DNA from: Azospirillaceae bacterium
GTDB taxonomy: Bacteria; Pseudomonadota; Alphaproteobacteria; Azospirillales; Azospirillaceae
NCBI GenBank assembly: GCA_035645145.1
Contig: DASQNC010000012.1
Location: forward strand, 1 to 38,470
Direction of reading: 5' to 3'
Length of the DNA stretch: 38,470 nucleotides
Made by a program: the position numbers and the translations under genes. The notes under the pieces are model-generated. The model did not search any database. It was not told the DNA's origin and was given only the letters and a program-made list of their open reading frames with translations. Positions 1-38,470 of this stretch are shown here, piece after piece (the first letter of the stretch is position 1; the number at the start of each line of letters is the position of its first letter).

Positions 1-159
1 CATGTGGAACTGCTTGGCGACATCCGCCGGCACCGTCTCCGGCACCCGCTTGACCACCACCTCGGTGCCGGGCACCTGGCGCGCCCCTTCGGCCACCGCA
101 CCCGCCATCGTCTCGATATGGCCGTAGCTGGAATAGTAGAGAACCAGAACCCGAGTCAT
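1..159 (-). CDS. wrbA: NAD(P)H:quinone oxidoreductase, WrbA family (5' end only)
   Basis: Only the first 53 codons are in the window; the gene runs off the left edge. The protein starts [20 protein letters not shown], the flavodoxin-like FMN-binding loop of WrbA, followed by [20 protein letters not shown] and then ETVPAD, which is the usual WrbA N-terminus almost word for word. WrbA proteins are tetrameric FMN enzymes that reduce quinones by two electrons in the cytosol (family knowledge). The start is supported by a GAGGAG ribosome-binding site about 6 bases upstream (minus strand, near 165-170). No partner gene is visible. Confidence 0.9.
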
Positions 160-315
160 TGCTCGCTCCTCACATAGCGGTAAGGGCAAGGATGACGGTC
201 GGAAGTCCGGCGATAAACGGCGGCGGTGGCACGACAGTTTTCGCTAGCGGTAAAAGACTGCCGTGAATGCCGGGTCCTTCAGCGCTCGGGCGGCGGACCG
301 GTTCCGGTGTAACGG

Positions 316-621
316 TCACCTGGGATGGAAACTGCGACGGAACCAGCTGATCGGCGTGCAGTTCGGATCCGTCATCTGCACCACGACCAGGCTGCCGGAC
401 TGGCCGGGCTGGCGGATCCAGATCTGGTTGTAGCCGAAGCCGTCGCCGACGTTTTCCCGGAACCGTTGCACTTCGATATTATCGCCGACCACAACGCCCT
501 TGGCGCGCAGGTACGCGACCGCTGCCGCCGTGCAGCGCTCGGTCGTCTGGGCATGGGGGGTGGCTGTTGGAGTCGCCAGAACGACGATTCCCAGGACGAT
601 GTGGACTCCCGCTGATCGCAT
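316..621 (-). CDS. Small secreted protein of unknown function
   Basis: 101 residues. The start at 621 is preferred over the longer frame reaching 741 because a GGGAGG ribosome-binding site lies 8-9 bases upstream and the N-terminus then becomes a clean signal peptide (MRSAGVHIVLGIVVLATPTA, cleavage probably after PHAQ). The mature part has two cysteines (TTERC near residue 28 and DPNC near residue 90) that could form one disulfide, and a Tyr/Trp/Ile-rich centre (FGYNQIWIRQPG). I do not recognise the family. Codon use is GC-rich like its neighbours, and the opposite strand has no better candidate. It is probably a small periplasmic protein; the role is unknown. Confidence 0.6.
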   Translation of the reverse strand: MRSAGVHIVLGIVVLATPTATPHAQTTERCTAAAVAYLRAKGVVVGDNIEVQRFRENVGDGFGYNQIWIRQPGQSGSLVVVQMTDPNCTPISWFRRSFHPR

Positions 622-744
622 CCCCGGTCGCCTCCCGCAGCCGCTCCCGTCCCCACAACGCCCCGCCATCGCGGACCCGCCACGGCCGGGTTGGTCATCG
701 GTTCCGCGATGATCCCGGAACTTGGTTTCGCGGTTCCGCAATGC

Positions 745-772
745 TTGGAAAATACGGAAAATTAAAGATAAT
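745..772 (+). promoter_or_regulatory. Candidate sigma-70 promoter for the binding-protein gene at 906
   Basis: TTGGAA at 745-750 and GATAAT at 767-772 are separated by 16 bases inside a conspicuously AT-rich patch (about 745-800) in otherwise GC-rich DNA. It points toward the solute-binding protein gene starting at 906. The leader would be about 125 bases. This is a motif match only. Confidence 0.4.
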
Positions 773-905
773 TAACTCAATGTTCATGTGTTGAAGATTA
801 CCTCCTTTCCAACCCCTCAATCGTGGGTGGAATTCAAGGTCGCGCGGGATTCGGATGCACTTAAAACGTGCCCCCCGTGAGGCTCAAACGCACGGAAGGA
901 ACAAT

Positions 906-1646
906 ATGCGCATCCGTCCCCTGCTCGTTGTGGCCGCCCTGGCCGCCGGTCTTTACGGCAATGCTGCCATGGCACAACGCCTTGGTGTCGTCGAAGTGCC
1001 GCCCTGGGCCATCAAGGACGCGTCGGGCGCGGCCACGTCCGGCATCGGTGTCGACGTTGCCAAGGTCCTGAAGGAACGGACCGGTCTTCCGATCGAAATC
1101 CAAATCGTTCCGTTCGCACGGATGAGCGACTACATGCGCAGCGGCGAACTGGACTTCGCGCTGACGACCTATTCGCAGGCCGGCGAGGCCGCCGGTCCGT
1201 ATGTGGCCGACGCGTTCAAGTTTCCCCTGGTGGTTGTGGCCCGGCCCGGCATCGACGTCGCCAAGTACGAGGATCTGAAGAAGCTCGGCTCGGTGGGCAT
1301 CATCCGCGGATCACGGTACGGCGAGCCGTTCGACAGCGACCCCGAGATCAAGCGGTCCGACGAGAACAGTGTGGACGGCATGCTGCGGAAGCTGGCGGCC
1401 GAGCGGTTGGACGGGGTCGCCGGCTCGGCGGTCGCCCTCTACTACACGGCCCGTCAGCTGGGTCAGGAGCAGGCCCTGGGTAAGTCGGTCACGCTGCTCA
1501 ATTCGAAGGTCAGCCTGCAGAAGTCGAATGCCTTCTCGGACCAGGCGGCCACCGACAAGATCGCCAAGGCTCTGGCCGACATGTCCGCCGACGGCACGAT
1601 CGCCGGAGTCCTGCAAAAGTACATCGGGTCGGTTCCCGGCATGTGA
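906..1646 (+). CDS. Periplasmic solute-binding protein, family 3 (amino-acid type)
   Basis: 246 residues. The signal peptide is MRIRPLLVVAALAAGLYGNA, with cleavage expected after AMA. The mature protein shows the family-3 (SBP_bac_3) layout: GIGVDVAKVLKERTGLPIEI in lobe 1, an FARMSDYMRSGELDFAL segment, then GSVGIIRGSRYGEPFD and a C-terminal ADGTIAGVLQKYIG helix. Such proteins capture small polar solutes such as amino acids for ABC importers or act as sensors. The start at 906 has GAAGGA 5 bases upstream; an in-frame ATG at 855 lacks a good site and would precede the signal peptide. No permease or ATPase lies beside it, so it is an orphan whose ligand cannot be told from sequence. Two hairpins follow the stop codon. 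Confidence 0.85.
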   Translation: MRIRPLLVVAALAAGLYGNAAMAQRLGVVEVPPWAIKDASGAATSGIGVDVAKVLKERTGLPIEIQIVPFARMSDYMRSGELDFALTTYSQAGEAAGPYVADAFKFPLVVVARPGIDVAKYEDLKKLGSVGIIRGSRYGEPFDSDPEIKRSDENSVDGMLRKLAAERLDGVAGSAVALYYTARQLGQEQALGKSVTLLNSKVSLQKSNAFSDQAATDKIAKALADMSADGTIAGVLQKYIGSVPGM

Positions 1647-1652
1647 GCCGGA

Positions 1653-1672
1653 CCACCGCCGGAAGGCGGTGG
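1653..1672 (+). other. Short stem-loop just after the binding-protein gene
   Basis: CCACCGCC and GGCGGTGG form a perfect 8-bp stem around a GGAA tetraloop, starting 7 bases after the stop codon. It has no U-tract. It is probably a 3' stabiliser, or works with the larger hairpin at 1703. Confidence 0.5.
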
Positions 1673-1702
1673 CGAGCGGCACGCCCGGAGGAGTTCGGCA
1701 AT

Positions 1703-1733
1703 GGAACGGACCCGGATCGTCCGGGTCCGTTCC
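1703..1733 (+). terminator. Hairpin terminator candidate, 14-bp perfect stem
   Basis: GGAACGGACCCGGA (1703-1716) and its exact reverse complement (1720-1733) flank a 3-base loop TCG. It lies 57 bases after the stop of the solute-binding protein gene. The stem is long and perfect but is followed by CGCCGACG rather than a T-run, so termination is inferred from position and stability. Confidence 0.55.
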
Positions 1734-2068
1734 GCCGACGACACCCGCGCACATGGATGCGAATGCGCGGCTTGTTTCCGGTATGATCCGGCGGCCGCGC
1801 GTTCCGGCACGGGACCACGGCACGCGTTGAGGCCCGTTGCCCCAGGGGCAGGCTGTCGGGTCATTGACAATTTGCCGCGCGCACGGATCAGGATGGGCTG
1901 CGTGTTGATCCCGGCGCTGCGGACCGGCACGGCCGTTGCATCCGTGGAACGCCGGATCCATGGTGATGGGGATGCCCCGATCCGCACCGCCATTTGCAGT
2001 CACGGGGATCGCACACCGCCGCTGGCGCTTGGCGGCCTATGGTCCCGCCGCCCCGAAGGAGACCACCC
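1734..2068. other. Intergenic region without a recognisable gene
   Basis: Some 335 bases between the hairpin at 1703-1733 and the small gene at 2069. No reading frame here has both a plausible start site and protein-like composition. A TTGACA sits at 1864-1869 but no acceptable -10 box follows at the right distance. A good ribosome-binding site (GAAGGAGA) appears only at the far end, for the gene at 2069. Confidence 0.5.
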
Positions 2069-2278
2069 ATGCGTGCACGCCCCGTCGAACCCGGAGATCA
2101 TTTCGCCCGCCGCCACGCCCCTGGGCGCGTGTTCGTGGTGGAGCGGATCGACCGCTACGACACGGTCCCGCATGCCCGGTTGAAGGCATTGGAGTCCTCG
2201 GACCGCCTGACGATCGCGGTCGCCGCCATGGACGCGGCGGGCTGGGTCAGGGTCTCCCATGACGACCAGGCGGCCTGA
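2069..2278 (+). CDS. Small hypothetical protein (69 aa)
   Basis: Starts MRARPVEPGDHFARRHAPGR and continues with a hydrophobic FVVERIDRYD strand, an acidic and basic middle, and a C-terminal AAGWVRVSHDDQAA. The start is supported by a GAAGGAGA ribosome-binding site 8 bases upstream. Its 3' end overlaps the next gene by 20 bases, which suggests translational coupling. It has no signal peptide or membrane segment and is probably cytosolic. Family not recognised; the strong ribosome-binding site and the overlap are the reasons to call it real. Confidence 0.55.
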   Translation: MRARPVEPGDHFARRHAPGRVFVVERIDRYDTVPHARLKALESSDRLTIAVAAMDAAGWVRVSHDDQAA

Positions 2279-2990
2279 GCACCGGTTCGTGACATGGATC
2301 CGGTCTCCCGCCGGGGGCGGGCGTAGGGGGCTTGCCTGCGCCGCAGCACTGTTGGGGATCGCGGCATGTGCCGAGCGGCCCGAGGTCGTCCGCGCCCAGG
2401 TCCAGGCCATCGAGGCGGCCCAAGGGCTGGACGGCACGGCCGTCATCACCCCTCTCGCCAGCGGCGATGGTCTGGAGGTCGACCTGACCGGTCCGATCCA
2501 CAGCCGCATGGCCGACGCCGTGGTGGATGCGCTGCGAAGCGCGCGTCCACGCCGGGTGGTGCTTCGCCTCGACAGTTTGGGCGGCAGCGAGGAGGCCGCG
2601 CAGGACATGGTCTGGGCCCTGCACCGGGTCCGGGAGACCCATGCGATCGTCGGGCCGGGCGGTGAATGCACGTCGGCGTGCCTCAGCCTGTGGTTCGGTG
2701 TCGAACGCCGGTTCGCCGCCCCCGATGCCGTTTTCGGCTTCCACGGTGCCGGTTGCCTGGATGCGTCGCTGGATGAGCGCAGGTGCCGTGCGTCCGTCCG
2801 GCGCGCGAACGGCAAGGCACGGGCGGACATCGCACGGGTTGCGCCGGCCCTGCTTGCCTATTTGGATGGGATCTCGCCCCCGGCGCTGACGCTGCCCCCC
2901 ACTGCGGTTCATCTGGTCCAGGGTCGGGACATGATCCGCTTGGGTGCGGCGCTGCCGGCGGTACCGGGCAACCTGGCATCTGGTCGCTGA
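2259..2990 (+). CDS. ClpP/crotonase-fold predicted lipoprotein (COG3904-like)
   Basis: 243 residues. A positively charged N-terminus (residues 1-23) leads to a hydrophobic stretch ending GIAAC, a lipobox with Cys37 as the likely lipidated residue. The mature part carries the pattern of periplasmic ClpP-fold proteins: VVLRLDSLGGSEEAA (residues 100-114, the glycine-rich oxyanion region) and GGECTSACLSLWFG (residues 134-147), where Ser139 aligns with the usual nucleophile position, followed by FGFHGAG (159-165). Proteins of this type are described only as predicted periplasmic proteins; whether they cleave peptides is unknown. It overlaps the 3' end of the upstream small gene by 20 bases. A weak ribosome-binding site (CAGGG) leaves the exact start uncertain; an in-frame GTG at 2289 is an alternative. 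Confidence 0.75.
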   Translation: MTTRRPEHRFVTWIRSPAGGGRRGLACAAALLGIAACAERPEVVRAQVQAIEAAQGLDGTAVITPLASGDGLEVDLTGPIHSRMADAVVDALRSARPRRVVLRLDSLGGSEEAAQDMVWALHRVRETHAIVGPGGECTSACLSLWFGVERRFAAPDAVFGFHGAGCLDASLDERRCRASVRRANGKARADIARVAPALLAYLDGISPPALTLPPTAVHLVQGRDMIRLGAALPAVPGNLASGR

Positions 2991-3101
2991 TCGATCCGGT
3001 GGGTGGCCGGCGGGCCATGGCCTTGAAGCCCCATGGGGTGGGGCCACCTTATGGCCGGATTTCGCGGCGGGGGCCTCCCTGCACAGGCCGGGAGAGTTCC
3101 C

Positions 3102-3422
3102 ATGGCATGGATCGTCCTGTTCTTCGCAGGCGTCTTGGAGGTCGGTTGGGCGGTCGGCCTCAAATACACCGAGGGCTTCTCGCGGCCTCTGCCCACCATT
3201 CTCACCATTGCCAGCATGGCCGGAAGCCTCGGCCTTCTCGGTCTTGCGCTGAAGAGCCTGCCGTTGGGAACGGCCTACGCCGTGTGGACGGGGGTCGGAA
3301 CGGTCGGCACGGCCGTTCTGGGCATCGTCCTGTTCGGCGAGACGGCAACGGCGTTACGCCTGGCCTGCATCGGCCTGATCGTTGCCGGTATCGTCGGCCT
3401 CAAGCTGGTGTCGCCCAACTGA
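3102..3422 (+). CDS. sugE: Small multidrug resistance exporter, Gdx/SugE subtype (guanidinium exporter)
   Basis: 106 residues, the normal SMR length, with four transmembrane helices. [20 protein letters not shown] includes the essential membrane glutamate (Glu13), and [20 protein letters not shown] is the Gdx/SugE helix-3 signature rather than the EmrE one. The subtype exports guanidinium in antiport with protons from the inner membrane as an antiparallel homodimer (established for the family). The start at 3102 has a GGGAGAG site 6-7 bases upstream; an earlier in-frame ATG at 3033 would add a 23-residue extension that SMR proteins lack. Its last 23 bases overlap the 3' end of the opposite-strand hydrolase gene. 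No guanidine riboswitch core was found upstream. Confidence 0.93.
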
Positions 3423-4410
3423 CGGGGCGCATCGTCATCGTCTCGCCCACGTCCAGTGCCACGAACCGCTCGTCCGGGATGCCGAGGTCGGCCTTCGCCG
3501 CCGCAAGGTCGTGAAGCGGCGCGTCCATCGCCTCGTCGGTCAGTTGGAAGGTCCCGAAGTGCATCGCCACGCTGCGCCCGGCACCAAGATCCCTGTGCGC
3601 AAGCACCGCCTCGCGCGGGTTCATGTGCTGGGCGGCCATGAACCAGCGTGGCTCGTAGGCGCCGATCGGCAGCAGGGCCAGATCGGGGGCGCCGAGCCGC
3701 GCCCGGATCGCCGCGAAGTGGGCGCCGTAGCCGCTGTCGCCGGCGAACAGGATGCGCAGGCCGCCCGCTTCCACCATGAACCCGCCCCATAGCGCCCGTC
3801 GACGGTCGAAGGGGCTGCGGGCGGACCAGTGCTGCGCCGGCACGTAGGTGACGGTTGTGTTGTCCGGCAGCGTCGCCCGGTCCCACCAGTCCATCTCCAC
3901 CGCATCGCGGATGCCCGCGCGGGCCAGGTACCGGCCGTTTCCCAGCCCGGTCAGGACCCGCGGGGACGAGCGCGCGCGCAAACCCGCCAGGCTCGGGATG
4001 TCCATGTGGTCGTAGTGGTTGTGGCTGAGCAGGACCGCATCGATCCGTGGCAGATCCGCCAGGGGCAGGCCGGGATCGCGCACCCGGCGGGGCCCCAGGC
4101 GGCCGAACGGGCCGGCGCAGGCGGAGAAGACCGGGTCCGTCAACAGCGTCAGCCCGCCGACCCGCAGCAGGAAGGTGGCGTGGCCGACGAAGGTGACGGA
4201 CACGCCGCCCGGTTCGACCGGGCCGGGCGGGGCATGACGGCGGTTTTCGACCCGCTCGGGCCATGCCGCACGCGCCCCGGACCGCCACATGCGCCAAAGG
4301 TCGGCGAGGCGCTTGTCGGTGTCCACACCGGGATTGAAGAAGCGGCGGCCGTCGAAATGGTCGCTGGGGGCGGTTGTCCGACCGCCGCGGGCGCCTGTTA
4401 AGCTCGTCAT
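3400..4410 (-). CDS. Metallo-beta-lactamase-fold hydrolase (UlaG/NAPE-PLD-like, COG2220)
   Basis: 336 residues. The N-terminus contains [12 protein letters not shown] (residues 18-28), typical of this branch, then [13 protein letters not shown] (71-82). Metal-site motifs are in order: HNHYDH (His130, His132, Asp134, His135), His194 in PAQHWSAR, Asp225 in FAGDSG and His284 in MHFGTF, so a complete dinuclear zinc centre is predicted. Relatives include UlaG lactonase and N-acyl-phosphatidylethanolamine phospholipase D; the substrate here cannot be read from sequence. No signal peptide, so cytosolic. The start at 4410 keeps the conserved [10 protein letters not shown] block and lies 21 bases from the divergent start at 4432. 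Confidence 0.88.
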
Positions 4411-4431
4411 GCAGCATACATGGGGGCACGC

Positions 4432-5220
4432 ATGCGGTTCGTCCTGCTCGCCGTGGCTTTCCTGACCGCAGCCACCGGCCGCGCGGCGGCACAGGCCGCA
4501 TCCCCGGCCGGAGCGGAGGTGCCGGTCGATCTTGAACTGGTGCTCGCGGTCGACGTGTCCGGCAGCGTGGATCCGTCCGAAGCCCGGCTTCAGCGCGATG
4601 GCTACGTCGCGGCACTGACCGATCCCGAAATCATCCACGTCATCCGCGGCGGGTTTCTGGGGCGTATCGTCGTGACCTATGTCGAATGGGCCGGCCCGGC
4701 GACCCAGCGCACCGTGGTGCCCTGGCGCGTCATCGCGGACGAGGCGTCGGCACTGGAATTCGTCGATCTGGTCAAGGAGGCGCCGTTCCGGTCCGCCCGC
4801 GGCACGTCCATCTCCGGTGCCATCGATTTCGGGGCCACACTGTTCGAGCCCAACGGCTTCGACGGGATCCGCCGCGTCATCGACGTGTCCGGCGACGGGG
4901 TGAACAATGGCGGGCGCGACGTGCGGGCCGCCCGCGACGATGCGGTGGCCCGCGGCATCACCATCAACGGCCTGCCCGTCATGCCGGGCTCCGAGCAGGC
5001 CGATGGACGGCCGCAGGGGCTTTCGGCCGGCGGTTGGACGCCGCCGGACCTCGACCTCTATTACGAACGCAATGTCATCGGCGGGCCGGGCGCATTCATG
5101 GTGCCCGCCCACAGCTTCGAGGATTTCGGGCGGGCGGTGAAGGCCAAGCTGGTGCGCGAGATCGCCGGCGGCCCGGCGTCGGGGAAGGCGGCGAGCGGAC
5201 CGGTGCGTCCGGTCCGGTGA
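4432..5220 (+). CDS. DUF1194 protein with von Willebrand factor A domain, secreted
   Basis: 262 residues. A signal peptide (MRFVLLAVAFLTAATGRAAA, cleavage near AQA) is followed by a VWA domain with the metal-ion-dependent adhesion motif: DVSGS at residues 41-45, RGTSISGAIDFG as the threonine strand and VIDVSGDGVNNGGRD for the third acidic position. The length and the terminal PAHSFEDFGRAVKAKLVREI segment match DUF1194. VWA domains bind partner proteins through a divalent metal; the DUF1194 partner is not known. The ATG at 4432 is preferred over the one at 4420 because GGGGG lies just before it and it opens the signal peptide directly. It is divergent from the metallo-hydrolase with almost no spacer, so the promoters must overlap the other gene. 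Confidence 0.85.
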   Translation: MRFVLLAVAFLTAATGRAAAQAASPAGAEVPVDLELVLAVDVSGSVDPSEARLQRDGYVAALTDPEIIHVIRGGFLGRIVVTYVEWAGPATQRTVVPWRVIADEASALEFVDLVKEAPFRSARGTSISGAIDFGATLFEPNGFDGIRRVIDVSGDGVNNGGRDVRAARDDAVARGITINGLPVMPGSEQADGRPQGLSAGGWTPPDLDLYYERNVIGGPGAFMVPAHSFEDFGRAVKAKLVREIAGGPASGKAASGPVRPVR

Positions 5221-5269
5221 GATTCCGGGGTAGCTCCGGGCTTTCGGCCGGTGCGGTGGATGGAGGCGT

Positions 5270-5298
5270 TTGACAGGCGAACGCGGGTTTGATCGAAT
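5270..5298 (+). promoter_or_regulatory. Candidate preT promoter (TTGACA-17-TCGAAT)
   Basis: A perfect -35 hexamer TTGACA at 5270-5275 is followed after exactly 17 bases by TCGAAT (5293-5298, four of six matches to the -10 consensus). The RutR-box-like palindrome at 5289-5304 covers the -10 element, the arrangement expected for a repressor that blocks polymerase. preT starts at 5387, giving a leader of about 80 bases. Confidence 0.55.
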
Positions 5299-5304
5299 GG
5301 TCAA
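5289..5304. promoter_or_regulatory. Predicted RutR operator upstream of preT
   Basis: The site reads TTGATCGAATGGTCAA. Against the published RutR box TTGACCANNTGGTCAA it matches 12 of 14 specified bases; the right half-site is perfect. It overlaps the -10 of the candidate preT promoter. The gene for a clear RutR homologue lies 3 kb away at 8228-8902. Binding is inferred, not shown. Confidence 0.7.
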
Positions 5305-5386
5305 AACACCGATCCGCAAGAAAACGACGGGTCGGGTTCGGACAGGTTGGCATTCTTGCCGTCGGCAGGCGGCCAGGAGACGCAAA

Positions 5387-6751
5387 ATGACCTCGACGCC
5401 GGACATTCGTCCCGGACGGAAGACGCCCGAGGACTGCGCGGACGCCTTCCGCGACCTGCATGCCCCCCTGGATCGGCACGAGGCCCGGCTGGCGGCCGAA
5501 CGGTGCCTGTTCTGCTACGACGCGCCCTGCGTCACGGCATGCCCGACCTCCATCGACATTCCGCTGTTCATCCGGCAGATCCAGACCGGGAACCCGTTGG
5601 GGGCCGCCAGGACGATCCTCGACGCGAACATCTTCGGCGGCATGTGCGCTCGCGTCTGCCCGACCGAGACGCTGTGCGAGGAAGCCTGCGTCCGCAACGC
5701 GTCGGAGGGGGAGCCGGTGGAAATCGGCCGGCTGCAACGCTTCGCCACCGACGCGATGATGGCCTCGGGCCGGCAGCCCTACCGGGCGGGGCCGCCGACC
5801 GGCAAGCGGATCGCGGTGGTCGGTGCCGGCCCCGCCGGCCTGTCCTGCGCGCACAAGCTGGCGACCCTGGGCCATGCGGTCACCGTCTTCGACGCGCGCG
5901 AGAAGCCCGGCGGGCTGAACGAGTACGGCATCGCCGCCTACAAGGCGGTCGAGGATTTCGCCCAGGCGGAGGTGGCGTTCCTCCTGGAGGTGGGCAACAT
6001 CGAACTGCGCCAGGGGGCCCGGCTCGGCCGCGACATGACGCTGGCCGACCTGCGCCGCGACTTCGACGCCGTCTTCCTCGGCCTGGGGTTGGGCGCCACC
6101 AATGCGTTGGGCATCGACACGGCGGGTGTCGCCGGGGTGGCCGACGCCGTCGACTTCATCGCCGCCCTCCGCCAGACCAGGGACCTGTCGACGTTGCCGG
6201 TCGGCCGCCGGCTGGTGGTGGTCGGCGGCGGCATGACGGCGATCGATGCCGCGGTCCAGGCCAAGAAGCTGGGGGCGGAGGAGGTGACCATCGCCTACCG
6301 CCGCGGCGCGGCGCAGATGGGCGCCAGCCGGTGGGAGCAGGAGTTGGCCCAGACCGAGGGCGTGCTGATCCGCCATTGGGTCCGGCCGGCGCAGCTTCGG
6401 GTGGAGGAGGGGGTCCTGAAGGGCGTGGTCCTGGCCGCGACCGCGGAACGGGACGGGCGTTTGGTGGACACCGGGGAAACGCTCACGGTGCCGTGCGACC
6501 AGTTGTTCAAGGCGATCGGCCAGGTGTTCGTGCCCACCGACCTGGACGGCTCCGGTGGGCTTCTGGAGCTGTCGGGTGGCCGCATCGTGGTGGACGACGA
6601 CCGGCGCACGACGCTGGACGGCGTGTGGGCCGGCGGCGACTGCGTGGCCGGCGGACGCGACCTGACCGTGGTCGCGGTGGAGGACGGCAAGCGTGCCGCG
6701 GTCTCCATCGACAGGGCGCTGCGTCCGCCGGTGGCCCTGGCGGCCGAGTAG
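5387..6751 (+). CDS. preT: Dihydropyrimidine dehydrogenase subunit PreT (NAD(P)H/FAD, 4Fe-4S)
   Basis: 454 residues. The N-terminal domain carries two [4Fe-4S] sites like GltD and the N-terminus of mammalian dihydropyrimidine dehydrogenase: Cys40, Cys43, Cys48, Cys52 and Cys87, Cys91, Cys97, Cys101. An FAD-binding GAGPAG (146-151) and a second dinucleotide motif VVGGGMTAIDAA (278-289) follow, then the terminal GGDCVAGGRDLTVVAVEDGK that closes the FAD site. PreT takes electrons from NAD(P)H and passes them to PreA for reduction of uracil or thymine to the 5,6-dihydro form. The start at 5387 has a GGAG site about 8 bases upstream; the longer frame from 5270 would read through the promoter and operator. 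preA follows after 96 bases on the same strand. Confidence 0.95.
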   Translation: MTSTPDIRPGRKTPEDCADAFRDLHAPLDRHEARLAAERCLFCYDAPCVTACPTSIDIPLFIRQIQTGNPLGAARTILDANIFGGMCARVCPTETLCEEACVRNASEGEPVEIGRLQRFATDAMMASGRQPYRAGPPTGKRIAVVGAGPAGLSCAHKLATLGHAVTVFDAREKPGGLNEYGIAAYKAVEDFAQAEVAFLLEVGNIELRQGARLGRDMTLADLRRDFDAVFLGLGLGATNALGIDTAGVAGVADAVDFIAALRQTRDLSTLPVGRRLVVVGGGMTAIDAAVQAKKLGAEEVTIAYRRGAAQMGASRWEQELAQTEGVLIRHWVRPAQLRVEEGVLKGVVLAATAERDGRLVDTGETLTVPCDQLFKAIGQVFVPTDLDGSGGLLELSGGRIVVDDDRRTTLDGVWAGGDCVAGGRDLTVVAVEDGKRAAVSIDRALRPPVALAAE

Positions 6752-6847
6752 GGTTCCCGTCCCCGTGCGGGATGGGTCGAGACAGCGGCAAACCCCGGCC
6801 CCGTGCCTTCCCCCGATGGTGGCCGGGCCTGGAGCGGGAGAGCGATC

Positions 6848-8164
6848 ATGGCCGACCTTTCTGTCGATTTCTGCGGGATCAAGTCGCCGAACCCGTTCTG
6901 GCTGGCGTCCGCGCCGCCGACCGACAAGGCGTACAATGTGGAGCGCGCGTTCCGGGCCGGGTGGGGCGGGGTGGTCTGGAAGACGCTTGGCGAGGACCCG
7001 CCCGTCGTCAACGTGTCCGGTCCGCGCTACGGCGCCATCCACGGGCCGGACCGCCGGGTGATCGGCTTCAACAACATCGAGCTGATCAGCGACCGCCCGC
7101 TGGAGGTGAATCTCCGCGAGATCACGGAGGTGAAGCGCAAGTTCCCCGACCGGGCCATGGTCGTCTCGCTGATGGTCCCGTGCGAGGAGGAAAGCTGGAA
7201 GGCCATCCTGAAGCGCGTGGAGGAAACCGGGGCGGACGGGATCGAACTGAACTTCGGCTGTCCGCACGGCATGTCCGAACGCGGCATGGGGTCGGCGGTG
7301 GGCCAGGTGCCCGAATACGTCGAGATGGTCGCGCGTTGGTGCAAGACGCACTCGCGGATGCCGGTGATCGTGAAGCTGACGCCCAACATCTCGGACATCC
7401 GGCGCCCGGCCGAGGCGGCCCTGCGCGGTGGTGCGGATGCGGTGTCGCTGATCAACACCGTCAACTCGATCATGGGCGTGGACCTGGACGCCATGGCGCC
7501 GGCCCCGCACACCGACGGCAAGGGGTCCCACGGCGGCATGTGCGGCCCGGCGGTGAAGCCCATCGCCCTGAACATGGTGGCCGAGATCGCCCGCAACCCG
7601 GCGACCCGCGGCCTGCCCATCTCCGGGATCGGCGGCATCGAGACCTGGCGCGACGCGGCGGAGTTCATGGCATTGGGCGCCGGCACCGTGCAGGTGTGCA
7701 CGGCGGCCATGGTCTATGGCTTCAAGATCGTCCAGGAGATGATCTCCGGCCTGGAAGCCTTCATGGACGAAAAGGGCTTCACCCGCGTGTCCGACTTCGT
7801 CGGCAGGGCCGTGCCGAACGTCACGGACTGGCAGTACCTGAACCTGAACTACGCGGTGAAGGCGCGGATCGACCAGGACCTGTGCATCAGCTGCGGCCGC
7901 TGCCACATCGCCTGCGAGGACACCTCGCACCAGGCGATCACGTCCATGAAGGACGGCGTGCGCCACTTCGAGGTGATCGACGAGGAATGCGTCGGCTGCA
8001 ACCTGTGCGCCACGGTGTGCCCGGTCGAAAACTGCATCACCATGGTCCCGCTGGTGAACGAGGTCGACAAGCGCACCGGGCGCATGGTCGACGGCTCGTA
8101 TCGGAATTGGACCGAGCACCCGAACAATCCGATGGCGCCGAAGAAGCTGGAACCGGCGGAGTGA
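6848..8164 (+). CDS. preA: Dihydropyrimidine dehydrogenase catalytic subunit PreA
   Basis: 438 residues. Residues 1 to about 320 form the dihydroorotate-dehydrogenase-like FMN barrel: IKSPNPFWLASAPPT near the N-terminus, ELNFGCPHGMSERGMG with the pyrimidine-site cysteine region, VIVKLTPN, SLINTVNS and GIGGIETWRDAAEFMALGA for FMN phosphate binding. The C-terminus adds a two-cluster ferredoxin: Cys346, Cys349, Cys352, Cys356 and Cys381, Cys384, Cys387, Cys391. PreA reduces uracil and thymine with electrons from PreT in the cytosol. The start at 6848 has GGGAGAG upstream and gives the canonical MADLSVDFCGIKSPNPF. Its end lies 63 bases from the end of the convergent rutR gene. Confidence 0.96.
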   Translation: MADLSVDFCGIKSPNPFWLASAPPTDKAYNVERAFRAGWGGVVWKTLGEDPPVVNVSGPRYGAIHGPDRRVIGFNNIELISDRPLEVNLREITEVKRKFPDRAMVVSLMVPCEEESWKAILKRVEETGADGIELNFGCPHGMSERGMGSAVGQVPEYVEMVARWCKTHSRMPVIVKLTPNISDIRRPAEAALRGGADAVSLINTVNSIMGVDLDAMAPAPHTDGKGSHGGMCGPAVKPIALNMVAEIARNPATRGLPISGIGGIETWRDAAEFMALGAGTVQVCTAAMVYGFKIVQEMISGLEAFMDEKGFTRVSDFVGRAVPNVTDWQYLNLNYAVKARIDQDLCISCGRCHIACEDTSHQAITSMKDGVRHFEVIDEECVGCNLCATVCPVENCITMVPLVNEVDKRTGRMVDGSYRNWTEHPNNPMAPKKLEPAE

Positions 8165-8227
8165 GCGGCCGTGGGGTGGTCCGGTTCCGTACGTGCCCGC
8201 CCCCGGTCCGCCGTCCCGGGGCCGGTC

Positions 8228-8902
8228 CTACGTTCGCGGCAGCACGCCCTGGATCAGAACCCGGGTGACCGCCGCGACGGTTTCGGCATGGAACGCGTCG
8301 TCGCCCAGGTCCCGGCCGGCGACGGCGCGGACCTGGGTCGCGAAGTCGGCGTAGTGCTGGGTCGTCGCCCAGATCATGAAGATCAGGTGCTTGGGATCGA
8401 TTGGCGCCAAGCGCCCTTCGGCGATCCAACCTTCGATCACCCGGCATTTGGCGGCGACCATGCGGGCCAGCTCGCCTTCGAGGACCGGCAGCAGGCGTGG
8501 CGCGCCTTGCAGGATTTCCATGGCGAACAGGCGCGAGGCCAGGGGATCGGCCCGCGACATCGCGAATTTGGCCGCGATGTAGTCGGTCAGCGCCGCTTCG
8601 GGATCGCGGGCCGGGTCCAACCCGGCCAACGGGGCGAGCCAGGCTTCCAACGTGCGTTCCAGCAGGGCCAGGTACAGCGCCTCCTTGGAGGCGAAGTAGT
8701 AGAGCAGGTTCGGCTTGGACAGGCCGGCGGCTTCCGCGATCTGCCCGACCCGGGCGCCGTGGAAGCCGTAGGCGGCGAACACCGCCAGGGCCGCATCCAG
8801 GATGCGGTCCACATTCGCGGCGCCGGCGCGGGTCTTGCGGCCGGTTCCACCCGTTCGCACCGTGGCCGCCTTGGTCCGCACCACTTTCGCCTGCCCGCGC
8901 AT
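8228..8902 (-). CDS. rutR: TetR-family pyrimidine-utilisation regulator RutR
   Basis: 224 residues. The basic N-terminus (1-25) leads to the TetR helix-turn-helix at about 30-75 (ILDAALAVFAAYGFHGARVG, then AEAAGLSKPNLLYYFASKEA). The ligand domain follows E. coli RutR closely, including MEILQGAPRLLPVLEGEL, APIDPKHLIFMIWATTQHYA and DFATQVRAV. RutR in E. coli binds uracil or thymine, which releases it from DNA. Here it sits between preTA and the divergent ABC transporter operon, and box-like palindromes lie at 5289-5304 and 8944-8959. The second box is 42 bases upstream of its start, so autoregulation is likely. Confidence 0.93.
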   Translation of the reverse strand: MRGQAKVVRTKAATVRTGGTGRKTRAGAANVDRILDAALAVFAAYGFHGARVGQIAEAAGLSKPNLLYYFASKEALYLALLERTLEAWLAPLAGLDPARDPEAALTDYIAAKFAMSRADPLASRLFAMEILQGAPRLLPVLEGELARMVAAKCRVIEGWIAEGRLAPIDPKHLIFMIWATTQHYADFATQVRAVAGRDLGDDAFHAETVAAVTRVLIQGVLPRT

Positions 8903-8943
8903 TGCGCCGACCCGTGCCCGCTTCGTTCAACCGGCAGGGAGTT

Positions 8944-8959
8944 TGGACCAAGCGGTCAA
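8944..8959. promoter_or_regulatory. Predicted RutR operator between rutR and the ABC transporter operon
   Basis: The site reads TGGACCAAGCGGTCAA and matches 12 of 14 specified positions of the RutR box TTGACCANNTGGTCAA, again with a perfect right half-site. It lies in the divergent gap 8903-9108 and could repress both rutR and the transporter/catabolic operon. I did not find convincing -35/-10 pairs for either direction. Confidence 0.65.
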
Positions 8960-9108
8960 ATCCTGTCCATCCCGGCACCCGGCGGCCTGCCGTCCGGGCG
9001 ATCGCCTGGGGGCTTGCGCAGGACCGGGCGGAGAGGTCACGCTGGCATCGCCGGACGCGCGGAGGCAACCACGGTCCCGCGGCAACGACCCGGCATCCGG
9101 AGGCTGAG

Positions 9109-9951
9109 ATGGCGCTGAGCATGGTCGCACGCGGTCCCGTCCCCGCCGAACCCGAAGCGCGCAGCGCTTCGAAGGCCGCCGTGATCGAGGCGCGCGGCCT
9201 GTCGCTGACCTTCGACACCGCCGACGGGCCGGTCTATGCCCTGTCCAACGTGGACCTCGCCATCGAGGAGGGGGAGTTCGTCTCCTTCATCGGGCCCAGC
9301 GGCTGCGGCAAGACCACGTTGCTGCGCGTCATCGCCGACCTGGAGCAGGCGACGTCCGGCGAGATCCGGGTCAACGGTTCGACGCCCGAGGTGGCCCGCC
9401 TGCGCCGCGACTACGGCTACGTGTTCCAGGCGCCGGGGCTCTACCCCTGGCGGACCATCGAGGGCAACGTGATGCTGCCGCTCGAAATCATGGGGCTGCC
9501 CCGGGCCGAGCGGCGGGAACGCGCCCGCCGCCAGTTGGAGCTGGTGAACCTGAAAGGCTTCGAGCGCAAGTTCCCCTGGCAACTGTCCGGCGGCATGCAG
9601 CAGCGCGCGTCCATCGCCCGGGCCCTGTCCTTCGACCCCAAGCTCCTGTTGATGGACGAGCCGTTCGGCGCGCTGGACGAGATCGTCCGCGACCACCTGA
9701 ACGAACAGTTGCTCCGGCTTTGGGCGGCGACGCGCAAGACGGTGGTCTTCGTCACCCACTCGATCCCCGAGGCGGTGTTCCTGTCCACCCGCATCGTCGT
9801 CATGTCGCCCCGTCCCGGGCGCATCATCGACATCGTGCCGTGCGACCTGGGCGCCGAACGTACGCTGGAGATCCGCGAGACGCCGGAATTCCTGAAGATC
9901 GCGCACCGTGTGCGCGAAGGGCTGCGGGCGGGGCGTTCCTATGACGAGTAG
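9109..9951 (+). CDS. ABC transporter ATP-binding protein (nitrate/sulfonate/pyrimidine-precursor type)
   Basis: 280 residues. Walker A is GPSGCGKTT (62-70), the Q-loop is VFQAPGLYPWRT (105-116), the signature LSGGMQQR (159-166), and Walker B LLLMDEPFGALDE (179-191), with an H-loop in FVTHSIPEAVFLSTR. These are the features of the TauB/SsuB/ThiZ-like subfamily that works with NMT1/THI5-type binding proteins. The start at 9109 has a CCGGAGG site 6 bases upstream. The last 11 bases overlap the next permease gene. Position behind a RutR-box-like site and in front of dihydropyrimidinase suggests import of a pyrimidine or related N-heterocycle; that substrate is inferred. Confidence 0.93.
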   Translation: MALSMVARGPVPAEPEARSASKAAVIEARGLSLTFDTADGPVYALSNVDLAIEEGEFVSFIGPSGCGKTTLLRVIADLEQATSGEIRVNGSTPEVARLRRDYGYVFQAPGLYPWRTIEGNVMLPLEIMGLPRAERRERARRQLELVNLKGFERKFPWQLSGGMQQRASIARALSFDPKLLLMDEPFGALDEIVRDHLNEQLLRLWAATRKTVVFVTHSIPEAVFLSTRIVVMSPRPGRIIDIVPCDLGAERTLEIRETPEFLKIAHRVREGLRAGRSYDE

Positions 9952-10906
9952 GGCGGCACCGGCACCCGCGGCGTGGCCGGCGCCCCGCCCGGCCTGGGCC
10001 GCGCGCCTTTGGCAGGGCACGGCCGTGCCGGTCACGGTCGTGGTGCTGGCCATCGTGGCGCTGTGGTACGCGGCGGCCGTCGGCATGAATTGGCAGGTGA
10101 TCGCCGACGCCAAGGCGCGTGCGGGCGAGGCCGTGTCGACGGCCGAAATGGTGGCCCTGACGCTTGCCCACGACCGGCCGATCCTGCCCGCCCCGCACCA
10201 GATCGTGCAGGAGCTTTGGAAGACGGTGGTGGACACGCCGACCACATCGCGGCGCAGCCTGGTCTTCCACGGGTCGGTCACCCTGTCCTCGGCCATGGCG
10301 GGGTTCGCCATCGGCACGCTGCTGGGGATCGTGCTGGCGGTGCTGATCGTCCATGTGCGGTCGCTGGAAAAAAGCCTGCTGCCCTGGATCATCGCGTCCC
10401 AGACGGTCCCGATCCTGGCGGTGGCGCCGATCGTCATCGTGGCCCTGGGATCGGCCGGGTTCACCGGGCTTCTGCCCAAGGCGGTCATCTCGGCCTACCT
10501 GTGCTTCTTCCCCGTCACCATCGGCATGGTGAAGGGGCTGACCTCGCCCGACGTGCTGGCCCGCGACCTGATGCGGACATATTCGGCGACGCGCTGGCAG
10601 ACCTTCTGGAAGCTGCGCCTGCCGGCCTCGGTGCCGTTCCTGTTCGCCAGCCTCAAGGTCGCGGTCGCGATCTCCATCGTCGGCGCCATCGTGGGCGAGT
10701 TGCCCACCGGGGCGCAGGCGGGGCTGGGGGCGCGGCTGCTGGCGGGATCCTATTACGGCCAAACGGTCCAGATCTGGGCCGCCCTGTTCGCGGCGGCGAT
10801 CCTGGCGTCGGTCCTCGTCGGCCTGATCGGCGGGGTGGAACGGGCCACGACCCGGTGGATGGGCGCACGGCCCGCAGATGGGCGGCCACAGGGGGGGCGG
10901 TCATGA
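9941..10906 (+). CDS. ABC transporter permease 1 (SsuC/TauC/ThiX-like)
   Basis: 321 residues. An Ala/Pro-rich N-terminal tail (1-25) precedes the first membrane helix (VPVTVVVLAIVALWYAAAV), a roughly 90-residue periplasmic insertion, and the core BPD_transp_1 domain with helices around GFAIGTLLGIVLAVLIV and LPWIIASQTVPILAVAPIVI. The cytoplasmic coupling motif is MRTYSATRWQTFWKLRLPAS (EAA loop). The start overlaps the ATPase stop codon by 11 bases and the stop overlaps the next start (ATGA), so the three genes are translationally coupled. It forms a heterodimer with the second permease by inference from the paired genes. Confidence 0.9.
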   Translation: MTSRAAPAPAAWPAPRPAWAARLWQGTAVPVTVVVLAIVALWYAAAVGMNWQVIADAKARAGEAVSTAEMVALTLAHDRPILPAPHQIVQELWKTVVDTPTTSRRSLVFHGSVTLSSAMAGFAIGTLLGIVLAVLIVHVRSLEKSLLPWIIASQTVPILAVAPIVIVALGSAGFTGLLPKAVISAYLCFFPVTIGMVKGLTSPDVLARDLMRTYSATRWQTFWKLRLPASVPFLFASLKVAVAISIVGAIVGELPTGAQAGLGARLLAGSYYGQTVQIWAALFAAAILASVLVGLIGGVERATTRWMGARPADGRPQGGRS

Positions 10907-11934
10907 GCGGTGCGGCCATGGACGGCACGGCCGCGGCCGGTGCGGCGGCACCGCGGCCGATGGGCGGCCGGTTCGCCCCCGGCACCGCGCCGACGCTGGC
11001 CCTGACCGCGCTGGTGGCCGCCGGTTCGGCCGTGGCGCTGTCGTGGGTGCATGCGCCGGGGACCGCCGGCCAGGCCGGTGCGGGTTTCTGGACCTATGTG
11101 CTGGTGCTGTGGGCGCTGGCCACCTGGACGGTTCAAAGGCTGACCCGTTTGCGCGCCACCGGCCGGTGGTCGGGGCGGGCACTTGGGTTGGCGGCGCCGT
11201 TGGCGTTCGGTGCGTTCGCGCTGGTTCTGTGGGAACTGGTCATTGCCGGCTTCGGCGTGCCGGTCGCGCTCATGCCGGCGCCCTCGGCCATCTGGGCGCG
11301 CATCGTCACGTCGTTGCCGGTCCTGGCGGCGGATTTCGTGCAGACCTTCGTGAAGGCGGTTCTGACCGGGTACGCGATGGGGGCCGTGGCCGGGTTCGTG
11401 GTGGCCATTGCCGCCGACCGGGTGCCGTTCCTCAAGCGCGGCCTGCTGCCCCTGGGGAACTTCGTGGCGGCCCTGCCCATCGTCGGCATCGCGCCCATCA
11501 TGGTCATGTGGTTCGGCTTCGACTGGCAGTCGAAGGCCGCGGTCGTCGTGGTGATGACCTTTTTCCCGATGCTGGTGAACACGGTCTCGGGGTTGTCGGC
11601 GGCCGGCAGCCTGGAGCGCGACCTGATGCGGTCGTACGCGGCCGGCTATTGGCAGACGCTGGTGAAGCTGCGGCTGCCGGCGGCGCTTCCGTTCATCTTC
11701 AACGCGTTGAAGATCAATTCCACGCTGGCGCTGATCGGCGCCATCGTGGCCGAATTCTTCGGGACACCCGTGGTCGGCATGGGCTTCCGGATCTCGGTCG
11801 AAGCGGCGCGGCTCGCCCTCGACATGGTGTGGGCCGAGATCGCCGTCGCCGCCCTTGCCGGATCCGCGTTCTACGGCCTCGTGGCACTGGCCGAACGGGC
11901 CGCCACGTTCTGGCATCCGTCGTACCGGGCCTGA
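10903..11934 (+). CDS. ABC transporter permease 2 (SsuC/TauC/ThiX-like)
   Basis: 343 residues. Two extra N-terminal membrane segments (APTLALTALVAAGSAVAL and TYVLVLWALATWTV) precede a standard permease core: LMPAPSAIWARIVTSLPVLA, a glycine-rich helix, FVAALPIVGIAPIMVMWFGF, the EAA loop MRSYAAGYWQTLVKLRLPAA and a last helix AVAALAGSAFYGLVALAE. The start ATG overlaps the TGA of permease 1. The extra N-terminal pair compared with permease 1 is common in two-permease systems of the NMT1 class. The binding protein gene begins 35 bases downstream. Confidence 0.9.
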   Translation: MSGAAMDGTAAAGAAAPRPMGGRFAPGTAPTLALTALVAAGSAVALSWVHAPGTAGQAGAGFWTYVLVLWALATWTVQRLTRLRATGRWSGRALGLAAPLAFGAFALVLWELVIAGFGVPVALMPAPSAIWARIVTSLPVLAADFVQTFVKAVLTGYAMGAVAGFVVAIAADRVPFLKRGLLPLGNFVAALPIVGIAPIMVMWFGFDWQSKAAVVVVMTFFPMLVNTVSGLSAAGSLERDLMRSYAAGYWQTLVKLRLPAALPFIFNALKINSTLALIGAIVAEFFGTPVVGMGFRISVEAARLALDMVWAEIAVAALAGSAFYGLVALAERAATFWHPSYRA

Positions 11935-11969
11935 CAGGGAGGGCCGGCGGCGTTTCAGGGGAGGGGAGA

Positions 11970-12959
11970 ATGCGGATCAAAGCATTGCTGGGAAGCGTCC
12001 TGGCGCTCGGCCTGTCGGCCGGCGCGGCGAACGCCCAGGAAAAGGTGACGCTGCAACTGAAATGGGTCACCCAGGCCCAGTTCGCCGGCTACTACGTCGC
12101 CAAGGACAAGGGCTTCTACAAGCAGGCCGGTCTCGACGTGACGGTCAACCCGGGCGGGCCCGACATCGCCCCGCCGCAGGTGATCGCCGGCAACCGCGCC
12201 GACGTCATCGTCGACTGGATGCCGTCGGCCCTCGCCAGCCGGGAAAAGGGCGTGCCGCTGGTCAACATCGCCCAGCCGTTCAAGCAGTCCGGCATGATGC
12301 TGACCTGCCGGGCCGAAACCGGCATCAAGACGCCGGCCGACCTGAAGGATCGCACGCTGGGCGTCTGGTTCGCGGGCAACGAGTACCCGTTCCTGTCGTG
12401 GATGTCGAAGCTCGGCTACAAGACCGACGGCTCGCCCGGCGGGGTCAAGGTGCTGAAGCAGGGGTTCAACGTCGACCCGCTGATCCAGAAGCAGGCCGAC
12501 TGCATCTCGACCATGACCTACAACGAGTACGGGCAGGTGCTCGACGCCGGCTTCAAGCCCGAGCAACTGGTCGTCTTCCGGTACGAGGACCAGGGCGTGG
12601 CCACGCTCGAGGACGGGTTGTACGTGCTGGAGAGCCGCCTGTCCGACCCGGCCTTCGTCAACCGCATGGCCAAGTTCGTCAAGGCGTCGATGCAGGGCTG
12701 GGACTACGCCCGCAAAAACCCGGACGAAGCGGCGATGATCGTGCTGGAGAACGACGCGTCCGGCGCGCAGACGGAAAAGCACCAGAAGCGGATGATGGGC
12801 GAGATCGCCAAGCTGCTGGACACCGGCAACGGCAAGCTCGACCCCGCCGACTACGAGCGCACGGTCGCCACGCTGCTGGCGGCCGGCGGCGAAGCGCCGG
12901 TCATCACGAAGAAGCCGGCCAACGCCTGGTCGCACGCGGTGGTCGACGCCATCAGGTGA
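11970..12959 (+). CDS. Periplasmic binding protein, NMT1/THI5-like (predicted pyrimidine-type ligand)
   Basis: 329 residues. The signal peptide is MRIKALLGSVLALGLSAGAA with cleavage after ANA. The mature start VTLQLKWVTQAQFAGYYVAK is the NMT1/THI5 hallmark seen in ThiY- and RibY-type proteins that bind thiamine-pyrimidine precursors, riboflavin or similar heterocycles. Further conserved pieces are DKGFYKQAGLDVTV, RADVIVDWMPSALASREKGV and CISTMTYNEYGQVLDAGF. It is the specificity component of the upstream ABC importer. Given the RutR context, a pyrimidine base, dihydropyrimidine or hydantoin is the best guess; the sequence alone does not settle it. A strong ribosome-binding site (GGGGAG) precedes the start, and a 12-bp hairpin follows. 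Confidence 0.9.
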   Translation: MRIKALLGSVLALGLSAGAANAQEKVTLQLKWVTQAQFAGYYVAKDKGFYKQAGLDVTVNPGGPDIAPPQVIAGNRADVIVDWMPSALASREKGVPLVNIAQPFKQSGMMLTCRAETGIKTPADLKDRTLGVWFAGNEYPFLSWMSKLGYKTDGSPGGVKVLKQGFNVDPLIQKQADCISTMTYNEYGQVLDAGFKPEQLVVFRYEDQGVATLEDGLYVLESRLSDPAFVNRMAKFVKASMQGWDYARKNPDEAAMIVLENDASGAQTEKHQKRMMGEIAKLLDTGNGKLDPADYERTVATLLAAGGEAPVITKKPANAWSHAVVDAIR

Positions 12960-12968
12960 CGGGGATCC

Positions 12969-12998
12969 GGGCGCCCCGGCCCGACCGCCGGGGCGCCC
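12969..12998 (+). other. Strong stem-loop between binding-protein and dihydropyrimidinase genes
   Basis: GGGCGCCCCGGC (12969-12980) and its exact complement (12987-12998) enclose a 6-base loop, 10 bases after the stop codon. No T-run follows, so it is more likely a partial terminator or an mRNA stabiliser that raises binding-protein levels than a full terminator. Confidence 0.6.
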
Positions 12999-13053
12999 CA
13001 CTTCCATCGAACAAACGCACCCCCGCCAACGGGGGGCCGAACGGGAGGATCAC

Positions 13054-14508
13054 ATGACGCTGCTGATCAAGGGCGGGACCGTCGTCAATGCGGACCTGGC
13101 GGCCCGGGCCGACGTGCTGGTGGACGGCGAAACGGTCGTGGCGGTGGGTGTCGACCTGGACGCGCCGGCCGGTGCCCTGGTCGTGGACGCCGGGGGCGCC
13201 TATGTGATGCCCGGCGGCATCGACCCGCACACGCACATGGAACTGCTCTTCATGGGGCAGGTCTCGGCCGACGACTTCGAGTGGGGCACCAAGGCGGGGC
13301 TCGCCGGCGGCACCACCATGATCGTGGACTTCTGCATCCCCGCGCCGGGCCAGTCGATGCTGACGGCGTTCCGCGACTGGCAGGCCAAGTCGGAAAAGGC
13401 GGCCGGCGACTATTCCTACCATCTGGCGGTGACGTCCTGGACTGACCGGACGGCCGAGGAGATGGGCCGGATCGTCAACGACCACGGCGTCAACACCTTC
13501 AAGCACTTCATGGCCTACAAGGGTGCGTTGATGGTGGACGACGACACCCTGTTCAAAAGCTTCAGCCGCTGTGCCGAGCTGGGGGCGACCGCGCTGGTCC
13601 ACGCCGAGAACGGCGACGTCGTCGCGCAGTTGCAGAACTACTACATGGGCAAGGGCAACACCGGCCCCGAGTTCCACGCCTATTCCCGCCCGCCCGAGGT
13701 GGAGGGCGAGGCCGCGAACCGCGCCATCATGATCGCCGACATGGCGGGCTGCCCGCTGTACGTGGTCCACACCTCGTGCAAGCCGGCGCACGAGGCCATC
13801 GCCCGCGCCCGGTCCGAGGGCAAGCGGGTGTTCGGCGAACCGCTGATCCAGCATCTGGTGCTGGACGAGACGGATTACCTGAACAAGGACTGGGAGCATG
13901 CGGCCCGGCGCGTGATGTCGCCGCCGTTCCGTCCGAAGGCCCACCAGGACAGCCTGTGGCACGGCTTGCAGGCGGGCTCGTTGCAGGTGGTGGCGACCGA
14001 CCATTGCTCGTTCACGACCGAGCAGAAGCGCATCGGCCGGGACGATTTCCGCATGATCCCGAACGGGACCGGCGGGGTGGAGGACCGGATGGCGGTCCTG
14101 TGGACGGCGGGAGTGAACACCGGCCGGCTGACGCCCAGCGAGTTCGTGGCCGTCACCTCGGCCAACGCCGCGAAGATCCTGAACTGCTATCCCCGCAAGG
14201 GCGTCATCGCGCCGGGGGCGGACGCCGACATCGTGATCTGGGACCCGGCGGCCACCAAGACCATCTCGGCCAGGACCCAGGTTTCGCGCATCGACTACAA
14301 CGTGTTCGAGGGGTACGCCTGCAAGGGCCTGCCGGTGAAGGTGTTCCTGCGCGGGCGTCTGGCCGCGCAGGACGGCAAACCGATCGCCGAACGGGGCTGG
14401 GGCCGCTTCGTCGCCCGTCCGCCGCTGCCGCCCTTCGCCAAGGCCCTGGCGACGTGGAAGGATCTGATGGCGCCGAAGCCGATCGCCCGCGCCGCCGTCA
14501 CGCCCTGA
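13054..14508 (+). CDS. hydA: Dihydropyrimidinase (D-hydantoinase family)
   Basis: 484 residues, the usual length. The binuclear zinc site is complete: His59 and His61 in GGIDPHTHM, the carboxylated Lys150 in NTFKHFMAYKG, His183 in LVHAEN, His239 in YVVHTS and Asp316 in ATDHCSF. Substrate-loop sequences FRMIPNGTGGVEDRM are typical of dihydropyrimidinases. It opens dihydrouracil or dihydrothymine to N-carbamoyl-beta-alanine or N-carbamoyl-beta-aminoisobutyrate in the cytosol. The start at 13054 has a GGGAGG site about 6 bases upstream. It is the second pathway step after PreTA. An alternative would be a hydantoinase for 5-substituted hydantoins, but the RutR/Pre context favours dihydropyrimidine. 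Confidence 0.94.
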   Translation: MTLLIKGGTVVNADLAARADVLVDGETVVAVGVDLDAPAGALVVDAGGAYVMPGGIDPHTHMELLFMGQVSADDFEWGTKAGLAGGTTMIVDFCIPAPGQSMLTAFRDWQAKSEKAAGDYSYHLAVTSWTDRTAEEMGRIVNDHGVNTFKHFMAYKGALMVDDDTLFKSFSRCAELGATALVHAENGDVVAQLQNYYMGKGNTGPEFHAYSRPPEVEGEAANRAIMIADMAGCPLYVVHTSCKPAHEAIARARSEGKRVFGEPLIQHLVLDETDYLNKDWEHAARRVMSPPFRPKAHQDSLWHGLQAGSLQVVATDHCSFTTEQKRIGRDDFRMIPNGTGGVEDRMAVLWTAGVNTGRLTPSEFVAVTSANAAKILNCYPRKGVIAPGADADIVIWDPAATKTISARTQVSRIDYNVFEGYACKGLPVKVFLRGRLAAQDGKPIAERGWGRFVARPPLPPFAKALATWKDLMAPKPIARAAVTP

Positions 14509-14509
14509 T

Positions 14510-14543
14510 ACCGCCGAGCGCATGTGTCCATGCACTCGGCTGG
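14510..14543 (+). terminator. Imperfect hairpin directly after the dihydropyrimidinase stop codon
   Basis: GCCGAGCGCATG (14513-14524) pairs with CATGCACTCGGC (14529-14540) around a 4-base loop with one internal mismatch, followed by TGGTTCC. The sequence from the stop codon on (TGATACCGCCGAGCGCATGT) is nearly the same as that after the gene ending at 17346, so this is a repeated 3'-end element. Confidence 0.55.
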
Positions 14544-14607
14544 TTCCTCAAACGCCGGCGCTCCGCTTGGCTTGCGCGCCAGTGGGCGCGGGGCGCGGTC
14601 GCGCCCG

Positions 14608-14641
14608 CCGCCGAGCGAACGTCAAAACGTTCGCTCGGCGG
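14608..14641. other. 15-bp perfect inverted repeat in the hydA-amidohydrolase gap
   Basis: CCGCCGAGCGAACGT (14608-14622), loop CAAA, exact complement (14627-14641). Its core CCGAGCGAACGT echoes the GCCGAGCG of the hairpin at 14513. It is followed by TGTGAC, not a T-run. Either a transcript-processing/attenuation stem or an operator; symmetry does not tell which. Confidence 0.6.
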
Positions 14642-14659
14642 TGTGACACCACCCCGCTT

Positions 14660-14701
14660 GCGCAGCCCCACCCCGACCACACGGCCCGGGTGGGGCTGCG
14701 C
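14660..14701. other. 14-bp perfect inverted repeat upstream of the amidohydrolase start
   Basis: GCGCAGCCCCACCC (14660-14673) and its exact complement (14688-14701) flank a 14-base loop. It ends 20 bases before the start codon at 14722 and could affect translation initiation or act as a partial terminator. Confidence 0.6.
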
Positions 14702-14721
14702 ACCAGATTCCGGGAAGACCC

Positions 14722-15966
14722 ATGCAGAACCTGAACATCGACCCGCAGCGTCTGTGGGACACGCTGATGGAGACGGCGGTGATCGGCGGCACGCCCAAGG
14801 GCGGCATCTGCCGGTTGACGCTGACCGACCTGGACCGTCAGGTCCGCGACTGGTTCAAGGCCCGGTGCGAGGCGCTGGGCTGCACCGTCACCGTGGACGA
14901 GGTGGGCAACATGTTCGCCCTGCGTCCGGGCAAGCGGCCGGACCTGCCGCCCATCGCCATCGGCAGCCACCTGGACACGCAGCCGACCGGGGGCAAGTTC
15001 GACGGCGTTCTCGGCGTGCTGGGTGGGCTGGAGGTGCTGCGGACGCTGCACGATCTCGGCTACGAGACGAACGCGCCGTTCATGCTGGTGAACTGGACGA
15101 ACGAGGAGGGCTCGCGCTTCGCGCCGGCCATGCTGGGATCGGGGGTCTACGCGGGCGTGTTCGACCGCGCCTATGCCGACAGCCGCGAGGACCGGCAGGG
15201 CACCACCTTCAAGGACGCGATCGAGGCCATCGGCTACCGCGGCGAGGCGAAGGCGGGCTCCGTCCGCTTCGGCGCCATGTTCGAACTGCACATCGAACAG
15301 GGGCCGATCCTGGAGGCCGAGGGCAAGACCATCGGCGTGGTGACCGGCGTGCAGGGCATGCGCTGGTACGAGGCGACGGTGAAGGGGCGCGAGGCCCACA
15401 CCGGGTCCACGCCCATGCACCTCCGCAAAAACGCGCTCGTGGGTGCCGCCCGGCTGATCGAGGCGGTGGACCGCATCGCCCACGACCATGCGCCATCGGC
15501 GGTGGGCACGGTGGGGCTGGTGGAGGTGAAGCCCAACTCCCGCAACGTCATTCCGGGCGAGGTCTTCTTCACCATCGACTTCCGCCACCCCGAGGACGCG
15601 ACCCTGGACCGGATGGAAGCGGCACTCGCCAAGGCCATGGAGACCATCCCCGCCGAGCTGGGGCTTGAGGTGGACTGGAAGCGGATCTGGGACTCCCCGG
15701 CCGTCCGCTTCGATCCCGACTGCATCCAGGCCGTGCGCGCCGGGGCGGAAAAGGCCGGCTATCCCACGCGCGAGATGGTGTCGGGCGCCGGGCACGACGC
15801 CGCCTACATCGCACGCATCGCCCCCACCACCATGATCTTCGTGCCGTGCGCCGGGGGCCTCAGCCACAACGAGGAGGAAAGCACCTCCTTCGACGAGTGC
15901 GCGGCCGGGGCGCAGGTGCTGTTGAACGCGGTTCTGGCCTACGACGCCCGGTTCGGGGTGGCTTGA
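14722..15966 (+). CDS. M20-family amidohydrolase, probable N-carbamoyl-beta-alanine (beta-ureidopropionate) hydrolase
   Basis: 414 residues. The metal ligands of the allantoate/N-carbamoyl amino-acid amidohydrolase family are all present: His83 and Asp85 in GSHLDTQ, Asp94 in GGKFDGVLG, Glu128-Glu129 in WTNEEGSRF, His190 in ELHIEQGP and His382 in AGGLSHNEEES. The lid/dimer domain lies at about 205-320 with GREAHTGSTPM and a RNVIPGEV segment. In this operon the natural reaction is release of ammonia and carbon dioxide from N-carbamoyl-beta-alanine, giving beta-alanine. Relatives act on N-carbamoyl-L-amino acids or allantoate, so specificity is inferred from context. The start codon follows a GGGAAG site. 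Confidence 0.9.
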   Translation: MQNLNIDPQRLWDTLMETAVIGGTPKGGICRLTLTDLDRQVRDWFKARCEALGCTVTVDEVGNMFALRPGKRPDLPPIAIGSHLDTQPTGGKFDGVLGVLGGLEVLRTLHDLGYETNAPFMLVNWTNEEGSRFAPAMLGSGVYAGVFDRAYADSREDRQGTTFKDAIEAIGYRGEAKAGSVRFGAMFELHIEQGPILEAEGKTIGVVTGVQGMRWYEATVKGREAHTGSTPMHLRKNALVGAARLIEAVDRIAHDHAPSAVGTVGLVEVKPNSRNVIPGEVFFTIDFRHPEDATLDRMEAALAKAMETIPAELGLEVDWKRIWDSPAVRFDPDCIQAVRAGAEKAGYPTREMVSGAGHDAAYIARIAPTTMIFVPCAGGLSHNEEESTSFDECAAGAQVLLNAVLAYDARFGVA

Positions 15967-15974
15967 CCGGCTCG

Positions 15975-16017
15975 GCCGCGGCGGGGGAGAAGCTGTCCGC
16001 AGCTTCCCCGCCGCGGC
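15975..16017 (+). other. Large stem-loop between the amidohydrolase and the PLP enzyme gene
   Basis: GCCGCGGCGGGG then AAGCTG on the left arm (15975-15995) pair with CAGCTTCCCCGCCGCGGC (16000-16017) around a TCCG loop, with one 3-base bulge on the left. It begins 9 bases after the stop codon and ends 34 bases before the next start. Confidence 0.55.
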
Positions 16018-16050
16018 TCCGCCCGCGCCCCCACGCAGGATGTGAAGGCC

Positions 16051-17346
16051 ATGACCGTCGATCTCACCGACATCGAACGCGCGTTGCTGGATGGGCGCAC
16101 CAAGGGCATGCCCGGCGGCGTCGGTCCCGTGCTCCTGGCCGATGTGGGCGGGAAGGGGTGGAACCTGCTGGCGGAGGATCTGCCGCTGCCGGCCTGCGTG
16201 CTGCGGGAATCCGCCCTCGCCCGCAACGAGGCGTGGATGGGCGCCTTCCTGGAGCGCACGGGCGCGGTGATCTCGCCCCATGGCAAGACGACCATGAGCC
16301 CGCAGCTCTTCAAGCGGCAGTTGGACCAGGGCGCCTGGGCCATCACCGTGGGCAACATCCACCAGCTTCAGGTGGCCCGGCACTATGGCTTTCCGCGCAT
16401 CGTGCTGGCCAACCAGCTCGTCGGACGGCAGGCGGTCCGGTTCGTGCTGGACGAAATGGCCCGCGATCCATCGTTCGACTTCTACTGCCTGGTGGACTCC
16501 GTGGCCCTTGTGGAGCGGCTGGCGGAGGCCGCGCGCGCGGCGGGCGTCGGCCGGCCGCTGAACGTCTTTCTGGAAGGCGGCTTCGCCGGCGGGCGCACAG
16601 GCGTGCGGGACAAGGCCACCGGCCTGGCGGTGGCGCGCGCGGTCAAGGCCGCCGCCCCGGTTTTGGCCCTGCGCGGGGTGGAAGGGTTCGAGGGGCTGAT
16701 TTCCGGCGACGGCCGGGCCGAGCGGGTCGGGGCGTTCCTGGACTTCCTGATGGACCTCGCCCGCACGGCGGATGCCGAGGATCTGTTCGCCCCCGGCCCG
16801 GTGATCCTGACGGCGGGCGGATCGGCCTATTACGACATCGTCGCGGAAAAACTGTCGGCGGCGGATCTTCGGCGCGAGGCCATGGTCCTGACCCGCAGCG
16901 GCTGCTACCTGACCCATGACTCCGGCATGTACGCCAAGAGCTTCGCGGACATCCAGGCGCGCTCGGCCCTGGCCCGCGACCTGGGCGAGGTCGAAGCCGC
17001 GCTGGAGGTCTGGGCCTATGTGCAATCACGGCCCGAGCCGAACCGGGTCCTGGTGACCATGGGCAAGCGCGACACCGCCTTCGATGGCGACTGGCCGACG
17101 CCACTGAAGTGGCACCGTTCGGGGGGTGGCGGCGCGGCGCCGGCCCCGATGCCGCCCGGCCACCGGATGACCGGCATGAACGACCAGCACGGCTATCTGG
17201 AGGTGCCCGCGGACAGCCCGCTTCAGGTCGGCGACATGGTGGGCTTCGGGGTCACGCACCCATGCCTCACCTTCGACCGCTGGCAGCTCATCTTCCTGGT
17301 GGACGATGCCTACACGGTGACCGGGGCGGTGCGGACGTTCTTCTGA
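16051..17346 (+). CDS. Alanine-racemase-fold PLP enzyme, D-serine dehydratase / D-threonine aldolase-like (COG3616)
   Basis: 431 residues. Lys79 in SPHGKTTMSPQLFKRQ is the PLP Schiff-base lysine of the fold-type III family; GGFAGGRTGV and TAGGSAYYDIV are barrel phosphate-binding segments; THDSGMY (288-294) and THPCLTF (402-408) follow. His403 and Cys405 match the zinc pair described for eukaryotic-type D-serine dehydratase. Family members deaminate D-serine and other beta-hydroxy D-amino acids or cleave D-threonine. It ends the pyrimidine operon, yet beta-alanine is not a substrate type known to me for this family, so its role here is open. The start at 16051 was chosen over GTG 16042 because the latter is too close to its AGGA. 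Confidence 0.82.
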   Translation: MTVDLTDIERALLDGRTKGMPGGVGPVLLADVGGKGWNLLAEDLPLPACVLRESALARNEAWMGAFLERTGAVISPHGKTTMSPQLFKRQLDQGAWAITVGNIHQLQVARHYGFPRIVLANQLVGRQAVRFVLDEMARDPSFDFYCLVDSVALVERLAEAARAAGVGRPLNVFLEGGFAGGRTGVRDKATGLAVARAVKAAAPVLALRGVEGFEGLISGDGRAERVGAFLDFLMDLARTADAEDLFAPGPVILTAGGSAYYDIVAEKLSAADLRREAMVLTRSGCYLTHDSGMYAKSFADIQARSALARDLGEVEAALEVWAYVQSRPEPNRVLVTMGKRDTAFDGDWPTPLKWHRSGGGGAAPAPMPPGHRMTGMNDQHGYLEVPADSPLQVGDMVGFGVTHPCLTFDRWQLIFLVDDAYTVTGAVRTFF

Positions 17347-17347
17347 T

Positions 17348-17381
17348 ACCGGCGAGCGCATGTATTCCTGCGCTCGCCGGT
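17348..17381 (+). terminator. Terminator of the catabolic operon, 13-bp perfect stem
   Basis: ACCGGCGAGCGCA (17348-17360), loop TGTATTCC, exact complement (17369-17381), followed by TGTTC. It starts right after the stop codon. The stretch CTGATACCGGCGAGCGCATGT is a near copy of the one after the dihydropyrimidinase gene (position 14505 on). Confidence 0.7.
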
Positions 17382-17704
17382 TGTTCATCCCCTCATAGGC
17401 CGGCACCCCCCAGGTTTGTATCTCCGCCCCCGGCGCCGGGGAGTACATCCGCGCCGGGCGGAGTCCAAAATGAGAAGGCGGGCAGAGGTCCTGGTCCCTC
17501 CGTCGGGTCCCCTGGGGCCTTGATGATCGCGTCTGGGTGATATCCCGACGCGATCCAAGTCATGTGAACCCCGGTTTAACAATGCCGCTCTTTCATGGGG
17601 CTTCGGGTCAATCGCAGCCAGCGGTCATGTCGTTCCCCTAAGGGGCGCGCCGGCGACGTCAGCATTGCCGTTGTCCCGAGACCCAACTGCACGCCGGAAG
17701 GCCC
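17382..17704. other. Intergenic region with one palindrome
   Basis: About 320 bases with no convincing gene. It contains GATCGCGTC (17525-17533) and its exact complement (17547-17555) spaced by 13 bases, with inner GGG/CCC extending the stem. This may be a further terminator or an operator for the lipoprotein gene at 17705. GC content drops towards the lipoprotein gene. Confidence 0.45.
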
Positions 17705-18328
17705 ATGCCCCGACAAAGCCGTTACCGGGCAAAACTCCCGGATCGATACACGTTCCTGCGGGGAATATCGGCCCTGGGCGTCGTCCTGATCGCCGTTGCG
17801 GGATGCAGGCCGCCCGTGCCGCTGACCCGGGCCAGCGACGAGTCCAGTATCTTCGCACAGGCATACAGGGACTATCGGATGATGCGGGAAAGCGGCGATA
17901 TCGCTCCTGACCAAGACACTGTCGAGTATGCCGAATTCATCATCGGGAAAAGGTTTAAAACGTACTTTGACGATATTGTAAATGCCGGTGCCAAACGAGC
18001 GGATGCCATAGATGTTCTTGTGAAGAATGGGGCGGCCTGCAAAATCCTCAGTGTTTCCGATGGGGCATTTAGTTGCATCGGCGCGCCAATGGTATATGTG
18101 ACGTTCCCGCTTGGGGGTGGGATAATCGGCAGGAGCCGGGTCCAGATTTTGGTTGAGCAGTTGAGTCCCGGGTGCCAGCTGGGTACCCCGCAGATGATGG
18201 TTAGCGGGCGGGCCAAATACATTGCTGAAAATGTCGGATTTGGCCCGGATGTTATTAGTCAAGAATCGTTGGAGCATGCAGGTGAGGCTTATCAGAGTTT
18301 GATGGAACTGCGTCGCAGATGCGCCTGA
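17705..18328 (+). CDS. Predicted lipoprotein, Cys-conserved paralogue A (unknown family)
   Basis: 207 residues. A basic N-terminus (1-20) leads to a hydrophobic core ending LGVVLIAVAGC, a clear lipobox with Cys36 to be lipidated. The mature protein is paralogous to the one at 19604: shared blocks are SIFAQA, KRADAIDVLVKNGAACKI, SDGAFSCIGAP, QILVEQLSPGCQLGTPQ and a final RRRCA. Four cysteines (in AACK, FSCIG, SPGCQ and RRRC) are conserved between the two, so two disulfides are likely in the periplasm. The start has a GGAAGG site. Codon use is less GC-biased than in the catabolic genes (for instance GAAAATGTCGGATTTGGC), suggesting acquisition. Function not recognised. Confidence 0.8.
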   Translation: MPRQSRYRAKLPDRYTFLRGISALGVVLIAVAGCRPPVPLTRASDESSIFAQAYRDYRMMRESGDIAPDQDTVEYAEFIIGKRFKTYFDDIVNAGAKRADAIDVLVKNGAACKILSVSDGAFSCIGAPMVYVTFPLGGGIIGRSRVQILVEQLSPGCQLGTPQMMVSGRAKYIAENVGFGPDVISQESLEHAGEAYQSLMELRRRCA

Positions 18329-18521
18329 GGTTTTTACACCGCACCGCGCCCTGCTTGTCCGACAGCGCCACCACGCCCTTCCACAAAGGTGGTTCAACGC
18401 CAGCAACGGCACGGCGTTCCGGCACCAACAGGCCGTACCGCGCCGCGGCGCGGTTCCCCGACAGGCCACCGGAGGCCGCCCAACCGTGTCCTTCCGGAAA
18501 GCTGGGAAGGCGTCGTGGTCC

Positions 18522-19346
18522 TCAAGCGCGCCGACAATCGGCAAGCAGGTTCAACAGGCGATCCGTCAAAAGGTCAGGCTGTTCGAGGCTCGGCAGATGG
18601 GCGACGCCGGGCAGGATCTCGAGCCGAGCATCCGGAAGCGCCGCCGCGAGCTGGCGGCAGCGCGCCTGGATGTGCGGGACGTCCAGGTTTCCGCAAAGGA
18701 TCCGCACGGGAGCGGCAATCCGGTCGAGCCGGTCCCAGGCCGGGGCGGGTTGAAGAACGCGACCGATCACCGGGGCTGCCAACGCAATGCCGTTCATGGC
18801 CGCGAACAGTTCGCGCGCCGGTCCTTTGACGCGCCCCTGGTTCGCCAGCGGTCCATCCAGCCAGAGCGCCGCTTTCAGCCGGATCACCGGATCGAGGTCG
18901 CCGGACGTCCCGGCCAAATCGATCGCGTCGAGCAGGCGGCGGACAGCCTCATGGGGTGTTGCCGGGGGTGCTCCGCTGACCGACGGCGCGATCAGGACGA
19001 GCCCCGCGACGCGGTCGGGGGAGGCGAGGGTGGCATCGATCGCGATGCTGCCGCCCTGCGAGCAGCCGACCAGGATCACCGGCTTGCCGGGCCCCACCAG
19101 GTGGTCGACCACGGCGAACAAGTCGGCCGTTTGGCTGTAGGCCTCGTCGACTGCCGGCGTTTCACCAAAGCCACGGCGGTCGTACGCGATCACGTGATGG
19201 CGCGGGGCCAGCGCGGCAAGCTGGTGACGCCACATCCGACGGTCCGCGACGGCGGCGTGCAGGAAGACGACCGGTTGGCCGCCGCTGGCCCACTCGGCCA
19301 CGATCCGCGCGTTGCCGACAGGAACGATCCCCGATGTCGTCTGCAT
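18522..19346 (-). CDS. Alpha/beta hydrolase
   Basis: 274 residues. Core motifs: VVFLHAAVADRRMWRHQL (oxyanion-side HG-like loop), YDRRGFGET, nucleophile elbow GCSQGG with the catalytic serine, a helical cap around 140-205, LCGNLDVPH with the likely acid and GVAHLPSLEQ with the catalytic histidine. The triad therefore looks complete. The family covers esterases, lipases, haloperoxidase-like and C-C hydrolases; no specific substrate can be assigned. The start at 19346 was chosen because translation from further upstream (frame to 19457) has no family-like sequence; the ribosome-binding site GGACAGG is close to the start, so it remains uncertain. It lies between two paralogous lipoprotein genes and opposite to both. 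Confidence 0.85.
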   Translation of the reverse strand: MQTTSGIVPVGNARIVAEWASGGQPVVFLHAAVADRRMWRHQLAALAPRHHVIAYDRRGFGETPAVDEAYSQTADLFAVVDHLVGPGKPVILVGCSQGGSIAIDATLASPDRVAGLVLIAPSVSGAPPATPHEAVRRLLDAIDLAGTSGDLDPVIRLKAALWLDGPLANQGRVKGPARELFAAMNGIALAAPVIGRVLQPAPAWDRLDRIAAPVRILCGNLDVPHIQARCRQLAAALPDARLEILPGVAHLPSLEQPDLLTDRLLNLLADCRRA

Positions 19347-19377
19347 CCTGTCCAGAACTGGCAACGCATGTTGGGCT

Positions 19378-19426
19378 GGGATGACCCTAATCCCGGGCGG
19401 CAGCCTGGGCAACAGTTGGTCATCCC
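19378..19426. promoter_or_regulatory. Spaced 9-bp inverted repeat upstream of the hydrolase gene
   Basis: GGGATGACC (19378-19386) and GGTCATCCC (19418-19426) are exact complements 31 bases apart, lying 32-80 bases upstream of the alpha/beta hydrolase start. It could be an operator or a cruciform. No recognised regulator box fits. Confidence 0.35.
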
Positions 19427-19527
19427 TGTAACTTGACCGAAACTGGGTACGGCCCAAGCGCCCACCGGGCCTTAATCTTGCCCGCTGATTATTTGCGGTC
19501 TGGTGGTGGTGTTGATGTCAACTTTTA

Positions 19528-19556
19528 TTGACAAAGCGGGTTGGTAAGCTCGATTT
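19528..19556 (+). promoter_or_regulatory. Candidate promoter for the second lipoprotein gene
   Basis: TTGACA at 19528-19533 is followed after 17 bases by CGATTT at 19551-19556, in an AT-richer stretch about 50 bases before the start codon at 19604. The -35 is perfect but the -10 is poor. The partial palindrome GTTGATGTCAAC just upstream could be a regulator site. Confidence 0.35.
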
Positions 19557-19603
19557 TCCCTGAATGGTTGTAGGGTGATTTCGGCTCGCGCGGTGAGGGG
19601 CTC

Positions 19604-20173
19604 ATGTCTCGCAGGTGCCACTGCCGTACGGGTTTGAGGGAGCGACGTGCGCCCCTGCGGGCGCTGTTGGCCCTGGGCGTTCTTCTAATCGCCGTTGCGG
19701 GATGCGGATCCCACCCGCCCCTGACCCCGGCTAGTGTGGAGACCAGCATCTTCGCTCAGGCCGTCAAGGACCGAAACGCTGCCATGATGAGGGGGCAAAG
19801 TGTCTGGGGTGAGGAGGCTCTCGAGATGACTTTCCGAGCCCGTCTGTCAGCACACGTAAATGCTCAGAGCAAGCGTGCGGACGTGATTGAGGTACTTGTA
19901 CGGCATGGGGCGACGTGCCTGATCCACAACGCTTCGGATGGCACATTCACGTGCGTTGGCGTGCCGCGTGTTCCAATTGAGGGCCCGTTTGGAATTGGCG
20001 TGATGGGCCATGGGCATGCCCAGATCGCTGTCGAGCAGTTGCAGCCGGGCTGCAAATTCGGTGTGCCCGAAATCACCATTGAAACGGCATTCGTACCGCT
20101 CAGGCCTGAAGCGCAGTCAAGCACCAGGGACATTGCGCAAGACCTATCGGCATTGCGCCAGCGCTGCACTTAG
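19604..20173 (+). CDS. Predicted lipoprotein, Cys-conserved paralogue B (unknown family)
   Basis: 189 residues. Arg-rich N-terminus, hydrophobic segment and lipobox LGVLLIAVAGC (Cys34). It aligns along its length with the protein at 17705: SIFAQA, KRADVIEVLVRHGATCLI, SDGTFTCVGVP, QIAVEQLQPGCKFGVPE and terminal LRQRCT, again with four matching cysteines in the mature part. The DNA over the lipobox is almost identical between the two genes (ATCGCCGTTGCGGGATGC in both), while other parts have diverged, so this is an old duplication with a constrained signal region. The ribosome-binding site GAGGGG lies 4 bases before the start. No family recognised; probably an envelope lipoprotein. Confidence 0.8.
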   Translation: MSRRCHCRTGLRERRAPLRALLALGVLLIAVAGCGSHPPLTPASVETSIFAQAVKDRNAAMMRGQSVWGEEALEMTFRARLSAHVNAQSKRADVIEVLVRHGATCLIHNASDGTFTCVGVPRVPIEGPFGIGVMGHGHAQIAVEQLQPGCKFGVPEITIETAFVPLRPEAQSSTRDIAQDLSALRQRCT

Positions 20174-20213
20174 AATCATCAGGCCAAACCGGGGTGGTCC
20201 GCAAGGGCGGCGG

Positions 20214-20894
20214 TCAGCTCGTCCACCCCTTCGCGACCCCTTCCAGGCGCCGGATCTCGCGCTGCAACGTCTCGATGCGCTTCAGCATGTTCTGGCGCTT
20301 CTCCTCCAGCATCGCCAGATGCCGTTCCTTGGCGATCCGCGCCGAGGCGCGGTTCGGGTACTCGCGGTTCAGGTAGGAGCGGGCGAACAGGCCGGTGCGC
20401 TTCACCGGGACCATGCTGTCCTGCCACATCCGCTCGCGCATCTCGGTGGCGAGCGTCAGCAGGTCCAGGATCTCCTTGTCCACGTCCAGGATGCGCATGC
20501 GGGCGTCGCGCATCCGCTGCTGGCGCTCCATGGCGGCGCGGTTCTTGGCGACCTGGTATTCGGCCCCGGTGGAATAGAGCAGGTATTCCCGCCCCATCTT
20601 CTTGGCCGTCGCCCGCAGCGCGTAGCGGTAGACCTCGTCGATCGCGTCCTGGTCGTTGGCCAGCGGCAGCCCGGCGGTGTCCGGATGCGCACAGGCCTCG
20701 TCCAGGACCGAGCCGACCACCGCCTTGAGGGCGCTGTGGCAGATCCGCTCCATGTCGAGTTCGTCCTGCAGGCGGCGGATCTGCTCGCGCAGCAGGCTGG
20801 TGTCCTCGTTCAGTGGCAAGGAGTCCGGTGGCGTGCCCGCAACCGGCGTGCTGCCGTCGCTGGCCGGAAGGTCGGATGTGCTGATGCTGCCCAT
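20214..20894 (-). CDS. Coiled-coil protein of unknown function
   Basis: 226 residues. A short disordered N-terminus rich in Ser/Asp/Pro (1-30) precedes LREQIRRLQDELDMERICHS (coiled coil), a helical middle with YRYALRATAKKMGREYLLYS, a second long charged helix (KNRAAMERQQRMRDARMRIL) and a third (MLEEKRQNMLKRIETLQREI) that ends the protein. No signal peptide or membrane segment. The start at 20894 has GGTGG about 8 bases upstream; an in-frame ATG at 20930 would add 12 residues. It is divergent from the SUV3-like helicase, 235 bases apart. Family not recognised; a structural or adaptor role would fit but is not shown. Confidence 0.7.
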   Translation of the reverse strand: MGSISTSDLPASDGSTPVAGTPPDSLPLNEDTSLLREQIRRLQDELDMERICHSALKAVVGSVLDEACAHPDTAGLPLANDQDAIDEVYRYALRATAKKMGREYLLYSTGAEYQVAKNRAAMERQQRMRDARMRILDVDKEILDLLTLATEMRERMWQDSMVPVKRTGLFARSYLNREYPNRASARIAKERHLAMLEEKRQNMLKRIETLQREIRRLEGVAKGWTS

Positions 20895-21129
20895 GGCGAG
20901 CCACCGTGATGTCCTCTGGACGGCACGCATACTCAACCAGGAACGTTTGCGAATTCCTAAGACAAAACCGGCCGGTGTGCCTTTCTCGAATTTTCGCGTC
21001 GGCCGCCTCGATGATGGTCCTTGGTTCGGATAGGTTGCCCGCGCAATTGTTGAGGGCACGGCCGCACCCCGGCCACCCGCCCGGCGTTGTCCTGCCACCT
21101 GTGAATCCTGCGACGGTGATCCCGCGACC

Positions 21130-23340
21130 ATGAGCACGACCGAATCCGGTGAAGCCGCCCTCGACCCGCATCTCGTCCACGACATCGCCAGCCGGCATCC
21201 GGAAGTGACCAGCCTGGCCGCGGCCGGCCTGAGCCGGATCGAGCATGCCGAGCTGATGGGGCTGGTGCCGCTGGGCCTGCCGCTGCCCAAGGGCAAGCGC
21301 GACCTGCTGGTGCCCCTGGAGCGGAAGGAGGCCGTGCTGCGCGAGGTTGAGGGCGGCCTGCAACGGGCGCTCCGGCGCAACGCGTTGCTGGAGCAGGGGC
21401 GCCGGGCGCTCGCCGGTTCGCACCTGTCGTTGAAGGCGGCCGAGGACCGCACGCGGGTGATCGCGGTCGCCCACGAAATCCTGCCCTGGCCCGGCTTCCG
21501 CGAGCCCTTGCGCCTGCACGCGCTCAAATCCTTCGACGCGGACGAACTGGCCGACCGGACGGATACCGAACTCCTGGCCCGGCTGGCGGGGGATCCCGAC
21601 CTGGGCCGGCGTGCCGAGGAGGCCGTCGCGCGCGTGTCGGAACGGTTGCAGGATCTGGCGACGCGGGTGGGGCAGGCGGACGACAGTTGGACGTTCGAAA
21701 ACCTGGTCGAACGCCTGTCCCGGGCCGCGCGCAACCGGCACGACCCGAACGACATCCTGCGGCGCTGGGAGGAGACGTTCGACACCTGGCTCGGCGAACG
21801 CGCCCAGGCGCGCGGCCGCGCCTTCGTGGACACCCATTTCGACCTCGCCCGCTTCGAACAGCTTTTCCCCGTCGCCCGCGGGCTGGGGCGCAAACTGGTG
21901 CTGGTCGTCGGACCGACCAACTCCGGCAAGACCCACCGGGCGGTCGAGGCGCTGAAGGCGGCCAAGTCTGGCATCTATCTGGCGCCGCTGCGCCTGCTGG
22001 CGTTGGAGATCATGGACCGCCTGAACAACGAGGGCACGCCGACCACGCTGTTGACCGGCGAGGAGGAGATCCGCGTGCCCGAGGCCCGGCACATCGCGTC
22101 CACGATCGAAATGCTGGATCCGGAACGGCCGGTGGACGTGGTGGTGATCGACGAGGTGCAGATGCTGGCCGATCCGGACCGGGGCTGGGCCTGGACGGCG
22201 GCGCTGATGGGGGCGCCGGGACGCACCGTGTACATCCTGGGCGCGCCCGAGGCCCGTCCGCTGGTCGAAAAGGCGGCGGCGCATCTGGGCGAGCCGTTGG
22301 AGGTGATCGAACTGGATCGCAAGGGGCCGCTGATCCTGCTGGAAAACCGCGTGGAATGGGCAGACGTCCAGCGTGGCGACGCCCTGATCGCCTTTTCCCG
22401 GCGCGAGGTGCATGCCGTGCGCGAAACCGTGCAGGCCCGTGGCCTTGCCGCCGCCGTCATCTACGGGGCGTTGGCCCCGGACGTGCGCCGGCGCGAGGCC
22501 GAACGGTTCCTGTCCGGCGAGGCCGACGTGGTGGTGGCGACCGATGCCATCGGCATGGGCCTGAACCTGCCCGTGCGCCGCATCCTGTTCACCGCGCTCG
22601 AGAAATTCGACGGGAACGAGGTCCGGCCCCTGGCCACGGCTGAAATCAAGCAGATCGCCGGCCGTGCCGGGCGTTTCGGCAAGGTGGACGTGGGCGAGTT
22701 CGGGGTGGTCGGCCGTGGAACGCCGCAGGCCCTGAAGGCGCTGCTGAACCGCCCGGACCCCCGGCTGGGCCCATCCACCCCGCTGAAGGTCCGCCCGACG
22801 CGCGGGATGCTGCAGCGCCTGGCCCGGCACATCGGGTCCGAGGACCTGGTCCTGCTGCTGGACTGCTTCGCCACCGCCAAGACCGCGGGTTCGCCCTACC
22901 GCGTGGCCGATCTGGGGCCGGTGCGGCGCCTGGCCGCCATGCTGGACGAACGGCCGCTGGATTTCGCGGACAAGCTCGACCTGCTGTTCATCCCGGCCGA
23001 CATGGAACGGGACACGGATGCCGACCTGTTCCGCTCGGTCTGCCGGGCGATCCTGCGTGACACGCCGCTGGCCTTGGATCAGGTCGTGCCGGCCCGCATC
23101 GACACCCTGGACACCCAGCAGTTGGAGGACGCCTCGCGCGTGTGCGACCTGTATTACTGGGCCGCGCGCAAGTTCCCCCGCCTGTTCCCGGACCGCGAAC
23201 GGGTCCGCGTCCGCCGGGCCGCCATCGGCGAGCGGTTGAGCGAGGTGTTGGCCGCACGCTCGCGCCGGTCGCGGACCCAGGCGGCGAAGCCGGGATTCCG
23301 CGGTGCCCCGCGCAAGCGCTACGGCCCGCGCCGGCGATAG
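21130..23340 (+). CDS. SUV3-like DExH-box RNA helicase
   Basis: 736 residues. Helicase motif I is GPTNSGKTHRAVEAL (about 261-275), followed by GIYLAPLRLLALEIMDRLN (Ia), DEVQMLADPDRGWAW (motif II, about 340-355), an ILGAPEA motif III, AFSRREVHAVRE (IV), VVVATDAIGMGLNLPVRRI (V) and QIAGRAGRFG (VI, about 507-516). This order and wording match mitochondrial SUV3, an RNA helicase of the degradosome, whose closest bacterial relatives occur in alphaproteobacteria. The first 240 residues are a helical domain without a recognised motif; the tail after 700 is Arg-rich and probably binds RNA. Role in RNA turnover or ribosome maturation is inferred. No obvious ribosome-binding site. Confidence 0.88.
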   Translation: MSTTESGEAALDPHLVHDIASRHPEVTSLAAAGLSRIEHAELMGLVPLGLPLPKGKRDLLVPLERKEAVLREVEGGLQRALRRNALLEQGRRALAGSHLSLKAAEDRTRVIAVAHEILPWPGFREPLRLHALKSFDADELADRTDTELLARLAGDPDLGRRAEEAVARVSERLQDLATRVGQADDSWTFENLVERLSRAARNRHDPNDILRRWEETFDTWLGERAQARGRAFVDTHFDLARFEQLFPVARGLGRKLVLVVGPTNSGKTHRAVEALKAAKSGIYLAPLRLLALEIMDRLNNEGTPTTLLTGEEEIRVPEARHIASTIEMLDPERPVDVVVIDEVQMLADPDRGWAWTAALMGAPGRTVYILGAPEARPLVEKAAAHLGEPLEVIELDRKGPLILLENRVEWADVQRGDALIAFSRREVHAVRETVQARGLAAAVIYGALAPDVRRREAERFLSGEADVVVATDAIGMGLNLPVRRILFTALEKFDGNEVRPLATAEIKQIAGRAGRFGKVDVGEFGVVGRGTPQALKALLNRPDPRLGPSTPLKVRPTRGMLQRLARHIGSEDLVLLLDCFATAKTAGSPYRVADLGPVRRLAAMLDERPLDFADKLDLLFIPADMERDTDADLFRSVCRAILRDTPLALDQVVPARIDTLDTQQLEDASRVCDLYYWAARKFPRLFPDRERVRVRRAAIGERLSEVLAARSRRSRTQAAKPGFRGAPRKRYGPRRR

Positions 23341-23473
23341 GCCGTCCCACCCGCAAGAACGAAGGGTTTCGGACGGGTCGGAAACGTTTGGCCTGACCAC
23401 CGAATGTGGGCTTTTCGAATCTGTCCGGGGCCGATATGGTTCCATTCCACAGATTCCGCATCAGGCCCTGACC

Positions 23474-24205
23474 ATGACTTGGTCCATTGTCGCCCGCGAC
23501 CCGGAGACGGGCGCATTCGGAGTGGCCGTCACCACGAAGGCCTTCGCGGTCGGGGCGTTGTGCCCCTACGCCCGTAGCGGTGTCGGGGCTTTGGCCACAC
23601 AGGCACTCGTCAACCAGACCTATGGCCCGCGCGGCCTGCGCCTTTTGGACGAGGGCGTGCCGGCGGCCGATGTGGTGCGCCTGCTGCTGATCCCGGACGA
23701 GGGGCGGGAGCACCGGCAGGTCCATGTCCTGGATGCCGCGGGCCGGATTGCCCATCACACCGGGCGCGCGTGCGTGGACTGGTGCGGGCATGTCGCGGAC
23801 GAGCCGCGGCAGGTGTCCGTCGCCGGCAACATGCTGGCCGGACCGCAGGTGATCCGGGACACGCTCGCCTGTTATCTGGACAACGGGGCCAAGCCCTTTG
23901 CCGAGCGGATGCTGCTGGCGCTGGACGCCGGCCAGGCCGCCGGAGGCGACAAGCGCGGCAAGCAGTCGGCGGCCCTGATCGTCCATACGACCGAGGAGTT
24001 CGCGGAACTGAACCTGCGGGTGGACGACCACCTTGAGCCGCTGGCCGAATTGCGCCGCCTGTACGAAATCAGCCAGGGACGCCCGCGCATCTTCCGCCAA
24101 TTCCAGCCGACCCGGGCGAACCCGTCGGGCAACACCGACAGGGCGGTGCTGGATGCCGCGGTCGCCGCGTGGGAGGCGCAGCAGAAGGGGCGGACACCGC
24201 AATGA
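23474..24205 (+). CDS. DUF1028 family protein (putative Ntn-fold hydrolase)
   Basis: 243 residues. Starts [20 protein letters not shown], the DUF1028 hallmark, with [20 protein letters not shown], then [17 protein letters not shown] and [14 protein letters not shown]. The N-terminal strand places Thr2 or Ser4 where Ntn-hydrolases carry their nucleophile; activity is not established for the family. A C-terminal helix pair follows a [20 protein letters not shown] segment. The start at 23474 gives the canonical N-terminus; sequence upstream is not family-like. Its TGA overlaps the ATG of the first ATPase gene of a peptide importer, so it is the first gene of that operon and probably acts on the imported substrate or a product of it. 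Confidence 0.88.
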
Positions 24206-25197
24206 CCACGCCCTTGCCGGCCCCCTTGCTGGAGGTCCGGGACCTCAAGACCTATCTGCGCACGCCGGACGGCGTGATCCGGGCGGTGGACGGCGTCAGC
24301 TTCACGGTGGAGGCCGGCCGGACCGTCGGCATTGTCGGCGAAAGCGGCTGCGGGAAGAGCGTCACGGCCCTGTCCATCATGGGCCTTGTGCCGTCGCCGC
24401 CGGGGGTGAAGGCGGGCGGCGAGATCCTGTTCGAGGGCGCCGATCTGCTGCGCATGTCGCAGCGGGAGTTGCAGGACATCCGCGGCGACCGCATCGCCAT
24501 GATCTTCCAGGAGCCGATGACGAGCCTGAACCCCGCCTTCACGGTCGGGGACCAGATCACCGAGGCCCTGCTGCGGCACCGCAACCTGTCGCCGGCCGAG
24601 GCACGGGCCCAGGCGATCGAGCAGATGCGGCACGTCGGGATCCCGGCGCCCGAGCGGCGGGTGGACGATTATCCGCACAAGCTGTCGGGCGGCATGCGCC
24701 AGCGCGTCATGATCGCCATGGCGCTGGCCTGCCGCCCGCGCCTGCTGATCGCCGACGAACCCACGACCGCGCTCGACGTGACGATCCAGGCCCAGATCCT
24801 GGACCTGCTGCGCGGGCTGCGGAACGAGGGCGACATGGGGATCATGCTGATCACCCACGACCTGGGCGTCATCGCCGAGCTGGCGGACACCGTCATCGTC
24901 ATGTACGCGGGCAAGGTGGTGGAGGCCGCCCCCGTCGGCGACCTGTTCGAACGGCCGCAGCATCCCTACACGGTGGGGCTGCTGGGTTCGGTCCCGACGC
25001 TGGAGGACGACGGCGAGCCGCTGGCCGCCATCGAAGGCATGGTGCCGAACCCGCTGTCCCTTCCCAAGGGGTGCCGCTTCGTCGACCGCTGCCCCTTCGC
25101 CATCGACGTCTGCCGCGAGGAGATGCCGCCCCTGGGCGAGGTCGAGCCCGGCCATTTCGCCGCCTGCTGGCGGTCGCCGCTGGAGATCAAGACATGA
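24202..25197 (+). CDS. Oligopeptide/dipeptide ABC transporter ATP-binding protein, DppD/OppD-like
   Basis: 331 residues. Walker A GESGCGKS (46-53), Q-loop [16 protein letters not shown], signature [15 protein letters not shown], Walker [14 protein letters not shown], and the C-terminal oligopeptide-transporter extension with [20 protein letters not shown], a cysteine cluster typical of Opp/Dpp ATPases that may hold an iron-sulfur cluster. It starts in the stop codon of the DUF1028 gene (ATGA) and ends overlapping the next ATPase start, so three genes are tightly coupled. It powers the importer together with the next gene product. Confidence 0.93.
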
Positions 25198-26336
25198 CCG
25201 CCGCGCCCACCGCCACGCCCAATGGAAGCCCGCCTTTGGTCGAGGTGCGGGGGCTTTCCAAGCATTATCCGATCAACCGCGGCTTCCTCTACGCCCGTCA
25301 TGTGGGCACGGTGAAGGCGGTGGACGGCGTCGACTTCCACATCGGGCGGGGCGAGACCCTGGCCCTTGTCGGGGAAAGCGGCTGCGGCAAGTCCACCACC
25401 GGCCGGCTGATCCTGCGCCTGATCGAGCCGACGGCCGGCACCGTGCGCTTCGACGGGCAGGACCTGTTCGCGCTGCCGCCCGAGGGGATGCGCCGGCTGC
25501 GGGCACGGATGCAACTCGTCTTCCAGGACCCCTACGCGTCCCTGAACCCGCGCATGACCATCGGCGAGGTGCTGGCCGAGCCGTTGCGCCTGCACGGCAT
25601 CGCCAAGGGGAACGGCGAGGTGCGGGACAAGGTGGCCGAGCTGCTGGGGCTGGTCGGCCTGCCGGGGACGGCCGCCGAGCGGTTTCCCCACGAATTCTCG
25701 GGCGGCCAGCGCCAGCGCGTGGGCATTGCCCGCGCGCTGGCCGGCGGGCCGCAGTTGATCGTGGCGGACGAGCCGGTGTCCGCGCTCGACGTGTCGATCC
25801 GCGCGCAGGTCGTGAACCTGATGGAGGATCTGCAGGACCGGTTCGGGCTGTCGTACCTGTTCATCTCGCACGACCTGTCGGTGGTGCGGCACATGGCGGA
25901 CCGGGTGGCGGTCATGTATCTGGGCCGCCTGGTGGAGATCGGGCCCAAGGAGGACGTGTTCGAGCGGCCGCGGCATCCCTACACCCGCGCCCTGCTCGGC
26001 GCCGTGCTGGAGCCCGGCCGGCGGACCGGCGAGGAGCCGCGCCAGACCTTGCAGGGCGACGTTCCCAGCCCGCTCGACCCGCCTCCCGGCTGCCCGTTCC
26101 ATCCCAGGTGCGTCTTTGCCCAGGCCCGCTGCCGGGTGGAGACGCCCGTGCCCTTCGGCGCCGATGACGGCGATCCGCACACGGCGGCCTGCCATTTCTG
26201 GCCGGATCTGCCCCCTTACCGGCCCGTCCGGCCGGCTCCGCCGCCGCAGGATGCGCAGGTGCGGCTCAAGCGGCTGCAGGCCGCATTCCGGCGGACGCAG
26301 GATGCCGCCGCCCCACACCAGAGGAGGATCGGCTGA
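25194..26336 (+). CDS. Oligopeptide/dipeptide ABC transporter ATP-binding protein, DppF/OppF-like
   Basis: 380 residues. Pairs with the preceding ATPase. The N-terminus has the OppF/GsiA-type [20 protein letters not shown] insertion, Walker [10 protein letters not shown] (60-68), Q-loop [16 protein letters not shown], signature [15 protein letters not shown], Walker [14 protein letters not shown], and the H-loop [11 protein letters not shown]. The C-terminal domain has [19 protein letters not shown]. The tail is longer than usual, with about 60 basic and proline-rich residues ending [12 protein letters not shown]. The solute-binding protein gene starts one base after the stop codon. Confidence 0.93.
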
Positions 26337-26337
26337 G

Positions 26338-27849
26338 ATGAAGACCTGGACCATGGGGCTTGCGGCCCTGCTCACGGCAACGGCGCTCGCCGGCCCGGCC
26401 GGGGCGCAGACGTTGCGGATCGGCCTGCAGGAGGATCTGGATACCCTCGACCCGACCACGGCGCGGACCTACGTCAGCCGCATCGTCTTCGCCGGCCTGT
26501 GCGACAAGCTGGTCGATTACGACGCCGAGCTGAACTACAGGCCGCAGCTCGCGACGGAATGGCAGATCTCCGACGACGGGCGGAGCGTCACGTTCAAGCT
26601 GCGCCCGAACGTCAAATTCCACGACGGCGAGCCCATGGACGCCGAGGCGGTGAAGTTCTCCATCGAGCGGCACCAGAACTTCCCGGAAAGCCGCCGCAAG
26701 AGCGAGATCAACGTCGTCCAGTCGGTGGAGGTGGTCGATCCGCTGACGGTGCGGCTCAACCTGTCGCAGGCGTTCTCGCCGTTGATTTCGCAATTCGCCG
26801 ACCGTGCCGGCATGATCGTGTCGCCCAAGGCGGCGCGCGAGGCCGGGGCCAACTTCGGGCAGAAGCCCGTTTGCGCCGGTCCGTTCCGGTTCGTCGAGCG
26901 CGTGGTCCAGGACCGCATCGTGCTCGAGAAGTTCGCCGACTACTGGGACGCCGGAAACATCCATGTGCAACGCGTGGTGTACCAGCCGTTCCCCGACACC
27001 ACCGTCCGTCTGTCCAACCTCCAGGCCGGGTCGCTGGACCTGATCGAGCGGATGGCGCCGTCCGACCTGGCCGCCGCGAAGCGCGACCGCCGGCTGAAGG
27101 TGGAGCAGATCACGTCGCTGGGCTACCAGGGCATCACGGTCAACGTGAACAACGGCCCGCGCGCCGACAACCCGCTGGGCAAGGACCCGCGTGTGCGCGA
27201 GGCGTTCGAGCTGGCCATCGACCGCGATGTCATCAACCAGGTCGCGTTCGAAGGCGCCTATACGCCCGGCAACCAGCCGGTGCCACCGAACAACCCCTAC
27301 TACGACAAGTCCACGCCCATCCCGAAACGGGACGTGGCGGCCGCCAAGAAGCTGTTGCAGGAGGCCGGCGTCCGGACGCCCTTCCCGGTGGAACTGCTGA
27401 TTTCCAACAGCAGCCTGGAGGCCCAGGTCGGCCAGATCATCCAGGCGATGGCGGCCGAGGCCGGGTTCGACGTGAAGCTGATGGCGACCGAATTCGCATC
27501 CGGGCTCGCCATGCAGACCCGTGGGGAATTCCAGGCGTTCCGCGTGGGTTGGTCCGGCCGCACCGATCCGGACGGCAACATCCACGTCTTCTGGCATTCG
27601 CAGGGCAGCCAGAACGACTCGAAGTACGCCAACCCGGAGGTCGACCGCCTTGTGGACACCGCGCGCGAGGTCAGCAGCCTGGAGGATCGCCGGCGTCTCT
27701 ACAACGAGGCCAACCGCATCTACCAGAAGGACGGCGCGATCATCTACCTGTACCACCAGAACAACCTGTTCGCGATGACGTCCAAGCTGACCGGCTTCCA
27801 GGCCAACCCGGACGGCCTGATCCGGATCCAGGGCATCAAGCTGCAATGA
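26338..27849 (+). CDS. Periplasmic peptide-type solute-binding protein, family 5
   Basis: 503 residues. The signal peptide is MKTWTMGLAALLTATALAGP with cleavage after AGA. SBP_bac_5 features: LDTLDPTTARTYVSRIVFAG, LATEWQISDDGRSVTFKLRP, NVKFHDGEPMDAEAVKFSIE, ERVVQDRIVLEKFADYWD and the central VREAFELAIDRDVINQVAFE. Family members bind di- and oligopeptides, glutathione, nickel or opines. A GAGGAGG site lies 10 bases before the start. The specific ligand cannot be read. A perfect 11-bp hairpin follows the stop codon, which may raise its level above that of the permeases. Confidence 0.92.
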   Translation: MKTWTMGLAALLTATALAGPAGAQTLRIGLQEDLDTLDPTTARTYVSRIVFAGLCDKLVDYDAELNYRPQLATEWQISDDGRSVTFKLRPNVKFHDGEPMDAEAVKFSIERHQNFPESRRKSEINVVQSVEVVDPLTVRLNLSQAFSPLISQFADRAGMIVSPKAAREAGANFGQKPVCAGPFRFVERVVQDRIVLEKFADYWDAGNIHVQRVVYQPFPDTTVRLSNLQAGSLDLIERMAPSDLAAAKRDRRLKVEQITSLGYQGITVNVNNGPRADNPLGKDPRVREAFELAIDRDVINQVAFEGAYTPGNQPVPPNNPYYDKSTPIPKRDVAAAKKLLQEAGVRTPFPVELLISNSSLEAQVGQIIQAMAAEAGFDVKLMATEFASGLAMQTRGEFQAFRVGWSGRTDPDGNIHVFWHSQGSQNDSKYANPEVDRLVDTAREVSSLEDRRRLYNEANRIYQKDGAIIYLYHQNNLFAMTSKLTGFQANPDGLIRIQGIKLQ

Positions 27850-27856
27850 CGTGCCG

Positions 27857-27884
27857 GGGCCCCGTCCCGTGCCGGACGGGGCCC
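27857..27884 (+). other. Stem-loop after the peptide-binding protein gene
   Basis: GGGCCCCGTCC (27857-27867) and its exact complement (27874-27884) enclose a 6-base loop, 7 bases after the stop codon and 22 bases before the permease start. No T-run follows. It is the same arrangement as after the NMT1-type binding protein gene. Confidence 0.6.
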
Positions 27885-27906
27885 GTTCCCTTGGCGGGAT
27901 TGTCCG

Positions 27907-28848
27907 ATGCAAGCCTTCATCCTCCGGCGCCTCGCGGTCAGCATTCCGACGCTGCTGATCGTGACCATGATCGTCTTCGGGCTGCAGCTTCTGCTGCCCG
28001 GCGATCCGGCGCTCGTGCTGGCCGACGAGTCCCGCGACCCCGCGGTGATCGAGGAGATCCGGGAACGCTACCACCTGAACAAGCCGATCCCGGTGCAGTA
28101 CGCGTACTGGCTCGGCGACGTGCTGCGGGGTGAATTCGGGGTTTCGCTGCGCACCAACATTCCGGTTTGGGACATGGTCTGGCAGAAGCTGCCGGTCACG
28201 GTGGAGCTGGCGATCGGGGCGATGCTGGTGGCCTTGGCGATCGGCATTCCGGCGGGGATCGTGTCGGCGTTGCGGAAGGGGACGGTCTGGGACCACGCGG
28301 CCAACGCGGTCGCCCTGTCGGGCCTGTCCATCCCCAACTTCTGGCTCGGGATCATGATGATCCTGCTGTTCGCCGTGAACTGGGGGGTGATGCCGCCGGG
28401 CGGTTATGTCAGCCCCGCGGACAGCCTGGCCGGCAATCTGATCCACATGGTGATGCCGGCCTTCGTGCTCGGCACCGGGATCGCCGCCGTGTTCATGCGG
28501 CACACCCGCAGCGCCATGCTGGGGGCGCTCGGGGCCGACTATGTCCGGACGGCCCGGGCCAAGGGCCTGTTCGAGCGCACGGTCGTGATGCACCACGCGC
28601 TGCGCAACGCGCTGATGCCCGTGATCACGCTGGGCGCGCTGGAGTTCGGGTCCCTGCTTTCGGGCGCGGTGCTGACCGAGACGGTCTTCAACATCCCCGG
28701 CTTCGGGCGTCTTGTGGTCGAGGCCGTGTTCACCCGCGACTACGCGGTGGTGCAGGGGGTCGTGCTGTTCACCGCGACGGCCATCATCCTGCTGAACGTG
28801 CTGGCCGACATCCTCTACTACGTCGTCAATCCGCGCCTGCGAGGGTAG
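27907..28848 (+). CDS. Peptide ABC transporter permease, DppB-like
   Basis: 313 residues. The first helix LAVSIPTLLIVTMIVFGLQL is followed by the periplasmic loop LPGDPALVLADESRDPAVIE, typical of DppB/GsiC, then LNKPIPVQYAYWLGDVLRGE and FGVSLRTNIPV. Five further helices and the cytoplasmic EAA loop DYVRTARAKGLFERTVVMHH complete the core. It is an inner-membrane channel half that pairs with the next gene product. The start has only a weak ribosome-binding site (GGCGGGA), consistent with lower expression than the upstream binding protein. Confidence 0.93.
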   Translation: MQAFILRRLAVSIPTLLIVTMIVFGLQLLLPGDPALVLADESRDPAVIEEIRERYHLNKPIPVQYAYWLGDVLRGEFGVSLRTNIPVWDMVWQKLPVTVELAIGAMLVALAIGIPAGIVSALRKGTVWDHAANAVALSGLSIPNFWLGIMMILLFAVNWGVMPPGGYVSPADSLAGNLIHMVMPAFVLGTGIAAVFMRHTRSAMLGALGADYVRTARAKGLFERTVVMHHALRNALMPVITLGALEFGSLLSGAVLTETVFNIPGFGRLVVEAVFTRDYAVVQGVVLFTATAIILLNVLADILYYVVNPRLRG

Positions 28849-28854
28849 GGCACC

Positions 28855-29766
28855 ATGACCGCCGCACCCGCACCCGCTCCCGCTTCCCCGTCCCGGTCCG
28901 GCGCGGCTCCGGCCCCGGCCGCCGCACCCCGGTCCACCCGCACGCGGCGGCTGCTGCGCATGCTGCGCCGTCCGGCGCCGCTTGTCGGGCTGCTGGTCGT
29001 GGTGGCCTTCGTCGCCGTCGCCGTCCTCGCGCCGTACATCGTGCCCCACGACCCGATCAAGACGGACTGGTTGCAGATCCGCAAGCCGCCGTCCGGAACG
29101 TATTGGTTCGGGACCGACGAGCTGGGGCGCGACGTCCTCTCGCGTCTGCTGGTGGGGGCGCGGGCCTCGCTGCTGGCCGGGGTGCTCTCGGTCGCCATCG
29201 CCATGGCGGTGGGGGTGCCGCTGGGATTGGTCGCCGGCTATGCGGGCGGGCTGGTGGACGGCGCCATCAGCCGTTTCGCGGATGCCATGCTGGCCTGTCC
29301 GTTCCTGATCCTGGCCATCGCGTTCGCGGCCTTCCTGGGGCCGAGCCTGACCAACGCCATGATCGCCATCGGCCTGTCCGCCACGCCGATCTTCATCCGC
29401 CTGACCCGCGGGCAGGTGCTGGCGGTGAAAACGGAAGACTATGTCGAAGCGGCACGGGCCGTCGGCAATCCGCACCACCGTATCCTGCTGCGCCACATCC
29501 TGCCGAACATCGTGCCGGCCCTGATCGTGCAGGCGACGCTGACCATCGCCACGGCGATCATCGCGGAATCGGCGTTGAGTTTCCTGGGGGTCGGCCAGCA
29601 GCCCCCGGCCCCGAGCTGGGGCAGCATGCTCAGCGCGGCGCGCGGCTTCCTGGTGCAGGCGCCCTGGATGTCGATCTACCCGGGCCTCGCGATCTGCTTC
29701 GTGGTCTATGCGTTCAACCTGCTGGGCGACGGCCTGCGCGACGTGCTGGACCCGAAGGAGGGGTGA
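28855..29766 (+). CDS. Peptide ABC transporter permease, DppC-like
   Basis: 303 residues. An Ala/Pro-rich cytosolic tail (1-35) comes before the first helix LVGLLVVVAFVAVAVLAPYI. The DppC signature GTYWFGTDELGRDVLSRLLV follows, then PLGLVAGYAGG, the EAA loop YVEAARAVGNPHHRILLRHI and the terminal YPGLAICFVVYAFNLLGDGL with RDVLDPKEG, all standard for DppC/GsiD. It starts 6 bases after the DppB stop and is the last gene of the importer operon. No clear terminator follows; AT content rises sharply after 29766. Confidence 0.93.
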   Translation: MTAAPAPAPASPSRSGAAPAPAAAPRSTRTRRLLRMLRRPAPLVGLLVVVAFVAVAVLAPYIVPHDPIKTDWLQIRKPPSGTYWFGTDELGRDVLSRLLVGARASLLAGVLSVAIAMAVGVPLGLVAGYAGGLVDGAISRFADAMLACPFLILAIAFAAFLGPSLTNAMIAIGLSATPIFIRLTRGQVLAVKTEDYVEAARAVGNPHHRILLRHILPNIVPALIVQATLTIATAIIAESALSFLGVGQQPPAPSWGSMLSAARGFLVQAPWMSIYPGLAICFVVYAFNLLGDGLRDVLDPKEG

Positions 29767-29869
29767 ACGAATTCAACTTTGCATCGATTTAGGTATTAGT
29801 TAACCCCGAATGGGTAGCTAGTTGCGATGGGGTGTTCTAGGCACCCGCACAGCTCCTGAGGGGATGTAC

Positions 29870-30856
29870 ATGTCGGCGAACGACCTGATCCTGGTGACCG
29901 GTGCAGGTGGGTTCATCGGTGGTTGGCTTGTAAGCCGGTTGCAGCAGCAGGGCGCACGCGTCCGTGCCGTCGACATCAAGCCCCTCGACCAATGGTATCA
30001 GGTCCACGACGGCGCCGAGAACGTGGTGGCGGATCTGCGCGATCTCGCGGCCTGCCGGTCGGCGGCGAAGGGCGCGCGCCACATCTACAACCTGGCGTGC
30101 GACATGGGCGGGATGGGGTTCATCGAGACCCACCGGGCCGAGTGCATGATCTCGGTCCTCATCAACACGCACATGCTGATGGCCGCCCGCGATGCCGGGG
30201 CCGAACGGTTCTTCTACGCCTCCTCCGCCTGCGTCTACAACGCGAGCAAGCAGAGCGACCCGAACGTCACCGCGCTGAAGGAGGAGGACGCCTATCCCGC
30301 CATGCCCGAGGACGGCTATGGCTGGGAGAAGCTGTTCAGCGAGCGGATGTGCCGCCACTTCCGCGAGGACTACGGCCTGACGACCCGGATCGCCCGTTTC
30401 CACAACGTCTACGGGCCCCACGGCACCTATGACGGCGGACGCGAGAAGGCGCCGGCCGCCATCTGCCGCAAGGTCGCCCACGCCAAGCTGACCGGGCACC
30501 GCGAGATCGAGATCTGGGGCGACGGGGAGCAGACCCGCAGCTTCATGTACATCGACGATTGCCTGTACGGCATCGACCGGATCATGCACAGCGACATCGT
30601 CGACCCGATCAACCTGGGCTCGGCCGAGCTGGTCTCGATCAACACGCTGGTCGACATCGTCGAGGAGATCGCCGGTATCAAGTTGACCCGGCGGCACAAC
30701 CTGTCCGCGCCGCAGGGCGTGCGCGGGCGCAACAGCGACAACACCCTGATCCGGGCCAAGCTGGGCTGGGAGCCCTCGATCCAGCTCAAGGTCGGCCTGG
30801 AAAAGACCTACCGTTGGATCCACGACGAACTCACGGCGGCCTTGGAACCAGCCTGA
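29870..30856 (+). CDS. GDP-mannose 3,5-epimerase-like NAD-dependent epimerase
   Basis: 328 residues, extended SDR fold. NAD motif GAGGFIG (11-17), DMGGMGFIETHRAE (78-91), YASSACVYN with Cys121, Tyr150 and Lys154 in GYGWEK, RFHNVYGPHGTYDGG (176-190) and Lys193 in REKAPAA. These are hallmarks of plant GDP-mannose 3,5-epimerase, whose catalytic Cys and Lys act in double epimerisation, and the terminal GVRGRNSDNTLIRAKLGWEP also matches. The product would be GDP-L-galactose or a related sugar for surface polysaccharide. The start at 29870 has GAGGGG 6 bases upstream; ATG at 29864 is too close to that site. A bent hairpin lies downstream before the convergent glycosyltransferase. Confidence 0.88.
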   Translation: MSANDLILVTGAGGFIGGWLVSRLQQQGARVRAVDIKPLDQWYQVHDGAENVVADLRDLAACRSAAKGARHIYNLACDMGGMGFIETHRAECMISVLINTHMLMAARDAGAERFFYASSACVYNASKQSDPNVTALKEEDAYPAMPEDGYGWEKLFSERMCRHFREDYGLTTRIARFHNVYGPHGTYDGGREKAPAAICRKVAHAKLTGHREIEIWGDGEQTRSFMYIDDCLYGIDRIMHSDIVDPINLGSAELVSINTLVDIVEEIAGIKLTRRHNLSAPQGVRGRNSDNTLIRAKLGWEPSIQLKVGLEKTYRWIHDELTAALEPA

Positions 30857-30864
30857 TCCGGACT

Positions 30865-30889
30865 GCGGGGGGACCACTCGGGTCCCCGC
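30865..30889. terminator. Hairpin between convergent epimerase and glycosyltransferase genes
   Basis: GCGGGG, two extra G, then ACC on the left pair with GGTCCCCGC on the right around a short loop. It sits in the 50-base gap between the two 3' ends and could serve both directions. The stem has a 2-base bulge and no T-run. Confidence 0.45.
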
Positions 30890-30906
30890 CGACCCCACAA
30901 CCCGGC

Positions 30907-32109
30907 TTACGAGGCCGGGCGGATGCCCATCTTCCCCAGCAGATAGTCCGGCTTCAGGATCTCGTTGAGCCGGGGCTCGGCCTGCCGGATGGACTGGCGG
31001 TACCGGTCGAGATCGCGTCCGGCCTCAAGGCAGGCATCGGCGATCGCATCGGGCGTCCATTCGGCGAAGGCGGGGAGTCGCGCCCCCGCATCGACGAGGC
31101 GCCGGTTCGCGACCGAGGTGGCGGGCACCACGACCGGTTTGCCGAACATGGCGCCCTCGTGGACGATGCCGGACTCCTGCCGGTCGTAGGCGGGGCCATA
31201 GGGCAGCACGACCACGTCGCACGCCTCGAGCGCACCGTAGAACAGGTCCGCGGGCAGGTTGCCCTCCAGCACCCGGACGCGGGGATGGCGGAGCACGTCC
31301 TGGTGGGCCTCCAGCATGGCCGCCGCGTCGTAGGCCGCCCGCGACACGTCCACATGCACGAGGAAGGCGGCACCGGGATCGGCGGCCAGCACCTTGCGCG
31401 CAGCGCCGAGCAGCTTCCCGAGCCCCTTCTGCTCCCACCAGCTGAAGCCGAAATACCCGTAGGTCACACGACCCATCGGAAGATTGTCGGGGCGCCGGCG
31501 GACCTCGGGGATGTGGGGTTGGAGGAACGGGAAGGCCGACAGGCGGTCGTCCGGTGCGCCCAGGGACCGCAGATGGGGCAGGTGGGCGGCGGCGAAGGAG
31601 AACAGGTGCCGGCATCGCGGCCCGTGGCCGTTGGCCCATTCGAAGAAACGGGCGTAGATGGCCGAGTTCCGCTGGTGGATCTCCTCGGTGCCGCGGAAGA
31701 AGCATTCCTGGCTGTAGAGGGTGGCGGTGAAATCGGGGGCCGTGCCCTTGGCCGCGAGGAGTTCGTCGTACGCCCGCATGAAGCCGTAGACGATGCGGTG
31801 GTGGAGCATGGGAAGGTAGATCAGATCCTGCGCGCCGCCGTGCAGCAGGTCCCCCAAGCCTTTAAGCTGGCTGTAGAAGATGTAGTTCGACGCCCCGATC
31901 TCGGCGACTGGATCGTCGAACGGGCGCTCGTAGGGCGAGGACAGGGCCCTGGTCACCCGCACATGTGCGGGCATCCGCGCGTCGGGATCCTCCGGCGAGG
32001 TGACCACATCCACATCCCAGCCGGACCTATGGGCCGAGTCCGCCAGCGTCACCAGGGCGCCGTGGTGGTGGGCGCTCAGGGTCGGGGCAAGGACGATAAG
32101 GCGGGGCAT
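30907..32109 (-). CDS. Glycosyltransferase (GT-B, group 1-like)
   Basis: 400 residues. The N-terminal MPRLIVLAPTLSAHHHGALV has the GT-B start with an acceptor-side loop. The C-terminal half gives VTYGYFGFSWWEQKGLGKLL (nucleotide-sugar domain entry), VRVLEGNLPADLFYGALEAC, then VVVLPYGPAYDRQESGIVHE and GAMFGKPVVVPATS, the conserved donor-binding helix with its glutamates. It probably transfers a sugar from a nucleotide donor in polysaccharide or O-antigen building at the cytosolic membrane face. The start at 32109 has AGGA 7 bases upstream. Donor and acceptor are unknown. Confidence 0.82.
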   Translation of the reverse strand: MPRLIVLAPTLSAHHHGALVTLADSAHRSGWDVDVVTSPEDPDARMPAHVRVTRALSSPYERPFDDPVAEIGASNYIFYSQLKGLGDLLHGGAQDLIYLPMLHHRIVYGFMRAYDELLAAKGTAPDFTATLYSQECFFRGTEEIHQRNSAIYARFFEWANGHGPRCRHLFSFAAAHLPHLRSLGAPDDRLSAFPFLQPHIPEVRRRPDNLPMGRVTYGYFGFSWWEQKGLGKLLGAARKVLAADPGAAFLVHVDVSRAAYDAAAMLEAHQDVLRHPRVRVLEGNLPADLFYGALEACDVVVLPYGPAYDRQESGIVHEGAMFGKPVVVPATSVANRRLVDAGARLPAFAEWTPDAIADACLEAGRDLDRYRQSIRQAEPRLNEILKPDYLLGKMGIRPAS

Positions 32110-32333
32110 GCGGCGGTCCTGCGCTGCGGTTGCATGCCGTGGGATTAACACCGGTTACAGCGGGCCAGCAATGGGGACGCTTCGCCCCGCTAAGCACTGT
32201 TTGAGACAGCGGTTGCCGCGTTCTGTCGCCCGGATCGGATTTCGCTATAGTGGAGAAAGGCGGCCTCTGGCGGCGCCCGCCATGGGCGCGACGAGAGCCG
32301 CACCGTGGCGCACGGGAAGACGGAAGGGCGATG

Positions 32334-33548
32334 ATGCAGGGCGAACCGGGGGCCGGATCCCACACATTGGTGATCCCGTTGTTGAACGGCTATGCGGCTT
32401 GGTTCGGCGGGCAGAATTACATCTACAACATGCTGCGTTGCTTGGCCCGCCTTCCGGCTGATCGCACACCCAGGGTTTTCATCTACGACGATGGGGATGG
32501 CGCATGGCCGGACGCCTTGCTGGCGTGCCTGCGGTTTTCCTTCGTCGAAGCGGTGATCGGGACCGGGGGCAAGCTCCTGTACGCCCGCGACGCACGTCTT
32601 GAGGCCGCCATCACGGCTCTCCCGCTGGCGGACCGCCGCAAGGTGATTGTCGGCTGGTCCACCGCGGTGGTTCCGATGCCCTTTGCCATCCACCACATGG
32701 TGACGACGCCTAAGCATTGGGGCTGGATCCCGGATTTCCAGCACAAGCTGCTGCCGCACATGTTCGATGCCGAGGAGATCGCCGCCCGGGACGCGGCGTT
32801 CACGGCGTTGACCGACCGGAACGGTCCGTTGCTTCTGAGCAGCGAAGCGGCCCGTGCCGACCTTCTGACATTCTATCCGGGCGTCCGGGCGCGCACCTAC
32901 GTCTGGCGCTTTGCCAGCACGTTGATGCCGGAGGACTCGGCTGACCCCGCGCAGGTCCGGGCGAAGTACGATCTGCCCCAGCGTTTCTTCCTGAACCCGA
33001 ACCAGTTCTGGAAGCACAAGGACCACCGGACGCTGTTCCGCGCCCTGGCCCGCTTGAAGGCCGCCGGGCGGCCGCTCCACGTCGTCGCGACGGGCAGCGG
33101 GCACGACGCCCGCGACCCGGGATACTACGACCAACTCATGGCGGAGGCTGCGGCCCTGGGCATCACCGATCTTTTCCGGCATGTGGGGCCGGTGCCCCAT
33201 GCCGACCTGATCGCCCTGATGCGCACCTGCATGGCCATCGTCCAGCCGTCGCAGTTCGAAGGCTGGAGCACGGTGGTCGAGGACGCCCGTGCACTCGGAT
33301 GCCCGTTGGTCGCCTCCGACCTTCCGGTGCACCGCGAGCAGTTGGACGGGTGGGGGACCTTGTTCCGCACCGGCGACGATGGCGCGCTGGCGGATGCCAT
33401 GCTTCGGGCCGCGGACGAAATTGACGTGCAGACCCGCATGGCCGGCGAGGCGACCGCCGCCCGCCGTGCGGTTTCGCACCAGCGGGCGACGGCCGAAGCC
33501 CTGATGGATTGCCTGGACCGCGAGCGGCGGGCAGCGTCCGGTCAGTAG
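32334..33548 (+). CDS. Glycosyltransferase family 4-like
   Basis: 404 residues. After HTLVIPLLNGYAAWFGGQNY (acceptor domain start with the glycine-rich loop) come SSEAARADLLTFYPGV, then FLNPNQFWKHKDHRTLFRAL, HVVATGSGHDARDPGYYDQL and the EX7E-type donor motif QFEGWSTVVEDARALGCPLV, ending ASDLPVHREQL. This is a complete retaining GT4 fold. ATG at 32331 is an alternative start; 32334 has better spacing from GGAAGGG. Its last 7 bases overlap the 3' end of the methyltransferase on the other strand. Role in the same polysaccharide cluster is inferred. Confidence 0.85.
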   Translation: MQGEPGAGSHTLVIPLLNGYAAWFGGQNYIYNMLRCLARLPADRTPRVFIYDDGDGAWPDALLACLRFSFVEAVIGTGGKLLYARDARLEAAITALPLADRRKVIVGWSTAVVPMPFAIHHMVTTPKHWGWIPDFQHKLLPHMFDAEEIAARDAAFTALTDRNGPLLLSSEAARADLLTFYPGVRARTYVWRFASTLMPEDSADPAQVRAKYDLPQRFFLNPNQFWKHKDHRTLFRALARLKAAGRPLHVVATGSGHDARDPGYYDQLMAEAAALGITDLFRHVGPVPHADLIALMRTCMAIVQPSQFEGWSTVVEDARALGCPLVASDLPVHREQLDGWGTLFRTGDDGALADAMLRAADEIDVQTRMAGEATAARRAVSHQRATAEALMDCLDRERRAASGQ

Positions 33549-34330
33549 AGCCGGACCGCCGCGCCCACGCCGTAGCCGACGCCGGCGAAGCTCCAGGCGG
33601 AAAAGCGGGGGTCGTCGGCGACCATCTCGCGCCACAGGCCCAGCAGTTCGGGATGAAGCGGGTGGCTGATGTCGTCGAAGACGATGACACCGCCGATGGC
33701 AAGTCGCGGAAGCACGTCGCGCAGATCCTGCGCGGCACCTTCCAGGGAATGGTCGCCGTCGACCGTGATCATGTCGAACACGAGGTCGGGGCGCTCGGCG
33801 AACAGGCGCGGCAGCACCTCATGGGAGTTGCCGTCGATGAACTCGGCCGGGCCCCGGTGCCCGACCAGGGCCAGTTGGCTTTTCACGAACTCAGCCCCTG
33901 GGTTCGGCATGCCCGCGTAGTTGGTCTGCCACATGTCGATGCCGACCACCGCGCAATCGGGGACCACGCTGGTCACGGCCGCCATGGACCGGCCACGGCG
34001 CACGCCGATCTCAAGGTAGCTGCTGGGCTTCACCAGCTGTGCGACCGCCAGGAGCGCGGTGACGATGTCGGCGTAGCGCCAGTCGTCGCCGAACCGGGTC
34101 AGGCCGTCGTTGATGAATGCCTGGAGGAAACGGCTGTAGGCGTCGCCCTCCAATCGTTCCAGTAGCTGCAATTCACGTTCCAGAAGACCCCGCGACGTGG
34201 CGAGCCGCGCGATCATGTCGGCGTGCACCATGACCGGAGGGTACCATTCGGTCTGACCGTTCGGCGTCCGGTAGCAGGCGCCGGCGACGCGCTGCGTCAT
34301 CTGGGGGTAGGTGGGTCTGGGGATCGGCAT
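33542..34330 (-). CDS. Class I SAM-dependent methyltransferase
   Basis: 262 residues. SAM motif I is SYLEIGVRRGRSM (104-116), followed by VVGIDMW, then FDMITVDGDHSLEGAAQDLR, DVLPRLAIGGVIVFDDISHP and a C-terminal FAGVGYGVGAAVRLY. The layout is that of the Methyltransf_24 group found in polysaccharide and antibiotic clusters. It has no ribosome-binding site of its own, but its start lies 4 bases after the stop of the upstream epimerase gene on the same strand, so coupled translation is likely. It probably methylates a sugar or glycosyl intermediate; the target is unknown. Confidence 0.82.
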   Translation of the reverse strand: MPIPRPTYPQMTQRVAGACYRTPNGQTEWYPPVMVHADMIARLATSRGLLERELQLLERLEGDAYSRFLQAFINDGLTRFGDDWRYADIVTALLAVAQLVKPSSYLEIGVRRGRSMAAVTSVVPDCAVVGIDMWQTNYAGMPNPGAEFVKSQLALVGHRGPAEFIDGNSHEVLPRLFAERPDLVFDMITVDGDHSLEGAAQDLRDVLPRLAIGGVIVFDDISHPLHPELLGLWREMVADDPRFSAWSFAGVGYGVGAAVRLY

Positions 34331-34334
34331 CAAT

Positions 34335-35366
34335 TCAGGTCCGTTCACGGGTAAATGGGTCAGGCTCAACTTGACCCGAGATGATGTCCACAAGCGGTTC
34401 GGCTTGGCGGGGCGCCCAGTGGTCCATGCCATTTGGCACCCCGTTTCGGTGCTCCCAGTGCAGCCAAGCGGCGTATCTGGCAAGCCCTTCTTCGAAGGGG
34501 ATGATCGGCGCAAACCCCGTCGCGGCCAGCCGGCCGGTGTCGGCCTGCAACCGTTGGGGATTGCCCGGGCGTGTCCTGCCGTTAAACAGCACTTCAACGT
34601 CGTACCCGAGCGCGTCCGCCAAGCCTTCGGCCACCGAGCGGACCGTCGTGGCCTCGCCCGATCCGGCATTGAGCAGGTCATGGCCGGACCAGGGGGCTTC
34701 CATCAGGTCGCAGACGAGCCGGGCGACATCCGCCACGTGCAGGTAGTCGCGGGTCTCGTTCCCTGTGCCGTCCATGGACAAGGGGGACTCCCCACGCAGG
34801 ATGCGGAGCCCGATGTCCCACAGCAGAAGCTTACGCTGCCCCTCGCCGTAGATGGAGAAGAGGCGCAGGGCGCGCGACGCGATCCCATCCAGGTTCCACG
34901 CATGCGCAAGCACGGTTTCGGCGAGTTGCTTGTGCAGGCCGTAGTGTGAAACGGGAGCGAGCGTCCGCTCCTCGCGCGCCAGGTCCTGCCCCAGGTCACC
35001 GTAGACGGCGGCGCTCGACGGATAGACGAGGCGGGTGGATCCACCCAGGTGGCGGAGGGCGTCGAGCAGGATGGACAGGGTGCCGACCGTACGGGCGAGA
35101 TCAGCCGAGGGGTTCGCCGCCGCCAAACCGACACTACCGCTGCCGATGCCGTGGAAGCAGTGCGCGGGCCGTCCGTGCGCCGCGCTGGCTTCCAATAAAA
35201 CCTCAAGGGTGAAGTCCGACACGATCCAGGCTACGGGACCGTCGGTGCACGGTGGAGGGGTGCGCGAGAACGCCACAACACGTTGGCCCCGCCGGACCAG
35301 TTCCCCGAGTACGCCACCGGCCAGAAAACCCGTGGCCCCGGTGACCCATACTACGTCATCCGTCAT
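34335..35366 (-). CDS. NAD-dependent epimerase/dehydratase (extended SDR)
   Basis: 343 residues. NAD motif GATGFLA (10-16; last Gly of the usual GxxGxxG replaced by Ala), LVYPSSAAVYGD (113-124) and catalytic Tyr142 and Lys146 in HYGLHK, with RALRLFSIYGEGQRKLLLWD and the sugar-nucleotide loop GNETRDYLHVADVARLV. Complete SDR triad (Ser, Tyr, Lys). Likely acts on a nucleotide-sugar for the same polysaccharide as the other genes here. It is followed after 4 bases by the methyltransferase gene. The start at 35366 is chosen because the sequence before it is not SDR-like. Confidence 0.85.
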   Translation of the reverse strand: MTDDVVWVTGATGFLAGGVLGELVRRGQRVVAFSRTPPPCTDGPVAWIVSDFTLEVLLEASAAHGRPAHCFHGIGSGSVGLAAANPSADLARTVGTLSILLDALRHLGGSTRLVYPSSAAVYGDLGQDLAREERTLAPVSHYGLHKQLAETVLAHAWNLDGIASRALRLFSIYGEGQRKLLLWDIGLRILRGESPLSMDGTGNETRDYLHVADVARLVCDLMEAPWSGHDLLNAGSGEATTVRSVAEGLADALGYDVEVLFNGRTRPGNPQRLQADTGRLAATGFAPIIPFEEGLARYAAWLHWEHRNGVPNGMDHWAPRQAEPLVDIISGQVEPDPFTRERT

Positions 35367-36155
35367 GCTGGAGCGCCCCCGCTGCAGTGCATCGTTCAAT
35401 TCACCGAGTGTCTCACTGGCCCTATGATCGATCTGGCCGAAATTTGCAGGGCAAACCACGGGACCCGGCGCCGGATCTAACGTCAATGCGGACACAAATG
35501 CTTCAGGATGTGGAATCCTGGGCCGCGACCAGCCGCGGAGGTTTTTCGAGCCGGGATTTGCACCTTGCGGTTAGCGCACCAGCACCGTCGGTCGTTATAA
35601 TCCATTCGAGCCACCTTATGTGCGACAAATCTGCATCAAGTTAGGATTACCTTGGGGGAGGCCGCGTTCAACTCAGCCGAACAGGGCTTGTGGGGCATCC
35701 CGCGCAGCGATCGACGACTTTGCGCCGCCAGTAGAGGCGGTGGTTGAGCCGCAGAGTGCAACAATGTCAAGAGCGCTGCAGGTCGCTGCCGACGCGCGAG
35801 CAGCCAGTTGCGCGTGGCTGCCGCAGGCTTTATCGCCCCACAGGTGGGCTGGTGGGCGACGAATTGTGGCTCCTCGTATCAAGCTTCCTTGCCGCGCCGA
35901 GCACCGTCCTCCCAATGGCGGGCGCTGGGAGGCGCAACAAGGGGCTGGTTCATGGAGGCGATCACAAATCGACACGAAGCTAACCTGTGGAGGCGCCCGC
36001 GTCCCGCAAGGTTCATTCCTTACTTTGAGGCGGCGCCCAGGTCGATGGAACCGATGCACAGAAATCACTATGCCACTAGGCGCCATGCATATACTGTCCC
36101 GAAAGCCTGAGGTGGGCCCTAACCATTACCAGTTGGTTAAGATCAAAGGTGAGAT
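35367..36155. other. Long intergenic region with mixed composition
   Basis: About 790 bases between two divergent genes. It shows no reading frame with both a start site and protein-like composition. A perfect TATAAT at 35596-35601 is striking but lacks a good -35 at 17 bases. Composition changes along it: GC-rich at first, AT-richer after about 36050. It may be a junction between old cluster DNA and the acquired methyltransferase gene, perhaps with degraded mobile-element sequence, but I could not identify any. Confidence 0.5.
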
Positions 36156-37202
36156 ATGGAAAAGGTTTATCTTTCTGATCTCAGGAAGATGGTTGACTTG
36201 TGCCGCGCCATGCCGAACACGAAGATGTTGGCAACAGCGAAGGTCAATGCCATGGTTCTGCTGAACATGAGCTACGAAAAGGTAATGGTTGATCGGAATT
36301 TTAGCGAACATCCGTACACATATACGCGTGATCTCGTTCGACATATTAATGAAAATTTGCAGGCTTGGAATAATATTCAATTTGCTGAGATGGCTGGGGC
36401 AGTTTCGGTTGCCGGCGCCCATGAGCAGATGGAGGAGATGCACCAGGATCTTTTCCAAACTCTTTGGACTAAGTTCAGCCCTGAGGACTATAATGACCGG
36501 ATTCAGAGGTATGTATACAGGTTGGAATTGAACGGTCTTGGAAAAGAATTTGCCGGAGGTCGCTGTATCGACTTTGGATGTGGGCACGGTAACTTTGCGC
36601 ACGCCCTTCTCCGCAAGGGGGCAAAATATGTCCTCGGTATCGACTACGGGGAGGGGAGTGTAAAATTTGCGGAGCGCGCTCGTGATAACCTTGGTGTGAG
36701 CAGAAACGATCTCGAATTCCGTCTTTCGACGGTTTACGACGTTTCCGAGCCTGATGGCAGTTTTGATTTTGCGATACAGAATGGTGTTTTCCACCATCTT
36801 GATGATGAAGACCGTGCGTACAAGGAGGTACACCGTGTTCTGAAGCCTGGAGGGTATTTCTGGGTCTACACGGATGGCGAGGGGGCAATTAACCACGATT
36901 TGTGGGATGCCTCGCGTGAGGCTTTGTCGGATATTCCGTTTTCATTTATTGTCGAGCATTTGGAGGCTCTCAATCTTTCAACAGGCAAGCGTTACCATTT
37001 GGGGGACGGGCTCAACGCCGTTTATCGGCATACGTCCTGGGACGAAATCACCAGCCGTTTGGCTCGGCTTGGGTTTGGCGAATTCCGGCGAATTACCGGC
37101 GGTTTCGACACCGATTTCGATCATGATGTTATTGCCGCCGATAAGTACGGACGGGAAAAATTTGGCGAAGGCGATCTGCGCCTGATTTGTCGCAAGCTGT
37201 AG
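36156..37202 (+). CDS. SAM-dependent methyltransferase, AT-rich codon use (likely acquired)
   Basis: 348 residues. An N-terminal helical region of about 130 residues (with NMSYEKVMVDRNFSEHPYTY) precedes a Rossmann methyltransferase: CIDFGCGHGNFAHALL (137-152), VLGIDYGEGSVKFAERAR, SFDFAIQNGVFHHLDDEDRA and VHRVLKPGGYFWVYTD. The C-terminal 100 residues include SWDEITSRLARLGFGEFRRI. The codon third positions are much less GC-rich than in flanking genes, which together with the neighbouring pseudogene and transposase suggests horizontal transfer. The start has AAGGTGAG 3 bases upstream. Substrate unknown; a sugar or lipid carrier is possible. Confidence 0.85.
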   Translation: MEKVYLSDLRKMVDLCRAMPNTKMLATAKVNAMVLLNMSYEKVMVDRNFSEHPYTYTRDLVRHINENLQAWNNIQFAEMAGAVSVAGAHEQMEEMHQDLFQTLWTKFSPEDYNDRIQRYVYRLELNGLGKEFAGGRCIDFGCGHGNFAHALLRKGAKYVLGIDYGEGSVKFAERARDNLGVSRNDLEFRLSTVYDVSEPDGSFDFAIQNGVFHHLDDEDRAYKEVHRVLKPGGYFWVYTDGEGAINHDLWDASREALSDIPFSFIVEHLEALNLSTGKRYHLGDGLNAVYRHTSWDEITSRLARLGFGEFRRITGGFDTDFDHDVIAADKYGREKFGEGDLRLICRKL

Positions 37203-37209
37203 GCATTTG

Positions 37210-37261
37210 ACTAAACCAGCGCCGGGCGAAGATTGGAGTCTTCGCCCGGCGCTGGTTTAGT
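37210..37261. terminator. 23-bp perfect inverted repeat, terminator-like
   Basis: The arm 37210-37232 (ACTAAACCAGCGCCGGGCGA then AGA) and its exact complement 37239-37261 surround the loop TTGGAG. It starts 7 bases after the methyltransferase stop codon. AAA and TTT stretches near the stem base on both sides let it work in either direction. It is the longest perfect palindrome seen in the window. Confidence 0.75.
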
Positions 37262-37316
37262 GCTCAGCCATTTTGGCTATGCGCTCTTACCCGGTGTTGA
37301 CTCAAGGGAGACTTTG

Positions 37317-38005
37317 ATGTCGTACGCTGCGGCAGGCAGCTGGACCAGCACCTATGTCCGGGTCACCGAGATGGCCTATCCCGCCGGGGGCGTGATCCGC
37401 ATCTTCAAGGGCAGCTTCCCTGACCTAAAGATGCCACGGCCGATGCTTGGCGAGCGGGTGCTTGATGTCGGTTGCGGCGAGGTCGCCACCTGCCGCTGTT
37501 CCATACGCTCGGGCTGGGGTGTGCTGGCGTGGAGGTCACCGACGAGATTAGTGCAGGCCTGCGCGCGCATGGACGGTTGGGTATTCCGGCGGACATCCGC
37601 ACCGGCCACGCCGGCAGCTTACCGTTCGCCGGCGGAACCTTCGATTACTTGCTGACTTGGAACAGCTGTTACTACATGTCGCTCGCCGGGCTGGATTTTT
37701 AGCAGCACGTCGACGAGATGGCCCGTGTACTGAAGCGTGGCACCTGGATCGTGTGCTCCATTCCGAAACAGGACTGTTTCATTTTCCGGGACAGCACGCC
37801 GCACACTGCGGTCGGGTACCGGGTGATCCAGGGCGATTACTTTGGTGTCCGGAACGGGGAGGTGATGCGTTGCATGGAATCGCGCGCCGACGTGGAGGCG
37901 TCGTTCGGTACCCGGTTCGACACGTTCTGTCATGCCGATCTGGATATGGACTGGTTCGGGCTGTCCTCCCGCTGGCATGTCTTCTGCGCGCGGCGGGCGC
38001 AGTAG
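37317..38005 (+). pseudogene. SAM methyltransferase pseudogene (frameshift plus in-frame stop)
   Basis: Starts with a good site (AAGGGAG) and reads MSYAAAGSWTSTYVRVTEMA to VLDVGCGE, methyltransferase motif I. There, near 37480, one base is missing: the frame jumps by one and continues as RHLPLFHTLGLGCAGVEVTD, then SLPFAGGTFDYLLTWNSCYY. An in-frame TAG at 37700-37702, most simply a CAG to TAG change, interrupts it; the same frame goes on as QHVDEMARVLKRGTWIVCSI to the stop at 38005. Restored, it would encode a protein of about 229 residues. Two independent lesions make sequencing error alone unlikely, although either could be one. Confidence 0.78.
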
Positions 38006-38122
38006 ATCGGAGCAAGGGAGCAAGGTGCACTCTGCCGCGGAAACGGCTCTGCTGCCGCCTCAATTGGGCATGATATGGGCATGAACCGCCGTGCGCGTCC
38101 CCCATGCATTCGGCTCGCCTCT

Positions 38123-38329
38123 TCAGTCCTCGATGTCTGCGGCTTGGTTCTCTTGCCAGGGGGGGCGGTCGCGCCTCCACCAGGTGACGTCGACGCTTTC
38201 GCTCGGCGGTACGAGGATGCCCACGAGACGGACTTGTGCCCTCCCGCCGAGAGCGGCACTTAGGGGGCCGCTGCGTGGGCGGTTGATGCGGAGTCCCGAT
38301 CGGCAGGCCGCTATAAGCAGGAAAGGAAC
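38123..38329 (-). pseudogene. Possible 5'-truncated gene remnant next to the transposase
   Basis: An open frame without any ATG runs from directly after the transposase stop to TGA at 38123-38125. Its C-terminal part, VGILVPPSESVDVTWWRRDR followed by PPWQENQAADIED, has protein-like composition (Trp-rich and acidic end), so it could be the tail of a gene cut by the insertion element. No family is recognised, and a GTG start giving a 33-residue peptide is also possible. The opposite strand also has an open frame (38075-38263), less protein-like. The rest of 38006-38122 holds nothing I can identify. Confidence 0.3.
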
Positions 38330-38470
38330 CTAGTGGTCTGAGGCGGAAGTTCGCTGACAGAAGCGTTTGACGCTGTCGAGGATCTGGTCGGCGGACTTGG
38401 TCCAGACGAAGGGCTTGGGGTCGGCGTTCGTCGCCTCGATGTAGCGCCGGATCGCGTGTTCCAGGTCGCG
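38330..38470 (-). mobile_element. IS630-family transposase, C-terminal end (partial)
   Basis: The last 46 codons of a gene that continues beyond the right edge. It reads HAIRRYIEATNADPKPFVWT then KSADQILDSVKRFCQRTSAS and ends DH. The NADPKPFxWTK and IL-S-KRFC pattern is the usual C-terminus of IS630-type transposases (DDE enzymes of the Tc1/mariner superfamily that insert at TA). The inverted repeats are not resolved because the other end is out of the window. Confidence 0.78.

Follow-up and report, generated by a model that had tools for sequence, protein, structure and literature searches.

Two small proteins encoded on either side of an opposite-strand hydrolase gene raise the question of what they are: whether they belong to a catalogued family, whether they are associated with the hydrolase between them, and what role they might have at the cell envelope. 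The window (the whole stretch of DNA analysed, 38,470 bases) is the entire contig C12, one of the 74 contigs of a 3.9 Mb genome. Both lipoprotein ORFs, here called lipoA and lipoB, are intact and lie where the sequence-only reading had placed them. The features considered are:

16042-17346: dehydratase-domain gene (PF14031), on one side of the pair
17705..18328, plus strand: lipoA, putative orphan lipoprotein precursor, 207 aa (ORF list, alignment)
17957..18208, plus strand: lipoA conserved core, KRAD...GAAC...SDGAFSC...VEQLSPGC (input for core profile A2)
18483..19438, minus strand: probably separately acquired block of 956 bases, outside the lipoprotein pair (DNA match to Microvirga ossetica plasmid NZ_CP016619.1)
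18522..19346, minus strand: alpha/beta hydrolase within the block (ATG start at 19346; Pfam Abhydrolase_6)
19604..20173, plus strand: lipoB, putative orphan lipoprotein precursor, 189 aa (ORF list, alignment)
19832..20083, plus strand: lipoB conserved core (input for core profile A2)
20214-20894, minus strand: coiled-coil-like gene, on the other side of the pair, divergent from the helicase
21130-23340, plus strand: Suv3-type helicase gene (PF22527)

The open frame of the hydrolase extends back to a TTG at 19457, and the Abhydrolase_6 match was made with the 18522-19457 frame. A Pfam scan of eight other window proteins matched six to amidohydrolase, peptidase M20, serine-dehydratase, helicase, solute-binding or methyltransferase families; the remaining two gave, respectively, a sub-cutoff leucine-zipper match alone and no Pfam match. 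The rest of the window was surveyed as an ORF list only. The window contains no tRNA, and promoter and terminator scans revealed nothing telling before lipoA or lipoB (1 terminator-like site, 2.8 expected).

Other features of the window were observed in passing. A palindromic stretch right after the dehydratase-like gene (17347-17389) matches several contigs of the same genome (C49, C9, C74, C37) with 79-88% identity and E-values of 0.007 to 0.17, two of which reached 1.7e-4 and 3.2e-4 in another search; it is possibly a dispersed REP-like hairpin. A methyltransferase-domain ORF near the contig end (36156-37202) has a GC3 of 0.54, unlike its GC-rich neighbours, and is possibly a recent arrival. 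The start of the ORF at 2259-2990 resembles a lipoprotein signal (LLGIAAC), and its product has no Pfam match at E <= 0.001.

Divergence of lipoA and lipoB under purifying selection

Alignment of lipoA with lipoB shows 81 identical residues out of 206 (BLASTP E = 6e-45). The mature chains alone score 105 bits, whereas 170 of 500 shuffled copies gave an alignment, scoring 21.6 at most. The shared motifs named in the sequence-only reading can all be read from this alignment: the lipobox AVAGC, KRAD-I-VLV--GA-C, SDG-F-C-G-P, Q--VEQL-PGC--G-P and a final R-C. All four mature cysteines align (C112, C124, C157 and C206 in lipoA; C105, C117, C150 and C188 in lipoB), and neither mature chain contains a further Cys besides the lipobox Cys34; the lipoB signal peptide holds two additional cysteines, Cys5 and Cys7. 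The description of the two proteins as diverged paralogues with four conserved mature cysteines is thus borne out. Because four random aligned mature columns would all be identical with a probability of ~0.026 (63 of 155 columns are identical), the cysteine match alone is only modestly informative.

Identity is distributed unevenly, with 31/56 for the N-terminal stretch including the signal peptide and 38/72 in the core. Between these two regions, in columns 57-91, it is nearly nil, at 3/28 aligned residues. The divergence of the pair thereby marks the residues that matter, namely the cysteine-bearing core.

Comparison of the two genes over 189 codons in a protein-guided alignment revealed 78, 67 and 110 differences at codon positions 1, 2 and 3, respectively (chi-square p = 0.003), with dN = 0.54 and dS = 1.52 (NG86), corresponding to a dN/dS of ~0.35. 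The excess at third positions, together with dN < dS, indicates that both copies have been kept as proteins, and the near-saturation of dS points to a duplication that is old on the scale of synonymous change. These results indicate that lipoA and lipoB diverged under purifying selection. The presence of two copies, the E-value of 6e-45, the third-position excess and dN < dS also support real coding genes as opposed to chance ORFs. Exactly two copies, lipoA and lipoB, were found in their own genome in a search at E up to 10. Selection can be read from a diverged orphan pair, whereas a single orphan gene cannot reveal it from one sequence.

Search for families and relatives

The sequence-only reading knew no family with this pattern, and the search meant to refute that claim placed neither protein in a characterised one: no convincing match was found in Pfam, NCBIfam, PHROGs, PADLOC or PDB sequences. 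The listed matches, AnkI (E = 0.035), LptM (E = 1.5) and an Rz-like spanin (E = 0.22) for lipoB and phrog_18004 (E = 0.2) for lipoA, were unconvincing. PADLOC returned no family for lipoA or lipoB up to E = 1, and the best PDB match was tankyrase (E = 2.2).

Relatives were sought in other genomes. A single-sequence search with lipoA gave no match in 38 other relatives. Profile searches returned chance-level matches only in 81 other genomes of the family, in 384 other sampled genomes of the class (up to 8 candidates scored per genome), and in 397 other sampled genomes of the phylum (up to 13 candidates per genome). The 78 genomes of another class gave no match, a result that is uninformative as this search had no positive control. 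A two-sequence profile reaches moderately distant relatives only, and the class and phylum were sampled, so that an unseen relative may exist. In one other species of the genus, neither lipoA nor the full profile found a match; a core profile match in it (E = 0.136) was at chance level and proved to be an unrelated frame when read. Pattern scans of GTDB and IMG/VR with two profiles confirmed no relative; these scans require near-exact peptide stretches and may omit records of the window itself or very close to it. No plasmid record matched lipoA at E <= 0.1, and the one match in a further plasmid search, from Ochrobactrum (E = 0.5), was rejected as weak. Among phages, one protein shared by two Erwinia phages matched with E = 0.08 (35.8% over 66 residues), and was judged to be chance.

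Outside the own genome, weak profile matches numbered 6 in the family, 4 in the class, 2 in the phylum, and 36 in the family with the core profile (29 with loci). The matched stretches were read at 40 loci, including the 29 core-profile loci, and one match (G239) was read as a complete ORF as well. Sixteen of the 29 core-profile matches are the RuvC C-terminus. Pfam confirmed this name on two sequences, the entire ORF of L039 and a single stretch (as in L051); the others were assigned by their near-identical letters. This recurrent false match arises because the RuvC C-terminus (MMVERLLPGC, L039:1189-1704) mimics the VEQL-PGC--G-P block. The other matches read appeared by eye to be unrelated proteins or shadow-like frames, and one locus (L050) contains a two-cysteine stretch resembling the hairpin, deep within an open frame of 797 residues. 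The GA-C...C pair does not occur together with the VEQL-PGC block in any of the stretches read.

None of the titles listed in literature searches deals with this pair. The suggestion that the proteins are lineage-specific fits their narrow distribution, as these searches found no homologue beyond their own genome, the same-genus species included. The best reading is that the pair constitutes a taxonomically restricted (ORFan) family. Orphan lipoproteins are common, and the pair is a real, functionally unassigned orphan family of this common kind.

The hydrolase block and the history of the locus

By coordinates, the pair does flank an opposite-strand hydrolase gene, as had been claimed. The association that this implied did not hold up, as the block containing the hydrolase matches a Microvirga plasmid by itself. 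The block (18483-19438, gene flanks included) is identical to NZ_CP016619.1 265839-266793 from Microvirga ossetica at 829 of 959 positions (86% DNA identity), and the hydrolase protein is 83-84% identical to the Microvirga protein. In comparison, the helicase gene shows 69-73% DNA identity to five members of the family, and its best matches among plasmid records are from Azospirillum, with 66-67% identity in the six listed, which suggests an alphaproteobacterial host near Azospirillum. In the class sample of 384 other genomes, only two match the block at E <= 1e-20, partially and with 65-67% identity (two candidates scored per genome). The 12.7 kb around the block in the M. ossetica plasmid contain no lipoprotein match at E <= 1, and the gap between lipoA and the hydrolase has no plasmid protein match. 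No target duplication was found at the block ends, the longest direct word shared near the two junctions being 7 bases.

The 86% match to the Microvirga plasmid indicates that the block has a history separate from that of the pair. Judging from these alignments, the block probably moved by itself between distant bacteria, in either direction, and the hydrolase is probably not a functional partner of the pair. Removal of the 956-base block from the 1275 bases between lipoA and lipoB leaves ~320 bases. The two genes were probably adjacent, about 320 bases apart, before the block arrived; this order of events is a reconstruction, and no uninterrupted version was found.

The adjacency of the three genes could also be taken to mean that the pair and the hydrolase were acquired as one unit, with the lipoproteins serving the hydrolase. 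We consider this very improbable, as the hydrolase is on the opposite strand, the block occurs in M. ossetica without a lipoprotein match in the surrounding 12.7 kb, no plasmid record matches lipoA at E <= 0.1, and the hydrolase gene has a GC content of 0.696, unlike lipoA (0.557) and lipoB (0.612). The hydrolase thus serves here as a warning against inferring function from adjacency.

GC3 is 0.61 in lipoA and 0.67 in lipoB; the hydrolase has a GC3 of 0.81, and four other neighbours have values of 0.90-0.94. The lower GC of the pair suggests a later arrival or weaker codon selection, and composition favours neither; it could also reflect drift.

The gene neighbourhood was examined in relatives. 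A homologue of the coiled-coil protein (48% identical to the 20214-20894 product) is present in the same-genus species in a different gene context. The dehydratase-like gene and the helicase are ~1 Mb apart in one relative (G007). In another (G001), the dehydratase-like gene lies on contig C51, and the stretches examined contain no full helicase match, just one of 41% across 277 residues, located on C160. In four more (G002, G003, G006, G011), a DNA search matched the helicase and not the dehydratase-like gene. Because the neighbouring genes are apart or unmatched in relatives, no empty site can be read. The relatives' stretches around the neighbour genes contain no lipoprotein match at E <= 1.

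Predicted location, structure and role

Bacterial lipoboxes follow the pattern [LVI][ASTVI][GAS]C. In RYTFLRGISALGVVLIAVAGC and LRALLALGVLLIAVAGC, a charged n-region, a hydrophobic h-region and a lipobox were read from the alignment by eye. Both precursors would carry a type II signal peptide, with lipidation expected on Cys34, and on this sequence evidence each is a probable membrane-anchored secreted protein. The destination of lipoproteins in E. coli is governed by a sorting rule on the +2 residue. By this rule, the Arg or Gly at +2 would direct the two proteins to the outer membrane, facing the periplasm.

AlphaFold2 models built from two-row alignments had a mean pLDDT of 43.6 for whole lipoA and 56.4 for mature lipoB, with much of the sheet region below 50. 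The low-confidence model of mature lipoB contains helices at 8-28 and 36-66, six strands within 69-126, and a helix at 134-154; C71 and C83 are in the first two strands, C116 is outside the strands, and C154 is at the end of the C-terminal helix. The mature domain is therefore predicted by the model to consist of helices followed by an antiparallel sheet and, last, a C-terminal helix. The four cysteines would most likely form two internal disulfides: one between 71 and 83 (mature lipoB numbering), 12 residues apart in the first two strands, and one between 116 and 154, the third Cys lying in a loop, potentially within reach of the end of the C-terminal helix. A Foldseek search of PDB and viral libraries with the mature lipoB model gave no match at E <= 0.001, which says little given the weakness of the model. 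VIA-align against 431 solved chains placed the AMPK and SAD-B C-terminal domains in the top rows (Z 5.0-5.3, best Z 5.3, with the low-confidence model); Z-scores of 4.8-5.3 are below the telling level according to the tool's note, and possibly reflect only a common arrangement. As the models are too weak, we name no fold, and the fixed disulfide pattern suggested by the sequence-only reading stays a prediction.

We propose that the pair are duplicated ORFan outer-membrane lipoproteins, braced by disulfides, with a non-catalytic role at the envelope, and assign this reading a probability of roughly 0.55. The pair would have arisen by duplication, probably in tandem, and then diverged. The proteins may bind or cap something at the envelope, and each copy may have become specialised for its own partners or conditions. 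The most economical reading is that of an outer-membrane lipoprotein with a non-catalytic role.

Alternatively, the pair could be far-diverged members of a known fold class of small envelope lipoproteins, for example that of the BamC N-terminal domain or of a different accessory lipoprotein in envelope assembly, with sequences that have drifted too far to be recognised. The predicted order of elements fits such a class (helix, antiparallel sheet, C-terminal helix), and the BamC N-terminal domain ranked sixth among the 431 chains (Z 4.8 over 97 residues) and third in Foldseek (E = 0.67, probability 0.25). However, BamC is tied with the AMPK and SAD-B domains, all below the telling level, the weak model has no Foldseek match at the threshold given above, and no PDB chain matches in sequence; we therefore regard this alternative as unlikely. 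Small size, lipid anchoring, low GC, orphan status, duplication and divergence are common traits of envelope conflict proteins, and lipoA and lipoB, being small, probably lipid-anchored, low in GC, orphan and duplicated, and having diverged strongly outside the cysteine-bearing core (columns 57-91), could be immunity or phage-exclusion lipoproteins diverging under an arms race. This is improbable in view of the lack of a PADLOC match, the overall dN/dS below 1, and the families matched by six of the eight other Pfam-scanned window proteins. We give equally little credence to the pair being a new, single-species family of disulfide-braced envelope lipoproteins whose copies are engaged in an arms race (phage exclusion or contact-toxin immunity) instead of housekeeping.

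The preferred reading, a duplicated ORFan lipoprotein pair, offers a tractable case for asking what species-specific envelope genes do. Like other bacterial lipoproteins with a type II signal peptide, the two proteins have a charged N-terminus, a hydrophobic stretch and the lipobox V-A-G-C, whereas their mature domain has no match in the catalogued families searched. The N-terminal domain of BamC (PDB 2laf), also part of a lipoprotein, resembles the pair in the predicted order of helix, sheet and helix, but with 16% identity, a weak model, no sequence match and a tie with unrelated domains, membership is not claimed. For E. coli, van Passel et al. 2008 (PMC2275313) name ORFans, along with genes whose homologues are distant, as a major source of novel strain features, and find ORFans much more likely to persist. 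As with those E. coli ORFans, no homologue of the pair was found; unlike them, lipoA and lipoB are diverged duplicates, and this gives evidence of selection that is beyond the reach of a single ORFan.
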